A DNA stretch of 64,000 bases from assembly GCA_910574195.1 (NCBI GenBank), contig CAJTBF010000002.1, forward strand, positions 124,001 through 188,000, read 5' to 3'. Position numbers and translations under genes: made by a program. The DNA is from Lachnospiraceae bacterium (GTDB lineage Bacteria > Bacillota > Clostridia > Lachnospirales > Lachnospiraceae). The notes beneath the pieces were generated by a model. That model saw only the letters and a program-made list of their open reading frames with translations, made no database searches and was not told the DNA's origin. Position 1 is the first letter of the stretch. The number at the start of each line of letters is the position of its first letter. Positions 1-64,000 of the stretch are shown here, piece after piece.

Positions 1-1
1 A

Positions 2-94
2 GTGATGAGCAGGATTATCAATGAAGTTCGCGGGGTAAACCGGGTGATGTATGATTTGACATCGAAGCCGCCGGGGACGATTGAGTTCGAATAA
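2..94 (+). CDS. guaA: GMP synthase, 3' end only
   Basis: The window opens inside a reading frame whose last 30 residues read [20 protein letters not shown], then [10 protein letters not shown] and a TAA stop. This is the conserved C-terminus of glutamine-hydrolysing GMP synthase, the dimerisation end that closes the enzyme's active site in purine synthesis. The rest of the gene lies before the window. The guaA 3' end is a well-known target of tyrosine-integrase elements, and the sequence that follows is mobile-element DNA, so the stop codon probably sits in or beside an attachment core. Confidence 0.9.
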
Positions 95-175
95 ACAAAA
101 ATGCTTAGTGAATTCCAGTGTTTATGCGGGTTTGCGGCATTTCAAAAGGTCTTTTGATAACAAATTGATAACAGT
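85..175. other. Probable element end at guaA with integrase arm-type repeats
   Basis: Just after the guaA stop lie two close direct copies of TTGATAACA (154-162 and 165-173). Paired short repeats like these beside a gene 3' end are typical arm-type binding sites of tyrosine integrases. The rest of the 95-267 gap shows no coding sequence. I found no second copy of the guaA tail in the window, so the far end of the element is outside it or lost. Confidence 0.45.
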
Positions 176-267
176 CGTTTGAGTGCGATTATTCTTACTG
201 TCAAGTGGTTTGTTGGTGGGGGAATGATTTGTAAGCGGTTTGGACGGCTGGCATAAATCCATATTTG

Positions 268-315
268 AAACGCCCTTAGCTGTGGGTAGGAACTCATGGC
301 TAAGGGCGTTTTTTG
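268..315. terminator. Bidirectional intrinsic terminator
   Basis: AACGCCCTTAGC pairs with GCTAAGGGCGTT across an 18-base loop and is followed by a run of T on the plus strand and preceded by A-rich DNA. It would end transcripts of the xre gene arriving from the right and any guaA read-through arriving from the left. Confidence 0.85.
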
Positions 316-324
316 TTGTGCTTG

Positions 325-855
325 TTAATCAGTTTTTAGTTTGTCCTTGAACTGTTCAACCAAGGTATCACTCAATTCCTTAGAGGGAACTTTTGCCCAA
401 TGCTGCGTGGTGTCAAACTTCGGGTAATTGTACCGCCACTGGTCGTAATCTTCCCTGCTGATTTCCTCGGCAGAGAGTTTTACAGCCTGTTCCTGCCAAG
501 CGGTAAGCATTTGCAGTAATTCAGCGGCATCCTTACTTTTGTCTTTGTTGACTTTCAAACAGACTTCTCCGTCTGTTTCACTGACAATAAGACCGTAAAT
601 GTCCTCAAGGGAAAATAAGGTGTGCATAAGCCCGATGTAGCTGTCAATGTCGGGTATGTCCAGTGCTTGCGGCGTAACGTCAAGAGCCTGCGCCAGTGCA
701 GCAGTCAAGTCTGCCTTCGGTTTGCGTGAGCCAGTTTCGTACTGTGCCAGACGGACATCCGCTGATTTTTCGGGAAACCCGACAAGCATACCGAGATATT
801 TCTGTGTCATGCCCCGCATGATGCGGAAAAAATGTATTCTTTCGCCAATCGCCAT
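325..855 (-). CDS. XRE-family transcriptional regulator of the mobile element
   Basis: The 176-residue product begins with a helix-turn-helix of the Cro/CI (XRE) type over roughly residues 5-62: RIHFFRIMRGMTQKYLG, the LAQYETGSRKP recognition-turn region, then LAQALDVTP. The C-terminal 110 residues are a less conserved acidic tail. Regulators of this kind repress excision or transfer genes of integrative elements. The ATG at 855 has a GGAG site upstream. A sigma-A-like promoter (TTGACT, 18 bases, TATACT) faces the gene, overlapping a motif shared with the divergent promoter of the 66-residue HTH gene, so the two probably form a small switch. The specific operator assignment is inference. Confidence 0.85.
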   Translation of the reverse strand: MAIGERIHFFRIMRGMTQKYLGMLVGFPEKSADVRLAQYETGSRKPKADLTAALAQALDVTPQALDIPDIDSYIGLMHTLFSLEDIYGLIVSETDGEVCLKVNKDKSKDAAELLQMLTAWQEQAVKLSAEEISREDYDQWRYNYPKFDTTQHWAKVPSKELSDTLVEQFKDKLKTD

Positions 856-884
856 AGTGTTTCACTCCTTGTGCTTATGTTTAT

Positions 885-1012
885 AAGGAGTATAGCATAT
901 ATGTTTAGAGAAAGTCAAGCGCAAGTGAAACAAAAAAGTTTAATATTTTCTTGCAAACCTATTGACAATAGCAGAATTGTTTAGTATTATATATTAAGCA
1001 AAAACGCTTAGA
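885..1012. promoter_or_regulatory. Divergent promoters with shared operator-like motif
   Basis: Rightward: TTGACA at 962-967, a 17-base spacer, then TATTAT at 985-990, serving the HTH gene. Leftward: TTGACT (complement of 913-918) and TATACT (complement of 889-894), serving xre. Both promoters carry a related element. In the minus-strand direction it reads TCTCTAAACATATATGC near xre and TCTCTAAGCGTTTTTGC just after the rightward -10. The second copy includes the inverted pair TAAGC/GCTTA at 995-1010. This fits a binding site for the XRE repressor, though nothing beyond the sequence proves it. Confidence 0.55.
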
Positions 1013-1029
1013 GAGAAAGGAGAGGTTGT

Positions 1030-1230
1030 ATGGACAACAAATTTATCCGTGTGGACGAGGTGGCGCAAGAGCTTTCCATATCGAAGCCTTACGCCTACAA
1101 GCTCATTAAAAAGTTGAATGACGAGCTGAAGGAGCAGGGCTTTATCACGATTGCAGGGCGTGTCAACCGCCAGTATTTTGAGGAAAGACTCTATGGGGCG
1201 GGAGAAAAACAGGGAAAGGAGATGGTATAA
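1030..1230 (+). CDS. Small HTH (excisionase-like) DNA-binding protein
   Basis: A 66-residue protein with one winged-helix/excisionase-type HTH: VDEVAQELSISKPYAYKLIK is the turn and recognition helix, followed by a short wing (FITIAGRVNRQYFEERLYG). The start follows AAGGAGAGG by a normal spacing. Such genes sit near xre repressors in clostridial integrative elements and act as excision or replication accessory factors, but the sequence does not decide which. The stop is followed directly by a 17-base piece identical to relaxase sequence and then an IS end, so whatever gene followed it has been lost. Confidence 0.75.
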   Translation: MDNKFIRVDEVAQELSISKPYAYKLIKKLNDELKEQGFITIAGRVNRQYFEERLYGAGEKQGKEMV

Positions 1231-1304
1231 ATGATTTTGTCAAGATTAGTTGACACATTTTCCTCAAGGATTTTGTATCCTATGCTGCTTCTTTCAGGGA
1301 ATCA
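1231..1304 (+). repeat. Left arm of a 74-bp inverted repeat (IS end plus relaxase scrap)
   Basis: This stretch is the reverse complement of 4693-4766 with one mismatch. Its first 17 bases match relaxase codons (FVKI region) and the rest is the left end of the IS3-family element. It marks a rearrangement in which IS and target sequence were copied or inverted together. Confidence 0.85.
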
Positions 1305-2180
1305 TAGTATTGCTGTCGTTTAACCATAGGAGGAAGCCCTCCGTTGGCAGAGCAGATTCTTCGGTTATTCCAGTAGCTGATGAAATATCTCCAGATAATC
1401 GTCCTGAGTTCATCTGTGGTCATTTTTTCCGTATCATAACGGTCGTACAGCAGTTCTGATTTCATCCTTGCCCACATACTTTCACAGCGGGCATTATCAT
1501 GACATCTTCCGCACGCACTGTTCATACTTTGCTGTATGCCGTACTGCATTGCGGTATAGCTGGCTGGTGTACTGGCTCCCTCTGTCACTATGGATAATGG
1601 CTCCACGGATACCGGGGTACGCATTAAAAGTATTTTCCAGTGTCTGAACACATAACGGTGCCTTCATGTTGGTATCCATTGCCAGACCGACCACGCTGGA
1701 ATCAAAACAGTCAAAAACAGCAGAAACATACAGTTTTCCATTACTGGCTTTGATCTCTGTTATATCTGTAACACATTTTGTCAGCGGCTCCTCTGTATGG
1801 AAATCACGTTTTAACAGATCGTCTGATTTTCTGGCTTCCCTGTCCGCTTCTGTGATCCCCTTTGGCTTGCGTCTGGGAGGATGACTGATTCCGATCTCTT
1901 CCATGATACGGTAAACAGTGCGTTCACTGGGAATATTCACATTTTCTGGCTGCTTCAATGTCAATGCCTGATACATGCGGATACGGCCATACGTATCATT
2001 GCATTCATCTTCCGTAAGAATCTCTTTCATGGCCTCCGCCAGTGGCTGATATTTCCATGGGCAGTCTTTGTTTGCAAGATACTGGTAAAACCCTTGTCTG
2101 CTGACATGGAGGACTCTGCAGAAAAAAGCGATATCCCCTTTTAATTCGCCGTCTTTCGTTTTTAATGCAATAAACTTCAT
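1280..2180 (-). pseudogene. IS3-family transposase OrfB, frameshifted
   Basis: OrfB supplies the DDE integrase core. The first frame (from 2180) carries the helical N-terminal part, VTDITEI with the first catalytic Asp, and IIHSDRGSQYTS with the second Asp. Near position 1555 the frame breaks: the continuation MQYGIQQSMNSACGRC, with the catalytic Glu region (HDNARCESMWARMKSELL) and the usual SYWNNRR C-terminus, lies in another frame that ends at 1280. A one- or two-base change separates the catalytic residues, so this copy should not make active transposase unless the break is a sequencing error. The regular A-B frameshift of the family is at the orfA/orfB overlap, not here. Confidence 0.85.
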
Positions 2181-2524
2181 TCTTTCGTTTTTGCTGACTT
2201 CAGACGGCTCGCAGCGAAAAAAGCGCTGGCCTCCTCCAGAAAATCATTTTCTTTCTTCAAACGGCGGTTTTCTTTCTCCAGTTCTTTTACCTGTCGGCGA
2301 AGCTTTAGGAGTTCCTCGTTAAGCGTCATAGCGCTTTGTGGAGTCTGTGAACCAGCTCCAAGGTCAAGATTGCCAAGACGGTTAGCCCGTACCCAGCCAT
2401 ACATGGTGTTTTTGGGAACTCCCAGTTCTTTAGCAGCTTTAGCTTGTCCGATTTCTTTAGCGAGCTTCACTGCCTGTACTTTGTATTCGTGGTCATATTG
2501 TCTGTTTTCTGCCATTTTGTTCAC
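2177..2524 (-). CDS. IS3-family transposase OrfA
   Basis: A 115-residue OrfA with an N-terminal helix-turn-helix (YDHEYKVQAVKLAKEIG, then AAKELGVPKNTMYGWVRANR) that recognises the IS ends, and a leucine-zipper coiled coil (LNEELLKLRRQVKELEKENR and following residues) used for OrfA-OrfAB multimers. It overlaps orfB by four bases (ATGA). The gene looks intact even though its partner is broken. Confidence 0.9.
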   Translation of the reverse strand: MNKMAENRQYDHEYKVQAVKLAKEIGQAKAAKELGVPKNTMYGWVRANRLGNLDLGAGSQTPQSAMTLNEELLKLRRQVKELEKENRRLKKENDFLEEASAFFAASRLKSAKTKE

Positions 2525-2710
2525 TCCTTATTCTCTTGATTATATCTCAAATCCTTGAGAATGGGGTGTCAACTTTTTTTATACCACATCATATTTATTG
2601 CTAAATAGGATTTTGTTACTAATTGACTTCTAATTAAACTATTAAAATCTTCAATATTATGGAGAAATAAAAACAGAAAATTTCAACAGAAAATTTCATA
2701 AAAATAGGGT

Positions 2711-2740
2711 TTGACAAACTGCTGGTTTTCATGCTAAAAT
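2711..2740 (+). promoter_or_regulatory. Promoter of the ABC-F leader transcript
   Basis: TTGACA at 2711-2716 and TAAAAT at 2735-2740 with an 18-base spacer make a good sigma-A promoter. It begins the untranslated leader about 400 bases ahead of the ABC-F gene. The 2573-2710 stretch before it is AT-rich with nothing I recognise. Confidence 0.65.
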
Positions 2741-2771
2741 AATTTGCACTAATTTAAAGGAGAACAGTTTC

Positions 2772-2870
2772 ATGAGCTTTTACATCACAAACGAACTTCC
2801 GCCTAAAAAGAAAATCAGCTCTGTACAATCAAATCCGATGAAACATTGTACAGAGTATAGCGTAATATAA
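2772..2870 (+). CDS. 32-residue leader peptide of the ABC-F gene
   Basis: A short frame starts with ATG nine bases after AAGGAG and ends at TAA 2868-2870; it reads MSFYITNELPPKKKISSVQS then NPMKHCTEYSVI. The run PPKKK is a plausible stall site. Its codons span an 11-bp perfect hairpin (2819-2829 with 2845-2855). The segment CCGATGAAA in that hairpin's loop can alternatively pair with TTTCATCGG at 2882-2890. Translated leaders with switchable hairpins are the known control device of many drug-inducible ABC-F and ribosome-protection genes. That a drug acts here is inference. Confidence 0.6.
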   Translation: MSFYITNELPPKKKISSVQSNPMKHCTEYSVI

Positions 2871-3094
2871 CACGTTAGGATTTCATCGGGAAATGCAGCA
2901 GTACATGAGAGGGATTTTATGTCCTTTTCATATATTGTTTCTTTTCCCGTACAAATTTGTGTGCAGCAGGCTATGGACAGTGTTTTGTCCGTAGCCTTTT
3001 GTTGTATATGAGCTGTTTCCTGCAAGCGGTTTGTGATGGAACGGATATAGCAGAAGGCATGATACCAAGAGTATCTGACTTCTGCTATTTTTTT
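2819..3094 (+). promoter_or_regulatory. Attenuator leader upstream of ABC-F
   Basis: The 260-base region between leader peptide and ABC-F holds several mutually positioned hairpins: the 11-bp hairpin in the leader frame, a 12-bp stem with one mismatch at 2968-2979/2986-2997 followed by TTTT, and a final terminator. A second tiny frame starting ATGTCCTTTTC at 2919 runs through the middle. Together this is the layout of ribosome-mediated transcription attenuation. Confidence 0.6.
3047..3094 (+). terminator. Intrinsic terminator inside the ABC-F leader
   Basis: ATAGCAGAAG pairs perfectly with CTTCTGCTAT and is followed by seven T. It sits only about 40 bases before the ABC-F ribosome binding site and in the sense direction, so by default it should stop transcription before the gene. 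This makes an antitermination event necessary for expression. Confidence 0.85.
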
Positions 3095-3138
3095 GCCCAT
3101 TTTGAAAAATCAGACAGTAAAAAGAGAGGACAATGATT

Positions 3139-4674
3139 ATGAGTTTATTAGAAGTTACGGGATTAACACATTCTTTTGGAGAAAATTATCTGTTTAAAAA
3201 CGCAGATTTTACGTTGAACAAAGGCGAGCATATCGGTATTGTCGGTCAGAACGGGGCAGGAAAAAGCACGTTCATAAAGATTTGCACGGAGCAGCTTATC
3301 CCAGACTCTGGCAGGATAGTATGGCAGCCGAACACAAAAATAGGGTATCTCGACCAGTACGCCCAAATTGAAAAAAGCGTGGCGATGAGGGAGTTCCTGC
3401 AATCCGCATTTTCTGGGCTGTATGAGATAGAAAATAGAATGAATGAGCTGTACTGCCAGTCTGCGGATGGGGATATGGCAAAGCTAGGCATGGCGGCAAT
3501 GTATCAGGAAGAATTAGAACGCAAAGAGTTTTATTTGATTGACACAAAGATAGAACAGGTAGCGACAGGTCTGGGCTTAACGGCAGTCGGGTTAGAAAGA
3601 CCGATTGAGCAGATGAGCGGCGGGCAGAGGGCAAAGGTCATACTGGCGAAGCTGCTGCTTGAGAAGCCAGATATTTTGCTTTTGGACGAGCCGACAAACT
3701 TTTTGGACAAGGAACATGTTACATGGCTTGCCGAATATCTTTCCAGCCTGCCAAACGCTTTTCTTGTAGTATCGCATGACTATGACTTTTTAGAGAAAAT
3801 ATCCACAAGGATATGCGACATTGACAACGAGAAGATTACAAAATATTTTGGCACTTATTCAGAGTTCACGAGAAAAAAGGCACTGCTCCGTGAGGATTAT
3901 ATCAGACAGTATGCCGCACAGCAGAAAACCATCAAAAAGACGGAAGAATTTATCCGCAGGAATATTGCAGGGAGAAAGTCAAAAATGGCTCGTGGCAGGC
4001 AGAAACAGCTTGACCGAATGGATAAGATGGAAGCTCTGGAACAGAAAGAAATCAAGCCACATTTTCGGTTTGAAGCTCTCCCGCTGACTACGACAGAGCA
4101 TCTAAAAGTAAAACATCTGGATGTTGGCTACCACTATCCTGTTTTGTCAGATATCAGCTTTTCCATAAAAGGGGGAGAAAAAATTGTTATGACGGGATTT
4201 AACGGCATCGGCAAATCTACCCTGCTAAAAACACTTATTAGCCAAATACCCTCATTAAGTGGGAGTTTCCGTTTTTCGGAGCAGGTAAAGATTGGGTATT
4301 TTGAGCAGGAGCTGGCATGGGCGGATATAGAAAAAACGCCCATTCAGATTGTTTCCGATGCTTACCCGTCGCTTGCGATAAAGGACGTGAGAAAGCGTCT
4401 TGCAGGCTGCGGCATCTCAAGCAAACACGCCATGCAGGAAATCGGGACTTTGAGCGGAGGAGAACAGGCAAAGGTTAAAATGTGCCTGCTTATGATGAAG
4501 CCGTGCAATTTCCTTATCATGGACGAGCCGACAAACCACCTTGATGCGCTTGCGAAAGAATCGTTGAAAACCGCATTGGAGGAATTTGAGGGAACAGTGC
4601 TATTGGTGTCACATGAAGAAGCGTTTTACCGTGAGTGGACGCAGAAAGTGATAAATATAGAGAAGAAAATATAG
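3139..4674 (+). CDS. ABC-F family ATPase, possible ribosome-protection resistance protein
   Basis: The protein of about 511 residues has two ATP-binding cassettes and no membrane segments, as in the ABC-F class that acts on the ribosome. First cassette: Walker A GQNGAGKST, signature MSGGQRAKV, Walker B LLLDEPTNFLD. Second: GFNGIGKST, LSGGEQAKV, IMDEPTNHLD. Between them a basic helical linker of about 80 residues (ARKK/REDYIRQYAAQQKTIKK region) is the segment that enters the tRNA or peptidyl-transferase site. I prefer the ATG at 3139, which sits nine bases from GAGAGG and opens SLLEVTGLTHSFG; the ATG at 3133 is closer. The attenuator leader and mobile context favour an antibiotic-responsive gene over a housekeeping EttA-like factor. 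Drug class cannot be read from the sequence. Confidence 0.85.
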   Translation: MSLLEVTGLTHSFGENYLFKNADFTLNKGEHIGIVGQNGAGKSTFIKICTEQLIPDSGRIVWQPNTKIGYLDQYAQIEKSVAMREFLQSAFSGLYEIENRMNELYCQSADGDMAKLGMAAMYQEELERKEFYLIDTKIEQVATGLGLTAVGLERPIEQMSGGQRAKVILAKLLLEKPDILLLDEPTNFLDKEHVTWLAEYLSSLPNAFLVVSHDYDFLEKISTRICDIDNEKITKYFGTYSEFTRKKALLREDYIRQYAAQQKTIKKTEEFIRRNIAGRKSKMARGRQKQLDRMDKMEALEQKEIKPHFRFEALPLTTTEHLKVKHLDVGYHYPVLSDISFSIKGGEKIVMTGFNGIGKSTLLKTLISQIPSLSGSFRFSEQVKIGYFEQELAWADIEKTPIQIVSDAYPSLAIKDVRKRLAGCGISSKHAMQEIGTLSGGEQAKVKMCLLMMKPCNFLIMDEPTNHLDALAKESLKTALEEFEGTVLLVSHEEAFYREWTQKVINIEKKI

Positions 4675-4692
4675 GTCAAAAAGCACATTTTT

Positions 4693-4766
4693 TGATTCCC
4701 TGAAAGAAGCAGCATAGGATACAAAATCCTTGAGGAAAATGTGTCAACCAATCTTGACAAAATCAT
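4693..4766 (-). repeat. Right arm of the 74-bp inverted repeat; IS left-end remnant
   Basis: The first 55 bases are a solo copy of the left end of the IS3-family element in opposite orientation to the full copy, and the remainder is relaxase coding DNA. The ABC-F module is therefore bracketed by a complete IS and a solo IS end. Confidence 0.85.
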
Positions 4767-5355
4767 GATGTGACAGCCCTCCGTTTTGTTTCAGCCGGTA
4801 TTCTTTTTTTCTTCCGCCGTAAAACTCTGTGTCTTTCAATATACTTTTCCCGTGTTCCAAACATACGGCGTCGGAGATTTCCCGCAGACGGCAGTGGTCG
4901 GAGATATGGTTTTCAAACTTCCTGCCCGTCTTAAAAGATACGGAGTTTACGACAAAATGATTATGGACATTATCTGTATTAAGGTGTGTGGTAACAACAA
5001 TTTCATACCCGCTTCCCCACATCCGCCTTGCGGTTTCTAAACCGATTTTGTGCGCTTCTTCGGGTGTGGCTTCGCCAGTTTGAAAGCTCTGGTAGCCGTG
5101 GTACGCCACATTTCCGCCCGTTTTCCCAAAGCGTTTTTTCGTTGCCGCCATACGCTCATACGCCCGTTTGGCATTGCAGTTGATGCCGCTGACATACATA
5201 CGCGCATCGGTCTTTTTGTCATTGGAAACATACCGCAGGGCGGCGTATAAATCGCTGTCCACATACTTTTTATCAATGGTTTTGTCAGGATTCTCCGCAT
5301 AGCTAATCACTTCCTTCAGCCTGTCTTTGACAGGCCAGAAGCCGGTAGTCGCCAT
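4744..5355 (-). pseudogene. Relaxase, cut off by an IS end
   Basis: The N-terminal 200 residues are a MobA/VirD2-type relaxase: MATTGFWPVKDRLKEVISYA, the GGNVAYHGYQSF catalytic-region sequence, and the metal-binding histidines in VVTTHLNTDNVHNHFVVNSV (HxDxxHxH-like). Family members run 400-500 residues or more. Here the frame hits TGA exactly at the IS terminus after HHDFVKIG, so the C-terminal half is missing. It would nick oriT and pilot the strand in transfer. The nicking fold is nearly complete, so residual activity is possible but the protein is probably non-functional. It starts directly after the mobC stop (TAAATG). Confidence 0.85.
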
Positions 5356-5658
5356 TTATACCACCAGCCTTTCACGCTTTGGCAGTATCAGTTCTTCGGT
5401 AATGCTGTCAATGAGTCCAATAATTTTTTCTTCCGTATCCGCTGTAATTTTGCCTTCGACAGCGATGCAGAGTTCGTCCAGCTTATCGTTAAAAGAGAAA
5501 AATGCTTCGGGGAGGACGGCTCTCGGCATATACCCCAAAGCCCGCTGTCGGAGATACTCTGATACGGAAAGCCCGCACTTTTTGGCGTTCTGCACTATGA
5601 TATTTTTTTCTTTTTCACTCACACGGATAAATAAATTTTTATTCCTGGCTTCGTTCAT
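5356..5658 (-). CDS. mobC: Relaxosome accessory protein MobC
   Basis: About 100 residues with the MobC hallmark block: NKNLFIRVSEKEKNIIVQNA, then KKCGLSVSEYLRQRALGY, a ribbon-helix-helix-like DNA binder that opens oriT for the relaxase. I start at ATG 5658 because AAAGGA lies nine bases upstream and the product then opens MNEARNKN as in the family. The open frame continues upstream to 5880, but that part overlies three adjacent inverted repeats and reads as oriT rather than protein. The gene is translationally coupled to the truncated relaxase. Confidence 0.8.
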   Translation of the reverse strand: MNEARNKNLFIRVSEKEKNIIVQNAKKCGLSVSEYLRQRALGYMPRAVLPEAFFSFNDKLDELCIAVEGKITADTEEKIIGLIDSITEELILPKRERLVV

Positions 5659-5689
5659 AACATCAATCCTTTCTTTGATTTCTTTAACG

Positions 5690-5762
5690 GGTTTTAGGGT
5701 GTCCCTAAAGTGAAATCGGAGCAGCCTTCCGATTTTGGTGGAAACTGTCAATACAGTTTCCC
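5690..5762. other. Candidate origin of transfer (oriT)
   Basis: Three inverted repeats follow one another in 70 bases immediately upstream of mobC: TTTAGGG/CCCTAAA with a 3-base loop (5693-5709), AATCGGA/TCCGATT with a 7-base loop (5714-5734), and GAAACTG/CAGTTTC (5741-5760). A run of short hairpins just before mobC-relaxase is the usual layout of mobilisation origins. The nick position itself cannot be named from sequence alone. Confidence 0.65.
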
Positions 5763-6353
5763 TGCTTGCTACGGTATGCGACACTCTTTCTGCCGCATAT
5801 GGTCTGTTGTTTTCCGCCGGTCTGTCTGAATGTCGTTTTTCTGTCCCTGCCCCCATCTTAGGCGGCGTTGTTTCGCTCACTCTCCGAAAAAAGAGGTTGC
5901 CGCAAAATCATATCCCATTCAGCCGGTCGTTCAATTGTAACCGGCATTTGGGCAGCAAAAAAAGCCGGCACATCAATGTGTACCGACCAATACAAAAGGA
6001 TAGACTTATCCCTTGCGGTTTTTGGTTTTACAATGATGTAACCGGCTTTGAGATTCAAAGTCGAAACTGTCTTTTACGCTTGACCTCCGCCGACAGTTCA
6101 AGGCGGCAATGGCAGCGGCGGCATTTCCTTTTCGCATACCGCAGGCGTGTACGGTGCAAAGCCGTACCCCCCCCAAAAAAATTCTGTGAAGATATGTAAT
6201 TGCTTGTGCTTCTTCTGAGAAGTATTTTATTATACTGGAGAAAACAAGCGTTTGTCAATACTTTCCGAAAAGATTTTGAATATTTTTTTCAGAAGGTGGG
6301 AATACTATTTAATTTCAAATAAAAATCATGTTCGTTTATCTTTGGATAAAAGA
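5763..6353. other. Mostly noncoding stretch left of the mobilisation genes
   Basis: The segment is GC-richer than its neighbours and carries no convincing gene. A 66-codon frame (6058 to 5858, TTG start) overlaps the oriT side but has no clear ribosome site. A homopolymer tract of eight C followed by seven A sits near 6165-6180. It may be remaining transfer-origin or element-end sequence. Confidence 0.4.
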
Positions 6354-6398
6354 GCAGAGCCGACAGGCTGTGATTGCTCACAAGCCTGCCGACTCTGC
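6354..6398. repeat. Long near-perfect hairpin
   Basis: GCAGAGCCGACAGGCTGTGA pairs with TCACAAGCCTGCCGACTCTGC around a 4-base loop, with only a bulge and a mismatch. No T-run follows, so it is not an ordinary terminator. It separates the mobilisation module from the AT-rich cargo genes and may mark an element or cassette boundary. Confidence 0.7.
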
Positions 6399-6451
6399 GC
6401 ATTATGTGTCTGGCTTTTTGGTGAAATATTGTTTGCCCGATAAATAGGAAA

Positions 6452-7123
6452 TTATAGTAAATAACCTATAGCGATGAAAAGATAGCTATATAGGTATTTC
6501 CTGTTTAATCTTAGATACATTACACCGCTAAGAACAGAAAACATCATAGTAGAAATTCCGTTCCAAATTTCAAGACCTACTCCTCTTGATACGAAATGCA
6601 TCGCTCCCCATGTCATAGCCAATATAATACCGCCAAAAGGAATTGGGCTTTCTTTTTTCAACAAGGTTTCAATCGCTTTTTGCCCATATATTATGATTAG
6701 AATAACAAGCATTACCTCAAATATATAGTATAAATACTGCGCACAAAATTGGAATACGGTTTTACCCTGTGCTTCTCCGACAATCTTTAATGTATGCCAA
6801 TCAATGAAAGTCATAATTTTGCAGCCAATGAAACAAGCAAGCGTTACAATCCAACTTTTCGAGGAAATCTTATCCCTTTTGCTTCCTCTTACTGGAAAAT
6901 GATAATGCTTCCTTGAAAAAAGCAGGAGAACACCAATGAAAAACGCCCACATAAAAACCATTATGATACAATGAATACTTCTTTGCTGCATTGTATAATT
7001 CTGTATATCTACATGCAGAAATATAACTTCAATTGCAAATATTGACAGAAGTTCAAGCATAAATGCTCCAAATGAGAGCAAGCTCAGCCATAAATATTTT
7101 GTCCATTTTACTTCTTTAACCAT
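6452..7123 (-). CDS. Multi-pass membrane protein, possibly CPBP-like protease relative
   Basis: About 223 residues with six or more hydrophobic segments (for example LWLSLLSFGAFMLELLSIFA, and VMLVILIIIYG). The late segment IILAMTWGAMHF resembles the histidine-bearing motif of CPBP (CAAX-like) intramembrane proteases, but I do not see their EExxxR motif, so the assignment is weak and the protein may be a non-catalytic relative. The ATG at 7123 is chosen because AAGGAGAGG precedes it closely; the longer frame start at 7198 lacks this. It is the third gene of an AT-rich minus-strand trio with two small hypothetical genes. Confidence 0.55.
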   Translation of the reverse strand: MVKEVKWTKYLWLSLLSFGAFMLELLSIFAIEVIFLHVDIQNYTMQQRSIHCIIMVFMWAFFIGVLLLFSRKHYHFPVRGSKRDKISSKSWIVTLACFIGCKIMTFIDWHTLKIVGEAQGKTVFQFCAQYLYYIFEVMLVILIIIYGQKAIETLLKKESPIPFGGIILAMTWGAMHFVSRGVGLEIWNGISTMMFSVLSGVMYLRLNRKYLYSYLFIAIGYLL

Positions 7124-7204
7124 TATCCTCTCCTTATGAAATTCCGATTTCTTTTTATTCTTGACTTTCCGACAAACAGGAATTTCTGTGTCAGACAAAA
7201 CGTT

Positions 7205-7579
7205 TTAATCTGACATATTATAAACAACAATCTTATAATCTCCAATAAAATTACTACATTTGGTAGCTAAAGTAAATGTATCTGAACGCTCCAAAGTGAA
7301 AAAAGTTTCTAACGCTTTTGCGCTGTCTAATGTATATACTTCATTTCCAACTGAATCATATAAGACCATATCTAAATTCCCGCTTATAATATCAGACCTG
7401 AATGAAAACTTTATTCTATCGCCTGCTTCCCCCGAAAACGAAATATCAGAAGTTGTAGTTATTTGCTCTGAATAACTTTTGCTCATATTGCCTAATACTT
7501 TGGGGCTGGTTATTAGATGGATACTTATTGCGCTGACTACTACAATGATTATAACGATTATAAAACTTGTCTTTTTCAT
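7205..7579 (-). CDS. Small membrane-anchored extracytoplasmic protein, function unknown
   Basis: About 124 residues. After MKKTSF comes one long hydrophobic stretch (IIVIIIVVVSAISIHLI) that is a signal anchor, then a soluble domain of roughly 90 residues rich in beta-forming sequence (SFSGEAGDRIKFSFRSD, DMVLYDSVGNEVYTLDS). No lipobox cysteine is present. I do not recognise the family. The start at 7579 has AAGGGA upstream. Its upstream region shares ACTGGAAAATC with the next gene upstream. Confidence 0.6.
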   Translation of the reverse strand: MKKTSFIIVIIIVVVSAISIHLITSPKVLGNMSKSYSEQITTTSDISFSGEAGDRIKFSFRSDIISGNLDMVLYDSVGNEVYTLDSAKALETFFTLERSDTFTLATKCSNFIGDYKIVVYNMSD

Positions 7580-7633
7580 CCCAATGTTCCCTTTCAAATT
7601 TCGATTTTCCAGTATGCTAAACTGGAATTGCTT

Positions 7634-7912
7634 TTATTGTAAATCATCTTTAGAAATTGCTATTGAAGGATAATGAGAAAGTTCCGTCAAATCAACATTT
7701 AGTGGCACACTATAAATCATGTAATAATTATTAGGATTGACGGCAATCAATTCATTCATTTTTTGTTCTGCTAAGTCCTTATCATTTGTAGCATACACAA
7801 CTGATACAACACCTACTTTATCATTTTCCGTCCCCTGTATATTTCCGCATAATATTAATTTTAATGGGGCGTTCCCATTCAAGCCTTGCTTAATATAGTC
7901 TTTATATTCCAT
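7634..7912 (-). CDS. Small soluble protein, function unknown
   Basis: A 92-residue protein without signal or membrane segments. It reads as one compact alpha/beta domain: LKLILCGNIQG, VGVVSVVYATNDKDLAEQKM, NNYYMIYSVPLNVDLTEL. The start at MEYKDY follows GGAGGG. The pattern resembles small immunity or accessory proteins but I cannot name a family. It is first of the three AT-rich cargo genes. Confidence 0.6.
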   Translation of the reverse strand: MEYKDYIKQGLNGNAPLKLILCGNIQGTENDKVGVVSVVYATNDKDLAEQKMNELIAVNPNNYYMIYSVPLNVDLTELSHYPSIAISKDDLQ

Positions 7913-8062
7913 AGTTTGCCCTCCATCAATTCTGATTTTCCAGTTTAACTTTTTTTCCAATTATACATGAAAACATGGGATTTTTCAATTCTCAAACTGT
8001 CTTACTGTCTTTGCTTAGGTTTGGATGGGACTGCCGCTTATTACGGAAACGCTGTCATTCAC

Positions 8063-8437
8063 CTATGAATAAATTATATCATTTTCAACAACTTCCCTTA
8101 CACGCGCCAAAATGTTATTCATCTTTTGAATCCATAAGAATTGATTTTTTGATTTCAACTGTTCTGTCACGCCTTGCCTGTCGGAATATTTCGTTGCCAG
8201 CCGAAAAAACATATCTACTGCCAGTGCGTCTACACTTGCAAGATATTCATTCAGCCTGTCGCTGGTAAAGAAGACCATATATAAAACCTTATGGTTTTGT
8301 TTCAAATACTTTGCATGTCTCTGTCCCCATACGCCGATATGCTTTTCTTTTTCGGCAGGTAAGGCGAGCACAGGCAAATAATAATCGCCAACCTTTGTAT
8401 ATGTCCCGCCCATCTATTCAAACAATGTCTTTTCCAT
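8063..8437 (-). pseudogene. tnpV: TnpV transposon protein with an early stop
   Basis: The sequence from MGGTYTKVGDYYLPVL through GVWGQRHAKYLKQNHK to the end (RVREVVENDIIYS) matches TnpV, a roughly 120-residue protein of clostridial transposons of unknown role. A well-placed GGAGG and ATG at 8437 begin MEKTLFE, the normal family start, but the eighth codon is TAG. Translation may restart at the in-frame ATG 8413, giving 116 residues, so the gene could still be partly expressed. Confidence 0.75.
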
Positions 8438-8660
8438 AGTATTAATCCTCCATAATTTTATTTTTAGGTTAGTTGTTGACTGCTTTGATATGCACATTAC
8501 CAACCGCTAAGTGCTGCTTTGAATTTTGCATTACCTTTCCCCATTGTGTCAAAAAAATTACATTTTACAAATATGTGATTATATTTTCGTATAGAGTAAG
8601 CTAGCGAGAAAAGCATTCCTACTTTTTACGCTGGCTTTTGCCTTTGCTATCGCCCATAAG

Positions 8661-9464
8661 TTGTATTCCAATAATGTTTTCAAATTATCTCCTTATGTGG
8701 TGACAGCCTTTACGGTTTTTCTTTTGACGAAAGAGGAATATGAAAACTTGAAATCACAATTTGTGATTTCAAGTTTGGAGGATGATAATGGATATGGCGG
8801 ACGTAGGAAATTGCCCTTTGTTTTTACAGAACAAGGAATTGCAATGCTTTCTGCGGTTTTGCGTAGTGATGTTGCTATCCGAGTAAGCATTAGGATTATG
8901 GAAACTTTTGTGGAGATGCGGAAGTATATGGCAAATACATCTCTGTTGTATGAGCGGTTAAATGCAATAGAGGTTCGCCAGATAAATTACCAGACGGAAA
9001 CCGACGAGCGTTTTGAGAGAGTTTTTGAGTACATATCCGAACATGAGGAATCCAGTCAAAAAGTATTTTTTGACGGACAGATTTACGATGCGTTCAGTCT
9101 GATAGTAAATCTAATTCAAAAAGCAGAGAAAGAAATCACTCTGATAGACGGATATGTAGATGTTGGTACATTGAATCTGCTTTCAAAGAAAAAGTCTGAT
9201 GTTGCAGTAACTATTTATACGCAGAAACAGACGAAGCTAACGAAAGTCGATGTTAAGAATTTTAATGCACAGTACCCGACATTGAAGATAAAATATACCA
9301 AAGTATTCCATGACAGGTTTTTGATTCTTGACCGAACAATAGCCTATCATGTAGGAGCGTCTTTGAAAGATGCGGGAAAAAAGTGTTTTGGAATCAATCT
9401 AATTCAAGATGCAGGCATCATCAAGGACATCCTGCAAAGGTTGGAACTGGAAACGGAGAAATAA
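8661..9464 (+). CDS. ORF6N-domain protein with PLD-like C-terminus, 5' end replaced
   Basis: From residue 23 the protein matches the second half of an ORF6N phage/element regulatory domain: TKEEYENLKSQF, KLPFVFTEQGIAMLSAVLRS, RIMETFVEMRKYM. After a coiled coil (residues about 95-130) a C-terminal domain carries FHDRFLILDRTIAYHVGASL, an H-x-R-x4-D pattern like degenerate phospholipase-D-type nucleases. The first half of the ORF6N domain is missing. Upstream, the open frame encodes two hydrophobic segments (FLLFTLAFAFAIAHK and VVTAFTVFLL) from some other membrane gene, so this is a fusion made by deletion. A 33-bp perfect palindrome lies within its coding sequence. It is probably not functional as an ORF6N regulator. 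Confidence 0.7.
   Translation: MYSNNVFKLSPYVVTAFTVFLLTKEEYENLKSQFVISSLEDDNGYGGRRKLPFVFTEQGIAMLSAVLRSDVAIRVSIRIMETFVEMRKYMANTSLLYERLNAIEVRQINYQTETDERFERVFEYISEHEESSQKVFFDGQIYDAFSLIVNLIQKAEKEITLIDGYVDVGTLNLLSKKKSDVAVTIYTQKQTKLTKVDVKNFNAQYPTLKIKYTKVFHDRFLILDRTIAYHVGASLKDAGKKCFGINLIQDAGIIKDILQRLELETEK
8744..8776. repeat. ORF6N palindrome 1 (inside gene, 33 bp perfect)
   Basis: Arms AAACTTGAAATCACAA and its exact complement flank one central T. It encodes NLKSQFVISSL of the ORF6N domain. Confidence 0.95.
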
Positions 9465-9475
9465 GAAGTTCTTTG

Positions 9476-9494
9476 AGGTCACAATTTGTGACCT
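9476..9494. repeat. ORF6N palindrome 2 (extragenic)
   Basis: AGGTCACAA T TTGTGACCT, perfect, 12 bases after the ORF6N-PLD stop codon. Read in frame it gives LRSQFVT then a stop. Confidence 0.95.
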
Positions 9495-9528
9495 AAGAAA
9501 AATGCAAAGAGAAATGAGAAACTCTTTT

Positions 9529-9547
9529 AGGTCGCAATTTGCGACCT
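9529..9547. repeat. ORF6N palindrome 3 (extragenic)
   Basis: AGGTCGCAA T TTGCGACCT, perfect. In frame it gives FRSQFATLEKMQTA then a stop. Palindromes 2 and 3 are both followed by a similar A-rich tail ending AATGCAAA. Confidence 0.95.
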
Positions 9548-9649
9548 TAGAAAAAATGCAAACAGCTTAAACTATTCTGGGATTAGTTGTGAAATGCAGG
9601 TATTAATGGGGAAAGTTTTTACAGCATAACATTTTCCTAAATTCAAGCC

Positions 9650-10000
9650 CCTTGCTAATCGCCTGCTAAGAGGAGCATCTAAAACGCCTTAAAACTAGCA
9701 GCCACAGGTCGGTACGAGATAACATTCTGAATCCGTGACAAGCAAGGAAATAAAGGGATTAGATAACACTAAGAGGGAGCTGCCTACTGGCAAATGGTTC
9801 TACTCCTAAGCGGTAGGTCGGAGGTTCAAATCCTCTTAGCGACGCTGAAAACATTGATTTTTCAAGGTTTTCGGCGTTTCTCATTTTCCGAATAAATTTG
9901 AACTCGTAGCAATATCCGATTAGCAGGAGCGGTTTTTGCTAATCAAAATGCCTTTCCTGTTAATCGGAGCAAAAATCGTGCTAAAAATCCTGCTAATTGA
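9650..10000. other. Attachment-site region with repeated CTGCTAAT motifs
   Basis: Within 350 bases the motif Y-TGCTAAT (allowing single changes) occurs about seven times: near 9652, 9663, 9918 (inverted), 9937, 9957, 9979 and 9990. A tRNA 3' half and an integrase remnant lie in and beside it. Clusters of short repeats around a tRNA fragment are what the arm sites of a tyrosine integrase look like. Confidence 0.5.
9803..9844 (+). tRNA. 3' half of a tRNA-Arg(CCU), likely att scar
   Basis: From the anticodon loop CTCCTAA onward the sequence follows a tRNA: 3' anticodon stem GCGGT, variable loop AGGTC, T-arm GGAGG-TTCAAAT-CCTCT, and acceptor strand TAGCGAC. The 5' half is absent: the bases before the loop (TTCTA) cannot pair with GCGGT, and no GTCGCTA acceptor partner lies upstream. 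A break exactly at the anticodon loop is the usual crossover point of tRNA-targeting integrases. A hairpin CGCTGAAAAC/GTTTTCGGCG follows, resembling the tRNA's terminator. Confidence 0.6.
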
Positions 10001-10112
10001 AAAGGCAAAAGTTACTCGTTCAAAGAACTTTTTTTGGTGTTACATAGTCCCGTACATTTGATGATAGTGACGTCTGTTTATATAATGAAAACAAAAAAGG
10101 ACGGTGATATAT

Positions 10113-10424
10113 ATGAGAGAAAAGAAAAATCATTTGTATGTGGACAATGGGGAACGAAGCATTAAGAATGATTGTGCTTATATCTTTGTGAATAAGGAGC
10201 TGCAACGTGTCAACCGCAATGCTCTGGAACAGTTAAGCGAAAAGGGCGTAATGTTCAAGTTCCCGCCTGCGGTGGCAAGCACCCATACCGCTCTGGTACT
10301 GAAAGAGTCAAAGACCAGTATCCGAAAGATTTTCCTGCCTAAGACGGTTGCAGAAATGCTTCTGAAACTGCTTGCCAATCCGGAGATGGCGGCGTTGTTG
10401 AAATCGCTTGCAAAGAACTTATAA
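10113..10424 (+). pseudogene. Tyrosine integrase fragment
   Basis: After about 18 unrelated residues, the product reads AYIFVNKELQRVNRNALEQL, later TALVLKESKTSIRKIFLPKT then VAEMLLKLL. This is a stretch of the core domain of clostridial tyrosine recombinases (the beta-sheet region before the catalytic HxxR/Y). The N-terminal arm-binding and SAM-like domains and all the C-terminal catalytic motifs are missing; full proteins run about 400 residues. The ATG at 10113 with AAGG upstream may have come from another gene. It lies next to the tRNA scar, as an element's integrase would. Confidence 0.65.
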
Positions 10425-10530
10425 TCATGTAGGGCAATTCTCAGGAAAGGAATTGCTCTTTTAATATGTAGATTTATATAGTAAAAAATATGGGGCATGG
10501 TATAATGAAATTGTCATGAAAAAGCATTTG

Positions 10531-10549
10531 AGGTCGCAAATTGTGACCT
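10531..10549. repeat. ORF6N palindrome 4 (extragenic)
   Basis: AGGTCGCAA A TTGTGACCT, one G-T mismatch. In frame: HLRSQIVTLKQMIHKT then a stop. Confidence 0.9.
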
Positions 10550-10567
10550 TAAAGCAAATGATACATA

Positions 10568-10600
10568 AAACTTGAAATTTCAAATTGTGATTTCAAGTTT
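10568..10600. repeat. ORF6N palindrome 5 (extragenic, 33 bp)
   Basis: AAACTTGAAATTTCAA A TTGTGATTTCAAGTTT, two mismatched pairs. The right arm is identical to that of palindrome 1 two kilobases away. In frame: LKFQIVISSLKDTKISI then a stop. Confidence 0.9.
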
Positions 10601-10621
10601 AAAAGATACGAAAATATCAAT

Positions 10622-10649
10622 TTAAGATGCCAGATTGGAATCTCAAGTT
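10622..10649. repeat. ORF6N palindrome 6 (extragenic, degenerate)
   Basis: An imperfect version (TTAAGATGCCAG / TTGGAATCTCAAG, about 8 of 11 pairs). In frame it still gives NLRCQIGISSF then a stop. Confidence 0.6.
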
Positions 10650-10666
10650 TTTGAAAGGATATAAAT

Positions 10667-11133
10667 ATGGATAAAGCAGAGAGCAAACTGCGTTAGTGAA
10701 AACAGATGAGCAAACACAGGTAAAAACTGTCGGAACAGCTCAATTTGATATTAAAAGAATGATTTATGTTGTTCGTAATCAGCAGGTTATGATAGATAGT
10801 AATTTAGCGATGCTGTATCAAGTGGAAACTAAGGTTTTTAACCAAGCAGTAAAAAGGAATATTGCTCGATTCCCCGATAATTTTAGATTTCAACTTACTA
10901 AAGACGAGTATGCGGTTTTAAGGTCACAAGTTGTGACCTTAAACGAGAATGTAGGCAGAGGTACGCATCGCAAATATTTACCTTATGTTTTTACAGAACA
11001 AGGAATCGCAATGTTGTCGGCTGTCCTAAGAAGTGATACTGCAATTCAAATTAGTATTAACATTATGAATGCTTTTGTGGAAATGCGGCGTTTTTTACAG
11101 AATAGATTATTTCTTTGTTTATGCAAAATGTGA
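10667..11133 (+). pseudogene. ORF6N-domain protein, frameshifted start and truncated end
   Basis: The main frame (from GTG 10696, 145 residues) carries a complete ORF6N domain: FDIKRMIYVVRNQQVMIDSN, LAMLYQVETKVFNQAVKRNI, RFPDNFRFQLTKDEYAVLRS and YVFTEQGIAMLSAVLRSDTA. The better start, ATG 10667 behind AAAGG, reads MDKAESKLR and stops out of frame by one base. The C-terminus ends abruptly after FVEMRRFLQN with a few non-family residues, so any effector domain is lost. A 27-bp palindrome lies at the same codons as in the other ORF6N gene. Confidence 0.75.
10917..10943. repeat. ORF6N palindrome 7 (inside gene, 27 bp perfect)
   Basis: TTTAAGGTCACAA G TTGTGACCTTAAA, encoding VLRSQVVTLN at the position equivalent to palindrome 1. 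Confidence 0.95.
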
Positions 11134-11256
11134 AATGCATAAAAAATCATGTTTGCTAATATGGAAATGAACCATAACGCCGTAATTGCTAATTCCGGAG
11201 AGTCTTTTAATTTTTTTTCAGCAGGGAATAAAGAGTGCTTAGCAAAGGATACGTTT

Positions 11257-11601
11257 TCACTGCTGCCTATACTGGCCAACAGTGATTGTTGCAACATTTT
11301 CCGGTTTCTTATAAATCAGTTGGTATAGGGATTTCCTCTGAATGAATTCAGACTGGGGTTTATTCTGCTCCTCCTGCTCCCGCATCCGAGACTTTTCTTT
11401 TTGTATAAACATTCTAAGGGACACAACACTTCCTGTATATTCTTTTTCACAAAGAATCTTATGGATCTGGGGATATGTAAGTCCATGCCTCCGGAGTTCT
11501 ATGACATCTTTCTCATAGGGGGCCAGTTTGCTAGGGATCGGTGCATTGTAATGGCCGTCTGTAACGCGATCGCTGGGATTCAGGTAATCCAGATTAAGCA
11601 A
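11257..11601 (-). pseudogene. ISL3-family transposase fragment
   Basis: The frame matches an internal part of ISL3-type transposases: PIPSKLAPYEKDVIELRRHG, LTYPQIHKILCEKEYTGSVV, SLRMFIQKEKSR, then FIQRKSLYQLIYKKPENV. The N-terminal zinc-finger region and the DDE catalytic domain are absent, so only the middle helix-turn-helix segment survives. No IS ends are visible around it. Confidence 0.7.
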
Positions 11602-11793
11602 TTTTATAAATTTCCAGCCTGCTCAGGTAAGAGGCGAATTCCTTGCATCTCCCATTACATACGGGATTATTATGTCCAGATTGATGGATGGGACGGAAAC
11701 GAACTGGAAGTCATCGAAATCTATGCGCCGGTGTTAGAGAATGGGGAACGGATGCCAGACATTGCAAAGAAGCTGGAAAGCAAGTATAATTAA
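11590..11793 (+). pseudogene. C-terminal fragment of an unrecognised protein
   Basis: The frame ends RRIPCISHYIRDYYVQIDGW, DGNELEVIEIYAPVLENGER, MPDIAKKLESKYN, which has the composition of a real small cytosolic protein but no plausible start or ribosome site. It abuts the ISL3 remnant on the opposite strand. I do not recognise the family. Confidence 0.35.
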
Positions 11794-11823
11794 CCTATCT
11801 TGAATTAGAAAAGGGTGTCTGTC

Positions 11824-12195
11824 ATGATAGAGTGTTTCGTTGTTGGGGTTGGTGGGTTTATAGGAGCGGTCTGCAGATATTTAATCGGAATGGTTCCGTT
11901 GAAAGAGGGATGTGTATTTCCAATCAAAACACTAATGATAAATATCATGGGATCGTTTCTGATTGGAATTGTAGCTGCATTGGCTATGAAAACAGATTTT
12001 CTGAATCCCAGAACGCTATTATTCCTGAAGGTTGGGATATGCGGAGGCTTTACGACATTTTCCTCCTTCGCATTGGAGACAACAGATTTGATGAAAGACG
12101 GGAAAATGCATCTGGTTGTCATTTATACGGTACTGAGTGTTACGCTCGGGGTATTGGCTGTATTCGCAGGCCAGGGAATCGTCAGAAAGGGATAA
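11824..12195 (+). CDS. crcB: Fluoride channel CrcB/FluC
   Basis: A 123-residue four-helix membrane protein with the diagnostic FluC features: GGFIGAVCRYLIG in helix 1, TLMINIMGSFLIG with the conserved Asn in helix 2, and GICGGFTTFSSFALET with the Phe-box and Na+ site in helix 3. It works as an antiparallel dimer exporting fluoride. I start at ATG 11824, eight bases from AAAAGGG. Firmicutes often carry two crcB genes and a fluoride riboswitch; here there is one gene and I see no riboswitch in the short upstream stretch, which is a gene fragment. Confidence 0.9.
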   Translation: MIECFVVGVGGFIGAVCRYLIGMVPLKEGCVFPIKTLMINIMGSFLIGIVAALAMKTDFLNPRTLLFLKVGICGGFTTFSSFALETTDLMKDGKMHLVVIYTVLSVTLGVLAVFAGQGIVRKG

Positions 12196-12271
12196 GCTGA
12201 TTGATGAGCTGACCAGGGGAAGATCTATGGATAAAATCTTTCGCAGATGAGCAGGATGAGGGGGGAACAAA

Positions 12272-12679
12272 ATGTGGAAATGTCCGAAATGCGGCCGTAC
12301 ATTTAAGAATACAAATCAGGATCATTACTGCGGCGAAGCTCCAAAAACAATTGAAGAATATATAGAACGCCAGCCAGAGCAGATACAGCCTTTTCTGCGG
12401 CAGGTAAATAACACAATAGGTTCTGCAATACCAAATACGGTGGAAAAGATATCATGGAGTATGCCGACTTATTGGAAAAAACATAATCTGATACAGTTTG
12501 CAGCTTTTAGAAAGCACATAGGCTTGTATCCCGGCCCGGAAGCAGTGAATACATTTGCCGACAGGCTTAAAGAATATAAGACAAGCAAAGGAGCCATACA
12601 GCTTCCGTATGATAAACCTTTGCCGCTTGAATTAATTGAAGAGATTGCAAAATGGTGCGAAAAGGAGTATGCTCGATGA
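12272..12679 (+). CDS. DUF1801 protein with N-terminal zinc ribbon
   Basis: 135 residues. The first 20 (WKCPKCGRTFKNTNQDHYC) form a one-finger zinc ribbon, and residues 25-130 match the DUF1801/YdhG iron-chaperone-like fold: PEQIQPFLRQVNNTIGSAIP, WSMPTYWKKHNLIQFAAFRK, HIGLYPGPEAV, KGAIQLPYDKPLPLELI. The family is soluble and poorly characterised. The ATG follows GAGGGGGG. The stop overlaps the start of the DUF5655 gene (ATGA). A 47-bp piece of a second copy occurs at 14620-14666. Confidence 0.85.
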   Translation: MWKCPKCGRTFKNTNQDHYCGEAPKTIEEYIERQPEQIQPFLRQVNNTIGSAIPNTVEKISWSMPTYWKKHNLIQFAAFRKHIGLYPGPEAVNTFADRLKEYKTSKGAIQLPYDKPLPLELIEEIAKWCEKEYAR

Positions 12680-13056
12680 TGGATCAGGATATTGTATATT
12701 TTTTTGATCAGCATATGGATTCACTTCCGCTCTATGAAGCATTTGAAAGTAGCGTAAGGGAAGAGATTACGGATATACGGATAAAAGTCCAGAAGACTCA
12801 GATATCCTTTTATAACAGACATTTGTTCGCATGTATTTCTTTCGCAAGAGTCAGGAAGAAGAAAGACTGCCCGGACAACTATATTGTCATCACATTTGGC
12901 CTGAATCATAAATTGGAATCACCAAGAATTGATGCGGCATCAGAGCCTTATCCGAATCGGTGGACACACCATGTTCTTGTATCCGATATAAATGAGATTG
13001 ATGATGAACTGATGGGATGGATCAAAGAGGCGGCTGCCTTTTCTGATAAAAAGTAA
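12676..13056 (+). CDS. DUF5655 domain protein
   Basis: A 126-residue soluble protein translationally coupled to the DUF1801 gene by an ATGA overlap. It carries the DUF5655 pattern: FFDQHMDSLPLYEAFESSV, DIRIKVQKTQISFYNRHLFA, CISFARVRKKKDCPDNYIVI, RWTHHVLVSDINEIDDELMG, WIKEAAAFS. DUF1801 and DUF5655 domains often occur together or fused, so the pair probably serves one unknown function. The start at 12676 is preferred over 12652 because of the AAAAGG site and coupling. Confidence 0.75.
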   Translation: MMDQDIVYFFDQHMDSLPLYEAFESSVREEITDIRIKVQKTQISFYNRHLFACISFARVRKKKDCPDNYIVITFGLNHKLESPRIDAASEPYPNRWTHHVLVSDINEIDDELMGWIKEAAAFSDKK

Positions 13057-13100
13057 ATTCTGTACGATTCAGAGAAGCAAAAAAGATTAGGAGAGACGGC

Positions 13101-13532
13101 TATGATTTTGATGCAAGGTGGGAAGACGGTCTGGCAAATATGCGTTGCAAGAAGATCATGGATGAATTCGAAAATCAGGAAGAATGGATGAGCCATGAGC
13201 TGAAAAAGCAGGCAGGATTTTATAAGGGCGGCGAAAAGAATTTCAACGGCATGATTACCGAGTTTCAGATGCAGACATATCTCATCATCCGCGATTTTCG
13301 GCAGAAACGAAATAAGAAGGAGGATATAGACTTGAGGATTTGTGGTGGAGCAAATATTATTCACCCTTTAGTACAAGCCGGATTGATTGATGAATATTGC
13401 ATTTCAATTATTCCGACACTTTTGGGTTCTGGTATTCGCCTTTGGGGTGAGATAGAAAAAGAGTTGAAGCTTAAATTAGTACGGATTCAATCCTGCAATG
13501 GAATAATAGAACTTTATTACAGGCGGCGATAG
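13101..13532 (+). pseudogene. Fusion of AlkZ-related and RibD-C/DHFR-like fragments
   Basis: The first part (13101 to about 13317: GYDFDARWEDGLANMR, FENQEEWMSHELKKQAGFYK, NGMITEFQMQTYLIIRDFRQ) resembles AlkZ-related winged-helix proteins. The second part (DLRICGGANIIHPLVQAGLI, DEYCISIIPTLLGSGIRLW, LVRIQSCNGIIELYY) is the C-terminal half of a RibD-C/dihydrofolate-reductase-like protein. The junction follows KRNKKE. Neither half is complete, so a deletion has joined two unrelated genes in frame. Confidence 0.65.
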
Positions 13533-13589
13533 GTTCTGGTCAGATTTTGACGGTTTAAAAAGAGGACTTAATTTCTCAAAGCCCCAGTG

Positions 13590-13649
13590 TATAATCGAAT
13601 TAAGGGAGGTATCCAGATGCAAGATCTGATGCCTTCAGTAAGAGTATAA
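13590..13649 (+). pseudogene. Intact 5' end of a lost gene
   Basis: TATAAT at 13590, AAGGGAGG and ATG 13617 begin a ten-codon frame (MQDLMPSVRV) that stops at 13649. Good expression signals in front of so short a frame suggest the body of the gene was deleted. Confidence 0.35.
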
Positions 13650-13760
13650 GTCAATGCCGCAAATCGAAATCATGTCCGCTTTTTCTCAGCTCAATTATAC
13701 AAAAATAGTATATCATGTGCCTTGGTTATAGACAGGACACGCACCAGAATGTGATTTTGC

Positions 13761-14071
13761 CTACTTTGCCATATGTTTCTGCAATACCTGTATCTGTTCA
13801 TTAAGAGTTTCACGATGCACGGTCAGCATTTCCATTCTCTCATTAAGGGTAAAGTTGTCTTTTATCCGCAGTTCGGCATAACGCTGTATTTTTTTATCGG
13901 CATATCCGTGTCTTTCAGACGCTTGATAAAGTAGGTTCATGTGAGGTCTTTATCCGAATAACAGCGGCTGGAATTGCGTTTCGGCGTAATCAGATTTTCA
14001 TGCTCGTAATAACGTAGGGTATGTATCCCTAAATTTGTCAGCTTTGAAGATTCGTTTATGGAATATTCCAA
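13761..14071 (-). pseudogene. MerR-family regulator, broken
   Basis: Read on the minus strand from a TTG at 14071 behind AGAGGTGA, the sequence gives the MerR winged-helix start LEYSINESSKLTNLGIHTLR then YYEHENLITPKRNSSRCYS. A TGA follows DKDLT where Trp or Arg is normal, and a frameshift comes after DTDMPIKK. The rest, RYAELRIKDNFTLNERMEML and EQIQVLQKHMAK, is the typical coiled-coil dimer helix in another frame. At least two lesions make it a pseudogene. Confidence 0.7.
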
Positions 14072-14331
14072 AAAATCACCTCTTATTTCTTGACACAGAG
14101 TTTACTGAATCAGGATTTGGAGAAAATCAGTCGGATGCTGCACTCGAATGTGGAAACTCAATATGCAGGCAATTCACGGTATAACCAGAAAATGTAATAG
14201 ATGTAAATAATCTCCGATTGCGATGACAGAGTTAAACATTGATATATAGGGAGAATTCTCTGTTTATTATAGTAGATTTTTGATAGCCTGAGCAAAAGAC
14301 TTATCTGGAAAAAGGGAATGAAAATATCTGC

Positions 14332-14360
14332 TTGATAAAAGAACATAAGTTCTGTATAAT
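14332..14360 (+). promoter_or_regulatory. Near-consensus sigma-A promoter
   Basis: TTGATA at 14332-14337, 17 bases, TATAAT at 14355-14360. It drives only the truncated glyoxalase start. The 14072-14331 stretch before it holds nothing I recognise. Confidence 0.7.
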
Positions 14361-14442
14361 AGAATGTAATAAATATACTGGTAAAAATGCAGATAAGTAC
14401 AATTGGATAAAGACAAGAAGACTAAGATTATGGAGGAAAACT

Positions 14443-14523
14443 ATGCGTATAGAACATATTGCGTTTAGTTTGGGAAGCAAAAAACGCAGCCAATATCCGG
14501 GGATGAGGCAATGCCCCCGATAA
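14443..14523 (+). pseudogene. N-terminal scrap of a glyoxalase/VOC-family gene
   Basis: After GGAGG, the frame opens MRIEHIAFSLG, the usual first beta strand and metal ligand (His) of VOC-superfamily proteins, then leaves the family and stops after 26 codons. The promoter and ribosome site are intact, the body is gone. Confidence 0.45.
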
Positions 14524-14619
14524 TGTTGCGTTGTTTCTGCATATAATTTTGACAATATGGATTTTAACATATGACTTTTACGGTGTAAATCGCACAACCT
14601 GCCAGTTTAAGAAATTATT

Positions 14620-14666
14620 GCTTTTAGGAAGCATATAGGTCTGTATCCTGGCCCGGAAGCAGTGAA
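14620..14666 (+). pseudogene. Fragment of a second DUF1801 gene
   Basis: These 47 bases match 12503-12549 in the intact DUF1801 gene at about 42 positions and encode AFRKHIGLYPGPEAV. Flanking DNA does not match. It is a remnant of a diverged copy. Confidence 0.75.
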
Positions 14667-14728
14667 ACTTTGCGACTTGCTTCGCTAAATCTGAAATCAT
14701 TGGAAACAAGATAAGGAGGACGAATGTA

Positions 14729-15043
14729 ATGGACATATCGAAAGCAGACTGGAAATTATTTCGTGAGCGTGTTTCTGACTGGCAGGAGAATTACATGGAA
14801 CAACTTGTAAAAACATATGTAGAGTTGCTTACTTCACCCGGAAATGCTTCAGATCATTTCTGGGAGCTTGAAAAAAGAATAAAGCAGGATAAAAAGCATC
14901 CTGGAGTTTTGATTGAACTTCGTAAATCCACCGCGATATGGGATATCGCCTGTTTTGTGAGGGATAATGTGATAACGTTTGATGAACTTGAAAGTTTTAG
15001 TGATGACTTGATTGACGCAGTAAAGTTGATTCTGAGCAGGTAA
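14729..15043 (+). CDS. Conserved small protein, function unknown
   Basis: 104 residues, highly charged and helical, with no signal or membrane segment despite occasional multidrug-transporter labels for relatives. Recognisable blocks are DWKLFRERVSDWQENYMEQL, SDHFWELEKRIKQDKKHPGV, and a C-terminal FDELESFSDDLIDAVKLIL. AAGGAGG precedes the ATG. It is common in gut Firmicutes but without a known role. The gene appears intact within a region of broken ones. Confidence 0.75.
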   Translation: MDISKADWKLFRERVSDWQENYMEQLVKTYVELLTSPGNASDHFWELEKRIKQDKKHPGVLIELRKSTAIWDIACFVRDNVITFDELESFSDDLIDAVKLILSR

Positions 15044-15174
15044 ATATTGGAAAATAATAATGAGGAAGTACGAGGAAGAGTATGAGTCATATTATGACGT
15101 TGGATTATTATAATGATAACTGGATTATTTTGCTGCCCATTTACTTCATGCTGAAAAAATATCTCCAGCAGCAA

Positions 15175-16110
15175 TTATAAATATGCTTTTAAATAAGACT
15201 GCAGATTTACTTTTAAATCAATTTTAAGTTTTTTACGGATATTCGAGCGGTGGTAATCCACCGCTTTTTTGGTGATACAGAGTTCGGAAGCAATCTCTTT
15301 TGAGGTGAGTCCGTCCTTTATCATCATGGCAACCTGAAGTTCTCTGGCAGAAAGGTTTAAGGCTTTTGATGTTCTTCTTTTCGTAATCGGGAAAATGGAT
15401 TCCTCAATCAGAGAAGTTACTATTTTTTGTTCTTCCGGTGTAATTCTTGTTTTCAAAAATTCAAGAGCAGGTTTGACATAATGATTCATATTATTATTTA
15501 CATTATCTTCCAGATCCTGCAAAGATTTTTGTCTGTCTTCCAGAGCTTTTTTTAAAAGGTTATTTTCCTGTTCCAATAGAGCACAGTATGATTCTAGTTC
15601 ATTGATATGTGAATATATTTTTCGCTGTTCTGTTAGGTTATAAGAATATTCTATCAGAGCGATAATATCTCCACGGGTATTTAAGATTGGAAATACATGG
15701 ATATGCATAAACATAGGCTCTCCGGTTTTTTCATCGATTCCACAGTCATGGATTACACTGGCGGAAGCCTTTGTTTTCATACAGACGGTAGCCGGGCATT
15801 TTTCACAGGGGACTTTTTGATCATTATGAAAAAGCCGATAGCATTTTATTTTATAATTGTGCCGGTTACGGGCAAACCATGCACGCATTTTTTTATTTGT
15901 ATAGACGACCTTAAAGTTCGTAGTAAGTATTGTTACTCCGTTTGGAAGAGTTTCCATAATGGAAAAAAGCGCTTTATGGTTATCAATAAGTTCATCCGGG
16001 CTTTCCGCACGGATATTTTCGAAAGATTTCTCATAAAGAAATAATCCTTCTTGAAGTTCCCTATTTTCATTTTCCATTTTGTTTCCCTCTAAAAAGTCAT
16101 AAAGGTTCAT
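15175..16110 (-). CDS. PAS-LuxR transcriptional regulator
   Basis: 311 residues. A PAS domain (about 45-165) includes ILTTNFKVVYTNKKM and a cysteine cluster KCYRLFHNDQKVPCEKCPAT that is common in redox- or ligand-sensing PAS folds. A coiled coil spans about 170-205. The C-terminal LuxR/FixJ helix-turn-helix (248-311) reads LNLSARELQVAMMIKDGLTS, KEIASELCITKKAVDYHRSN. GGGAGG precedes the ATG at 16110. It is divergent from the sugar operon, so it is the likely activator of that operon; the signal is unknown. Confidence 0.85.
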   Translation of the reverse strand: MNLYDFLEGNKMENENRELQEGLFLYEKSFENIRAESPDELIDNHKALFSIMETLPNGVTILTTNFKVVYTNKKMRAWFARNRHNYKIKCYRLFHNDQKVPCEKCPATVCMKTKASASVIHDCGIDEKTGEPMFMHIHVFPILNTRGDIIALIEYSYNLTEQRKIYSHINELESYCALLEQENNLLKKALEDRQKSLQDLEDNVNNNMNHYVKPALEFLKTRITPEEQKIVTSLIEESIFPITKRRTSKALNLSARELQVAMMIKDGLTSKEIASELCITKKAVDYHRSNIRKKLKIDLKVNLQSYLKAYL

Positions 16111-16222
16111 TTAGGTTAACCTCCCATATAGAAACAAGATACTTCTGTACTTGATATTATTACAGTGGATTTCTTTAAATACAAGAGGTATAAGAATAAT
16201 TTTAATTATATAGGAGGAACGT

Positions 16223-16360
16223 TTGAAAATATATACCAGGGAAATACCAGCTATATATCAGTTTTTCAAAGGACCTTTTACAGGAAAAAAACAAAACATA
16301 GATAATACTAAATTATACTGGTATAAGGCTGGTAGTTTGTGCGGATTTTGGGACAGATAA
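16223..16360 (+). CDS. Possible 45-residue ORF ahead of the sugar operon
   Basis: AGGAGG at about 16212 is followed by TTG 16223 and 45 codons (KIYTREIPAIYQFFKGPFTG, later LYWYKAGSLCGFWDR) ending at TAA 16358. The site strength is the main evidence. The 16111-16460 gap otherwise contains an AT-rich region with TATAAT near 16369 that may be the operon promoter. Confidence 0.3.
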   Translation: MKIYTREIPAIYQFFKGPFTGKKQNIDNTKLYWYKAGSLCGFWDR

Positions 16361-16481
16361 AAGAATTGTATAATATGCCCTAAGTAAAAAAGAAAAAATA
16401 GAAAATTGAAAGAAAAAGCAATAAAACAGAAGGAAAGAAAGGAAAAGCAATTGTACATATTTGCTAAAACAAAACGGGATT

Positions 16482-17426
16482 ATGAAAAGTAGAATTTATA
16501 CGGTTACGTTAAATCCGGCGATTGATCAGATGATATATCTCAGGGAATTTGTTCCTGATATTACAAACAGATTAACTGGTACAAAGGAATGTGTGGGAGG
16601 AAAAGGAACCCATGTATCTCAGAATTTAAATCTTTTAGGAGTAGAAAATACGGCGCTTGGCATTGTGCATGGAGAGCGTGGAATAAAAATCATGGATATG
16701 CTGAAAGCAGACGGGATAGAGATTGATTTTCAATATAATGAAAAAGGAAATACAAGGATCAATTATCTTCTGATTGAAGCAACAGGGAAATGCACTTGTT
16801 TATCGGATAAGGGTGTGCAACTTACAGAGGAAGATATCCAAAAGTTTACAGATCATCTAAAGGAAAAGTTAGAGGAGAATGACTTTTTAATCCTTTCCGG
16901 TGATGCTTCCAATTGCCCGGATCCATATGTCTACAATAAAATAATCCAAAGTCTTTTCGGGAAGCAGATTCGGATTTTTCTTGACGCAAGTGGAGAGACA
17001 TTGAAGAAATGTGTGGAAGAACATCCTTATATGATCAAGCCGAATCAGGATGAACTGGAGTATTTGACAGGAATTATGATTCAGACGGAAGAAGATCTCC
17101 GGGAAGCCGTGAAAGCGCTCGATAGATATGAGATTCCGGTGGTTGCCGTGTCGCTTGGAAAAAAGGGTTCTCTGGTTCGTATAGAGGAGAAGTTTTACAG
17201 AGTTTATCCGCCGGAGATCAATGTATGCAATACGATCGGCTGCGGGGACTGTTTCTTATCCGGCTTAATTTATGGAATTGTGAATGAACTGTCCGCGGAA
17301 GAAATGCTCCGGGTTGCGACGGCAGCTTCCGCCGCCACAGCGGAATCAAATCTTTCGGTAGGGTTTGACAGGAAACGGTTTACGGAACTAAAAAGTCAGG
17401 TACGGGTAGAACAGGAAAAAAGATAG
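16482..17426 (+). CDS. PfkB-family sugar kinase (1-phosphofructokinase type)
   Basis: About 314 residues of the ribokinase/PfkB fold in the LacC/FruK branch: IYTVTLNPAIDQMIYL at the N-terminus, GGKGTHVSQNLNLLG as the first PfkB signature, and NTIGCGDCFLSGLIYG as the second, with the catalytic Asp in GCGD (usually GAGD). It would phosphorylate a ketose or ketose phosphate, likely on C1 or C6. The start at 16482 aligns with the family; the TTG at 16461 is too far from the purine-rich stretch. First gene of the operon. Confidence 0.85.
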   Translation: MKSRIYTVTLNPAIDQMIYLREFVPDITNRLTGTKECVGGKGTHVSQNLNLLGVENTALGIVHGERGIKIMDMLKADGIEIDFQYNEKGNTRINYLLIEATGKCTCLSDKGVQLTEEDIQKFTDHLKEKLEENDFLILSGDASNCPDPYVYNKIIQSLFGKQIRIFLDASGETLKKCVEEHPYMIKPNQDELEYLTGIMIQTEEDLREAVKALDRYEIPVVAVSLGKKGSLVRIEEKFYRVYPPEINVCNTIGCGDCFLSGLIYGIVNELSAEEMLRVATAASAATAESNLSVGFDRKRFTELKSQVRVEQEKR

Positions 17427-17445
17427 AACGAGGGAGGAAGAGAAA

Positions 17446-18084
17446 ATGAATTTATCTTATTATGAGATGCGGGAAGAGATGTGCAGAGTCGCGAAACTGA
17501 TGTGGGATAAAAGACTGACCAATGCGGCAGGTGGAAATTTTTCAATGAAAGTGGATGAAAACAGAGTTTTGCTTTCGCCTTCCATGATGTCAGAAAATAA
17601 GCATTGTGAAATGAAACCGGAGGATATTCTGCTGATTGATTATGAGCAGAACATCCTGGAAGGAACCGGAAAACTTTCCAGAGAAACACTGATGCATGTC
17701 CTGATTCTGAAAAATATAGAAAATGTTGGCGCCGTCATTCATGCCCATCCGTTTTATTGTATGCCTTATGTGGCGTTTGGTCATGAAATTCCCAACGTGA
17801 CGGAAGCGACTATGGGAAGAGGACCGGTCAGAGTGATTCCCTGGGCGGAGGCATATTCCGATGCATTGTCGGAAGGAGTGTACCATTATTGGGAGGAACA
17901 CCGGGAACTTGCGAAAAAGAAACCAATTGCGGCAATCATGCAGTATCATGGAATCGTTCTTTCCGCGGATACGATCTATAAAGCATATAGTATGCTGGAG
18001 AGAATCGAATGCGATGCGTTTTGTTCGCTTTCGAAAACGGCGGTTCTTGCTACTGATTCCGAATGTATTCCAACGCTGAAATAG
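17446..18084 (+). CDS. Class II aldolase (fuculose/rhamnulose-phosphate type)
   Basis: 212 residues with the zinc-dependent class II aldolase/adducin fold: LTNAAGGNFSMKV is the phosphate-binding turn, AVIHAHPFYCMPY supplies two zinc histidines, and IMQYHGIVLSA the third. Family members cleave fuculose-1-phosphate or rhamnulose-1-phosphate, or epimerise ribulose-5-phosphate. With the FGGY kinase downstream, cleavage of a ketose-1-phosphate is the best guess. It lies 19 bases after the kinase behind GAGGAAGAG. Confidence 0.8.
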   Translation: MNLSYYEMREEMCRVAKLMWDKRLTNAAGGNFSMKVDENRVLLSPSMMSENKHCEMKPEDILLIDYEQNILEGTGKLSRETLMHVLILKNIENVGAVIHAHPFYCMPYVAFGHEIPNVTEATMGRGPVRVIPWAEAYSDALSEGVYHYWEEHRELAKKKPIAAIMQYHGIVLSADTIYKAYSMLERIECDAFCSLSKTAVLATDSECIPTLK

Positions 18085-18243
18085 TTTTGGTTTACCGTTA
18101 GTGACAGGTTTTCGTACTAACATAAATCTGCCTTTTTGCCGCAGGCAAATTTTCAATGGGGTGGATTCGTGTAACAGGGGAAAGCCGGAAGCTGAGCTGT
18201 TGCGTATGAAAAAATTTCAGAAGTAAGAAGGGATGGTTCGAAA

Positions 18244-19725
18244 ATGTATGTTCTTGCATTTGATCTTGGCGGAAGCAGCGGAAAGATGTATCTGGCGACG
18301 CAGCAGGAAGAGAAGATTTCGCTGAAGGAAATTTTAAAAGTAGAGAATCATCCGGTGGAAGTGAATGGAAATCTATATTGGGACTTTTTTCGTATTTATG
18401 AAAGTGTGCTGGAGGGAATACGGATTGCAGTCAGGGAGACAAAGGATCATGTTGATTCCATTGGATTTGACAGTTTCTGTAATGACTTTGCACTGATTGA
18501 CACAAAAGGAACCATTCTCTCTCCGGTTCGATGTTACAGAGATTCCAGAACGGCGAGACATCAAAAGCATATGTCTTCTGTCATGGATGCAAAAGAACTG
18601 TACAGGATAAACGGAAATCAACGTGCCTTGTTTAATACATTGCCGCAGATTGACGCGATGAAAGAGGACGGCTGCGGGTGGATGCTGGATCATTGTGACA
18701 AATTATTGTTTGTTTCGGATCTGTTAAGTTACTGTCTGACGGGTGAGAAAAGAACAGAGTATACGACGGCGTCGGTCACGCAGATGTTTGATTATGAAAA
18801 GATGAGCTGGTCAGATTGTGTGTTGGATGCCTATCATATTCGGAAATCTATTTTTGCTCCGCTTGTGCTGCCGGGAACTGTTGTTGGAAATACCCGGCCG
18901 GAAATCAACCGGATTCTTGGTACAAAAGGAATTCCGGTCACCGCGGTATGCCAGCATGATACGGCGTCGGCATTTCTGGCTGCGGTGGGGGAAGATGACC
19001 CCGTGATTATCAGTGCGGGAACCTGGTCCGTAATGGGATGTGAGACGGAAGAATCGATCATTCATGAATCCGGGTTTATCTGGAATATTGCCAATGAAGG
19101 CGGGTATCAGGGGCATCACCGTATTCTGAGAAATGTAATGGGAACATGGATTCTTCAGGAAGTTTTACGGGAAGAAAGAGAAAAAGGGCGAGCGCTCACA
19201 TTTGCCGGGTTAGACGAATGGGCGGAGACATATCCGAATCCGGCATGCGCATTGGATGTGGATTTGGAAGAATTCTATACCCCCGGACAAATGCAGGAAA
19301 AAATAGAACAATATTGGATGCGTCATGTCGGGAGGAAACCGGAAAATCTGGGGGAGCTGGCATCCGGCGTGTACCTGGGGCTTGCCTTTAAATATCGCTT
19401 TACAATAGAAAAACTGGAAGAGTATACAGGAAAGCACTTTCGATCTGTCAATATAGTAGGAGGCGGTGCAAAGAGCAGTTTGCTTTGCCGGAAAATTGCG
19501 GATGTATGCGGATTTCCGGTAGAAGCAGGGCCTTTTGACGCAACGGCTTATGGGAATGTTTTGATTCAGATGATTGCGAAGGGCGTCATTTCGTCGGTGG
19601 AAGAAGGCCGAAGAATGATTCGGAACTCCTGTGAGATCAGAAGATACGAACCATCCGGTACGGGTGAATGGGAAAACAAATACAGAGAATTCAAAAAGCA
19701 GATGAGCAAGTCAAATCTCCCATAG
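18244..19725 (+). CDS. FGGY carbohydrate kinase, rhamnulokinase-like
   Basis: 493 residues with the two-domain FGGY fold: FDLGGSSGKMYLA phosphate-1 loop, GFDSFCNDFALID, VCQHDTASAFLAAVG with catalytic Asp, and SVNIVGGGAKSSLLCRKIAD adenosine loop. The opening and the LYRINGNQRALFNTLPQ block resemble rhamnulokinases rather than xylulo- or glycerol kinases. It would make the 1-phosphate substrate for the upstream aldolase. The 159-base gap before it has a small hairpin (CTGCCTTTTTGCCGCAG) but no gene. Confidence 0.85.
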   Translation: MYVLAFDLGGSSGKMYLATQQEEKISLKEILKVENHPVEVNGNLYWDFFRIYESVLEGIRIAVRETKDHVDSIGFDSFCNDFALIDTKGTILSPVRCYRDSRTARHQKHMSSVMDAKELYRINGNQRALFNTLPQIDAMKEDGCGWMLDHCDKLLFVSDLLSYCLTGEKRTEYTTASVTQMFDYEKMSWSDCVLDAYHIRKSIFAPLVLPGTVVGNTRPEINRILGTKGIPVTAVCQHDTASAFLAAVGEDDPVIISAGTWSVMGCETEESIIHESGFIWNIANEGGYQGHHRILRNVMGTWILQEVLREEREKGRALTFAGLDEWAETYPNPACALDVDLEEFYTPGQMQEKIEQYWMRHVGRKPENLGELASGVYLGLAFKYRFTIEKLEEYTGKHFRSVNIVGGGAKSSLLCRKIADVCGFPVEAGPFDATAYGNVLIQMIAKGVISSVEEGRRMIRNSCEIRRYEPSGTGEWENKYREFKKQMSKSNLP

Positions 19726-19859
19726 TTATCAGGAATTCACGATACACGCTGCAAGCTGTGGGATTTTTGCGGCAGCCGCAATATGTATATGCAAATATGT
19801 CCGCCTGGCTTGTCGCTTTGTGGAACTAAAGGATAAATAAAGAAAAACGGAGGTGTAGT

Positions 19860-21005
19860 ATGAAGATTTACCGTACAGGAATTGTAGGGACCGGTTTTAT
19901 CGGTAAGGTTCATCTGGAAACGGTTCGCAGACTTGGAAATGTGGAAGTGGTTGCGATTGCCGATAATTGTCAGGCAAAAGAAGCGGCGGAAGCTTTGAAT
20001 GTGCCGAACTATTTTGCAGACTATAAGGAAATGATTGAGAAGATGGATTTGGATATGGTACATATCTGTACACCCAATTTCACGCATTTCGAAATTGCAA
20101 TGTATGCCATGGAACACAATGTAAATGTAATATGCGAGAAACCTATGGCTACTTCTATTCAGGAAGCCGGGCTGATGCTGGAAAAAGCAAAGGAAAAAGG
20201 ACTGGTTGCGGCGGTGAATTTCCACAACCGATTTTATCCGATGACGAATCATCTTATGAATATCATCAAAGACGGAGAATTAGGAAATGTGTTTTCGATT
20301 ACCGGAAGTTATTGTCAGGATTGGCTGTTGTACCCGACGGATTACAGTTGGAGGCTGATTTCCTCCCAGTCCGGAAATACCAGGGCGGTGGCGGACATTG
20401 GTTCCCACTGGATGGATCTTGCAGAGTTTGTGAGCGGACAGAAGATTACGGCAGTCTGCGCGGATTTTCAGACCATTTATGAGACAAGAAAAAAACCGAA
20501 TAAACAGGTACTGGCATTTTCCACAGAAAAATTTTCCGAAGAGGATTATACGGAAATTCCGATTGATACAGAAGATAACGCACATATTTTGTTCCGCTTC
20601 AGCGGCGGAGCGAAGGGGAGCGCTTTTATCTCCCAGGTGATCGCCGGAAAATCAGTGGCTATCGATCTTTTAGTCGGAGGTTATGAAAAATCTGCGGAAT
20701 GGAACAGCGCGGACGTGAACAGTCTGGAAATCGGCGTAAGGGACGACAGCACCCGGCATGTGGAAAAAGGCGGCGCGACGGTGCACAGGAATACCCTTCC
20801 TTATATCGGATATCCGTTCGGACATGCGGAAGGATTTGCGGATGCTTTTAAACAGGGATTCCGTGAAATTTATGAAAGTATTGATAACAGGGAAAAGCAA
20901 TATCAATATGCGACATTTGAGGATGGCGTCCATGAGATGGTACTTTGTGAGAAAATTTTTGAGAGCAGCAAAGAACAGAAGTGGATCGATATCCCTGATG
21001 CATAA
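19860..21005 (+). CDS. Gfo/Idh/MocA-family sugar dehydrogenase
   Basis: 381 residues. Rossmann N-terminus GIVGTGFIGKVHLETVRRLG, the catalytic EKP motif in VICEKPMATSIQEA, and the C-terminal beta sheet with RAVADIGSHWMDLAEFVSG (conserved Asp/His). These NAD(P)-dependent enzymes oxidise a sugar or cyclitol hydroxyl, often at C3, sometimes to enable later elimination or epimerisation. It precedes a flavoprotein reductase, so a redox sequence on the imported sugar is likely. GGAGG precedes the ATG. Confidence 0.85.
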   Translation: MKIYRTGIVGTGFIGKVHLETVRRLGNVEVVAIADNCQAKEAAEALNVPNYFADYKEMIEKMDLDMVHICTPNFTHFEIAMYAMEHNVNVICEKPMATSIQEAGLMLEKAKEKGLVAAVNFHNRFYPMTNHLMNIIKDGELGNVFSITGSYCQDWLLYPTDYSWRLISSQSGNTRAVADIGSHWMDLAEFVSGQKITAVCADFQTIYETRKKPNKQVLAFSTEKFSEEDYTEIPIDTEDNAHILFRFSGGAKGSAFISQVIAGKSVAIDLLVGGYEKSAEWNSADVNSLEIGVRDDSTRHVEKGGATVHRNTLPYIGYPFGHAEGFADAFKQGFREIYESIDNREKQYQYATFEDGVHEMVLCEKIFESSKEQKWIDIPDA

Positions 21006-21035
21006 AAAATACATGTAATATGAAAGGAGAACAGT

Positions 21036-22280
21036 ATGGGAGAAGGTAAAAAAAAGCTGACAGATGAGATTATGATCGGCCCCCGGAAAGCGCAGAATCG
21101 TTTTATGATTCAGGCTATGGAAACCAATATGGAGGACGAATCTGGAAATCCATCGGAAAGGACCATTCAAAGATATGAGGATCTTGCAAGAGGCGATGCG
21201 GGACTTATTACATTGGAGGCCATTTCCGTGACCAGAGAGTCAAGAGCAAGAGATAATCAACTTATGATCATGCCGCAGAATGAACAGGCGCTGACGCATT
21301 TTATGGATCGTGTTCATGCGGCAAACCCAAAATCACTGGTAGTTTTCCAGTTGACACATTCCGGTGAACTTTCCAATCCGGAATTTTCAAGGAGAGTGAC
21401 GCCGAATCCTCTGCCCGGTCTTGGCGGGGAGCTGCTTAGTGAAGAGGATGTGGATCGGATTCTGGACGAATATGTGACGGCGGCAAAGATTGCTTACAAT
21501 GCAGGAGCGGACGGAATCGACCTGAAATTATGCCACGGATATCTGGGTTCACAGATGATTCGTCCACATAACGACCGGAACTGGAAATATGGCGGGAGCT
21601 GGGAGAACAGAACGAGATTTCCTTATGAATTGATGGAACGTATCCGGAAAGCCGTTCCGGACAAGAACTTTCTGATTGGTTCCAAGATTTCCGCATGGGA
21701 AGGATTTCCGGGAGGATTCGGTACAGAGGGACCGCACAGTCCGGTAATGGATCTTACCGAGCCTTTGAAATTGATAAAAGGTCTGGAAGAAAGAGGGGCA
21801 AGTTACATTGTACAGTCGGCAGGAAGTCCCGGAATCACGATCAGCCTGACGCAGGTAGACAAGCATATTCCGTATTATGCATATCTTCATCAATACTGGG
21901 CCAAAGAGTTCCGCAAAGCGCTGAAACCGGAGACGGTTGTTATAGGATCCAACTTCTCCCCGTTCCGTAATGGAAAAAACGATCTGTGCGCGGTAACGCC
22001 GGAAGAAAGTGATTTGCTTTCTTATGGAGAATGGTGCGTCAACGACGATGTCTGCGATATGATCGCACTTGGAAGACAATCTTTTGCAGATCCGTATTTG
22101 CCCAAAAAAGTCTGTGAAGGAAAAGAGGACGAGATTAAGTGGTGTGTATTGTGCGACTGCTGTCTTGAACTGTTGATTCAGCAAAGTAAAGTCGGTTGCG
22201 TAGTTCATGACAAATTCGCAACGGACGAACTGGTTCGTACAAGGAAAGAAAAAGGGAAACTCAAAGTACATCATACATAA
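21036..22280 (+). CDS. NADH:flavin oxidoreductase (Old Yellow Enzyme type) with Fe-S cysteines
   Basis: 414 residues forming the FMN TIM barrel: RFMIQAMETNMEDE, GLITLEAISVTRESRARDNQ, VVFQLTHSGELSNPE, DLKLCHGYLGSQMIRPHNDR with the substrate-binding His-x-x-Leu region. Near the C-terminus CVLCDCCLE plus a Cys 11 residues later matches the [4Fe-4S] ligand layout of dienoyl-CoA/enoate reductases. The large C-terminal NADH/FAD domain of those reductases is absent, so electrons must come from another protein. Such an enzyme is unusual in a sugar operon; it may reduce an enone intermediate produced by the neighbouring dehydrogenase. Confidence 0.75.
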   Translation: MGEGKKKLTDEIMIGPRKAQNRFMIQAMETNMEDESGNPSERTIQRYEDLARGDAGLITLEAISVTRESRARDNQLMIMPQNEQALTHFMDRVHAANPKSLVVFQLTHSGELSNPEFSRRVTPNPLPGLGGELLSEEDVDRILDEYVTAAKIAYNAGADGIDLKLCHGYLGSQMIRPHNDRNWKYGGSWENRTRFPYELMERIRKAVPDKNFLIGSKISAWEGFPGGFGTEGPHSPVMDLTEPLKLIKGLEERGASYIVQSAGSPGITISLTQVDKHIPYYAYLHQYWAKEFRKALKPETVVIGSNFSPFRNGKNDLCAVTPEESDLLSYGEWCVNDDVCDMIALGRQSFADPYLPKKVCEGKEDEIKWCVLCDCCLELLIQQSKVGCVVHDKFATDELVRTRKEKGKLKVHHT

Positions 22281-22310
22281 TAAGAAAAAGAAAAGGAGAG
22301 GAAAAAGAAA

Positions 22311-23357
22311 ATGAAAAGAAAAAGTATGATCGCAATGGTAATGGCAGCAGCAATGGTAATCGGACTTACCGCATGTGGAAATTCCGGTGAAAGTTCGGAA
22401 AATGCGGCTCCCGAGAGTGAGGCGGCACCAAGTTCACAGGAGCAGCAGGAAGAAAGCGAAGATTCTTCCACAGGCGCCGTGAACACGACGGACGGATTGA
22501 TCGGGATCTCCGTTCCTTCTGCGGATCACGGCTGGACCGCCGGAGCCGCATATTATGCGCAGCAGAAGTGCGAGGAGCTGGGACTGGAAGAAGGGGAAGG
22601 CTATAGACTTCTTACCGCGGACAGTGTCAATGATCAGGGAAATGATCTGGATGAATTGATCAATATGGGATGTACGTCCATTGTAATGCTTCCGCACAAT
22701 GACGAAGTTTCGGTTGCGGCGCAGAGAGTACTTGACGCAGGAATTAATCTGATTGTATTTGACCGTAAGATTACCGGAGATTACACGGCGTATCTGGCGG
22801 GCGACAATGCAGGGATCGGTGTAAACGGCGCGGATTATATTGGGGAAGCGCTGAACGGAAAAGGAACTGTCGCAGTGATGTCCGCGCCAAGCGTGGGATC
22901 CGTCAGTGTAGACCGTACCGAAGCATTTAAAGAGGAAGTAGCGGAGAAATATCCGGATCTGGAATTGATTGATGTAACGGCGGAAGGATTTACACAGGAA
23001 GCCGGACTTACTATGGCAAGCGATATGCTTATAGCAAACGGACACATCGACGCTGTATTTTCCATTGACGACGAGCCGTCTCTTGGAATTCTTCAGGCAA
23101 TCAAAGAAGCGGGAAGAACAGATATTAAATATATTTCCGGCGGCGGCGGTGCGCAGAGCTGGTACGAGAAAATTGAATCGGAGAAGGATATTACACTGTT
23201 TACAGAGACATACAGTCCGGCAATGATCGGCGATGCCATTGCGCTTGCACAGCGCGTTCAGAGAGGGGAAGAATTCGAGAAGGAGACAACGCTTCCCAAT
23301 AACACCGTGGACGCGTCCAATGTAAAAGAGTTCCTTGATGAAAATTCACCCTATTAA
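22311..23357 (+). CDS. Sugar-binding lipoprotein of an ABC importer (RbsB family)
   Basis: 348 residues. A lipoprotein signal ends at the lipobox LTAC (Cys 22), followed by a Ser/Glu/Ala-rich linker. The mature part is a periplasmic-binding-protein type I fold: LIGISVPSADHGWTAGAAYY, SIVMLPHNDEVSVAAQRVLD, INLIVFDRKITGDYTAYLAG, VFSIDDEPSLGILQAIKEAG. It captures the substrate at the cell surface for the RbsA/RbsC-like pair downstream. A large hairpin separates it from those genes. Confidence 0.9.
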   Translation: MKRKSMIAMVMAAAMVIGLTACGNSGESSENAAPESEAAPSSQEQQEESEDSSTGAVNTTDGLIGISVPSADHGWTAGAAYYAQQKCEELGLEEGEGYRLLTADSVNDQGNDLDELINMGCTSIVMLPHNDEVSVAAQRVLDAGINLIVFDRKITGDYTAYLAGDNAGIGVNGADYIGEALNGKGTVAVMSAPSVGSVSVDRTEAFKEEVAEKYPDLELIDVTAEGFTQEAGLTMASDMLIANGHIDAVFSIDDEPSLGILQAIKEAGRTDIKYISGGGGAQSWYEKIESEKDITLFTETYSPAMIGDAIALAQRVQRGEEFEKETTLPNNTVDASNVKEFLDENSPY

Positions 23358-23391
23358 AAAACGAAAATCGAGCGAGTGAAATAACAGACTC

Positions 23392-23439
23392 CAAACCCGA
23401 CCGCAGCCGAAGCATTTTGACGGCAGACGGTCGGGTTTG
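23392..23439. repeat. 12-bp perfect hairpin between binding protein and ATPase genes
   Basis: CAAACCCGACCG pairs with CGGTCGGGTTTG around a 24-base loop. No T-run follows on the sense strand, so it more likely protects the upstream mRNA 3' end or limits read-through, giving more binding protein than transporter. The loop itself can form CAGCCG/CGGCAG pairing. Confidence 0.8.
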
Positions 23440-23459
23440 AAAAATATGAGGTAGGCCTT

Positions 23460-24977
23460 ATGAGTGAAAAAGTGATACAGATGACAGGAATGAGAAAGTC
23501 GTTTGGCATGAACGAAGTTCTGCATGGCGTGGATTTTACATTGGAAAAAGGAAGTATCCATGCGTTACTGGGAGAGAACGGAACAGGAAAATCCACTCTG
23601 ATGAATATTTTAGCCGGCGTGATCCCGGGAAACGCCGGAACCGTAGAGATTCATGAAAAGCAATATAGTCTGGATCACTCTTCTGTTCCGGTATCCAAAG
23701 AGATCGGATTTATCCATCAGGAGCTGGCGCTGGTGAATGATCTGAATATTTTCGAGAACTTATATCTTGGGCGGGAACTGAAAAACGGCGTAAGGCTCCG
23801 GAAAAAAGAGATGGCGGAGAAAACACAGGAGATTCTTGCGTCCATGGACGTGACCTTAAGCCCCTATACAATGGTTCGGGATCTAAACGCTTCCTACAAG
23901 CAGGTGATTGAAATCGCACGGGCCCTTTTGCAGGAGGCGGAAGTAATTATTATGGACGAGCCGACAACGGCGCTGACAAATGTGGAAATTGAACGTGTAT
24001 TTAAGTTAATGCGGACGCTGAAGAAAAAAGGAGTCAGCTTTATTTTTATTTCCCATAAACTGAACGAGGTAACAGAAATCTGTGACGCATATACCATAAT
24101 GCGCGACGGTATTGTCGTCAGCACAGGAAAAGTAAGTGAAAAAGTAACCGAAGATTTTATGGCCCGTCAGATGGTGGGAAAAACATTGAATTACGACGAT
24201 CTCTATCTGAAACGAGAATTAAAAGAAGAAATTCTGCGCACGGAACATCTGGAACGCAGCCGGGAGTTCCGTGATGTAAACATCCATGTCCGAAGAGGGG
24301 AAATCGTCGGAATTACCGGACTGTTAGGAGACGGCAGATATGAGGTTGCCAATACGATCTTCGGCAATCATACACCGTACGACGGAAAAATTTATATTCA
24401 TGGACAGGAAGTGCAGATGAACCGGATCCAGGATGCGCTGAAAAGACATATTTCCTATCTTCCAAGAGACCGGAAGGAAAACGGAATTGTGAAGGATATG
24501 AATATTGAAGAGAATCTTACACTTTCTGTGATGAAGGATTTGAAAAAAGCAGGCATTTTTCTGGATCATGCAAAATCCAGAGAGATTGTAGAAGAGTATG
24601 TCCGGAAGATTAATATTAAGCTGGAAAAAATAGAAGACAATATTACCAGTCTTTCCGGGGGAAATCAGCAAAAGGTGATTCTGGCAAGGACGTTAAGCTC
24701 CAATCCGGAACTCATCATTCTGGATAATCCGACACAGGGCGTCGATGTGGGCGCGAAGCTGGAAATATATAAGTTAATACAGACACTTGCGGCGGAGGGC
24801 ATGAGTTTTCTTGTATTATCGGGCGAGGCGCAGGAAGTGCTTTTCCTGTGTGACCGGATCTATGTGATGTTTCACGGTGATGTAAAAGCGGAGCTTGATA
24901 GAAAGGAAGCCAGCGAAGAGATGATTATGATAGCGGCAACCGGCGGTGAAGTGAAGAGAAAGGAAGAATCACTATGA
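23460..24977 (+). CDS. Sugar ABC transporter ATPase, duplicated (RbsA/MglA type)
   Basis: 505 residues with two ATP cassettes. The first has Walker A GENGTGKSTLMN, a weak signature (LNASYKQVIEIARALL) and Walker B VIIMDEPTTALT. The second has the degenerate Walker A GLLGDGRYEV typical of this class, signature LSGGNQQKVILARTL and Walker B LIILDNPTQGVD. It couples ATP to import with the RbsC-like permease, which overlaps it by four bases. Confidence 0.92.
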   Translation: MSEKVIQMTGMRKSFGMNEVLHGVDFTLEKGSIHALLGENGTGKSTLMNILAGVIPGNAGTVEIHEKQYSLDHSSVPVSKEIGFIHQELALVNDLNIFENLYLGRELKNGVRLRKKEMAEKTQEILASMDVTLSPYTMVRDLNASYKQVIEIARALLQEAEVIIMDEPTTALTNVEIERVFKLMRTLKKKGVSFIFISHKLNEVTEICDAYTIMRDGIVVSTGKVSEKVTEDFMARQMVGKTLNYDDLYLKRELKEEILRTEHLERSREFRDVNIHVRRGEIVGITGLLGDGRYEVANTIFGNHTPYDGKIYIHGQEVQMNRIQDALKRHISYLPRDRKENGIVKDMNIEENLTLSVMKDLKKAGIFLDHAKSREIVEEYVRKINIKLEKIEDNITSLSGGNQQKVILARTLSSNPELIILDNPTQGVDVGAKLEIYKLIQTLAAEGMSFLVLSGEAQEVLFLCDRIYVMFHGDVKAELDRKEASEEMIMIAATGGEVKRKEESL

Positions 24978-25948
24978 ATAGAGAGAAGAAAGGGCTTGAT
25001 CTGAAAAAAATTGTCAGCGATCATAGTGCGCTTGTATCGTTCCTGGTACTATTTCTTGTTGCAGTTGCAGTGAAGGGAACAACTTTTTTACAGTTTAATA
25101 ATATCGTCAATATTCTGCGGAATAATTCGATTATAGGAATCATTGCGCTTGGTATGACATTGATTATCATTACCGGCGGGATTGATCTATCCGTCGGTTC
25201 TCAGCTTGCGTTTTTAGGGGTGGTAGTAATCAATGTGCTCGTAAGTACGCAAAATGTGTTTGCGGCATTGCTGGCGGGAATCGGAGCGGCCCTGGCGGTT
25301 GGTTTTCTTACAGGATTTATCACGGCAAAGTTCCGTGTGCCGGCATTTATTACGACGCTGGGGACAATGAGTATTTACCGTTCCATCGGTCAGTTTTGGA
25401 TGAACGGCGGCGGGATTACTTCAAACGGAGATGCCGGTACGGCGTATATTGCAATTTCAAATACAAGTTTGTTTGGTGTGATTCCGATGCCGATCATTGT
25501 GTGGATGGTCTGTGCAATTGTGATTTTCCTGTTTGCAGAACATACGGCGGCCGGAAGGCATATCTATGCCGTGGGCAGCGGTGAGAAGGCGGCGAAGCTT
25601 GCAGGTGTAAATGTAATCAGGATCAAGACCATGGTGTATGTCATCGGATCCGCTCTTATTTTGATTGCGACCGTTGTGGAAACATCCAGGCTGGGAAGTG
25701 TAAATTCGGCCTCGAGCGGCGTCAGTTATGAGATGGATGCAATCGCGGCTGCGGTAATCGGCGGCACCAGTATGGCAGGCGGAAAGGGTACCATTGTCGG
25801 TACGGTATTGGGTACGTTGACACTTGGAATCATCGATAATTTGATGAATCTTCTTGGAGTCAACCCGTTCCTTGTAAATGCAGTGAAGGGAACTATTATT
25901 ATTGTAGCGGTATTATTACAGACATTTTTAAATAGAAAGAGCGATTGA
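24974..25948 (+). CDS. Sugar ABC transporter permease (RbsC type)
   Basis: 324 residues with eight to ten hydrophobic helices. The permease EAA-like region and hallmark GMTLIIITGGIDLSVGSQLA are present, as are GLLTG-type FLTGFITAKFRVPAFITTLG and the C-terminal GTSMAGGKGTIVGTVLGTLT. It starts within the ATPase gene (ATGA-type overlap), so stoichiometric expression is expected. The last bases overlap the upstream part of the next frame. Confidence 0.92.
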   Translation: MNREKKGLDLKKIVSDHSALVSFLVLFLVAVAVKGTTFLQFNNIVNILRNNSIIGIIALGMTLIIITGGIDLSVGSQLAFLGVVVINVLVSTQNVFAALLAGIGAALAVGFLTGFITAKFRVPAFITTLGTMSIYRSIGQFWMNGGGITSNGDAGTAYIAISNTSLFGVIPMPIIVWMVCAIVIFLFAEHTAAGRHIYAVGSGEKAAKLAGVNVIRIKTMVYVIGSALILIATVVETSRLGSVNSASSGVSYEMDAIAAAVIGGTSMAGGKGTIVGTVLGTLTLGIIDNLMNLLGVNPFLVNAVKGTIIIVAVLLQTFLNRKSD

Positions 25949-25965
25949 TCATAGCGGAGGGATAT

Positions 25966-26952
25966 ATGAAATTAGGATTTTTTACAGCAAACTTTACGGA
26001 GAAACCATTGGAAGAAGTAATCCGGATGATTGAGCCTTATGGATATGAAGCACTGGAAATTCCGGCCTATGAAGGAAACGGACAGTTAGAACCGACTGAC
26101 GTTTTAAAACCGGAGAAAGCGGAAGAAATAAAAAGAATGGTGAAGAGTCATAATATGGAAATCGCGGCGCTTGCCAATCATTCAGACTCTTTTCTGATTA
26201 TGGGGCCAACCGGAAAAGAGACAGATTTTATTTTTAAAGGAACACCGGAGGAAAAAGTAAAGCATGGAACCGAGTGTCTGATTCGGACTGCGCAGGCGGC
26301 AAATGCGCTGGAAGTTTCTACGATTGTCGGATATCCGGGAGTCGAGAACTGGGGAAGATTTTTCTTTTTCCCTTATGGACAGGGATGGGCGGAATATGAG
26401 GAGCAGTTTGTAGAACGTTTTACGCCGATTTTGGATAAGTTCCAGGAATATGGCTGCAAATTTGCAATCGAGATTCATCCGAACAGTTTTGTCTATGATT
26501 TGAAGACTGCGGTACGGGCATTGGAGTTGGTAGACTATCATCCGGCGCTGGGGTATAATCTGGACCCGGCGAATATTCAGTATCTTCTTCTGAATCCCTG
26601 CACGGTGATTGATACGTTGAAAGACCGGATCTATCATGTACATGCGAAAGATGCGGAATTGGCGGAACATAATCTTGGGGCGGCCGGAACCTTGCAACAC
26701 GGGGATATGCATGACCTGGACAGAGCGTACAGATTCCGGATTCCGGGATGGGGAGACGTACAGTGGAAAAAGGTGATCACGGAACTTTCTCTCGTAGGAT
26801 ATACAGGGCCGCTTAGCTATGAACATGAAGACGTAACCATGAGCCGTATGGACGGCGTAAAGAAAACGGCGGCATTCCTGAAACCACTGTTGATTGAAAA
26901 TGTGTATGAAGGAAGGCAGGACAAACTATTTGGCGAAGGAAATGAAAAGTAG
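25966..26952 (+). CDS. Sugar phosphate isomerase/epimerase (xylose-isomerase-like TIM barrel)
   Basis: About 328 residues of the AP endonuclease-2/IolE fold: MKLGFFTANFTEKPLEEVIR, YGYEALEIPAYEG, CKFAIEIHPNSFVYDL with a metal Glu, LGYNLDPANIQYL with metal Asp, RIYHVHAKDAEL with His, LSYEHEDVTMSRM with the final Glu. Such proteins isomerise or dehydrate ketoses, inosose or oxidised sugars. The ATG at 25966 behind GGAGGG is preferred over 25945. Confidence 0.85.
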   Translation: MKLGFFTANFTEKPLEEVIRMIEPYGYEALEIPAYEGNGQLEPTDVLKPEKAEEIKRMVKSHNMEIAALANHSDSFLIMGPTGKETDFIFKGTPEEKVKHGTECLIRTAQAANALEVSTIVGYPGVENWGRFFFFPYGQGWAEYEEQFVERFTPILDKFQEYGCKFAIEIHPNSFVYDLKTAVRALELVDYHPALGYNLDPANIQYLLLNPCTVIDTLKDRIYHVHAKDAELAEHNLGAAGTLQHGDMHDLDRAYRFRIPGWGDVQWKKVITELSLVGYTGPLSYEHEDVTMSRMDGVKKTAAFLKPLLIENVYEGRQDKLFGEGNEK

Positions 26953-27023
26953 TGTAGTGTGAGGAAAAGCCGCCGGCGGTGGATTTTTGTATGAAGTGGA
27001 AGGGAAGGAGCGGTGATTGTGCT

Positions 27024-27944
27024 GTGAAGATTGGATTTATTACGTCAATTCTGGAAAAGGATTCTTACGAGCAGATGATGGATTTTGCACAGGCGGAAGG
27101 ATTTCAATGTGTGGAAGTTGCCTGCTGGCCAATAGGAAAAGGAGAAAGACGTTATGCAGGAACCTGTCATATAGACGCTGCCAGGGCGGTGCAGGATGAG
27201 GAATATCGAAAACATGTGACAGGATATGCAGAGAAAAAGAAAATAGAAATTTCTGCCCTCGCATATTATGCAAATGTGCTGGATCGGGATCCGGAAAAAA
27301 GGGAACGAAACAAAAAACATCTGAAAATGGTGATTAAGGCCTCTTCGCTTTTGAAGGTCAATATGGTTACTACATTTATCGGGCGGGATCAGTTCAAAAA
27401 CAGGGAAGAGAATTTGAAACTGGTAAAACAGATTTGGCCGGATCTTTTAAAGTATGCTTCTGAGTTGGGAGTAAAAATTGCAATTGAGAACTGTCCGATG
27501 CTGTTTGGACCGGATGAATGGCCGGGCGGACAGAATTTGATGAGCAATCCTTTTAATTGGAGAAAAATTTTCGAGATACTGCCGTTTGACAATTTAGGTC
27601 TCAATTATGATCCGTCGCACTTTGTATGGCAGATGATGGATTACATTCAGCCGTTATATGAATTTAAAGAAAAAATTTTCCATGTGCATTTTAAGGATAT
27701 AAAACTGTTCCGGGAAAAACTGAAAGACTGTGGAACAATGGCCTGTCCGTTGGAATATATGTCGCCGAAACTCCCGGGTCTTGGCGATGTAGACTGGGGA
27801 AAGTATATTTCGGCGCTGACAGATATTGGATTCAAAGGATATGCCTGTATTGAAGTAGAAGATCGGGCTTTTGAGGATACAGAGGAACGGATTCGGGATT
27901 CCATACGTTTGAGTAAAAAATATCTGGGTCAGTTTGTGCCGTAA
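27024..27944 (+). CDS. Second sugar phosphate isomerase/epimerase
   Basis: About 306 residues of the same TIM-barrel family but only distantly similar to its neighbour: VKIGFITSILEKDSYEQMMD, CVEVACWPIG, VKIAIENCPMLFGPDEWPGG, LGLNYDPSHFVWQMMD, FHVHFKDIKLF, GYACIEVEDRAFED. The metal ligands Glu-Asp-His-Glu are visible. I start at GTG 27024, which follows GGAAGGAG and opens on the first barrel strand; the frame can be extended to 26979 without family match. Last gene of the operon before a strong terminator. Confidence 0.8.
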   Translation: MKIGFITSILEKDSYEQMMDFAQAEGFQCVEVACWPIGKGERRYAGTCHIDAARAVQDEEYRKHVTGYAEKKKIEISALAYYANVLDRDPEKRERNKKHLKMVIKASSLLKVNMVTTFIGRDQFKNREENLKLVKQIWPDLLKYASELGVKIAIENCPMLFGPDEWPGGQNLMSNPFNWRKIFEILPFDNLGLNYDPSHFVWQMMDYIQPLYEFKEKIFHVHFKDIKLFREKLKDCGTMACPLEYMSPKLPGLGDVDWGKYISALTDIGFKGYACIEVEDRAFEDTEERIRDSIRLSKKYLGQFVP

Positions 27945-27969
27945 CTTTAAAAAATAATGAAAGGCAGGA

Positions 27970-28003
27970 GAGCCGGTAACTTTTTAACGTTACCGGCTCT
28001 TGC
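27970..28003. terminator. Bidirectional terminator between sugar operon and chemoreceptor
   Basis: GAGCCGGTAAC pairs with GTTACCGGCTC around eight bases, with flanking AGGCA/TGCC extension. It separates two converging genes and should stop both. Confidence 0.85.
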
Positions 28004-28009
28004 CCTTTC

Positions 28010-30010
28010 CTACTTTTTCAATTGAAATTGAGATACCAGTTTTCGAAGCATAGCGGATTGCCCGGATAACTGTTCACTGGCAGCAGCGCTGCTTTCTGCC
28101 GTAGAAACATTTGTCTGAACGACCTGGGAGATCTGTGTGATTCCCTGTGTAATCTGTTCGGTATTATCTGCCTGTTGCTTGGTATATGCTGCAATTCCGT
28201 CAATGAGTCCATTCATCTCATCCGATTGTGATACAACAGTGAGGATGGAATCTGCCGTATCCTGTGCGGCTCCGATTCCTTCCTCCATGGAGGATACGGT
28301 CTGTCCCAGCAAAGCCGTAGTTTTTTGTGCGGCTTCGGAGGATTTTCCTGCCAGAGCGCGAACTTCATCGGCTACCACAGCAAAGCCCTTTCCGGCTTCT
28401 CCTGCCCGTGCTGCTTCTACGGCGGCGTTTAAGGCAAGAATATTGGTCTGGAAAGCGATATCTTCGATGGTTTTGACAATCGTATTGATCTCATTGGACC
28501 GATCACTGATTTTGCGAATGACTTCAGTCATATTCTGCATCTTATCTTTACTTTCCAATAAACCGGTTTTTACTTCCTGGGAGATTTGACTGGCTTTTTC
28601 TGCGCCCTGAGCAATCTTGTGTACGCTTTCAGATACGGAAGAGATGTTGGAAGCCAAAGCCTCCACTTCTGCAGCCTGTTCCGTGGACCCCTGAGACAGA
28701 GTTACCGCCCCTTGAGATACTTGTTCTGCCCCGGCCGCCACATCACGGGAAGCACTGTCGATTTCTCCCATTGTCCGGTTGAGCGCATGGGAAATTTCTT
28801 CCAGAGAGTCCTTGATTTTAGAAAATTCACCGGTGTATTCATTTTCCAGGGTAAATGCCAGATTGCCCGCTGCAATTTCCCGCAATTTTTCTGATATTTC
28901 ATTAATATAGAGTACATATTCCCGGAGACGAAGGGTCACCTGATTAAAGTCATTCGCCAGCACACCGAGTTCATCTCTGGATTGATAGTGGATGGTCTGC
29001 TCCAGTTCTCCTTCTGCAATCTGGGTAGCGACCAGACTTAATTCTTTGACCGGCCGGCCAATGATACGACGAACCTGAATCACTACCAGAAGAATAAGAG
29101 CCAGTATTGCCAGAATCGCTACGACTAACATTGTAATTGTCAACTGCTGAAGCTCTGCAAGAACTTCACTCCGTGACACGTAAGATACGGAAATCCAGTC
29201 ACTGCCCGGTACGTTTTCTACCTGAATATATGTGTTTTCAAACAGAGATAAACCGGTTTTTCCGGATTCGATTTGTTCATTGGCATAAACGTACATCTCA
29301 TCATTGACTTCATTTAATTTTTGTCCGGTGATTTCCGGATCTTTGTGACCGATGATCGTACCGGTACGGGTGTCTACTAAAAAGATACCGCCGGTATCTT
29401 CTAATTGTACTTCACTGACAATCTTTGAAATAGAATCAAGATACACATCTGCGGCGGCAACGCCCCGTATTGTTCCATCCGGGGCTTTTAATACTCCGGA
29501 TGCACCCACCACATAGGATTGACTGTCTTCATCAAAATACACGTCGCCCAGAATGAAATCTTCCGAATTCAGGCCATCAATATACCAGCTCTTTGCAGTT
29601 GCATCAAAATCGGGACCTGGTACAAAGGTAGCATGATATAAGGAACCGTCTGTCAGCGCCACATAAAGTCCTGCAGGGTACGCATCATTTTGATCTACAG
29701 TATGTACGATATAATTAGTCATAGCAGGTACGTCCATATTTTCATACTGAATGGTATCCCTCTGGGTTTCCAGCATAGTCAGCGTACTGTTCATCCATGC
29801 CTTGGTCTCCTGAAGTGTGCGGTCAGTTGTAGTTCGCAGCATTTCTTCACTTTTGTCTAACAGGGTGTGGGACATTTGATAATAAACAACTCCTAACAAT
29901 GCTGCTACTGCAAGAATTACGCTTACAACAATGGCGAATACCAGCTTTCCTGTGATACCTACGCCGCGTTTCATCCTTTTGCCGGATTGAGCATTTTTCT
30001 TCATTTTCAT
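28010..30010 (-). CDS. Methyl-accepting chemotaxis protein with Cache sensor
   Basis: About 666 residues: N-terminal membrane helix ([20 protein letters not shown]), an extracellular double-Cache domain to about residue 310 (with [20 protein letters not shown] and [16 protein letters not shown]), a second helix ([18 protein letters not shown]), HAMP, then the long signalling coiled coil with the invariant hairpin around [20 protein letters not shown]. Cache domains of this type bind amino acids or organic acids. The ATG at 30010 behind GAGGTG is preferred; the frame runs on to 30112 without a ribosome site. It feeds the CheA/CheW system encoded downstream. Confidence 0.9.
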
Positions 30011-30073
30011 ACCTGTACACCTCAATATTGTAAATTGTTTTTTTGTTGAAAAAAGGAATGAAATAACACTAAA

Positions 30074-30102
30074 ATTATAGCAGATGAACCATAAAAATAC
30101 AA
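30074..30102 (-). promoter_or_regulatory. Sigma-A promoter of the chemoreceptor
   Basis: On the minus strand TTGTAT, 17 bases, TATAAT, about 65 bases before the ATG. Confidence 0.55.
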
Positions 30103-30222
30103 TATTTTCCAATCTGTAATTATTGATCTATTTTACTATTTCCGTAAAAAATATCTTTTATGAAAAAAATTTGAAAATGCGGGTACACTAAAGAAAAATC
30201 TATGATAGAGGGACGAAAAAAG

Positions 30223-31212
30223 ATGCTGAAAATTTTATTTTATGATACCAAAAGTTATGACAAAGAGTTTTTTGAAAAAGAAAGGAGTCACTATCCGGAA
30301 TTACAGATTGAATATTTAAAATCGGAGTTAAATCCGGCCACAGCCAGATTTGCAAAAGGTTATGATGCAGTCTGCGCTTTTGTGAATTGTGAGATTGGGA
30401 CAGGAACCGTTCGTCTTCTTCATGAGAATAAGGTCAGGCTGATTCTGCTCCGCTGTGCGGGGTTCAATCATGTAGATGTGGAAAAAGCAAAGGAACTGGG
30501 AATAAAAGTCTTGCGGGTGCCGGGATATTCGCCGGAGGCAGTGGCGGAACATGCCATGGCGCTGGCATTGGCGGCGAACCGGAAAATGCATAAGGCCTAT
30601 GTCCGTGTAAGAGAAAATGATTTCAGCCTGGGAGGAATGCTGGGAGTCAACTTTTATGGTAAAACTGCAGGAATTGTAGGAACGGGAAAGATCGGAGCCG
30701 CTATGGCAAGAATTTGTTTCGGATTCGGTATGAAAGTGCTTGCGTTTGACAAATATCCAAATTCCGGACTGGATTTTGCAACTTATGTGACAATGGATGA
30801 ACTGCTCTCCAGGAGTGATCTGATCTCTCTTCATTGTCCATTAACGGATGATACGTACCATCTGATTCAGGAAAGTACGATTCAGCAGATGAAAGACGGT
30901 GTGATACTGGTGAATACCTCCCGTGGGGGGTTGGTAAAAACAGAAGACTTAATCAAAGGAATCCGCGCGCGAAAATTTTTTTCGGTAGGGTTGGATGTAT
31001 ATGAAGAAGAAAAACGGAATGTTTTCGAGGACCGTTCCGATGAAATTCTGGAAAGTTCCGTTACGGCGCGGCTATTATCTTTTCCAAATGTGGTAATTAC
31101 CTCACATCAGGGATTTTTTACGCAGGAAGCCCTAAGCGCAATCAGCGAAGTTACGCTAAAAAATGCGCAGGCATTTGAAAGAGGAGAAAAAACCGGGAAT
31201 GAGGTAGAATAA
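30223..31212 (+). CDS. D-2-hydroxyacid dehydrogenase (D-lactate dehydrogenase type)
   Basis: About 329 residues: substrate-domain start MLKILFYDTKSYDKEF, LRCAGFNHVDVEKAKELGIK, NAD-binding GIVGTGKIGAAMARI, catalytic Arg in VNTSRGGLVKTEDL, Glu in DVYEEEKR region and catalytic His in VVITSHQGFFTQEAL. This is the LdhA branch that converts pyruvate to D-lactate, reoxidising NADH in fermentation. ATG 30223 is nine bases from GAGGGA; the ATG at 30202 has no site. Single-gene transcription is likely. Confidence 0.88.
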   Translation: MLKILFYDTKSYDKEFFEKERSHYPELQIEYLKSELNPATARFAKGYDAVCAFVNCEIGTGTVRLLHENKVRLILLRCAGFNHVDVEKAKELGIKVLRVPGYSPEAVAEHAMALALAANRKMHKAYVRVRENDFSLGGMLGVNFYGKTAGIVGTGKIGAAMARICFGFGMKVLAFDKYPNSGLDFATYVTMDELLSRSDLISLHCPLTDDTYHLIQESTIQQMKDGVILVNTSRGGLVKTEDLIKGIRARKFFSVGLDVYEEEKRNVFEDRSDEILESSVTARLLSFPNVVITSHQGFFTQEALSAISEVTLKNAQAFERGEKTGNEVE

Positions 31213-31225
31213 CAAAAGTACCGGT

Positions 31226-31948
31226 TTACAATTCTTCTATAAACTGGATCCCTTTCTCATGTGCTAATATTTCAATGATTTCCGTATGGGTACGGTGTGC
31301 ATGGCTGGAAATGGTTACAATATAACTGAGTGTTTTTTGCTTTTCAAAAGAATCGTTGAAATATCCTTTGTTAATTTGAATGTTTTTTACTTCCAGATCA
31401 TGTTCTCTTGCGTATTGCAGAAAACCACTGAAAGCTCCTTTTTCTGTATTGTATTCGATATATAGATCTAAGTACCGGGATTTTTTTCGAAGCCAGATAT
31501 CAAAGCGTAAAAGACCGGATACAGTAAATGCAATGGCGATTCCTCCCAGGATGGCCCCCTCATAAAAGCCGATTCCAATGGCAAGGCCACTGCAGGCGGC
31601 GGTCCATAATCCGGCGGCGGTCGTAATTCCCATAATCTTATTTCTTCCGGTCAATACGATGGTACCGGCGCCCAGAAAACCGACACCACTGATTACCTGG
31701 GCGCCCAGACGTACCGGATCGCCTGTTTGGTATGTAATATATACATATTGATTTGTCATCATGACCAATGCAGAGCCAAGGCATACGAGAATATAGGTTC
31801 GAAGTCCGGCCGGTCGGTTTTTTGTTCCACGTTCCATTCCCAAAATTCCTCCAATGAGAACAGATAAAAAAACGCGAAGTAACATAGAGATCAGATTCAG
31901 ATCCCGTAAATATTCCATTGTAGATCCCCAGAGATCCCATTCCTTCAT
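31226..31948 (-). CDS. MgtC/SapB-family membrane protein
   Basis: 240 residues. Four or five hydrophobic helices in the first 145 residues with the family signature SVLIGGILGMERGTKNRPAG, LRTYILVCLGSALVMMTNQY, GVGFLGAGTIVL and GLWTAACSGLAIG. The C-terminal 90 residues are an ACT-like soluble domain. Relatives influence Mg2+ homeostasis or membrane potential; the exact job is unknown. GAGGAG precedes ATG 31948. It converges with the dehydrogenase gene, with only 13 bases between. Confidence 0.85.
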   Translation of the reverse strand: MKEWDLWGSTMEYLRDLNLISMLLRVFLSVLIGGILGMERGTKNRPAGLRTYILVCLGSALVMMTNQYVYITYQTGDPVRLGAQVISGVGFLGAGTIVLTGRNKIMGITTAAGLWTAACSGLAIGIGFYEGAILGGIAIAFTVSGLLRFDIWLRKKSRYLDLYIEYNTEKGAFSGFLQYAREHDLEVKNIQINKGYFNDSFEKQKTLSYIVTISSHAHRTHTEIIEILAHEKGIQFIEEL

Positions 31949-32184
31949 TTTGTATTCTCCTCTTTTGGCATATGAACACTTATATGACCATATCTTTCCG
32001 GTTCCTGTATCTGATAAGAAAAATCGGTTTTTTATTTATCCGGATGCTTTTCTTAAGTTATAGCATGAATCGGGATATAAAACAATAAAAATACAAAGAG
32101 AATCATAACATTTTCTGAATTATGGACGATATATAAAGTATAAAGAAACAGTCGGCTATTGATAAGAAGAAAAGAGGGATCCCT

Positions 32185-33234
32185 ATGCAGGTGAAAAATC
32201 AAAAGTTGTATTCGAATTCTGCAGTAGTGGGATTGTCTCAGACAAGTTCCCGGGAGAGCGGGGAAGTGAAGGATACTCAGCTTCAGTCTGATACCGTATC
32301 CATGATGAATTATCTAAAAGAAAAATATCGAAATATTGATTTTAGTTTTTTTTCATTTGAGAACAGGAGTCAGATTGGCCAGTATGGCGCTACCCAGAAA
32401 GGAACGAATCATGTGACAATTTCACAGGAACTATTAGAGAAGATGAGTCAGGATGAGGCTCTGCGAAGTACTGTGGAAGATGTATTAAACCATATGAGTG
32501 ATTACCAGAAGTCTGCCCAGATTGAAGCATTGCTCTGTGATAAAGAGTTGGTTGGCATGGGACTGGTAATTGGCGAAGATGGTCAGGTTGTAAAGTGGAT
32601 GGCGACACAGGAGCGTGATAAGGAAGAAGTTTATCCTACGTATTGGAGGGACAGAGAGTCTACGTCTTTTTATTCGAAGGAGAAGAAGAAGAACAGAACG
32701 ACACCTTATCATTATTCTCATGGTACGAATATGATGCGTCTGGCAGGTGCCAGGAATGTACCGGCTGTCAGAGGCCTGATTGCAACCAAATATGCGGAGA
32801 TGCAAAAGGTGAGATTTCAGGTTTCGGATCCTGTGGAAGCGTCCGCAGTGATTCGGAAAATCAAAGCATTTATACAAAATGGGAATATTAAAATTGCAAG
32901 ACTTCACAAAGAAGAAAATTTGCAATTAAGGCAGAAATCTGCAGAAAAAAAGATGAAAGAAAAACTGGCGTTACAATTGGCAAGGGAATTGAGCCGTAAG
33001 AGAAGAGCCAGGATGGGCCAGGAGCAATGTCAGACGGCACATTTGGATGACGTACTACCCAATAATTCCGTGAATGACGAGCAATTTCGGCAGATTGCGG
33101 AACAGTATGCCAGCTTCTTTTCTCCGATTGATTCTTCCACCGGAGGAACCGTGAATACGACGGCAGGCGGGGGAAGCGTAGATGTTTCCGTGATGAATGC
33201 GCCGGTTGCAACCGTTGTGGATTGTTCGGCGTGA
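32185..33234 (+). CDS. DUF6033-like protein next to the flagellar operon
   Basis: 349 residues without signal peptide or membrane helices. The N-terminal two thirds resembles DUF6033 proteins of Lachnospiraceae (MMNYLKEKYRNIDFSFFSF, GTNHVTISQELLEKMSQDEA). A Lys/Arg/Glu-rich helix (KSAEKKMKEKLALQLARELS) and a low-complexity Gly/Thr/Val tail follow. Relatives are found beside motility or surface genes but have no known role. AAGAGGG precedes the ATG. It converges with csrA across a strong terminator. Confidence 0.6.
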   Translation: MQVKNQKLYSNSAVVGLSQTSSRESGEVKDTQLQSDTVSMMNYLKEKYRNIDFSFFSFENRSQIGQYGATQKGTNHVTISQELLEKMSQDEALRSTVEDVLNHMSDYQKSAQIEALLCDKELVGMGLVIGEDGQVVKWMATQERDKEEVYPTYWRDRESTSFYSKEKKKNRTTPYHYSHGTNMMRLAGARNVPAVRGLIATKYAEMQKVRFQVSDPVEASAVIRKIKAFIQNGNIKIARLHKEENLQLRQKSAEKKMKEKLALQLARELSRKRRARMGQEQCQTAHLDDVLPNNSVNDEQFRQIAEQYASFFSPIDSSTGGTVNTTAGGGSVDVSVMNAPVATVVDCSA

Positions 33235-33271
33235 GAAGGCCTGTGCAAGAAGGAGATAAGATTTGAGTACA

Positions 33272-33351
33272 GGCGGCAAAAAAGAAAGACGAGTGTTTTA
33301 TAATCAGGAGAATACCTGAAAATAGAACACCGTCTTTTTCTTTTGCGCCGC
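33272..33351. terminator. Long bidirectional terminator between DUF6033 and csrA
   Basis: GCGGCAAAAAAGAAAGACG and CGTCTTTTTCTTTTGCGCCGC form a long stem with GTGTT/AACAC extending it; runs of A and T on either side serve both directions. Confidence 0.8.
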
Positions 33352-33412
33352 TTATTCTTCTTTTACGTTGCTTATTTTTTTCTGTTTTTGCGCTACTTAT
33401 TTTTTCTTTAAT
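33346..33412 (-). repeat. Three imperfect repeats at and after the csrA stop
   Basis: On the minus strand AATAAGTAGCGCAAAAACAG, AATAAGCAACGTAAAAGAAG and AATAAGCGGCGCAAAAGAAA follow one another. The first contains the csrA stop codon and the last leads into the terminator stem. Confidence 0.6.
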
Positions 33413-33618
33413 AATTTGTCCAGTGTTTGTCGGGAAACCGTTTCTGAAGCTTTTTGATTTTCAGCAGCAGCTTCTTTTAGTTCGGAACGAAGAACAGGAA
33501 CTTCTTTTGGAGCATCAATAGCAAGCTTTACCCAATCATTGCCCATATCTATGACAGTAAGAATAATATTATTATTTATGGAAAGGGATTGTCCCTTTTT
33601 GCGCTGCAGTATAAGCAT
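33397..33618 (-). CDS. csrA: Carbon storage regulator CsrA
   Basis: 73 residues: MLILQRKKGQSLSINNNIIL, then WVKLAIDAPKEVPVLRSEL, the five-strand dimer that binds GGA loops in mRNA. In flagellated Firmicutes it represses flagellin translation until FliW and flagellin levels change. The gene starts one base from the fliW stop. The C-terminus is longer than usual and ends in a Lys-rich LDKLLKKK. Confidence 0.95.
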   Translation of the reverse strand: MLILQRKKGQSLSINNNIILTVIDMGNDWVKLAIDAPKEVPVLRSELKEAAAENQKASETVSRQTLDKLLKKK

Positions 33619-33619
33619 A

Positions 33620-34063
33620 TTACAATTCCTCCTTCATGATATGTTCCAGTGAGTGACGGAATGTATATTCCTGCTGATCCAGGATAATCTGCTTCGCCCG
33701 ACGATTCAATGCATTGACGACAAGGGGTGCCTTTAAGTTCACAGTTGATTCGGAAAATGAATCCCGGATAACACCAATCACATAGAAAGAAATATCTTCT
33801 TCCGAATTTGCGCCTAATTCTTTGAGTTCCTGCGCGGAGAGTTTAGGAGTGTAATCCGGAAAAATGCCAAAGGGATTTAACAGAATAAAAGAAAGAGATT
33901 CTTCTTCAAGGCTCTGTAAAGAAATCATAGAATCGTCTCCTTCCTGGAAAGGAATCGGAAGATATTCTGTATAGGATTCAAATCCGATCAGGCCGTTGAT
34001 GATATGAATAGTCTCATCCTTTTCATAGGAAACAGGTCCGAAATATTTTGCGTGAATATTCAA
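33620..34063 (-). CDS. fliW: Flagellar assembly factor FliW
   Basis: 147 residues: FGPVSYEKDETIHIINGLIG at the N-terminus, LNPFGIFPDYTPKLSAQEL, and NLKAPLVVNALNRRAKQIIL. FliW binds CsrA non-competitively and also flagellin, closing the FliW-CsrA-flagellin switch. Adjacency to csrA is the standard arrangement. AGGAGG lies before its start. Confidence 0.95.
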   Translation of the reverse strand: MNIHAKYFGPVSYEKDETIHIINGLIGFESYTEYLPIPFQEGDDSMISLQSLEEESLSFILLNPFGIFPDYTPKLSAQELKELGANSEEDISFYVIGVIRDSFSESTVNLKAPLVVNALNRRAKQIILDQQEYTFRHSLEHIMKEEL

Positions 34064-34132
34064 TCTTGTATACCTCCTCTGGAAATAAATCGTAGGGTTA
34101 AAAAATCGTATAAGATGAAAGTAAGGGCTTTA

Positions 34133-34738
34133 CTAAGCCCTTACATCTAATGGTTCATAATTTGGATCCGCACTCGGCGGTACATAGATTGGTCCTCCAA
34201 TATACTCAATCAAAACATCAGGCTGCTGTGTAATTGACATTTCAATATTACCAGGTATAAATTCAAAATTGCCGTTTGCAACCTTCAGATCAAAGTTTAA
34301 TTTATCCATCTCGTAATTGATCGTCAAATTCGGAGCTTCATAGCTGATGTCTACCGGTGCAGATGGAGTAAAGCCAAGCTGAAATTCTCCCGTAGGTTGT
34401 GCAGTTCTCTGCTGCATAATCTGTCCGATTACATCTTCTCCGATGTCAGCTTTCAATAGAAGCTGGCCTTCCTGTGCAAGCTGTGCAGTTGCGCTATAAG
34501 CGGCTTCTTTTCCTTTTTGCGCAGTTTGTGCGACACTCCTTGTCGGAGTGGGACTGATAGAGTTTCTTGCTTCAGAACTATCCAGATGAAGCTTTACCGG
34601 ACGACTTTTGATAGACAATCCACCTTCATTACGACTGATTTCTAATTCGGCCTTGGAACGAGAATATTCCAGACGCGCATTATTAATTTTCAGTTCGTAT
34701 TGAATGGGAACTGTCGTAATTCTGATGAGTTGATTCAT
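34133..34738 (-). CDS. DUF6470 protein of the flagellar operon
   Basis: 201 residues, no signal or membrane helix. It opens MNQLIRITTVPIQYELKINN, ARLEYSRSKAELEISRNEGG and continues with beta-rich PVDISYEAPNLTINYEMDKL. This family (YviE in Bacillus) regularly sits between flgL and fliW but its function is not known; a role as an export or assembly helper is a guess. Confidence 0.8.
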   Translation of the reverse strand: MNQLIRITTVPIQYELKINNARLEYSRSKAELEISRNEGGLSIKSRPVKLHLDSSEARNSISPTPTRSVAQTAQKGKEAAYSATAQLAQEGQLLLKADIGEDVIGQIMQQRTAQPTGEFQLGFTPSAPVDISYEAPNLTINYEMDKLNFDLKVANGNFEFIPGNIEMSITQQPDVLIEYIGGPIYVPPSADPNYEPLDVRA

Positions 34739-34770
34739 ACAATTCTTCCTCCCTTCTTTTTTCTATTTTT

Positions 34771-35793
34771 TTAACTCATAAAATCAATAAACGAAGGTGT
34801 CAGAATGTTATTTCCCACTTTTAATGCGGCGTTATAAGCATACTGAGCCCACGAAAAGTCCATAATTGCTTCTGCCATATCAGCATTTACAACGTTATCA
34901 ACCTGTGTGGAAAGATTGATTTTGTTTGTTTCCAGTCTTTCTTTCGTGGTTGTTAAAAATTCGGTCTGTGTTCCCAATGTTGTAACTTTTTCAAGAACAT
35001 TGTCACGTCCCGCTTCAAATTTGTTTAATAATTGTTCGTAACGATCATAATCAAAATCAGGTTTTTCCAATTCATCTGCAATCAGTCCGGCCAGAAGAAC
35101 CATATTTTTAGGATCTCCGTCGTCATCCAGTCCATACCCGATTACATTAATACCGGGAAGACTGGTATTGAAAGCGCTGGACGGATCCACATCCCCGTTG
35201 CTCTCAAAATCCAGTCCGAATCCAAGATCCACAAAAAGCGTATCTTTTGACAAACTGTCCAACGCAGCATTGGGATTTTGATCAGTCCCCTGGTTGACAT
35301 CGACACCACGGTATGTCAAAGTCTGGGTTCCGTCCGGATTATTGGTCAGCTTAAAAGGAGAGTTATGTCCGTCGCTGCCGGAAAAAACATATTTCCCTTC
35401 ATAGCTTGCATTCAGACTCAACAGAAGACTTTCCTGCGCGCCCCGCCATGCGTCGGCGTACGTATCTCTGGTGGCCTGCGACCCGTTTGTCGCGTTCAGC
35501 GCTTCCAGACCATACTTTTTACTTAAATCTTTTGCAATCGTGCTGATCTGCATGGCAGCGTCTTCCTGTGAATTCTGAAAAGCCTGCACGTCGTCCACGA
35601 TATTGAGATAATCTTCATTCCGCGCATATTTCCGTTCCAGCACGGCGGCGCGTAAAGCGGAAGACGGATCTTGTGCCGTGGCAGTAAATTTCCTTTGTGT
35701 CATTACCTTATTTCTTGCAAGATCCAGATTGGACAATGCGGTTCCAAGATTGGATTTGTAATTTCTTAAAATAGCGTTCGTTGTAATTCTCAT
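34771..35793 (-). CDS. flgL: Flagellar hook-filament junction protein FlgL
   Basis: 340 residues with flagellin-like coiled-coil ends: MRITTNAILRNYKSNLGTAL at the N-terminus and MAEAIMDFSWAQYAYNAALK with LTPSFIDFM at the C-terminus. The central 200 residues form the variable domain (YEGKYVFSGSDGHNSPFKLT). It caps the hook side of the filament after FlgK. It follows flgK by 13 bases. Confidence 0.92.
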   Translation of the reverse strand: MRITTNAILRNYKSNLGTALSNLDLARNKVMTQRKFTATAQDPSSALRAAVLERKYARNEDYLNIVDDVQAFQNSQEDAAMQISTIAKDLSKKYGLEALNATNGSQATRDTYADAWRGAQESLLLSLNASYEGKYVFSGSDGHNSPFKLTNNPDGTQTLTYRGVDVNQGTDQNPNAALDSLSKDTLFVDLGFGLDFESNGDVDPSSAFNTSLPGINVIGYGLDDDGDPKNMVLLAGLIADELEKPDFDYDRYEQLLNKFEAGRDNVLEKVTTLGTQTEFLTTTKERLETNKINLSTQVDNVVNADMAEAIMDFSWAQYAYNAALKVGNNILTPSFIDFMS

Positions 35794-35806
35794 ATACGGC
35801 CTCCTA

Positions 35807-37357
35807 TTACCTTCCGACTACGCCGGTTCTGTTAATCAGTACGTCAAGTGCCTCGTCCAGAGTGGTCATCAATCTGGCAGCGGCGGAATAAGACTGGTTA
35901 TAATGTAGTAAATTCATCCCCTCTTCATCTAGCTGTACACCGGAAACCCCGTCTCTGGAATTGGAAGTCTGATTCAAAACAGAAATCTGATTTGTCAGCA
36001 AAGTTGTTTCCGACTTTGTATCAATTCCGAGAGTATTTTCAATATTGGCAAAACAATCATGGAAACTTCCGGTGAAGAACTGTACGTTATTGGGCCCGGC
36101 CTTGAATACATGGCTGCTTTCCAGAAGTTTTATCATGTTCAAAACATTCTCGTCGGCAGTGGAACCGGGATTGGTGTCAGAACCTACCAGTTTATTGGAA
36201 ATTGTGATTCCATAAGTGCCGTCCGTCCAGCCCGCCGCGATCTTAATATTCGTGGCGGAGAAAGGTTTTGTATTATCCAGTTTTTCAAACAAAGGTCTGG
36301 CTTCGGTCACATTACCGGCAGCATCTTTTACGTTATTGGCATCGTTGAAAACTTCTGCAAACTTGGCCACAAGCGAATCCAATGCTTTTTCATAATATCC
36401 GAGTCCTTTGAAATCGGTACCGTCAAAGTCTCCGGACTTATTGAGAAGATCCAGAGTTCCTTTTAAAGTACCGGAACCCAGTACATCCGTCACATTTACA
36501 GAATTGCCGTCTGCATCCTGCATGGTCAAAGTTACAGGATCTTCATTGATACGAGCGTGGAATTTTGCATAGCTGTCATCGTAAATAAGTGAATATTTAC
36601 TGCCGGTGGTATCCACAAAACTGACATCCAGAACTTCTACATATTGCTCCGGACCGATAGGCTCATCCCGGTATTTCACGGTGATTGGAAGATAACTTCC
36701 CAGTTCGTCCAGCAGACTGTTCCTCTGATCCTGCAGCTCTAAGGCCGGATTACCAAGAACCTGACTGTTTTTGATAGTTGTATTGAGTTCCGCAATGTTC
36801 TGTAAAATCAAATTCAGGTCTGCAATATCCGTATCCCGGAAACCTCGTTGCATATCTTCCCGTACATCGCCCAGACGATTGGCATTGTCCCGGAACAGAT
36901 TCAGAAGAATCTGCATATTGGAACGTACCATTGTATCATTCTCTTTATTGCCGGCCTGTGTGGAAAGCGTATTCAAAGAACTGGTCAATGAAATAAAAGC
37001 GGCCCGGACACCCTGCATGGTAGCTTCGTCAAATATGGGGGCCAATTGTTCAAAACCGGCGGCATGTGCGTCGGTGGTTCCCAGTTTGCCGATCTGAGAA
37101 CGATACTGGGCATCCAGAAACGGATCCCGTAGTTGGGAAACTCCGGTCATTTCCACACCAAAACCAACCTTAATCACAGAATCCGCATTATAAAAATCAC
37201 CTTTCTGTGTATTCAGGCTGGCAATATCGAGACGTTGTCTGGTATATCCCGGGGTATTGATATTGGCAATATTCTGACCGGTAACATCAAGTGCGCGCTG
37301 GCTGGCAGCCATACCAAGCTGCGCAGTCGTGAAACCGGCGAATGTAGATCGTATCAT
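35807..37357 (-). CDS. flgK: Flagellar hook-associated protein FlgK
   Basis: 516 residues. Start FAGFTTAQLGMAASQRALDV followed by TGQNIANINTPGYTRQRLD, the FlgK/flagellar-rod signature, and a C-terminal LLHYNQSYSAAARLMTTLDE then ALDVLINRTGVVGR. The middle is the D2 domain. First of the two junction proteins, secreted through the flagellar export apparatus. Confidence 0.95.
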   Translation of the reverse strand: MIRSTFAGFTTAQLGMAASQRALDVTGQNIANINTPGYTRQRLDIASLNTQKGDFYNADSVIKVGFGVEMTGVSQLRDPFLDAQYRSQIGKLGTTDAHAAGFEQLAPIFDEATMQGVRAAFISLTSSLNTLSTQAGNKENDTMVRSNMQILLNLFRDNANRLGDVREDMQRGFRDTDIADLNLILQNIAELNTTIKNSQVLGNPALELQDQRNSLLDELGSYLPITVKYRDEPIGPEQYVEVLDVSFVDTTGSKYSLIYDDSYAKFHARINEDPVTLTMQDADGNSVNVTDVLGSGTLKGTLDLLNKSGDFDGTDFKGLGYYEKALDSLVAKFAEVFNDANNVKDAAGNVTEARPLFEKLDNTKPFSATNIKIAAGWTDGTYGITISNKLVGSDTNPGSTADENVLNMIKLLESSHVFKAGPNNVQFFTGSFHDCFANIENTLGIDTKSETTLLTNQISVLNQTSNSRDGVSGVQLDEEGMNLLHYNQSYSAAARLMTTLDEALDVLINRTGVVGR

Positions 37358-37378
37358 AAATATCCTCCTCCAAATCTG

Positions 37379-37855
37379 TTATACTTTTCGACTTGTAAAA
37401 TGCTTCTTATTGTCGGGAGCGTTCCTTTTTCCCGATGCAGAATAAGTGTCCCTGCCGGTATGATCAGTGGCAAGTGAAGACTGTATGACATGAAGATTTA
37501 CTTCAATGCTGTCTCTTGCACTCTCATTTAAAGATTGCAACGTCTGAACTTGCTGGGAGAGCTGTTCAAATAAAGGTCGAAGAATAGAGGCGGTCTCTTC
37601 CGGAATTTCTTCCAAAATCTGTCGAAATCGATAATTCTCCATACCAAGTTCTGTTTGTTCTTTTTCCCGTTTCTGCTCCAAACCGCGTAGACGCAACACC
37701 GCTGCCTGTTCCTTATGCATACATTCTTCTACAAATGTTACACGGTTTTTTACCGCAGCGTCCAGTTTTTCCTGTTCGATGGGAATCAACTCATCAAAAA
37801 GTGTAATAAACTCTTTTATAATCTTCGCAAATTCAGAAAAATCACTTTTTATCAT
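37379..37855 (-). CDS. flgN: FlgN-family export chaperone
   Basis: About 158 residues, almost entirely helical: FAKIIKEFITLFDELIPIEQ, EKLDAAVKNRVTFVEECMHK, then LEEIPEETASILRPLFEQLS. FlgN binds the C-termini of FlgK and FlgL before export. I start at ATG 37855, seven bases from AGGAGG; the frame continues upstream to 37927 without family match. It lies between flgM and flgK as usual. Confidence 0.85.
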   Translation of the reverse strand: MIKSDFSEFAKIIKEFITLFDELIPIEQEKLDAAVKNRVTFVEECMHKEQAAVLRLRGLEQKREKEQTELGMENYRFRQILEEIPEETASILRPLFEQLSQQVQTLQSLNESARDSIEVNLHVIQSSLATDHTGRDTYSASGKRNAPDNKKHFTSRKV

Positions 37856-37865
37856 GCACATCCTC

Positions 37866-38165
37866 CTATACAAGAAGAATCCGGGACGCAATTGCCTGTG
37901 CATCAATCTGATACGTATGCTCTGCAATCTGGTTCTTCAGATTCTGTATTTTCTCAGGGGATGCAGTGTTCGCAGCTTCCGAAGATAACTGCCGAGAAAC
38001 AGATTCAGCAAAAGTATGTTCTTCGATCTGTCTGCGATCGGATTGTATGATCAATGCGTCAAAGCTGTGTCCATCAGTCTGTGTTGCGGAAGGAGCGTAA
38101 TTTTCTTTCGTATGAATCCGTAAATCGGGATAGTTTTTGATAAGATTATTGGTTGTTATTTTCAT
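37866..38165 (-). CDS. flgM: Anti-sigma-28 factor FlgM
   Basis: 99 residues: short disordered N-terminal half and C-terminal helices (QIEEHTFAESVSRQLSSEAA, IQNLKNQIAEHTYQIDAQAI, ASRIL) that bind SigD/FliA. It is first in the flgM-flgN-flgK-flgL-DUF6470-fliW-csrA operon. AAGGAG precedes the ATG and a sigma-28-like -10 element lies upstream. Confidence 0.85.
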   Translation of the reverse strand: MKITTNNLIKNYPDLRIHTKENYAPSATQTDGHSFDALIIQSDRRQIEEHTFAESVSRQLSSEAANTASPEKIQNLKNQIAEHTYQIDAQAIASRILLV

Positions 38166-38232
38166 ACTAAACTCCTTTTTTCTTATATATAGTAAATGGA
38201 AATTACTACCTTGCTTACTGGTTATATTTTGA

Positions 38233-38257
38233 TTATCGGCATTTTTCTAAGAATCAT
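38233..38257 (-). promoter_or_regulatory. Probable sigma-28 (SigD) promoter of flgM operon
   Basis: On the minus strand GCCGATAA (complement of 38233-38240) is a perfect sigma-28 -10 element. The -35 position 15 bases upstream reads TTAT rather than TAAA, so the match is partial. Confidence 0.5.
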
Positions 38258-38392
38258 AACTAAAAATCGGAACCTATGACGAAAAAAATCGTATCACTTG
38301 CAAGTATAAGAAAAAACAACAAAAAAGCTTCTTCTGTTTTTGAAAGATGTAAGGTATGTAAAAACAAAAGAAACTTTTTATATTACTCTATA

Positions 38393-39511
38393 TTATTTTT
38401 TCAGATGATTCATCAGGACGGAAGCAATATTTTCACAGGAAGCCTGTGTACATACGGCGCCAATATTATAGGCAACCATAGGCATTCCATACACAACACA
38501 GGATTCTTTGTCCTGTCCGATGGTGAATGCACCATTCTGCCGCATCTTGAGCAGTCCGTCTGCACCGTCGCGTCCCATACCGGTCATAATAATTCCTACT
38601 TTGTTAATTGCCACATTTTTGGCAATCGAGGTAAACAATACATCCACGGATGGACAATGACCGCTTACTTTTGCGCCGGTCCTGCACTGTACCGAATAAT
38701 TTCGTCCGGAACGTGTAACTTCCATCTGTTTGGCGCCCGGGGCGATTAGAACAAGACCGGGACGGATAACGTCCCCGTTTCTTGCCTCTTTCACTTCCAG
38801 ACTGCAGATCCTGTTTAAACGTTGTGCATACATCTCGGTAAAACCTTCCGGCATATGCTGCGTAACAACGATTCCCGGCATATTGGCAGGAAGTCTTTTC
38901 AAAACTTCCAGGGTTGCTTCCGTGCCGCCGGTGGAAGCGCCGATTCCAATAATGGTAGAATCCAGTACATTACGTGAGAGAGGAGGGAAAGGCATAGGCC
39001 GGGCTTTTCCCTGACTGGCCGTGGATGGGTGTTGCGGTTTTGCGGTGGCAGCGGTAACGCCTGGAGTCGTCGCAGAGGCAGTACCGGCATACTGTTTGCT
39101 GATTCGTACTTTAGCCTTGGAAGCAGCGCGCACTTTTAGAGTAAGAGAGGAAAAGAATACTTCGTTGGAATTAGATATACTCATATCCGGTTTACGCACA
39201 AAGTCAACGGCGCCTGCGGATAGAGCGTCAAAAACACTCAGATTCAAAGAAGAAACTAATACGACGGGAATCGGATTCGTTGGAAGAAGCTGTTTCAAAA
39301 AGTCGATTCCACTCAATCCCGGCATCTCTACATCCAATGTAAGAACGTCCGGCTTTAATAACGGAATTTTTTGTCTTGCGTCGTAGGCGTTGATGGCGTA
39401 ACCGACTATTTCGATATCAGACTGCGAGGAAAGATGCTGCATGATCATTTGCCGAAATAGAGAAGAATCGTCAACAACCAGCACTCGAATTGCGTTATTC
39501 ATGGAAATCAT
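38393..39511 (-). CDS. cheB: Chemotaxis methylesterase CheB
   Basis: 372 residues: receiver domain (VLVVDDSSLFRQMIMQ, phosphorylated Asp in PDVLTLDVEMPG, VVLVSSLNLS), an Ala/Thr/Pro linker, and the methylesterase domain with catalytic triad Ser in GIGASTGGTEA, His in VVTQHMPEGFTEM and Asp in GMGRDGADGLLK. It demethylates receptors such as the one at 28-30 kb. It is separated from cheR by 186 bases with a hairpin, so it may have its own promoter. Confidence 0.95.
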   Translation of the reverse strand: MISMNNAIRVLVVDDSSLFRQMIMQHLSSQSDIEIVGYAINAYDARQKIPLLKPDVLTLDVEMPGLSGIDFLKQLLPTNPIPVVLVSSLNLSVFDALSAGAVDFVRKPDMSISNSNEVFFSSLTLKVRAASKAKVRISKQYAGTASATTPGVTAATAKPQHPSTASQGKARPMPFPPLSRNVLDSTIIGIGASTGGTEATLEVLKRLPANMPGIVVTQHMPEGFTEMYAQRLNRICSLEVKEARNGDVIRPGLVLIAPGAKQMEVTRSGRNYSVQCRTGAKVSGHCPSVDVLFTSIAKNVAINKVGIIMTGMGRDGADGLLKMRQNGAFTIGQDKESCVVYGMPMVAYNIGAVCTQASCENIASVLMNHLKK

Positions 39512-39597
39512 CCTTTCTTAGATAAAATAGTTATGGAACATGGATCCGCGGGGAGTGAACAGTAATGACAAATAAACCGTCGTATCCCTAATCGGGG

Positions 39598-39631
39598 CAA
39601 AAGCCGCTTCTGAATGAATCAAAAGCAGCTT
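39598..39631 (-). terminator. Hairpin downstream of cheR
   Basis: On the minus strand AAGCTGCTTTTGA pairs with TCAGAAGCGGCTT, followed by a short T run. It may partially terminate the cheA-cheW-cheR transcript before cheB. Confidence 0.5.
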
Positions 39632-39697
39632 GTTATCCGATACATATCAAATTTAGAAAATTATACTCTCCCAAAAATATAACAAGGCGAAATTCTT

Positions 39698-40510
39698 TTA
39701 AATTTTCCGGTAAGTAGCAGGTTTTAGATACTTGTAAGGCGTGGTCGCTTTATTCAGACCTTCAGAATGTCCGATTAACAAATAGCCACCGTCATTTGTT
39801 GCATTATAAAAACGATGGACAAGAGCATCCTTTGTCTGCTGATCAAAATAAATCATAACATTCCTACAAAAAATAACATCAAACTTTAATCGGAACTTGA
39901 TGGGATCCATCAGATTGAATGTCCGGAAAATGACGTTATTGCGAATCTCAGGCGTAACAGTATAAAGTCCGGGTTCTCCCGCTGATTTAAAGTATTTTTT
40001 CTTCCACTGTGGAGATACCTCTTTGAGAGATTCTTCTTCGTAGACAGCATTTGCCGCCGCACGCAGTGCGTTTTGCGAAATATCGGTGGCCAATACCCGT
40101 GTATCCCATTGGGCGGCTTTCATGCCGAAATAATCTTTCAGAATCATAGAGATGGTATAAGGTTCTTCTCCTGAGGAACAACCTGCACTCCAGATACTGA
40201 GAACCTTATCCTTCTTTTTTTCCTCCAGATAAGGGAGAATGGTATCCTGAAAAAGTTCAAAATGTGCGCCTTCTCTCATGAAAAAAGTATAATTTGTTGT
40301 AAGTTTATTCAGCATCAGTTCCAGATCTTCCGGTTTTTTATACTTAATCAGGTAATCAATGTATTCCTGAAAAGAATTAAAACCCAGAGATATAATCGTG
40401 TTCGAAAGTCTGCCGGAGATCAACTGCCGCTTTTTGCTGAGATCAATCCCGTAATTCTGATGGATAAATGTTACGAGACGTTGAAAATCTTTATCATTGA
40501 TTGTTAGCAT
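39698..40510 (-). CDS. cheR: Chemotaxis methyltransferase CheR
   Basis: 270 residues: helical N-terminal domain (FQRLVTFIHQNYGIDLSKKR) and SAM-binding domain with VLSIWSAGCSSGEEPYTISM, VLATDISQNALRAA, DVIFCRNVMIYFD and LLIGHSEGL. It methylates receptor glutamates, opposing CheB. It follows cheW by 20 bases. Confidence 0.95.
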   Translation of the reverse strand: MLTINDKDFQRLVTFIHQNYGIDLSKKRQLISGRLSNTIISLGFNSFQEYIDYLIKYKKPEDLELMLNKLTTNYTFFMREGAHFELFQDTILPYLEEKKKDKVLSIWSAGCSSGEEPYTISMILKDYFGMKAAQWDTRVLATDISQNALRAAANAVYEEESLKEVSPQWKKKYFKSAGEPGLYTVTPEIRNNVIFRTFNLMDPIKFRLKFDVIFCRNVMIYFDQQTKDALVHRFYNATNDGGYLLIGHSEGLNKATTPYKYLKPATYRKI

Positions 40511-40530
40511 ATAATTGGAGCTCCTTTTGC

Positions 40531-41010
40531 TTAATAAGTCTGAACAAGTTGTTCGCAGTCAAGGAAAAGAATAACAGAACGGTTGGCGGTGGAAACCATT
40601 CCACTGATTAATTCCTGTTGATTCTCGACCGGGACCGGAGAGATTTTTGTCTGATCAATATCCATGACCTGCTGTACTGCATCGACGATGATACCGATTG
40701 GAAGGGAATTGATATCCAAAACGATGACACAGGTAGTACTCGTATAGTCAATGGGAGTTTTTCCTATTCTCAGACGAATATCAATGATCGGAATAATCTG
40801 TCCACGCAGACTGATGATACCTTTTACATAATCTGGAACAAGAGGCAGCATAGTAATGGCATGATCTGTAATAATTTCGATGACATAATTTGTACTGACT
40901 CCGATGTTGAGTCCATCACAGCTAAAAGTTAAAAAACGTTCTGTAGAGACAGGAGCATTTCCCTCCATGACCTGAGTTTCTTCCAGGGTATTTATTGTAT
41001 CTGCTGACAT
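40531..41010 (-). CDS. cheW: Chemotaxis coupling protein CheW
   Basis: 159 residues of a single CheW SH3-like domain: FLTFSCDGLNIGVSTNYVIE, ITMLPLVPDYVKGIISLRGQ, IIPIIDIRLRIG. It links CheA to receptors. A short N-terminal extension precedes the domain. Confidence 0.95.
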   Translation of the reverse strand: MSADTINTLEETQVMEGNAPVSTERFLTFSCDGLNIGVSTNYVIEIITDHAITMLPLVPDYVKGIISLRGQIIPIIDIRLRIGKTPIDYTSTTCVIVLDINSLPIGIIVDAVQQVMDIDQTKISPVPVENQQELISGMVSTANRSVILFLDCEQLVQTY

Positions 41011-41045
41011 AATAAGTCCTCCTATTGTTTATTTAATGTGAAAAT

Positions 41046-43187
41046 TTAATAATTAAGGGATGCCGCCGTATATAATTTACTGATATCCAGAATAATACTG
41101 ATGCTACCGTCGCCAAGAAGCGTACAGCCAGCCATCCCCAGTTTCTGGATGTTGAAATTATTGACAAATGCAGGAAGAGGTTTCACTACGACCTGTTGTT
41201 CTCCAAGCAGCTCATCTACAAACAAACAGTAGGACTTATCGGCAGTTTCTACCCAAATTAAAATACCGTCTTCGATATTGGTGATCTCGGTTTCAATGTT
41301 ATATAACTGATGCAATCGAATGACAGGATAAAATTCATCCAGACATTTTACAATTTCATTCCCACTTGCATCCAAAATGATGTCTTCTTTTTTTGTTTTC
41401 AGAGACTGGCGAATGTTTGCAATCGGAATTGTGAACATGGATTTTCCAACGGAAATTTCCATACCGTCTGTAATAGCCATAGTAAGAGGAATCTTCAGAG
41501 TGGTACAACTTCCCTTGCCAACTTCACTTGTAATGGAAATGGTGCCGCCTACTGCTTCCACATTCTTTTTCACCACATCCATGCCGACGCCACGTCCAGA
41601 AAATTCGGTAACCTCTTCGTTTGTGGAAAAACCGGGCAGCATAAGGAGAGATAAAATCTCTTTTTTGGAATATTCACTGGCAGGTTTTGTAAGAATGCCA
41701 TTACGCTCTGCCTTTGCCAGGATTTTATCGGTATCCATTCCCTGTCCGTCGTCCTCAATGGTGATGATGACTTCACTTCCGGTATGGGTTGCAGACAAAA
41801 TAATTTCTGCCTGTGGATCTTTGCCGGCAGCAATACGATCTTCTACATTCGATTCCACGCCATGATCCATCGAATTACGAACAATATGCATAATCGGATC
41901 TCCGATGCTATCTACGATCGTTTTATCAACTTCTGTATTTTCCCCGATAATGGTAAGGCGCACATCTTTATTTAACTTTTTCTTCATATCCCGGACGATT
42001 CGGTTCATCTTCTGGAAAGTACCGGATACGGGAACCATGCGAAGTGACATGGCAATGTCCTGGAGATCGTCTGTCAGTTTTCGCAATTGACGGGCCGATT
42101 TCATGAAGTTGTCCAGTTTTAGATTCTGCAGGTCAGGAGAGGAAGTTACCATGGATTCTGTAATAACGATCTCTCCGACGATTGCAACCAGGCTGTCTAA
42201 CTTGGAAAGATTTACACTGATCAGACTTTGCTTTACAGGCGCGTTGTTGTGCGGAGCAGAAGCCTGCGGGGTCTTTTGCGCTGCCGGGGAAGGAGTGGAA
42301 GCAGCCGGAGCCTCTCCGGAGGCTGCCGGAACTTCTTTCTTTTCCACGGATGCTTCTGAAACAGCCGGAGGTGCAGAAGTGGCAACAGCCTGCTTTACAG
42401 CAGCATTTTCAATTACTTCGTAAGTCTCGATACTGTTCTGCTCTTTGATAATCGGAAGGGCTTTGTCGACGTCCTCGTGGGAGGAAAGTGCAAGAAAGAA
42501 ACCGTTGTCAATAATGGATTCCGCAGTGTCACTGTTCGTCTCCACATCTTCCGGATAAAATTCAAAGGAAAGATCAATCTCCCGGAGTGCAGTGATGGTC
42601 ATGAATGCGCGCAGGTTTTCCATACCGGAACCCTGCTCAAAATGAATTTTGATGAAGTAGGGCATATCACTGTCCGGACATCCGGCAAGTTCCTGATTGA
42701 TGACGGCAATGGCATCCGCATCTGCCGGCTTGAACTCTTCGGAAGCGTCTGTTTCCTTGGTAGAATCAACGGAATCGCCGCCTTTTGGAGAACTGATTTT
42801 TTCCAAAAAACTATTAATATTTGCTATGATCTGGTCGATATTAGTGCTAAGGGGCTCGTCGTTTTCGATTTTTTCAACTTCTCCGCGAAGAGCATCCGTA
42901 GACTGGAACATCAGATTGAACAAATCATTCTTGTGTGATTCATCCAGCGAATCCATTCCGTTCTCGCGGATATAGAAGAACAAATCCTCTATATGGTGCG
43001 CGATTTCCATCAGAGTGGAGAATTCCATCATGGCAGACGAGCCTTTAATAGTGTGCATAATCCGGAAAATTTCATTGACGTCATTCGTTGAAAAAACGCC
43101 GTTCTTTTCTGCTTCTATTAAAAGTTCATCTAATTGTTCCATGAGAGTGTTGGTTTCATAAAGATACATTTCAAGCATGTTATCCAT
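41046..43187 (-). CDS. cheA: Chemotaxis histidine kinase CheA
   Basis: 713 residues in the standard order: Hpt domain with phosphorylated His45 (FRIMHTIKGSSAMMEF), P2 region and an Ala/Pro-rich linker (about 270-320), dimerisation domain, kinase domain with N box IMHIVRNSMDHGVES and G box IEDDGQGMD, and a C-terminal CheW-like regulatory domain. It starts the cheA-cheW-cheR(-cheB) unit and is divergent from the FliK-like gene. Confidence 0.95.
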   Translation of the reverse strand: MDNMLEMYLYETNTLMEQLDELLIEAEKNGVFSTNDVNEIFRIMHTIKGSSAMMEFSTLMEIAHHIEDLFFYIRENGMDSLDESHKNDLFNLMFQSTDALRGEVEKIENDEPLSTNIDQIIANINSFLEKISSPKGGDSVDSTKETDASEEFKPADADAIAVINQELAGCPDSDMPYFIKIHFEQGSGMENLRAFMTITALREIDLSFEFYPEDVETNSDTAESIIDNGFFLALSSHEDVDKALPIIKEQNSIETYEVIENAAVKQAVATSAPPAVSEASVEKKEVPAASGEAPAASTPSPAAQKTPQASAPHNNAPVKQSLISVNLSKLDSLVAIVGEIVITESMVTSSPDLQNLKLDNFMKSARQLRKLTDDLQDIAMSLRMVPVSGTFQKMNRIVRDMKKKLNKDVRLTIIGENTEVDKTIVDSIGDPIMHIVRNSMDHGVESNVEDRIAAGKDPQAEIILSATHTGSEVIITIEDDGQGMDTDKILAKAERNGILTKPASEYSKKEILSLLMLPGFSTNEEVTEFSGRGVGMDVVKKNVEAVGGTISITSEVGKGSCTTLKIPLTMAITDGMEISVGKSMFTIPIANIRQSLKTKKEDIILDASGNEIVKCLDEFYPVIRLHQLYNIETEITNIEDGILIWVETADKSYCLFVDELLGEQQVVVKPLPAFVNNFNIQKLGMAGCTLLGDGSISIILDISKLYTAASLNY

Positions 43188-43229
43188 AATTTATACCGCC
43201 TTATCTAATTAATAGTATTATATTTGTAT

Positions 43230-43255
43230 ATATCGACAAGGTATAGAAAAAGAAT
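43230..43255 (-). promoter_or_regulatory. Possible sigma-28 promoter of cheA
   Basis: On the minus strand GTCGATAT (complement of 43230-43237) is one base from the sigma-28 -10 consensus, about 45 bases before the cheA start; the -35 is weak. Confidence 0.35.
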
Positions 43256-43293
43256 AAGAGAAATTTCAAGTAAATTAAAGAGCAGGTGAAAAA

Positions 43294-44706
43294 ATGTCAA
43301 ATATTTTGAAAGTGACTACCCCGATTGCGGGATATGAAAATACCGTAAATAAGCAGAATACGACACAGCAGGCAGAAGACCTGAGTATAAAAAATCCCGT
43401 CGATCCTACCAAGGTAGTCCGGCCGGATGAAAGAAAAGATGCCGGAGGTAATCAGGGCAAGGGTATTTCCTATGAATCAAATTTTGGAAATTTTGTACAG
43501 TCCCTCCGTGATCTTCCAAAACTCCAGGAAGTAATGACAAAGATGGTATTCGGCGGGATGGCCAATCTGGTAGAATCCGGAATCAGCAGGGGGACGGCGG
43601 CGGAAATTCAGGCATTGTTCCAGATGCTGCAGATGTCTTCCGAAGATATGACAGAGTTTTTAAAAAGTCAGATGGCCGGTGCCAATCGTCTGCAGGGACC
43701 GTTGTTCGATGTGCTTCGCCAGATTATGGGAGAGGCTACGACGGTGGAGTTAAAAGCCGGTATTTTAGATTTGCTGAAAAGATATAATGACATGTCTTCC
43801 GGAAAGCATCTTTTGCATACAATTAAAGGGACGTTATCCGAGATTGAGGGATATATGTTCAAGAATGACAGGGAAGGTCTGCACCGCCTGGCAATGAAGC
43901 TGCGATCTTACAGCATGGATGCCAACAGCGCCAATGCGAGATTATTAAAAGAGGAGATTATTCCTTATCTTGGAAAATATATTTCCAATACAAGAGATAT
44001 GGGGAAAATCAGAGACCTGGTTACGCTGCTTGCATTTAATACTTCCCGGTATGAGAACGGCAATGTGGACCACGTCACACAGGCATTTCAGAAGCTGATG
44101 GATTTTCCGGCGTTCCAAAAGCATTTTGCGGGGATGACAGCGGAAGATTTCAGGAATATGCTTTCCAATGTCGATTTTGATAAGGCAGCAGGGAAGATGG
44201 AGTGGGCGGATAAGCTTTTGAATATTATGCAGGCGGGTATTAAGGGGGAAGCCGGTCTGGAGAACAGAGAAGCTTTTTTGAATATTATGCGCAGTATTCT
44301 GGTGAATGAAAGTGTGTATATGCCGGTGATGCATGTGATGTTGCCTGTGATATTGGATGGCGTTCCCATGTTTTCTGAGATCTGGGTGGATCCGGATGAG
44401 GAGTCAGGAAATCCAGGTTCCAATGAACGGGGCGTGAAGCTGCTGATTAAATTTGATCTGAAAGATGTTGGCTTTTTTGACGTAATGATGTATTATGAAA
44501 AAGGGAAGCTGGATATGCTGATTCATTACCCGGAAGAGCTGCAAAGTCATGAGAGTGATATTCGGGAAGGCATCCGTAAGATCATGAACCGAAATCATCT
44601 GGAACTCGAATATCTTGCGGTAGAACAGTCAAAGACGCCGATCTCTGTGTCGGCTGCATTTCCAAAGATATTCGAAAGGAGAAATTCGGTCAATGTCACA
44701 GCATGA
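43294..44706 (+). CDS. FliK-like protein (YlqG type)
   Basis: 470 residues, hydrophilic, no signal. The long helical middle has no motif I can name. The C-terminal 90 residues (VKLLIKFDLKDVGFFDVMMY, YEKGKLDMLIHYPEELQSHE, IRKIMNRNHLELEYLAVEQ) resemble the export-switching C-terminal domain of FliK. It overlaps the FlhB-C homologue by 14 bases; the same pair (ylqG-ylqH) is known in Bacillus. GGTGAAAA precedes the ATG. Function as a substrate-specificity helper is inference. Confidence 0.6.
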   Translation: MSNILKVTTPIAGYENTVNKQNTTQQAEDLSIKNPVDPTKVVRPDERKDAGGNQGKGISYESNFGNFVQSLRDLPKLQEVMTKMVFGGMANLVESGISRGTAAEIQALFQMLQMSSEDMTEFLKSQMAGANRLQGPLFDVLRQIMGEATTVELKAGILDLLKRYNDMSSGKHLLHTIKGTLSEIEGYMFKNDREGLHRLAMKLRSYSMDANSANARLLKEEIIPYLGKYISNTRDMGKIRDLVTLLAFNTSRYENGNVDHVTQAFQKLMDFPAFQKHFAGMTAEDFRNMLSNVDFDKAAGKMEWADKLLNIMQAGIKGEAGLENREAFLNIMRSILVNESVYMPVMHVMLPVILDGVPMFSEIWVDPDEESGNPGSNERGVKLLIKFDLKDVGFFDVMMYYEKGKLDMLIHYPEELQSHESDIREGIRKIMNRNHLELEYLAVEQSKTPISVSAAFPKIFERRNSVNVTA

Positions 44707-45052
44707 GGATGTGTTGAATAAAAAAGCAGTTGCACTACGATATGATGAAAATAAAGATGTTGCACCGGTCATTGTTGCTTCCGGTCTTGGATATATGGCA
44801 GAAAAGATTGTGGATATTGCCAATGACAATGGAGTGCCGGTATATGAGGATAACTCTCTTGCAACCGTTCTGACGCAGTTAGATCTGGGAACTGCGATTC
44901 CGGAAGAACTATATCAGGCCATTGTTGAGATTTATACGTACTTTTTGAAGTATACACCGCAGCATGCCGAAAAAGGTGGAGACGGTTCCGTAGATTTGGA
45001 GGAACTCCGGGAAGAAGTAGAAGAGAAGAAAGCGGAGGAAGAAAAAGAATAG
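44693..45052 (+). CDS. Stand-alone FlhB C-terminal domain homologue (YlqH type)
   Basis: 119 residues. NKKAVALRYDENKDVAPVIV, ASGLGYMAEKIVDIANDNGV and PVYEDNSLATVLTQLDLGTA are the cytoplasmic C-terminal domain of FlhB/YscU proteins without their membrane helices. The autocleaving NPTH motif is absent: the equivalent position reads YDEN. The tail is Glu/Lys-rich. In Bacillus such a protein can partly replace the FlhB C-terminus. It is coupled to the FliK-like gene and ends before a strong terminator. Confidence 0.8.
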   Translation: MSQHEDVLNKKAVALRYDENKDVAPVIVASGLGYMAEKIVDIANDNGVPVYEDNSLATVLTQLDLGTAIPEELYQAIVEIYTYFLKYTPQHAEKGGDGSVDLEELREEVEEKKAEEEKE

Positions 45053-45083
45053 GGTATCCCGTATTGGATGCCCTTCGGGCGAG

Positions 45084-45162
45084 CGGACAGCTGCCGCTGT
45101 CCGATAAGGTATAAAAGAGTACAGGTCTTCGTGGATAGTAAGAAGCCTGTACTCTTATTTTT
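45084..45162 (+). terminator. Hairpins and terminator after the FlhB-C gene
   Basis: A compact hairpin CGGACAGC-TGCC-GCTGTCCG (45084-45103) precedes a terminator in which AAGAGTACAGG pairs with CCTGTACTCTT and is followed by ATTTTTTT. The rest of the gap to 45278 shows no gene. Confidence 0.85.
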
Positions 45163-45278
45163 TTCTGTCCCGACGATGCAGGGTGTCTGGCAATATCGGG
45201 TTAATACGTATCGCATGCCGGGACAGGAAATGCTATGTAATGTTGTACCGTAAAAACGATTGTGATGTACAAAAAATA

Positions 45279-45881
45279 TTATCTCATCTTGGTAAGCTGC
45301 TGTTTGAATACGAATTGGCGAATATCCCGTTCTGCCGCTTTGGAGACATTCAGAAACTGGCAGCCATAACCGTATTCATTCTTTGGAAGTACATTCTGGC
45401 GAAGAACACGGGCACGAAGATGATGTTCCCGTTTACCGAAAGTAAAATCAAATTCAAATTCTTCTTTTGGATCCAAAGTCATCTTTGTGACCATATAAAT
45501 GCCGCCGCCACTGATATTCTGTATCATACCGGTAAAATGCCCGTGAGAGAGAGAATAAAACGCAACTTCACTTTCAATCTTTACCCGGACATCATTCTGG
45601 CGCTGGATGGTTTCTTTTACGTCCAGAATCGTACACTTAGCGCCCCAGGGTTCCAAAATCCAAGGATCCGTATTCTTCTGAACATGAAGTTCACAGACGG
45701 TTTTAATACAACCGGATTGACTGTCCATAAAATCAATAGGAATATTGTCCGTATCATCCGGTAGCTTTTCTATGTCTTCAAAATAAAGGAAGATCATCTC
45801 TCCGGAGTAGCGTACTCTGGCGCGAAGCGGTTCATGACCACGGCCATAGATTGTACAGATACTGCAGTCTTTTAAAATCAT
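45279..45881 (-). CDS. PilZ-domain (cyclic di-GMP) protein
   Basis: 200 residues. The N-terminal 90 form a YcgR-N-like beta domain; the C-terminal PilZ domain has RQNDVRVKIE (RxxxR-like motif) and NISGGGIYMV (NxSxxG), the two cyclic-di-GMP contacts. Proteins of this layout act as flagellar brakes, which fits the position beside chemotaxis genes. One Arg of the usual RxxxR spacing is shifted, so binding should be tested. Confidence 0.8.
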   Translation of the reverse strand: MILKDCSICTIYGRGHEPLRARVRYSGEMIFLYFEDIEKLPDDTDNIPIDFMDSQSGCIKTVCELHVQKNTDPWILEPWGAKCTILDVKETIQRQNDVRVKIESEVAFYSLSHGHFTGMIQNISGGGIYMVTKMTLDPKEEFEFDFTFGKREHHLRARVLRQNVLPKNEYGYGCQFLNVSKAAERDIRQFVFKQQLTKMR

Positions 45882-46061
45882 GATCGGAATACTCTCCCTT
45901 CACCAAAACTCGTTATCTTAATTTTATCATGCGGGAGAAAGAAATGCAATTGTTAAATTTTTTTGTTGGGATAAAAATATATTACGCCTTTGTACAATCT
46001 TATGGTTGAAATAAAAAATGTAAATGGTATAAATTTCTGCAATTGAATGATATCATCATTA

Positions 46062-47207
46062 TTACGGACATCTCATATACTGCATAAATATCTGTTTATT
46101 TTCCTTTGGGGGTGTTGTGGGTCTTCCCAGATTTTCCCGCGCGCCGATGGCGGTTTTTACTTCAATAAAAGTCAATACACGTTCTTCTTTTGCATGTTTT
46201 AATGCAGAATCCAGTTCTTCATAAGTGGATACAATAAAAATCTTTTTATATCCGCACCCTTCCGCGATCTTTTGAAAGTCCAATCCTCCTGCCGCCGTGG
46301 GCATGCCGCCTACGGATTCGTGGGCGCTGTTGTTGATGACGATATGAATCAGATTGTCCGGGGCGGTCTGCCCGATTACAGCCATTGCTCCCATATGCAT
46401 GAGGACGGCTCCGTCTCCGTCAATACACCAGATTCTGGAATCCGGTTTCTGCAATGCGATCCCCAGTGCGATGGAGGAACTATGTCCCATGGAACCAACG
46501 GTCAGGAAATCTCTTTTGTGACGGTTCCCACTGTGATTTCCTTCATTGTTTTCGCATGCCTCCCGGATTTCATATAATTCCCGGCTGGCTTTTCCGGTAG
46601 TGGAAATAATCAGGTCTTCCCCGGAAAATCGGGTGATATGCCGGATCACCTCTTCCCGCGGCATGGAATACGGATTCGTATAGACCGTGCTCTTCTCGTA
46701 GTTTAAGGCGCCTTTGCATACGACGAAAGCCACATCTTTTCCTTCTGCCAGTTTATTTTTGAAGGCATTCATTTTCTTTTGAAGCGATTCTTCCGAAGTT
46801 TCCTTTTTCAAAACAAAATATTCGATTTCCATATCTTCTAAAAGCTGCAAAGTAACTTCTCCCTGATACAGATGCTGGGGTTCATCCGGAATATCGGGTT
46901 CCCCCCGCCACCCGATGAGAAAAATGCAGGGAATGGCATAAACTTTCTCATGGAGAAGAGAGGCCAATGGATTGATGCTGTTTCCGATTCCGCTGTTTTG
47001 CATATATACGGCCGGGATTTTTCCGGTGGAAAGATGGTATCCGGCGGCCAGTGCGGCGCAATTTCCCTCATTTGCCGCAATCACATGGTGTTTTGGATCT
47101 GTGCCGTAGGTGTCCAGCAGATAATCGCACAGAGGTTTTAATTGGGAATCCGGAACTCCGGTGAAGAAATCGACACCTGTTATGTTTAATAATGTTTTTA
47201 CATTCAT
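46062..47207 (-). CDS. Phosphonopyruvate decarboxylase
   Basis: 381 residues of a thiamine-diphosphate enzyme: VDFFTGVPDSQLKPLCDYLL, the catalytic Glu region HVIAANEGNCAALAAGYHLS, NSGIGNSINPLASL, and the cofactor motif IDGDGAVLMHMGAM ending in NNSAHESVGG. It converts phosphonopyruvate to phosphonoacetaldehyde, pulling the unfavourable PEP mutase reaction forward. The mutase gene is 15 bases upstream. Symbols ppd or aepY are used for this family. Confidence 0.92.
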   Translation of the reverse strand: MNVKTLLNITGVDFFTGVPDSQLKPLCDYLLDTYGTDPKHHVIAANEGNCAALAAGYHLSTGKIPAVYMQNSGIGNSINPLASLLHEKVYAIPCIFLIGWRGEPDIPDEPQHLYQGEVTLQLLEDMEIEYFVLKKETSEESLQKKMNAFKNKLAEGKDVAFVVCKGALNYEKSTVYTNPYSMPREEVIRHITRFSGEDLIISTTGKASRELYEIREACENNEGNHSGNRHKRDFLTVGSMGHSSSIALGIALQKPDSRIWCIDGDGAVLMHMGAMAVIGQTAPDNLIHIVINNSAHESVGGMPTAAGGLDFQKIAEGCGYKKIFIVSTYEELDSALKHAKEERVLTFIEVKTAIGARENLGRPTTPPKENKQIFMQYMRCP

Positions 47208-47222
47208 TGTGAATCTCCCTTT

Positions 47223-48518
47223 TTAAAGCTCTTCTATGAGAGAAATGATTTTTTTAATGGGCATCAACCGTTCGTCCGCTTCCTGTGCGCGATGATATGT
47301 GAGAATATCCTTTGCGGTTTGTTCCATGGCAGGAAAGGCGCTTCTTGTAAGCTGGTTTGCGTAAATGACGATGTTAATTCCATGTTCGGCCAGTTCCTTT
47401 TCCGTGATCGAATGGAAAGAGGAGGGAACGACTACGATGGGCGTCCTGGTGTCTGATTTACGGAATAAGTCACAGAACTGCAGGATTTCATCCGGTTCTT
47501 TTTTGCGGCTGTGTATCATAATTCCGTCGGCGCCGGCTTCCACATAAGCTTGTGCCCTCTCCAGGGCGTCGTCCATTCCCCGTTCCAGAATCAAACTTTC
47601 AATCCGGGCGATAATCATAAATTCGTCGGTAAGCTGTATGGCTTTTCCGGCTGCAATCTTTTCGCAGAAGTGTGCGATACTGTCCTGTGTCTGTACGACG
47701 TCTGTTCCAAACAGGGAATTCTTTTTCAAACCGGTTTTATCTTCGATGATGATAGCCGATACGCCCATCCGTTCCAGGGAGCGTACCGTGTAGACAAAAT
47801 GTTCGGTCAATCCGCCGGTATCACCGTCAAAAATAATCGGTTTTGTGGTAACTTCCATTACATCATCAATGGTTCGGAACCGGGAAGTGATGTCCACCAG
47901 TTCGATATCAGGCTTCCCTTTTGCCGTGGAATCACAGAGGGAACTGATCCACATCGCGTCGAACTGATCCAGTTCTTCTCCGTTTGCCACGACGGTTTTC
48001 TCAGCGATCAGGCCGGTTAATCCGCTGTGGACTTCGATGGCTTTTACAATGGGACAAAGTGTAATCAGCTGTTTCAGACGTTTTCTGCGATATTCCGGCA
48101 TACTGAGTTTTTCTTTCGTTTTGGCGTCCAGACGTTTCACTTCTTTACTATATGTATAGGGAACGTCGATAACCTGTCCACCGTAGGCTTCTAAAAGGCG
48201 TACGACATTTTCCCGAATGGCTTTCATGGGGCCTTCCTTCCAGTTATCTCCATGAATCACATAATCCGGATGCAGTTCCTGAATGATCTGGTCATACATA
48301 ATTTCTTTCTGTACGACGACTTTGGAAACGCCTTCTAATTTTTCAATCATATGAAAACGTTCTGAAAAACTTACGCTCGGAAAACGGTTAAAGCGTACCA
48401 TTGCTTCGTCGCTGAGAACTCCGATAATGACCTTCCCGTATTTTTGTGCTTCCTTTATGATATTGAGATGCCCGTCATGGATCATGTCTGTACAAAAACA
48501 GGTATATACAGTTTTCAA
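47223..48518 (-). CDS. Cytidylyltransferase-phosphoenolpyruvate mutase fusion
   Basis: 431 residues. Residues 1-130 are a TagD-like nucleotidyltransferase with the HxGH site in CTDMIHDGHLNIIKEAQ. From about 150 onward it is the PEP mutase TIM barrel: IIFDGDTGGLTEHFVYTVRS and the diagnostic loop IIEDKTGLKKNSLFG. The mutase forms the C-P bond (PEP to phosphonopyruvate); the N-terminal domain may activate a phosphonate as its CMP ester. Such fusions are known from phosphonate-modified glycan clusters. All visible catalytic motifs look intact. Confidence 0.92.
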   Translation of the reverse strand: MKTVYTCFCTDMIHDGHLNIIKEAQKYGKVIIGVLSDEAMVRFNRFPSVSFSERFHMIEKLEGVSKVVVQKEIMYDQIIQELHPDYVIHGDNWKEGPMKAIRENVVRLLEAYGGQVIDVPYTYSKEVKRLDAKTKEKLSMPEYRRKRLKQLITLCPIVKAIEVHSGLTGLIAEKTVVANGEELDQFDAMWISSLCDSTAKGKPDIELVDITSRFRTIDDVMEVTTKPIIFDGDTGGLTEHFVYTVRSLERMGVSAIIIEDKTGLKKNSLFGTDVVQTQDSIAHFCEKIAAGKAIQLTDEFMIIARIESLILERGMDDALERAQAYVEAGADGIMIHSRKKEPDEILQFCDLFRKSDTRTPIVVVPSSFHSITEKELAEHGINIVIYANQLTRSAFPAMEQTAKDILTYHRAQEADERLMPIKKIISLIEEL

Positions 48519-48524
48519 AATAGT

Positions 48525-49703
48525 TCACCTCTGATTCTTTTCAATAATTTCTGAAATTAGAAATTGTGCCGTCGTTTCAATCTCATCAAAATGTACCTGT
48601 TTTGGGAGAGATGCCCCAAATGCAAGTTTGCATTTTTCAAGTAATTCGTCGGTATAAGTAAGAACACCATTTTCTATACGCTCAATTCCGTCCAGATAGA
48701 TAGATTCCCGGTTTTTCCGGCGCATATGATCCAGATCGAAATACGTCTCGTCAATGTACGCACGTGGGCGATCTCCTGTTCCGTCCAGAATGACTGGATA
48801 ACCGCCGATTTCTCCGAATACACCGGGACAGTGCAGATGCGTTTTTTGCCCTTTTCTGACGGTATCCAGAAGCCCCTGTATGATTTCAAAATTGCTGGAC
48901 GCATTCATCATATTTCGTTTTGTATCCGTAGGCATGGGAATCTTACAGGCGGCAAATACGTCGTTCAGATCAGGTTCCAGTTTGTCCTGCTTATACCGGA
49001 TCTCTATAAGCTGTGAAACGCCCTCGGTTTGCCCTTCCTTGCTGATGACCACGTCATGAAAATGGCTGACGGCGTAAGTTACCTGGATATTCCAGTAATC
49101 TGTAATTCCATACAGATCGGCCACGGCAAATTGAATGCGGGGAATCAGGTGGTTTAAGTTTCCGCTTCCAAAGTCAGGGTATGCCTTTCCGGCGGATTTC
49201 AGCCATGGGATAACTGCATCGGAATAGGAAGTGTTGATCACAACGGCATGACTCTCTACCGTTTCATATGCCTCCATGATGTTCCGGGTATATTTGATTG
49301 CAAGAGGGGCCCAGATTCCGTAGGCCCGCACATTTTTCCAGGAAATGGTTCCGTATTTCAAACCGGAGTAGGCCCGGCTGGAATTGACGATGATATCCGG
49401 CTGACAGTTCCGGATACATGCCGTGACGGAATCTATGTCGTTCAAATCTACGTTTCCATGGATGGTTACGGTACTTCTGTTTTGATTCCGAATCAAAGCA
49501 GCCACCCGGACAATGTTGACGTCGGACTGCATTTTCTCTTTCCTTCGTCCTGCCACATGAAGCTCGATTCCGGAATCTTTTGCAGATAAGAGATAGTCCA
49601 GAAGATAGCTGCCCACACTCCCCAGACCGATAATTAGGATTTTTATTTTTCGCTTTGAGGCGGCATATTTTAATGATTGAAGTTTTTCGTCTAATGTTGT
49701 CAT
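48525..49703 (-). CDS. NAD(P)-binding Rossmann protein of the glycan cluster, function unknown
   Basis: 392 residues. A Rossmann nucleotide site KILIIGLGSVGSYLLDYLLS and the DIIVNSSRAYSG / VVINTSYSDAVIPWL blocks indicate a dehydrogenase of the saccharopine-dehydrogenase/SDR-like type. The C-terminal half (SNFEIIQGLLDTVRKG, GVFGEIGGYPVILDG) has no motif I can name. It is six bases upstream of the PEP mutase gene and so part of the phosphonate operon; it might act on a phosphonate or sugar intermediate. Confidence 0.6.
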   Translation of the reverse strand: MTTLDEKLQSLKYAASKRKIKILIIGLGSVGSYLLDYLLSAKDSGIELHVAGRRKEKMQSDVNIVRVAALIRNQNRSTVTIHGNVDLNDIDSVTACIRNCQPDIIVNSSRAYSGLKYGTISWKNVRAYGIWAPLAIKYTRNIMEAYETVESHAVVINTSYSDAVIPWLKSAGKAYPDFGSGNLNHLIPRIQFAVADLYGITDYWNIQVTYAVSHFHDVVISKEGQTEGVSQLIEIRYKQDKLEPDLNDVFAACKIPMPTDTKRNMMNASSNFEIIQGLLDTVRKGQKTHLHCPGVFGEIGGYPVILDGTGDRPRAYIDETYFDLDHMRRKNRESIYLDGIERIENGVLTYTDELLEKCKLAFGASLPKQVHFDEIETTAQFLISEIIEKNQR

Positions 49704-49756
49704 TTTTGGTCTCCTTTCTGCAGGTATCGGCCATTTATTTTGCGGTATACCCGTCC

Positions 49757-49892
49757 GTCAGGGCAGAAATACTTGCCCACATAACCCCGCTTTCGCTTCG
49801 CAAAAAACGTAACAGACGCTAAACTCGGAAAAACCTCGTTAAGCGCTGACGTTTTTTGAGAGGTTCTTTAGGGCAAGTATTTCTGTCCTGAC
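49757..49892. repeat. Nested inverted-repeat element (possible MITE)
   Basis: GTCAGGGCAGAAATACTTGC (extended by CC) pairs with its complement at 49871-49892 with one mismatch in 22. Inside it CAAAAAACGT...AGACGCT (49801-49820) pairs with AGCGCTGACGTTTTTTG (49842-49858). The 136-bp structure fills the only large gap between two cluster genes and holds no frame. It looks like a small palindromic mobile element or a very strong transcription barrier. Confidence 0.6.
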
Positions 49893-49973
49893 TATTTTTC
49901 TACAAAAATGTAAGATGTATTCTAATGGGTATACTGAATGGACAACGTAAGTTATCCATTCGTGTAAAGCACA

Positions 49974-50717
49974 TCAGATACGAGGCATCCGCTTATAATC
50001 CGAAACCGTATTGCAGTTGATCCATTCGCGGCATAAGATCATTTCGTAATCCTTTTTCGAGAGCGGACCAAAGTATCTCTGAATAAAAACCAGATTGGTT
50101 CCCCGCCATTGGGTTTCTTTTATGGACGCAAATGTTTCCCGTAAATGTTCTGCATCCGCAAACTTCCAGATCTGGCCGGAATTGAAGATGCCGAGGAAAG
50201 GTTCCGGAATTTCCAGTGCGCCGTGTGCAGTATCATAAATATAATGAATCTGATTTTTTCGGTCGAAGTAGTAAGCAACCGCTTTACTGGCCAGAATCTC
50301 GTCCTGATTCCGGGTAATCACATTGGCGGGACTCTCATAAATTTGCTGAAAACTATTGTGGTCCACGTAGAGATCTCCTTCTGCAAATATTACTTCTTTA
50401 AATTCCTTGTTTTGGATTTCCTTTAAAGCCAGATACAGACTGTATCCGGAACCATAGTCCGCATAATGTTTATTTTTTATGAGAAGAATTTTATCGCCGT
50501 ATTCCGAAAAGTGCTTTTTCACGGCGGCTTCCAGCTTTTCATATTGGAAGCCGCCCACTAAAACGTAGAGATCAAAATGTTCGTTCTGATGCAGCATCCG
50601 GTATAACAGGGATTCTTCGAAACTATTTTCATAATAAAGACATTTGAGGCAGTCGTATCCCAATGATTCACTGAATCTGCTGGAAATCCCGGCTATGGTT
50701 ACAATCAATATTTTCAA
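49974..50717 (-). CDS. Nucleotidyltransferase-like protein (LicC/MobA fold)
   Basis: About 247 residues. The start KILIVTIAGISSRFSESLG is an NTP-transferase loop (usually AAGxGxR) with the Lys in YDCLKCLYYEN; EVIFAEGDLYVDHNSF supplies the metal Asp. This resembles phosphocholine or phosphonate cytidylyltransferases, though the loop is degenerate. Its TTG start at 50717 overlaps the stop of the epimerase gene upstream and follows GGAGGAG. Confidence 0.6.
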   Translation of the reverse strand: MKILIVTIAGISSRFSESLGYDCLKCLYYENSFEESLLYRMLHQNEHFDLYVLVGGFQYEKLEAAVKKHFSEYGDKILLIKNKHYADYGSGYSLYLALKEIQNKEFKEVIFAEGDLYVDHNSFQQIYESPANVITRNQDEILASKAVAYYFDRKNQIHYIYDTAHGALEIPEPFLGIFNSGQIWKFADAEHLRETFASIKETQWRGTNLVFIQRYFGPLSKKDYEMILCREWINCNTVSDYKRMPRI

Positions 50718-51712
50718 TCTGTCATCTCCTCCAGACACATTTCAATGCCCTGTTCCAGGGGAATGCGGGGTTCCCAGTCGGTTCTTGCGCGGATTTTCTC
50801 CGTGCTTAAAACTCTTCTTTCGGGATCGGATTCCCTGTACCCACGAAATGTAATTTTTGGCTGTGCAATTCCAAGTTTCTTCGCGCAGAGTGTTACCAGA
50901 TCAACGATGGAGATTTCCTCGTCCGTTGCTACATTATATACGGAGCCGTCCAGCGCGGTTTCCGAATGGATCAAAGCAAGGACGGCGGCGCAACTATCTT
51001 CATTGTGCAGGAAAGTGCGGCGGTTTACTTTTGAATTTTCCAGCAGTTCCACCTGCCCGTTTTCTTTTAATTGCCGTAAAATATGCGGAATAATGTGCTT
51101 TGGATATAGCTCATTTTTACTGTATACGTTGGCAAAGCGAATAGAGCATCCTTTGATTTTCTGCTCTGTCACGGCCTCTTTCATGAAAAACTCCGTCAAT
51201 AATTTTCCTGTGGCATAGCTGGTTCTCTGGCTGTGTTCCGCATGTGACAGCGTCAGGTAATCGGATTCGGACACGCCGCCTTCTTTCCAGGAATGCATGG
51301 AATAAACTTCGGATGTAGAACAGTTGATAAATACGTCGGCGTTCAGCGCGATGGCCTGCTCCAGAAAAGATTTCATTCCCAGTACATTTGTCTCAAAAGT
51401 CCGTTCCACATGATAAAAATGTTCCGTATGGACAACGGCTGCGCAATTGATATAAATAAGTTTTTCATAAGCCTCTCTTTCGGCCAGAATGATCTGCCGT
51501 AATGCTTCCATTTGTGCCGCGTCATTCAAATCATATTCATAAAAGCGGAAACGCCCGTTTCCCAGAAGGTCTTTGACCGTCTCGATGGAAGAGGCAAAAA
51601 AATTGTCAAAGCCGATGACTTTTGCGTTGCCGGCAGCAGAAGCTGTCAATTTTCTGGCCAGTTCATTGCCGGTCATTCCGGTTACACCACTGATTACATA
51701 TAATTCCATCAT
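50714..51712 (-). CDS. NAD-dependent sugar epimerase/dehydratase (extended SDR)
   Basis: About 332 residues. YVISGVTGMTGNELARKL is a modified GxxGxxG NAD site, VFINCSTSEVYSMHSW and YATGKLLTEFFMKEA give the catalytic Thr/Ser and YxxxK, and SIRFANVYSKNELYPKHIIP completes the fold. Substrate is likely an NDP-sugar. The start at ATG 51712 overlaps the phosphoesterase stop (TAATG) and has GGGGGA upstream. Confidence 0.85.
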   Translation of the reverse strand: MMELYVISGVTGMTGNELARKLTASAAGNAKVIGFDNFFASSIETVKDLLGNGRFRFYEYDLNDAAQMEALRQIILAEREAYEKLIYINCAAVVHTEHFYHVERTFETNVLGMKSFLEQAIALNADVFINCSTSEVYSMHSWKEGGVSESDYLTLSHAEHSQRTSYATGKLLTEFFMKEAVTEQKIKGCSIRFANVYSKNELYPKHIIPHILRQLKENGQVELLENSKVNRRTFLHNEDSCAAVLALIHSETALDGSVYNVATDEEISIVDLVTLCAKKLGIAQPKITFRGYRESDPERRVLSTEKIRARTDWEPRIPLEQGIEMCLEEMTD

Positions 51713-52449
51713 TAAATCCCCCATGTAAGTCGTTCTCGGTAATAGTCGTCTACCTGTCCGTGATAGCAGGCCTGCTCTTTTTCAATATCATAAGGTATTT
51801 TTTCAAAGGAAGCCTGTTCTGTCTCCATATCCAGAATTACAAATTGTGCCATCGGATTTAAGTTCCGGGGCTGTCCGACAGAACCGGGATTGATAAATAC
51901 TGTTTTCTTTTTCCTGCGCCGCGGCGGCTCTTCCCCCATGATAAAGTTCTCCATAAAATGCGGCAGATGGGAATGTCCGGAAAAAACATAGTCGTATGCA
52001 GAATAGTCTGCCGCGATCTCATGTATCCGGTTCGGAAAGATGCTTTTCCAATAGAGATCTTCCAGACTTCCATGCACGGCGAGACATTTCTTTCCCCCAC
52101 ATTCAAATTCTTTTTTGGCGGAGGGTTGCATTTCACTGCGCAGATATTCCCAGGACTGCGGCTGTAAGATGCTTCGGGTATACCTGGCGCAGTCCCGGCC
52201 CCGGTCAAAGGCGAAACGGTCATATTCCTCCCGGAGGATGGCGGCCTCGTGATTTCCCTGTATATTACAGAGGATGGGATACGGAAGCTGTTTCAGCATT
52301 TGCAGCACTTCGTTGGAGTGCATCCCGTAATCAATCAGATCTCCCAGCAGGACACAGGCGTCGATACCTGTGTACGAAGCGGCGCGGTCCAAAACAGACT
52401 GAAGAGCGGATTGGTTTCCGTGGATGTCGGAAAGAATGAGAAGTTTCAT
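51712..52449 (-). CDS. Calcineurin-like metallophosphoesterase (YfcE/MJ0936 type)
   Basis: 245 residues with every family motif: SDIHGN, LLGDLIDYG, IQGNHEA, a middle His (CLAVHGSLED) and FSGHSHLPHF. The two-metal site hydrolyses phosphodiesters or phosphomonoesters. In a glycan cluster it may remove a phosphate or recycle a nucleotide product. It overlaps both neighbours by a few bases. Confidence 0.85.
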   Translation of the reverse strand: MKLLILSDIHGNQSALQSVLDRAASYTGIDACVLLGDLIDYGMHSNEVLQMLKQLPYPILCNIQGNHEAAILREEYDRFAFDRGRDCARYTRSILQPQSWEYLRSEMQPSAKKEFECGGKKCLAVHGSLEDLYWKSIFPNRIHEIAADYSAYDYVFSGHSHLPHFMENFIMGEEPPRRRKKKTVFINPGSVGQPRNLNPMAQFVILDMETEQASFEKIPYDIEKEQACYHGQVDDYYRERLTWGI

Positions 52450-53663
52450 CGGTTGAGTTCCTTTCTATCATATACACAATATTTTGTGATTCCTGCGTTT
52501 TGAAGCTGACAGATCAGTTCATAAATATGTTCGCCGGCAATTGCAATCAGAAAGCAATATGTTGTTTCATCGGGCAAACAACGTATGCGATCCGATAAGG
52601 TATCGTCATCCGGGAATTCCATAATCCGGGATTTTGTCGGAATGGATGAATATTCTGCATCTGATAATGCATGTTTTTTGACAAAAGCAGCGGCTTCCGG
52701 GAGAAAGAGAACTTTTAATCCACATTTTATTGTTCCGATTTTGGCAGTACAGTTATCGGCAAAAGCAACTGCCTGGCATCCTAATTGTTCTGCAGCTTCT
52801 TCCCCGTAATTTCCGGCCGCAAAGATCACGTATTTTTTATTTGCCGCAAAAGGCACTTCATTGCACAATTCCGGAACAACCTGTTTAAATCGGTTTATAA
52901 TCTCCGGTGTCATGAAGGGAGAGCGTTTCATTTCGTAGTAGATTCTGCAAAGTTCTCCTGGATTTTTACATAGAATACGTAATATAGTATCGATATAGCG
53001 GATCCGAAGTTTTGTAAGCTGGTCGCGGATTTGTATTTTTTTTGTTTCTGTCAGACTGCAGCCATGACGCCGATATTGGTATAAAGTTTTGTCAATAGAT
53101 TGAATGGAGCCGAAGCGGTCTAATATCCGCAGCCAATAATCATAATCTTCTACACAAAATGTATGGATATCGTAATTACCAATCTGATCGTATACTTCTT
53201 TTCGATACAGGAAACAGGCTCCAAGACAGTTGTAGGTGTACATTTTTTCATTCGTATAAGCTCCGGCACAGCCGGTGACTGTTCCGTTTTCATCTATGAT
53301 CTGCATGTCGCAGCGAACCATGAAAATGTCCGGATGAAAGTCTAAACATGCTGCCATTTCTGCAAGAGCATCCGGAAGATAGAGGTTGTCATCGGAAGTC
53401 CAGGTGAGGTATTCTCCTTTGGCGACAGAAAAACCAATATTCAGGGATCCCGGTAATTTTTGATTCTTTTCATTGCGGATTACACGTATTCTGGAATCGG
53501 ATTGCGCATAGCGTTTTATAATGTCGGCAGTTCCGTCGGTGGAACAATCGTCTACAATGATCAGTTCCCAATCCGGAAAAGTCTGGGAAAGAATGCTGTG
53601 AATGGATGATTTTAAATAGCGTTCTCCGTTGAAAGTCGGAAGAACAATGGATATTTTGGGCAT
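52446..53663 (-). CDS. Family 2 glycosyltransferase with C-terminal Rossmann-like module
   Basis: 405 residues. Residues 1-230 are a GT-A transferase: ISIVLPTFNGERYLKSSIHS, LIIVDDCSTDGTADII, LTWTSDDNLYLPDAL with the metal-binding DD, and FCVEDYDYWLRIL. Residues about 275-405 are a separate domain opening KKYVIFAAGNYGEEAAEQLG, which recurs in two other cluster proteins. The protein adds a sugar to the growing glycan; the extra domain may bind a nucleotide sugar. Confidence 0.85.
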   Translation of the reverse strand: MPKISIVLPTFNGERYLKSSIHSILSQTFPDWELIIVDDCSTDGTADIIKRYAQSDSRIRVIRNEKNQKLPGSLNIGFSVAKGEYLTWTSDDNLYLPDALAEMAACLDFHPDIFMVRCDMQIIDENGTVTGCAGAYTNEKMYTYNCLGACFLYRKEVYDQIGNYDIHTFCVEDYDYWLRILDRFGSIQSIDKTLYQYRRHGCSLTETKKIQIRDQLTKLRIRYIDTILRILCKNPGELCRIYYEMKRSPFMTPEIINRFKQVVPELCNEVPFAANKKYVIFAAGNYGEEAAEQLGCQAVAFADNCTAKIGTIKCGLKVLFLPEAAAFVKKHALSDAEYSSIPTKSRIMEFPDDDTLSDRIRCLPDETTYCFLIAIAGEHIYELICQLQNAGITKYCVYDRKELNR

Positions 53664-53755
53664 GGATTTTGCCTCTCTTTCTTGATATTTCTCCGGGACA
53701 GGTATGTACGGCGAAACAAGGTTTTTTGTAAGGGCAAAAATAATTCCCGAAGAAA

Positions 53756-54853
53756 TTAAAAGGAATGGCGGAGCAGAATCTGCACAATCCGTTCTGATGC
53801 ATGCCCATCGCCATATGGGTTTACTGCTTTGCTCATATTTTCATAGAAGTTTTCATCTGTGAGTAAACGTTTCGCTTCCTGATAGATGGTTTCCTCCTTT
53901 GTCCCCACAAGTTTTAAAGTTCCGGCTTCTATGCCTTCCGGGCGTTCTGTTGTATCACGCATGACTAATACCGGTTTGCCCAGAGAGGGTGCTTCCTCCT
54001 GTACGCCGCCGCTGTCTGTAAGAATAAAATAACTTCTTGCCATGAAATTGTGAAAATCCATTGCGTCTAAAGGCTCAATAAGCCGGATACGGTCAGAATC
54101 TGCTAATATTTCCTTTGCGATTTTCTGTACTTTTGGATTTTTGTGAACCGGGTAAATCACTTTTACATCCGGGTGTTCGGTTACAATTCTTCTGATTGCA
54201 CGAAACATATGCCGCATAGGTTCCCCCAGATTTTCACGTCGGTGTGCAGTTAACAGGATCAGACGCGAATTACGGCACCAGTCCAGATGTTCATTACGAT
54301 AATTGGGTTTTACGGTAAAGGAGAGAGCATCAATGACAGTATTACCTGTCACATAAATCTTTTCTTTTGTTTTATGTTCCTTTAATAAATTTTGTTCCGC
54401 CTGTTTTGTAGGTGCAAAATAAAATTCCGTGATCAGATCGACCGCCTGACGGTTAAATTCTTCCGGATAAGGAGAATGCATCCGATAGGTTCTTAATCCG
54501 GCCTCTACGTGCCCGATGGGAATGTTTCGGTAAAATCCGGCTAATGCTGCGGAAAAGGAAGTTGTAGTATCCCCGTGAACAAGAATCAAATCCGGTTGTT
54601 CCTGATCTAATATATGTCCCAGTCCATTTAGAATGTCTACGGTGATGGAGGATAATGTCTGTTCCTGACGCATAATATCCAGATTATAATCTGCCTGAAT
54701 TGCAAACAAACTCATTACCTGCTGCAGCATTTCCCGATGCTGTCCGGTAAGGCAGACGATACATTCAAATTGTTTTGTCTTTTTTAATTGTAAAATGAGC
54801 GGACACATTTTAATTGCTTCGGGGCGCGTACCGAATATGGTGATTATTTTCAT
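53756..54853 (-). CDS. wecB: UDP-N-acetylglucosamine 2-epimerase (non-hydrolysing)
   Basis: 365 residues: MKIITIFGTRPEAIKMCPLI, CLTGQHREMLQQV, VHGDTTTSFSAALAGFY, GHVEAGLRTYRMHSPYPEEF, LLTAHRRENLGEPM and LTDSGGVQEEAPSLGKPVLV. It interconverts UDP-GlcNAc and UDP-ManNAc, giving a ManNAc donor. ATGA overlap with the next upstream gene. The frame to 53814 on the reverse side is only a shadow. Confidence 0.95.
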   Translation of the reverse strand: MKIITIFGTRPEAIKMCPLILQLKKTKQFECIVCLTGQHREMLQQVMSLFAIQADYNLDIMRQEQTLSSITVDILNGLGHILDQEQPDLILVHGDTTTSFSAALAGFYRNIPIGHVEAGLRTYRMHSPYPEEFNRQAVDLITEFYFAPTKQAEQNLLKEHKTKEKIYVTGNTVIDALSFTVKPNYRNEHLDWCRNSRLILLTAHRRENLGEPMRHMFRAIRRIVTEHPDVKVIYPVHKNPKVQKIAKEILADSDRIRLIEPLDAMDFHNFMARSYFILTDSGGVQEEAPSLGKPVLVMRDTTERPEGIEAGTLKLVGTKEETIYQEAKRLLTDENFYENMSKAVNPYGDGHASERIVQILLRHSF

Positions 54854-56700
54854 AATTGTGTTTCCTTATTTACTGTCCCAATCCATGCAAGAAATAAGTG
54901 ATCCTCTCTTTTTTCTTCAATATCAGTAGAGTTAATATCAATAGAGTCAATGACATTGACCTCAGAGCAATGATCGGACAGAAGCGTTTTTAATTCATCT
55001 GCATCAAACCAGGTTTCCCATTCTCCGATTTTTAATCTGCCTAATTCTGATTTGTTTTTATCGATAATAACAATTTTTCCACCAGGCTTTGTAACCCGGG
55101 TTAATTCCCGAATCGCACTCTTGATATCAATCGCATGCTCCAATGCCTCACAGGTATATGTAATATCGAAGAAATTATCAGGATAAGCAATGTTTGTTAA
55201 AGTTCCTTGTTTTTTTTGTATGGATTCTATATCAATGTATTTCATGACTGTTTCTGACAAATCCACAGCGTAATAGGTATTTTCAGGCTCATCTTCCGCC
55301 AGATTTTTTAAATAACGCCCCTTACCACAGCCCGCGTCCAGTATTGTAAGACCGGCCTGGCTGGAAATATATTCCGCAGAGATGAGTCTTTTGATAATTT
55401 GATATCTGCCATCTTTTTTTTCTATCTTAGTTAAGAAAGAATCGGCACACAAGTTAAATTCTGCATGAATTTTGTAATATAATGCGTCTAAAAAATATTT
55501 TACGGCCCAACTAATTTCACTGGTGGGGAAATAATCGTTTTCCTCATATGGATTTTCTTCTGACAGGTAGCTTCCATACCATCCACCGGATTCATTTTGT
55601 AATTTGCAGGCATAGGTAAAGGCTTTGTTTCCCTTTTCCATATCACCCAGTCGGAACCAGACAAGTGCAAACTGAAAAAGTCCTGTGGAGCATACCCAAT
55701 CGACATTCGGATATGCCGGAACAGCTCCGTTCTCTTTTTGCAATTTGCCGACTTTTTTCATAGCTTCTGATGCCATCTCCCATTCTCCCATATCCAATAA
55801 TGCTTCCATAACATAGGCATAAAAATGAGAGAGTATACGAAAATTCATAATCTCTTCATAATGGTGAGATTTGTAGTAATTTAAAATTTTGTAAGCAGCT
55901 TCTTTATATTGAGGCATATGAAATAAATCAGCGGCTTGAACAAGCGGAGAGAGACAATATAAATGAACCAATTCAGAACAGATTCTTTTATCTCCCCATG
56001 CGGTTATCACGGGCGTAAGCAATCTACCCGATTCCACCATATTATTTAAAATCCAGTCACAGCCTTTTATAATATGAGGAATTACTCTTGGATAAATATC
56101 TTTTATTGAAAGTAAACCTTTTAATATTTGTGCTGTGTCAAAAATATAAGGGTTACGGTTGTCCATGTCACACCAGGCACCATCACTTTTTTGGATACTA
56201 CAAAGCCATTTCGCATAAGATAAAGCCAGATTTCGATATCCCCAGTTGAGTAAAGTTGGTATAAAATATCCAGTTACTTCGGGATAACATTCTCTTTTAT
56301 TTGAATTACAGATAATGGCATTTCCATTAGTGATAGTAGTGCTATTATTATGGATCCACAGGAGTGCATTCTCATATATTTTCAGATAATCAGTTCTGTC
56401 TTCCATTTTTTTCTTTATAATTTCAATTTGAATTTCCTGAGTTGTTTTTACTTTTTCTACATTCATTTGTTGTAGCTGTTGAATAATTTGTTGTTGATAT
56501 TTTTGTGAAACAGATACAATAACTTGATAATCGTTTAGAAAGTCTTTGCTACTTTTGGGACTGTATATAGGGATACCATCTATGTACAAGCCCCATTTCA
56601 TTGAATCATTATCAAGAATACAGAATATTTGGTCTTTCCCTAAGAATTGAATGGTTGTGGATGAATATAAACCTGCACCAAATAAAATATACTTTTTCAC
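54850..56700 (-). CDS. Three-domain protein: Rossmann module, alpha/alpha toroid, methyltransferase
   Basis: 616 residues. Residues 1-110 are the shared Rossmann-like module (KKYILFGAGLYSSTTIQFLG, FCILDNDSMKWG). Residues about 115-405 are helical repeats with prenyltransferase/squalene-cyclase-like QW motifs: SIQKSDGAWCD, KLQKENGAVPAY, KLQNESGGWYGSY, suggesting an alpha/alpha toroid also seen in some glycan lyases. The C-terminus is a SAM methyltransferase: LTILDAGCGKGRYLKNL, CEALEHAIDIKSAI, KPGGKIVIIDKN. I know no named protein with this order. It is noticeably more AT-rich than the genes before it. Confidence 0.7.
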   Translation of the reverse strand: MKKYILFGAGLYSSTTIQFLGKDQIFCILDNDSMKWGLYIDGIPIYSPKSSKDFLNDYQVIVSVSQKYQQQIIQQLQQMNVEKVKTTQEIQIEIIKKKMEDRTDYLKIYENALLWIHNNSTTITNGNAIICNSNKRECYPEVTGYFIPTLLNWGYRNLALSYAKWLCSIQKSDGAWCDMDNRNPYIFDTAQILKGLLSIKDIYPRVIPHIIKGCDWILNNMVESGRLLTPVITAWGDKRICSELVHLYCLSPLVQAADLFHMPQYKEAAYKILNYYKSHHYEEIMNFRILSHFYAYVMEALLDMGEWEMASEAMKKVGKLQKENGAVPAYPNVDWVCSTGLFQFALVWFRLGDMEKGNKAFTYACKLQNESGGWYGSYLSEENPYEENDYFPTSEISWAVKYFLDALYYKIHAEFNLCADSFLTKIEKKDGRYQIIKRLISAEYISSQAGLTILDAGCGKGRYLKNLAEDEPENTYYAVDLSETVMKYIDIESIQKKQGTLTNIAYPDNFFDITYTCEALEHAIDIKSAIRELTRVTKPGGKIVIIDKNKSELGRLKIGEWETWFDADELKTLLSDHCSEVNVIDSIDINSTDIEEKREDHLFLAWIGTVNKETQL

Positions 56701-56726
56701 TTTAAGTTCTCCTATACTTCTAATAG

Positions 56727-57467
56727 TTAATCTTTTCGTATACCAATGGTTACTAACAGATAGCCTTGTCCGATGTTATCCAGATCATAGTTATCTAATA
56801 ATAGTTTTTCTATTGTAGCTCTTAAATGATGATGTAAAGGTAAAAAATTTAATGCATGTTTTGTTCCAATGGTATACTCCTGAATATTACTATATCCTGC
56901 TACTAAAAATTCTTCTCTTAAACTGGATTGCGGAAGTTCAAGGCCGTATTCCCATGTCCCGTTGTCCTCCATTATTTTTTTCCCAATCATATAGGGGAGA
57001 GACATCGCATTAGGTATCATAGATATCATCCTTTTAGAAAATCTGTACCAGTTTTTTAAAAGTGCTATTCGCTCAGCTTTTTCGAAATGTTCTAAAAGGC
57101 CACATTGAAAAATCGTATCAAATTCATTTTCATAAAAAGGTAACTCTTTTGTAACATCTAAAAGCCTTGTGTTAATTCTCTTGTTAAAATATTTTGCCAA
57201 TTCATTTATTAAAAGGATGCTATCTTCAGAATAGTCAATACTTGTCATAATTCGATTATGTTTTGCTAAATAAGCGGATGTCTGTCCGGTTCCGCATCCC
57301 ATTTCACAACATTTTTCTCCTTCAGAAGTTAGTTTTAGTAATTCTTTACTCCAACAGGGAACATTATTATGGGAAATATTTGCACATATTTTTTCTGCCA
57401 GATTAAGTTGACAATGCTTTGCCCACTCATTTTTAGTTAGCGCCTTTGTGTTTATTTTATCATTCAT
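56727..57467 (-). CDS. Class I SAM-dependent methyltransferase
   Basis: 246 residues: CCEMGCGTGQTSAYLAKHNR is the SAM-binding motif I, IMTSIDYSEDSILLINEL motif II, EFDTIFQCGLLEHFEKAERI motif IV. The product probably methylates a sugar hydroxyl or small precursor of the glycan. It lacks any extra domain. Low GC, like its neighbours. Confidence 0.8.
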   Translation of the reverse strand: MNDKINTKALTKNEWAKHCQLNLAEKICANISHNNVPCWSKELLKLTSEGEKCCEMGCGTGQTSAYLAKHNRIMTSIDYSEDSILLINELAKYFNKRINTRLLDVTKELPFYENEFDTIFQCGLLEHFEKAERIALLKNWYRFSKRMISMIPNAMSLPYMIGKKIMEDNGTWEYGLELPQSSLREEFLVAGYSNIQEYTIGTKHALNFLPLHHHLRATIEKLLLDNYDLDNIGQGYLLVTIGIRKD

Positions 57468-57536
57468 AAGTTTTTACCATGCTCAAAAGTTCTTTGTGTT
57501 GAACCAAAGATATTTTGTTCTATTATTTATATAGTT

Positions 57537-58652
57537 TCATTTTAATATGTTAGAATATATGTTATAAATATCCTTCTTACTCAAATAAACAGGAGTATTT
57601 TTTAATCTTTCTGTATTTACGGAACTTACTAGTTCTTTCATTTTGGAATCATCTGGATAGATTTTAAATTCTAATTCCAAATTTTTTAGAATCTGCTCGA
57701 AAAAATTCAGTGATTCAGCAATTCCTTGACAGCTCATTATTTTAGCAATCTCAACCAAAATATTTTTCAGGTAATCTTGTCCACGAATATCTATGCAGTT
57801 ATTAAGATTTTTTGACATATATTTCCATACTTCCAGGACACATATTGCAGCAGCATGACCATGTGACAATCCAAACATTGATGTAAGTTTATAACATAAT
57901 GCATGCCCAGCAGTTGTTTGAGTAATGTTGATTGCCTTACCTGATAGATTGGAGGCGATAAGTATTTGTGAATTATCCAAGTCTTGGTTTTTTAAATAAC
58001 CTTCTCCATATTTTAAAATCAATTTTAATGCTTTTTGAGAATAGATTTTACTTTCTCTTGTTGAATTTATGGACCAAAACGATTCTAAGGCATGACAAAA
58101 TGCATCCATTAAAGTTGATTTTCGTTGATATATAGGCAAGGTATTTAATAAAGATGCATCCAATAAAACCGCATTAGGAATACAGTTGTTGTCAGTTATT
58201 GATTGTTTTACACCTTGATAATATATTACAGCGTATTTTGTTGCTTCACTGCCGGTACCAGCGGTCGTTGGAATGGCAAGGAGAGGAATATTGACTGGCT
58301 GGAAATTTTGCTGTAAATAATTACCATCTTTTATTTTGGAAAATAGTTTTACACATTTTGCGAGATCAATTGCACTCCCACCACCTACGGCAACAATCAT
58401 TTCATATGGTTTTTTCTGAAAAGTATGTACTGCTTTTATTACGTCTTCATAAGTTGGATTTGATAAAAAATCATCAAATTGAACAACCGTTATTCCCATT
58501 CTTTTATTTAAGTTTTTAAAGTAAGCACCAATTTTCAGGGAAGAAATAAATTTCCCGCAAATTAATAAAAGTTGTTTGACATTTTGTTCAAGAAAGTATT
58601 TATCTAAAGATAAGTAATTATTGTCAGGGGATAGTATTTTTTGATTTTTCAC
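57537..58652 (-). CDS. Iron-containing alcohol dehydrogenase, likely phosphonoacetaldehyde reductase
   Basis: 371 residues of the group III Fe-ADH fold: VAVGGGSAIDLAKCVKLFSK is the NAD-binding segment, ATTAGTGSEATKYAVIY and LMDAFCHALESFWS with the metal Asp/His, and TTAGHALCYKLTSMFGLSHG HAAA with the remaining histidines. In phosphonate clusters this family reduces phosphonoacetaldehyde to 2-hydroxyethylphosphonate. No AEP transaminase is present in the window, which supports the hydroxyethyl route. The substrate call rests on context, not on a motif. Confidence 0.75.
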   Translation of the reverse strand: MKNQKILSPDNNYLSLDKYFLEQNVKQLLLICGKFISSLKIGAYFKNLNKRMGITVVQFDDFLSNPTYEDVIKAVHTFQKKPYEMIVAVGGGSAIDLAKCVKLFSKIKDGNYLQQNFQPVNIPLLAIPTTAGTGSEATKYAVIYYQGVKQSITDNNCIPNAVLLDASLLNTLPIYQRKSTLMDAFCHALESFWSINSTRESKIYSQKALKLILKYGEGYLKNQDLDNSQILIASNLSGKAINITQTTAGHALCYKLTSMFGLSHGHAAAICVLEVWKYMSKNLNNCIDIRGQDYLKNILVEIAKIMSCQGIAESLNFFEQILKNLELEFKIYPDDSKMKELVSSVNTERLKNTPVYLSKKDIYNIYSNILK

Positions 58653-58675
58653 AATAGTTGTTCCTTTAATAATTG

Positions 58676-59419
58676 TCAGGATTTAAAGATGTTCAATGAG
58701 GCTTCTCTTTCTGATTTTCCTATTTCATTCAATACAAAAAGCAGATCTTCATAATTATCTATTTCGTGACATAGTTTGTTTTTTACATCCAGAGGAATTA
58801 ATTCAAATTGGTTTGAGATTTCATTAAAAGCATTTTCAGCGTAGCAACATGTATTACCGTGTTCGCAAAACTCTTTGATCTGTCCCAACCATATGTTCCA
58901 ATCTTCTTTTAATAATTTGTATAAAGGTTGTGCTGCAATTGCTTCATCAAAATATTCAATTCCGATTTTTGAAATTATTCCATTTTGTATGACGGCTTTA
59001 AAATCTTTTTTAGGTAGGTCCATATTTGAACTAACAGCCATACAGCTTTTTTTACATGCTATTATTTCTTTTATAATTTCATCATCTAACACTAAATCGC
59101 CATGAAGAAGGATAATATCATCAATCAGATATTTTCTGGCACAATATATGGAATAAATATAATTTGTTTTTTCATAATCCGGATTTTTTACATACCGAAT
59201 ATTTAGTTTTGTATGTAATGACTGGCAATAATGAAATAAAATATCCGAGTATTTTCCGGTAGTGATAACGATGTTTTCTATTCCGGCTTCATATAGTTGG
59301 CGAAGCTGTCTGCTTAAAATGGTTTCGTTGCTTGAAATTTCAGTCATACATTTGGGATATTGTGATGATAAAGCGCCCATACGACTTCCAATTCCAGAAT
59401 TTAAAATTAAAGCATGCAT
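58676..59419 (-). CDS. LicC/PntC-like cytidylyltransferase
   Basis: About 247 residues: MHALILNSGIGSRMGALSSQ and YPKCMTEI form the NTP-binding loop and Lys, ILLHGDLVLDDEII the metal Asp. The length and pattern match phosphocholine and phosphonate cytidylyltransferases, so it may make CMP-hydroxyethylphosphonate. The start at 59419 follows GCGGGGA; the frame can extend seven codons. It sits directly upstream of the phosphonoacetaldehyde-reductase-like gene. Confidence 0.75.
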   Translation of the reverse strand: MHALILNSGIGSRMGALSSQYPKCMTEISSNETILSRQLRQLYEAGIENIVITTGKYSDILFHYCQSLHTKLNIRYVKNPDYEKTNYIYSIYCARKYLIDDIILLHGDLVLDDEIIKEIIACKKSCMAVSSNMDLPKKDFKAVIQNGIISKIGIEYFDEAIAAQPLYKLLKEDWNIWLGQIKEFCEHGNTCCYAENAFNEISNQFELIPLDVKNKLCHEIDNYEDLLFVLNEIGKSEREASLNIFKS

Positions 59420-59510
59420 TTTTATAGTTCCCCGCATCAATATTGGTCCGTTTCTTAGTTACATTTTTAGCCATTAACGATTAATTTTTTATTTTGTTTT
59501 ACATGAAATG

Positions 59511-61388
59511 TTAAGTATTCTTCATATTTTGAAAAAGTTGATAATTATAGATATCATTACTTTCAAGTTGTTCTTTTACTTCCAGAGCAAGTAAAATTCC
59601 CATAGAAATTATAATTGTATAGTTATAAGAAATTTTTTTAAGCTCCGAAAAAGAAAGGACTTCCTTTCCATAGAATTTTTTCCCTACCAAGGCAGGATCA
59701 TTATCTACAAAAAAATGTACTTTATCGTTTCCAAAATATTTTAATGCCTCTTGCCCCATTTTTCCGCAACCAAATAAAATGTATTTTGTAGAGAGCAGAG
59801 AGGGACAAGGACAACAATGGACGATAGTTCGCACTTCCTTTTTTTCGAAAAGTTCTATTTTTGTAGTAGAAGAGAAATCCTCTTTTCTAACCGCAAGATA
59901 ATTTCTACTAACAATTTTTACATCTTTGTTTCTATGACACTGTATATATCGATATAAGTCAGAAAGGAAGTATTCTGACCATATTCCGGTGTTTTTTATA
60001 AATATGATCCATTCCCCGCTACAATTACTTTGAATAGTATCTGTATCTAAGGTTGGAATAGTTTTTATTTTGTAATACTTGTCATAAAAAGTTGGTTTTT
60101 GTTTTGAATTACAAATGAGAATTTCATAATAAGGGCCACTTAAATCTAATAAAGATTTTATAGTGCTATTTTGAAGAAGTTTTTCATCCAAAATAATAGA
60201 AAACATTTTATTTAAACAATCCTTATCAAAAGGTAATCCTGATTTATATTCAAAATTTTGTACCTCTAAAAATTTTTTTGTAATATTTTCTCGATATTTT
60301 TTAACCAATTCGGGATATTTATCTTTTAAATTAATCTTATAGTCCGGGGATTCATCAAGGTTAATTAACCATTCACATCTCGGATCTTTTTCTCCAAAGA
60401 CATATTTCCAATTCCCGTCACGGATATAATAAACATCAGATGAGAAGGGATTTTGCTTTTCAGACGGCACATTCCAGGAACCTTTTTCTCTATAAAAAAC
60501 AGTTTGCTGATAAATGTCATTTTTCATGTAGAGAAATTGATCATGCCCCTGTCCGTTCATGGACACATCTAAAGCTACATGTAAAAGGGTTGGTGCAATA
60601 TCTAATGCAGAAATGGGCTTTGTTAAAATCTGTGATGTAATATCATTTCCTAATAGAGAAAAAAAAGCTCGTACAGATTCTTCATAATGGCGTTCTCCAT
60701 TGTCTTCTCCATCCTGCATATAGTTTTTGTCCAATAGCACACCGTGGTCAGACGAAAGAATTACAAGATCATCTTTGCCTATTATGTATTCAGAATAGAG
60801 TTTTTTAAATTCCTGGGCCGTGATATCAATATTTCTGCGATAATATTCATGCTTCCACATTCTCCCCAGATCACAATTTAATTCATGCAATAATTCTATA
60901 TGATGATAAACAAATTTATTTGTTTTACAATTATTAACATCTTCTATAAATTTATCTCGTCGTGCAGTTTTCATTAAATCCGTTTTAAATAGAACCTTAC
61001 CTATTTTATATCCGCTGGATTCCCATCTTTTGAAACCGGACATGGGAACACCTCTTTCCCCGTCTGCATCATTGTAGCGGAAGGTTTCATATCCAGCCAT
61101 TTGAAAAAAATCTGCAATTGTAAAAATGTTTTGATTAAAATTTTGTAATGCCTCAATACTCCAACCAGTAGCTCCATTAAAGGACGGAAGTAAAGAAGAA
61201 AAAATGGAGTGCATAGAAGTATGAGTACCAGCAGCAGTAGTTACTACATGATTAAACACAGTTGCATTGGAGAGTAGTTTCTCAACAAAGTTACCCTTGG
61301 GATCTATTTGTAAAAAGTCAGGACGTAGACCATCCAAAAGGAACCAAAAGACATTTTTATACTTCTTTTTAGGATTAAATGGAATCAT
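59511..61388 (-). CDS. Sulfatase/phosphoethanolamine-transferase-fold protein with Rossmann-like module
   Basis: 625 residues. Residues 1-330 have the alkaline-phosphatase superfamily order: VFWFLLDGLRPDFLQID with the metal Asp, VVTTAAGTHTSMHSIFSSLL with the likely Thr/Ser nucleophile, LVILSSDHGVLLDKNYMQDG with the DH metal pair, and GERHYEESVRAFFSLLG. The C-terminal 100 residues (TKYILFGCGKMGQEALKYFG, VHFFVDNDPALVG) are the module shared with two other cluster proteins. No membrane anchor or signal is present, so it works in the cytosol. It may transfer or hydrolyse a phospho- or phosphono-diester. Confidence 0.75.
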   Translation of the reverse strand: MIPFNPKKKYKNVFWFLLDGLRPDFLQIDPKGNFVEKLLSNATVFNHVVTTAAGTHTSMHSIFSSLLPSFNGATGWSIEALQNFNQNIFTIADFFQMAGYETFRYNDADGERGVPMSGFKRWESSGYKIGKVLFKTDLMKTARRDKFIEDVNNCKTNKFVYHHIELLHELNCDLGRMWKHEYYRRNIDITAQEFKKLYSEYIIGKDDLVILSSDHGVLLDKNYMQDGEDNGERHYEESVRAFFSLLGNDITSQILTKPISALDIAPTLLHVALDVSMNGQGHDQFLYMKNDIYQQTVFYREKGSWNVPSEKQNPFSSDVYYIRDGNWKYVFGEKDPRCEWLINLDESPDYKINLKDKYPELVKKYRENITKKFLEVQNFEYKSGLPFDKDCLNKMFSIILDEKLLQNSTIKSLLDLSGPYYEILICNSKQKPTFYDKYYKIKTIPTLDTDTIQSNCSGEWIIFIKNTGIWSEYFLSDLYRYIQCHRNKDVKIVSRNYLAVRKEDFSSTTKIELFEKKEVRTIVHCCPCPSLLSTKYILFGCGKMGQEALKYFGNDKVHFFVDNDPALVGKKFYGKEVLSFSELKKISYNYTIIISMGILLALEVKEQLESNDIYNYQLFQNMKNT

Positions 61389-61391
61389 TTT

Positions 61392-63896
61392 TTATACCTC
61401 CGGGCAATTTTTAACAATTTCAAATATTTTATAGCCACATATTGAAGAATGCTTTGAAGAAACTTTCTCAGGCAAATATTTTGACCATGCTTTTAAATCG
61501 TATAATTCTGTTTCGTCTACTTCTAATGTATATTCGTGAGAAATAATCGTTTTTAATTTTTCAAACTCTTTTTCTTGTAAAGTTATAAAAAAACATTCTT
61601 CTAATGTGTTTTGTACAAATTTGTAAACAAGAGTTGTACCTGAGGAAATATAGAAAAATGGTGCCTTTGTTTTAGAGATATCTGTGCAAAAGCCTCGAAA
61701 GTGGGAGGGAAATAAATTATTCCTGTCCATTATTTGTCGTTCCTCTTTTTTATAAACACAATTTCCCAGATTATCTAAAAGCATTATTTCAGCAGTACTG
61801 GTTGAATCAACTAATAGTAAGTTGTCTGGTATATTAAAGAGAGCTGCCGATTCATACATAGGATTATAAAATTCTAATTCTCTGGTATGATCCTGTTCAT
61901 CTATTTTAAAAATAGTTTTCTTAGCAGAATCAAATAAATATAATGAGTTTCCTATGCTTCCAATACTGATAAACTGATGGGATGAATTTCCCAACGTTTC
62001 CAGGCTTACTTGATTTGAATTCATGTCAAAACACAAGGCTCGATTTGTATATGAATAAATGGCATATAATTTATTACCAAATTTAATGGATTGATTAATG
62101 TATGTCTGTTTTATAAGATTTCTGAAGGGCAACTTAATATACTCTAAATCGTCAGAATCCATATCAATCCTTATAATTGCCTCATACCAGGAAGGGATAC
62201 AGTACAAATAGTGTTTTTTGGAATATACTTGGGTGAATAATCTTTTACCATCATATTTTTCGATATACCTAATAGGTTTTTTCTTAAATGTTATTTTTGA
62301 AACATCAAAGATAGCAATTTCCCTGGCCTGAGATGGAATCAGAAAAATTTTATTTTTTCTTTTATAGATACCAACATATCCAGAGGTCTGAAATATAGAT
62401 TCATTTGGTATTTTGTCCACTATATGAGTGTGTTTTTCCTGTAGATTATATCGCATTAGTACATTCATTTTCCCGTGCACAAACCAAAGATCTTCCTCAT
62501 CAATACAGAGTGCCGAAGGCCATATAGGAATATCTTCTGCAGAAATTCTTCTTTTGCTTTTTACAAAAGTATCCTGGATCATAACAGGTTTTTGAACTTT
62601 TTTATATAAATTTATTACGGAACTTCGATCGCCGTAATAGGCATCAGTCTCTGCAATTGCCCAATTTAAATCAAAACCATTATCGAAGATTCCCCATGCT
62701 TCTTGTTTATATTTACGGACAATTTTTTTGTATTCCGCCAATAAACCTGGTCTCATTGATTTAAGAGTAGATTCATATAACGGATGGGGGCGCCACCAAA
62801 GAGCAATTTCAGTATTCTTTTGAAAGAAATCTAAAGTATCTTTGATCTTTTTTAAAACTTCAGGATGATTTAATAATGTGCTGACGCTTATATTATAAAG
62901 AATCGTTTTTTTTCTTTTTCCGGTATTTGTATAAATGATTTCTTTCCAATTTTCAGGAAGCCTTGTATCATCGCGTTGGGTTGTATGTACTCGATCGAAT
63001 TTAGGAGAACCTATACCAAAAATCTTGTTTTCCCAGTAACTACGATGAATCCCGGATAGATTTTTTTCCAGGACATTTACGAATAATTTTTTTGTATTTT
63101 CAGACTGTACAAAAACCATATCTGAATAGAGAACACCGTTGGAAAGGATATATCCGGCTCTGTCTTCCATAACTTCGACGCTATCAGGATTGACTTCCGC
63201 AGAAACATAATAAGGAATATATATAAGCTTCCGGCAGTATTCCTTTAATTTAGCAGTATAGAAAAAAGGATGTACCGTTGTTACATAGTTGTTCTCATCA
63301 TAAGGATTATGGATAAAAATGGCGTCCGGTTTTCTGGTTTTAAAGTCATAATTATTATAGTGGGTAATTGGAACATCCTCAGGAAATGCATCCCCCTCAT
63401 AATGTTCGCAGCGGAGGGTTCCATCGGGATTCTTGTCATAATAAGGAATCGGAATAACATATGCGTCGCATTCCGGATCTTCGTCCGCTGCTTTCCAGAC
63501 ACTTTCCAGAGAGTCCCACATAGATACTTTATATGGTAAGAAAACAATCTCTTTTTTAGAGGGGATGTCATTGCGGATGCTATTTTCGATTGTTGATAAG
63601 TACCCCTCTAATGATTCATACGTTTCGCGACTGTTCCATGTATTATTTTGTTCTGATTCTTTGTAAATGTGGTATAAAAATTCACAGTAATTCTCGATAT
63701 AGGATACGGTTATGCAGTCTGTTTCCTCGAATTCCTCTATGGTGGTCCCAATGGAAATAGCGCACTCCTGACATTGGCTAAGCAAAGACTTTGCAGAAGT
63801 ATATTGTTCTTTTGATCTATAAATTTCAATTTCTTTATGTGCCTGATGAAGTGTATTGACCATATCCAGAAGCTGCTGTTTAAGGACTGTTCTCAT
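61392..63896 (-). CDS. CDP-glycerol-glycerophosphotransferase-like protein with beta-propeller tail
   Basis: 834 residues. The N-terminal 440 resemble the GT-B CDP-glycerol glycerophosphotransferase fold: EIVFLPYKVSMWDSLESVWK, AVDADPECDAYVIPIPYYD-type motif, KTILYNISVSTLLNHPEVLK, LWWRPHPLYESTLKSM, AETDAYYGDRSSVINLYKKV. The remaining 400 residues are repeating beta units (WFVHGKMNVLMRYNLQ, KIFLIPSQAREIAIFDVS, HYLYCIPSWYEAIIRIDMDS, KLYAIYSYTNRALCFDMNSN, LYLFDSAKKTIFKIDEQD), a six- or seven-blade propeller. A transferase using a CDP-linked phosphonate or polyol is a reasonable guess. First gene of the run in this window; GAGAGG precedes it. Confidence 0.7.
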   Translation of the reverse strand: MRTVLKQQLLDMVNTLHQAHKEIEIYRSKEQYTSAKSLLSQCQECAISIGTTIEEFEETDCITVSYIENYCEFLYHIYKESEQNNTWNSRETYESLEGYLSTIENSIRNDIPSKKEIVFLPYKVSMWDSLESVWKAADEDPECDAYVIPIPYYDKNPDGTLRCEHYEGDAFPEDVPITHYNNYDFKTRKPDAIFIHNPYDENNYVTTVHPFFYTAKLKEYCRKLIYIPYYVSAEVNPDSVEVMEDRAGYILSNGVLYSDMVFVQSENTKKLFVNVLEKNLSGIHRSYWENKIFGIGSPKFDRVHTTQRDDTRLPENWKEIIYTNTGKRKKTILYNISVSTLLNHPEVLKKIKDTLDFFQKNTEIALWWRPHPLYESTLKSMRPGLLAEYKKIVRKYKQEAWGIFDNGFDLNWAIAETDAYYGDRSSVINLYKKVQKPVMIQDTFVKSKRRISAEDIPIWPSALCIDEEDLWFVHGKMNVLMRYNLQEKHTHIVDKIPNESIFQTSGYVGIYKRKNKIFLIPSQAREIAIFDVSKITFKKKPIRYIEKYDGKRLFTQVYSKKHYLYCIPSWYEAIIRIDMDSDDLEYIKLPFRNLIKQTYINQSIKFGNKLYAIYSYTNRALCFDMNSNQVSLETLGNSSHQFISIGSIGNSLYLFDSAKKTIFKIDEQDHTRELEFYNPMYESAALFNIPDNLLLVDSTSTAEIMLLDNLGNCVYKKEERQIMDRNNLFPSHFRGFCTDISKTKAPFFYISSGTTLVYKFVQNTLEECFFITLQEKEFEKLKTIISHEYTLEVDETELYDLKAWSKYLPEKVSSKHSSICGYKIFEIVKNCPEV

Positions 63897-64000
63897 AATC
63901 TACCTCTCACTAAAGTTGTTTATACGTAACTATCTAATCTATGATACGCATACACTTATACTTTTTGTCGTCTTACGTTTTTTTTCGATAAAGACCATAC
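63897..64000. other. Upstream gap at the window edge
   Basis: The last 104 bases contain no frame. A run of eight T near 63975 and AT-rich DNA could belong to a promoter, but no clear -35/-10 pair is seen. Confidence 0.3.

Follow-up and report, generated by a model that had tools for sequence, protein, structure and literature searches.

A symmetric candidate operator embedded in the coding sequence of ORF6N genes

Nearly all genes of the ORF6N family, which occurs in bacteria and phages and codes for putative DNA-binding proteins, carry a dyad of 27 bp inside their coding sequence, and this coding dyad is near-universal in the family whatever the genetic context. We consider it somewhat more probable than not that the dyad is an autoregulatory operator that keeps the gene's own expression low, the likeliest reader being a dimer of the ORF6N protein. 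The starting point was a stretch of 64,000 nt from a Lachnospiraceae bacterium (hereafter the window), for which an earlier note had listed autoregulatory binding sites among several options. Within the limits of sequence evidence, that option is supported.

We scored the palindromes of the window over 13-bp arms in a 13-1-13 layout (27 bp). This confirmed the previous report of seven palindromes in 2.2 kb, two of them perfect and located at ORF6N codons. The dyads span positions 8747-10943, and five of them are outside genes. The features are listed below.

8661..9464, plus strand: ORF6N gene 1, an ORF with a 267-aa frame, matching PF10543 at profile positions 44-86 (E 9.8e-11)
8747..8773, no strand: in-gene dyad of gene 1, 13/13 pairs, centre 8760, coding for NLKSQFVISSL
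9472..9498, no strand: extragenic dyad directly 3' of the gene 1 stop, 11/13, centre 9485
9525..9551, no strand: extragenic dyad 53 nt past the preceding one, 11/13, centre 9538
10527..10553, no strand: extragenic dyad 5' of gene 2, 11/13, centre 10540
10571..10597, no strand: extragenic dyad 5' of gene 2, 11/13, centre 10584
10621..10647, no strand: extragenic quasi-dyad 5' of gene 2, 9/13, centre 10634
10696..11133, plus strand: ORF6N gene 2, 145 aa, matching PF10543 at profile positions 2-86 (E 3.3e-33)
10917..10943, no strand: in-gene dyad of gene 2, 13/13, centre 10930, coding for VLRSQVVTLN

The arms of the gene 1 dyad are perfect over 16 positions, i.e. over 33 bp (8744-8776). Both ORF6N genes of the window look incomplete, with scores of 42.2 bits (gene 1) and 114.3 bits (gene 2) for PF10543 against a curated cut-off of 27.8. 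Gene 1 codes for an ORF6N domain without its first half, the Pfam match being restricted to the profile positions listed above. We suspect that its C-terminal region is PLD-like; relatives gave a single weak profile match, to 1byr (E 0.23). Gene 2 codes for a whole domain followed by a short C-terminal part; 63 listed relatives have 254-350 residues. The quasi-dyad at 10621..10647 immediately precedes GAAAGGA, which by eye resembles a ribosome-binding site and is followed by an ATG at 10668. A tRNA search at a tRNA-like stretch 3' of gene 1 found none, and promoter scans near the dyads gave results at chance level.

The five extragenic copies are thus present, but they are imperfect over 13 bp, two of them being perfect over 9. 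Their reading as LRSQ-type peptides is real as well. It is not independent information, because the copies share the DNA dyad, which reads LRSQ on both strands. The peptide motif outside genes had been taken as an argument against operators; this argument fails, because the peptide is simply what the palindrome gives on in-frame translation.

The in-gene palindromes at matching codons of the two genes turned out to be a feature of nearly the whole ORF6N family. We collected 268 distinct ORF6N domain sequences, retained 240 of them (E 1e-25, 80 aa) and kept the 238 with enough upstream sequence. A 13-1-13 dyad with at least 11/13 pairs is found at +130 to +260 nt of the domain in 219 of these 238 genes, where Markov shuffles predict 2.0. 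Other stretches of the ORF6N genes contain dyads in 2/238, 3/229, 3/171 and 2/153 cases (1-2%). One of seven low scorers, L010, apparently reflects an error of register, as its dyad scores 10/13. We also used a core-motif set (145/187 unique 33-mers), with 76 genes falling outside the first motif expression. The count of 219/238 is the fairer one, since the core-motif set was selected on the peptide and the 238 genes were not. The viral ORF6N-like set, of which 59/80 loci are distinct, includes near-identical members, and the plasmid matches were fetched selectively (5/22 without Legionella, 7/35 and 4/13), as was one of 34 Escherichia coli matches. Family membership was established by profile match (PF10543, PF02498) or by annotation plus similarity.

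Symmetry is kept while the sequence varies. With the protein held fixed, the 145 core-motif genes have a mean symmetry of 12.17/13, against 5.47 under synonymous recoding (maximum 5.77 in 300 draws). The arms covary, with different letters, and amino-acid changes are thereby paired across the dyad. At the S/V position, 121/145 codon pairs are complementary (TCA-GTG 68, TCG-GCG 38), as are 123/145 at the R/T position (AGG-ACC 82, AAG-ACT 21, AAA-ATT 8, AGA-ATC 8). Of 220 dyads, 213 are centred in codon phase 0 and seven in phase 1, i.e. the dyad is read in another frame; four of the latter hold the 17-bp core GGTCRCAANTTGYGACC, which also codes for LRSQ. The dyad has a defined length. In 124 genes thinned from the 145, pairing is 0.82-1.00 at offsets 1-13, falls to 0.48 at offset 14 and reaches the null level by 16, so that symmetry ends at 13-14 bp per arm. 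Some in-gene dyads exceed the length that a dimer would require, which counts against the operator; in L134, the arms extend over 21 nt with one mismatch.

Comparison of 21 independent close gene pairs revealed nine one-sided changes and no double ones. Selection would produce this pattern, whereas copying of an arm onto its partner would not, and upkeep by template switching is not supported. The absence of two-sided changes also bears on the proposal that the extragenic copies are silent cassettes, trading LRSQ segments with the gene through gene conversion. Such copies do give the same peptide reading, but those of the window share just 27-41 nt with the gene copies, and we regard gene conversion as highly improbable.

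Dyads also accumulate on the 5' side of the genes. We counted 115 upstream quasi-dyads, in 88/238 genes, against 20.8 expected (20 against 13.4 in a control stretch), mostly 60-160 nt before the domain. Upstream dyads of at least 11/13 are found in 68/238 genes (7.7 expected), so most genes are without a strong one. In-gene and upstream variants agree at 5.26 of 8 variable positions, compared with 4.38 (sd 0.24) by permutation (p 0.0004; 31 pairs from 26 loci), whereas in-gene and downstream variants show no agreement (4.50 vs 4.31, p 0.29, 18 pairs). By a cruder measure of similarity, the upstream effect was weak (13.10 vs 12.52, sd 0.28), and there was none for downstream copies (11.59 vs 11.50). 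These weaker results and the many genes that lack a strong upstream dyad count against an operator, as does the mixing of variants at one locus described below.

The dyad might alternatively act as a hairpin, either as an mRNA stem-loop in the 5' UTR, coding sequence or 3' UTR, or as an extruded DNA hairpin. Recognition by structure would account for a symmetry that persists as the letters drift, and symmetry is indeed retained at variable positions. By eye, copies are found before the ribosome-binding site, inside the gene and after it, and one locus can mix different variants (four in L277). Mismatches in the relaxed 5' set lean to G-T (41 vs 25, p 0.06), and an RNA role is possible there. 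Overall, there is no wobble excess (48 G-T, 44 A-C); the split is 18:12 for extragenic and 9:4 for DinD dyads, but 21:28 for the in-gene copies, which are thus without a G-T excess. The sharp end of the symmetry and the agreement of in-gene and upstream variants beyond permutation also speak against a hairpin, which we consider possible but rather unlikely.

The pattern is concentrated at ORF6N genes. In the whole 3.96-Mb genome, RRRTCRCAAWTTGYGAYYY with up to two mismatches has eight sites, six of them within the 2.2-kb cluster; with 0-1 mismatch all five genome sites are in the cluster, and the reversed-pattern control has none. With up to three mismatches, the window contains eight matches, six of which fall in the cluster, whereas shuffles average 2.54 (sd 1.71). 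The looser pattern RRNTNNCAAWTTGNNANYY yielded seven sites in the same genome, five in the cluster and two elsewhere, with none for the control. Across 19 genomes, its count did not exceed that of the reversed control in four (G824, G828, G830 and G833), so its specificity is insufficient. The proposed link to ORF6N genes held in a survey of 397 genomes: 54/72 sites are at most 2 kb from an ORF6N match, and sites occur in 35/88 genomes with ORF6N compared with 12/309 without (Fisher p 2e-16). Among the 18 sites away from ORF6N matches, the ORF6N profile matches weakly at two, and two more look remnant-like by eye. Five records of a phage collection contain a match, and a class 2 ORF6N query found no match in viral contigs.

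These distributions bear on a further option of the earlier note, a miniature palindromic element that enters ORF6N genes or spreads out of them. Copies have multiplied locally, some genes have a second in-frame dyad (L054, L066, L072 and L074), and palindromes occur in genomes without ORF6N matches. Nevertheless, with 54 of the 72 sites at ORF6N matches there is no dispersal, and the related families described next also argue against insertion. We therefore consider such an element very unlikely.

In DinD of the host's family, all 35 scored genes have an in-gene dyad of at least 10/13, and 33 of these dyads are in register at the same codons, L478 and L480 being out of register. For this count, repeated sequences were considered once and 18 viral loci were left out, as the expression was too narrow. 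Of the 24 viral loci (17 distinct starts) examined afterwards, every distinct DinD start scores at least 11/13; one viral locus, L504, was matched from mid-gene only. The placement varies, with dyads inside the gene, upstream or both. L433 has an in-gene dyad and another at -35 with a common 16-bp core, the upstream dyad of L453 is perfect and its in-gene one scores 10/13, and the DinD of Thiothrix has an upstream dyad only. Among nine dinD genes of other groups, an in-gene dyad is found in two, and an upstream one in one more. DinD of E. coli, Thiothrix and Streptococcus retains its F..V.K core even though the dyad is missing there, which indicates that protein constraint contributes. The HF..V.KM stretch is of equal length with and without the dyad, and the alignment is gap-free by eye, contrary to what an inserted element would leave.

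Half of the tested Bro-N genes have a dyad at a similar position. The Bro-N and DinD sets overlap, as six of the twelve Bro-N genes with at least 11/13 are DinD. The Bro-N and DinD dyads are unrelated in sequence to that of ORF6N and similar in position, which is also at odds with a single spreading element. In the outgroup Phage_pRha (PF09669), no gene of 16 reaches 11/13 and 7/16 reach at least 10, against 20% in the null; the mean arm is 6.00, compared with 6.21 (18 genes).

Another factor, such as a recombinase, a nuclease or a rival regulator, might have the dyad as its target, in which case the gene would keep the site for the sake of mobility or so that related genes exclude one another. 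By eye, the ORF6N frames of L006, L095, L097, L275 and L277 end near the dyad, and the flanking genes are diverse. In addition, PADLOC lists the ORF6N family as the phage-defence candidate PDC-S05, the sole strong match of our search. However, no fixed partner gene was found among 129 flanking ORFs (148 listed from 79 loci, 19 left out), of which five match phage integrase and five resolvase, and the dyads are near-universal in ORF6N independently of context. We regard such a target as doubtful.

Intragenic operators are known: lacO2 lies in lacZ, and purR has a second operator in its coding sequence. The ORF6N dyad resembles them as a candidate dyad operator within a coding sequence, possibly cooperating with one near the promoter. 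Unlike them, it is near-universal in a family across phyla and at the same codons; amino-acid pairs change in ways that keep the symmetry, and a second reading frame is used over the same core DNA. Rickettsia palindromic elements are repeats inserted into unrelated coding genes. In both cases, palindromic DNA contributes translated codons to a protein, but the ORF6N dyad occupies a single position in a single family, and no insertion is visible. Our literature search, which covered titles and the beginnings of abstracts, found no description of conserved palindromes within ORF6N, Bro-N, DinD or phage antirepressor genes.

If the autoregulatory operator is real, selection at the DNA level for a symmetric site dictates amino-acid pairs in this family of regulators; conserved peptides, LRSQ(F/I)(V/A)T among them, would be translated operator sequence, at least in part. 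The ORF6N dyad would then be a case in which motif conservation does not reflect protein function alone. The candidate binding site of an uncharacterized ORF6N, Bro-N or DinD protein could be predicted from its own gene. This would apply to phage-encoded proteins and to a phage-defence candidate, making a family of unknown function testable.

We propose that a dimer of the ORF6N protein would bind the dyad in its own gene, the reader thus being a protein and, presumably, the gene's own product. Binding there and at the dyads around the 5' end would hold down expression, repression being the effect we infer. As ORF6N genes are found among diverse neighbours, an operator inside the gene would move along with it wherever it is inserted, and this mobility may be the reason for the in-gene place. 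The dyad also coincides with codons of a predicted loop, a part of the protein that may put up with residues dictated by symmetric DNA; in a predicted model of L061, residues 84-93, encoded by the dyad, fall in a coil formed by residues 84-103. A bolder version, which we put forward as a long shot, is a self-addressing gene across the superfamily: the dyad-encoded loop would help to read that very dyad, so that one set of nucleotides is both the site and the code for the peptide recognizing it, and the two change in step. With such an address of its own, each gene would recognize itself and close kin wherever it has landed. Specificity would diversify by symmetric changes, and mobile genes would thereby have a means of incompatibility or kin exclusion.

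The window contains two ORF6N genes, both located by ORF calling and a match to PF10543:
8661-9464, ORF6N gene 1
10696-11133, ORF6N gene 2

The seven palindromes reported in the earlier note were all scored as dyads, i.e. 27-bp palindromes with two 13-bp arms around a central position. Two are perfect and lie inside genes 1 and 2 at equal domain positions; five are extragenic, two downstream of gene 1 and three upstream of gene 2. These genes are the only ORF6N matches in the host genome (80 contigs, 3.96 Mb). Genome-wide, the dyad pattern with at most two mismatches had eight matches, six of them at this locus, and with zero or one mismatch 5/5 were there; the reversed-pattern control yielded none at up to two mismatches. 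A looser pattern found five sites at the locus and two elsewhere, and as its counts over 19 genomes did not exceed the control in 4, its specificity is too low. The LRSQ-type peptides that the earlier note read in the extragenic copies are real but automatic, since equal dyads in equal frames fix the peptide and the reverse strand likewise encodes LRSQ. Both genes look incomplete, gene 1 (8661-9464) being without the first half of the ORF6N domain and gene 2 stopping at 145 aa; an ATG ahead of the latter, at 10668, opens a frame of nine codons only. Upstream, 4744-8413 carries mobile-element genes for a relaxase, for a mobilisation protein resembling NikA, and for TnpV.

A dyad inside the gene is characteristic of the ORF6N family. 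Loci were gathered from 79 genome contigs, 5 viral contigs, further genomes and plasmids, with Bacillota, Bacteroidota, Riflebacteria, Spirochaetota, Campylobacterota and Fusobacteriota among the sources. They gave 268 distinct domain sequences and 238 genes usable for scoring the best dyad with 13-bp arms between nt +130 and +260 of the domain. At least 11 pairs were found in 219 genes, 10 in 12 and at most 9 in 7, including Haliovirga and Alistipes plasmid genes; Markov shuffles predict 2.0 genes with at least 11, and control stretches elsewhere in these genes gave 2/238, 3/229, 3/171 and 2/153. Some ORF6N genes (L054, L066, L072 and L074) have two in-frame dyads within one loop. On a Treponema plasmid (L285), ORF6N is flanked by a DNA methyltransferase with a winged-helix gene and by a restriction specificity gene, beyond which comes a gene with a Fic annotation.

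Several features bear on selection. Mean symmetry was 12.17/13 in the 145 ORF6N genes that share the core motif, against 5.47 when codons were redrawn with the protein held fixed, and 45.5% of dyads were perfect, against none. Amino acids covary in pairs across the dyad: S-V as TCA-GTG in 68 genes and S-A as TCG-GCG in 38, with C-G, F-G and Y-G in smaller numbers; R-T as AGG-ACC (82), K-T as AAG-ACT (21), K-I as AAA-ATT (8) and R-I as AGA-ATC (8); and L-S as TTG-TCA (76) and L-L as TTA-TTA (34). Codon pairs at the two inner positions are complementary in 121/145 and 123/145 genes, C-V being the commonest exception (7 genes). A dyad is also retained under other peptides, such as LRSKNLTSSW, LRSKFSTAN, LRYKNCTAN, MVSQNVIPSK and NSSRSQIATLKN. 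Most telling as a single pointer to selection on symmetry is the second codon phase: 213 dyads are in phase 0 and 7 in phase 1 (ELVTNCDRF and kin), with 46 distinct half-site octamers, and 4 of the 7 phase-shifted genes contain the 17-bp core GGTCRCAANTTGYGACC, which encodes LRSQ in other genes. Pairing between arms stays at 0.82-1.00 through offset 13, drops to 0.48 at 14 and has reached null level by 16 (124 thinned genes), and 21 independent close gene pairs showed nine one-sided dyad changes and no two-sided ones. Symmetry, codon covariation, second phase, sharp length and one-sided changes point to purifying selection on the 27-bp dyad and away from a copying artefact.

In and around 240 ORF6N genes, palindromes with arms of at least 10 numbered 370, versus 28 in shuffles. 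Upstream quasi-dyads (115 versus 20.8; 88/238 genes) lie mostly 60-160 nt ahead of the domain, and upstream dyads of at least 11/13 occur in 68/238 genes versus 7.7 expected; quasi-dyads past the stop codon numbered 42 versus 12.8 (33/229 genes) and those in a control stretch 20 versus 13.4. By eye, one group of related Lachnospiraceae genes has three quasi-dyads lying between a TATACT box and the ribosome-binding site, and dyads past the stop codon. Homology between several pairs of these loci runs from ~284 nt 5' of the domain to 33-41 nt past the stop; in other pairs it continues beyond. Upstream variants agree with in-gene ones (5.26/8 versus 4.38 permuted, p 0.0004; 31 pairs, 26 loci), and downstream variants do not beyond permutation (p 0.29, 18 pairs); a cruder similarity measure gave weaker upstream and no downstream agreement. 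Locus L277 has four different variants in series.

Across 397 Lachnospiraceae genomes, 72 dyad sites occurred in 47 genomes, the reversed-pattern control being present in 3; 35 genomes had site and ORF6N, 53 ORF6N alone, 12 a site alone and 297 neither. The association with ORF6N genes suspected in the earlier note was borne out by distance, 54/72 sites lying within 2 kb of an ORF6N match. Among the other 18, L294 and L306 have a weak ORF6N profile match and, by eye, L296 and L307 resemble ORF6N remnants, L295 resembles chance, and L290, L293 and L302, from genomes without an ORF6N match, have palindromes with the dyad's core in terminator-like hairpins. The remainder fit no named class.

In related families, dyads occupy positions that appear to correspond, judging from residue numbers. 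Bro-N genes have in-gene dyads of at least 11/13 in 12/23 (4.3% in the null; residues 63-92; six DinD, six non-DinD), or 12/24 by a second measure. All 35 scored DinD genes reach at least 10/13, 33 of them in register on the HF..V.KM codons (e.g. CCATTTTGCTGACGTCAGCAAAATGG), and 24/30 reach at least 11/13 versus 0.7%; symmetry is 10.64/12 versus 6.70, and codon pairs (GCT-AGC 9, CGT-ACG 7, GTT-AAC 3) show forced covariation as in ORF6N. Protein constraint also contributes in DinD, where the E. coli, Thiothrix and Streptococcus genes lack the dyad and still keep F..V.K. Viral ORF6N-like genes have the dyad in 17/59 versus 2%, often ~30 nt 5' of LYLWTEKG. Rha genes have none of at least 11/13 (0/16), and 7/16 of at least 10/13 versus 20%. 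In other groups, the in-gene dyad occurs in 2 of 9 dinD genes (Thiothrix: upstream only) and 3 of 4 Bro-N genes (Chlorohelix: upstream dyad). Locus L433 has in-gene and upstream dyads with a common 16-bp core, the upstream copy directly 5' of AGAGGAGG; at L453 the upstream dyad is perfect and the in-gene one 10/13. Placement inside, upstream or both would be the behaviour expected of an operator. Two viral DinD genes (L484, L490) diverge in the segment right after the dyad and closely resemble each other elsewhere, which looks like recombination at that place. A type I-B CRISPR locus on an Arcobacter cloacae plasmid (L446) has, between its cas4 and cas1b, a Bro-N gene whose coding sequence contains a dyad.

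These sequence patterns make it somewhat probable that the dyad is an embedded operator: the gene's own product would bind it within the coding sequence, binding would cause autorepression, and this autorepression would move together with the gene. The strongest rival, a hairpin read by its structure, seems rather unlikely. On the coding strand, G-T mismatches, tolerable in RNA, did not outnumber those of the mirror class, A-C, within thinned ORF6N genes (21 and 28; 26 and 38 before thinning), and a coding copy working as DNA is favoured. This preference is limited to the coding copy. Counts of G-T and A-C were 18 and 12 in extragenic dyads, 9 and 4 in DinD, and 41 and 25 in a relaxed 5' set (p 0.06). 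AlphaFold modelling of the L061 protein (mean pLDDT 83, pTM 0.45) places dyad-encoded residues 84-93 in a coil (84-103; block confidence 72 and 53) between a short helix and a strand ahead of FTEQG; such a loop may tolerate residues imposed by the DNA.

Intragenic operators are already known. Titles and abstract openings revealed nothing relevant on ORF6N, KilA-N, Bro-N or DinD with palindromes, nor on intragenic operators with autoregulation. Unexpected to specialists would be the family-wide fixation of the dyad, the forced amino-acid pairs and the second frame.

A tRNA-3'-end-like stretch at 9810-9834 of the window recurs at L020 (whose genome is shared with L154), L022, L027 and L296; such stretches lie near ORF6N genes at 7/505 loci, two of the seven being the window's own locus. 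ARAGORN called no tRNA there, and the stretch is possibly an attachment-site remnant. PADLOC labels the proteins of L061, L288 and window 10696-11130 as phage-defence candidate PDC-S05.
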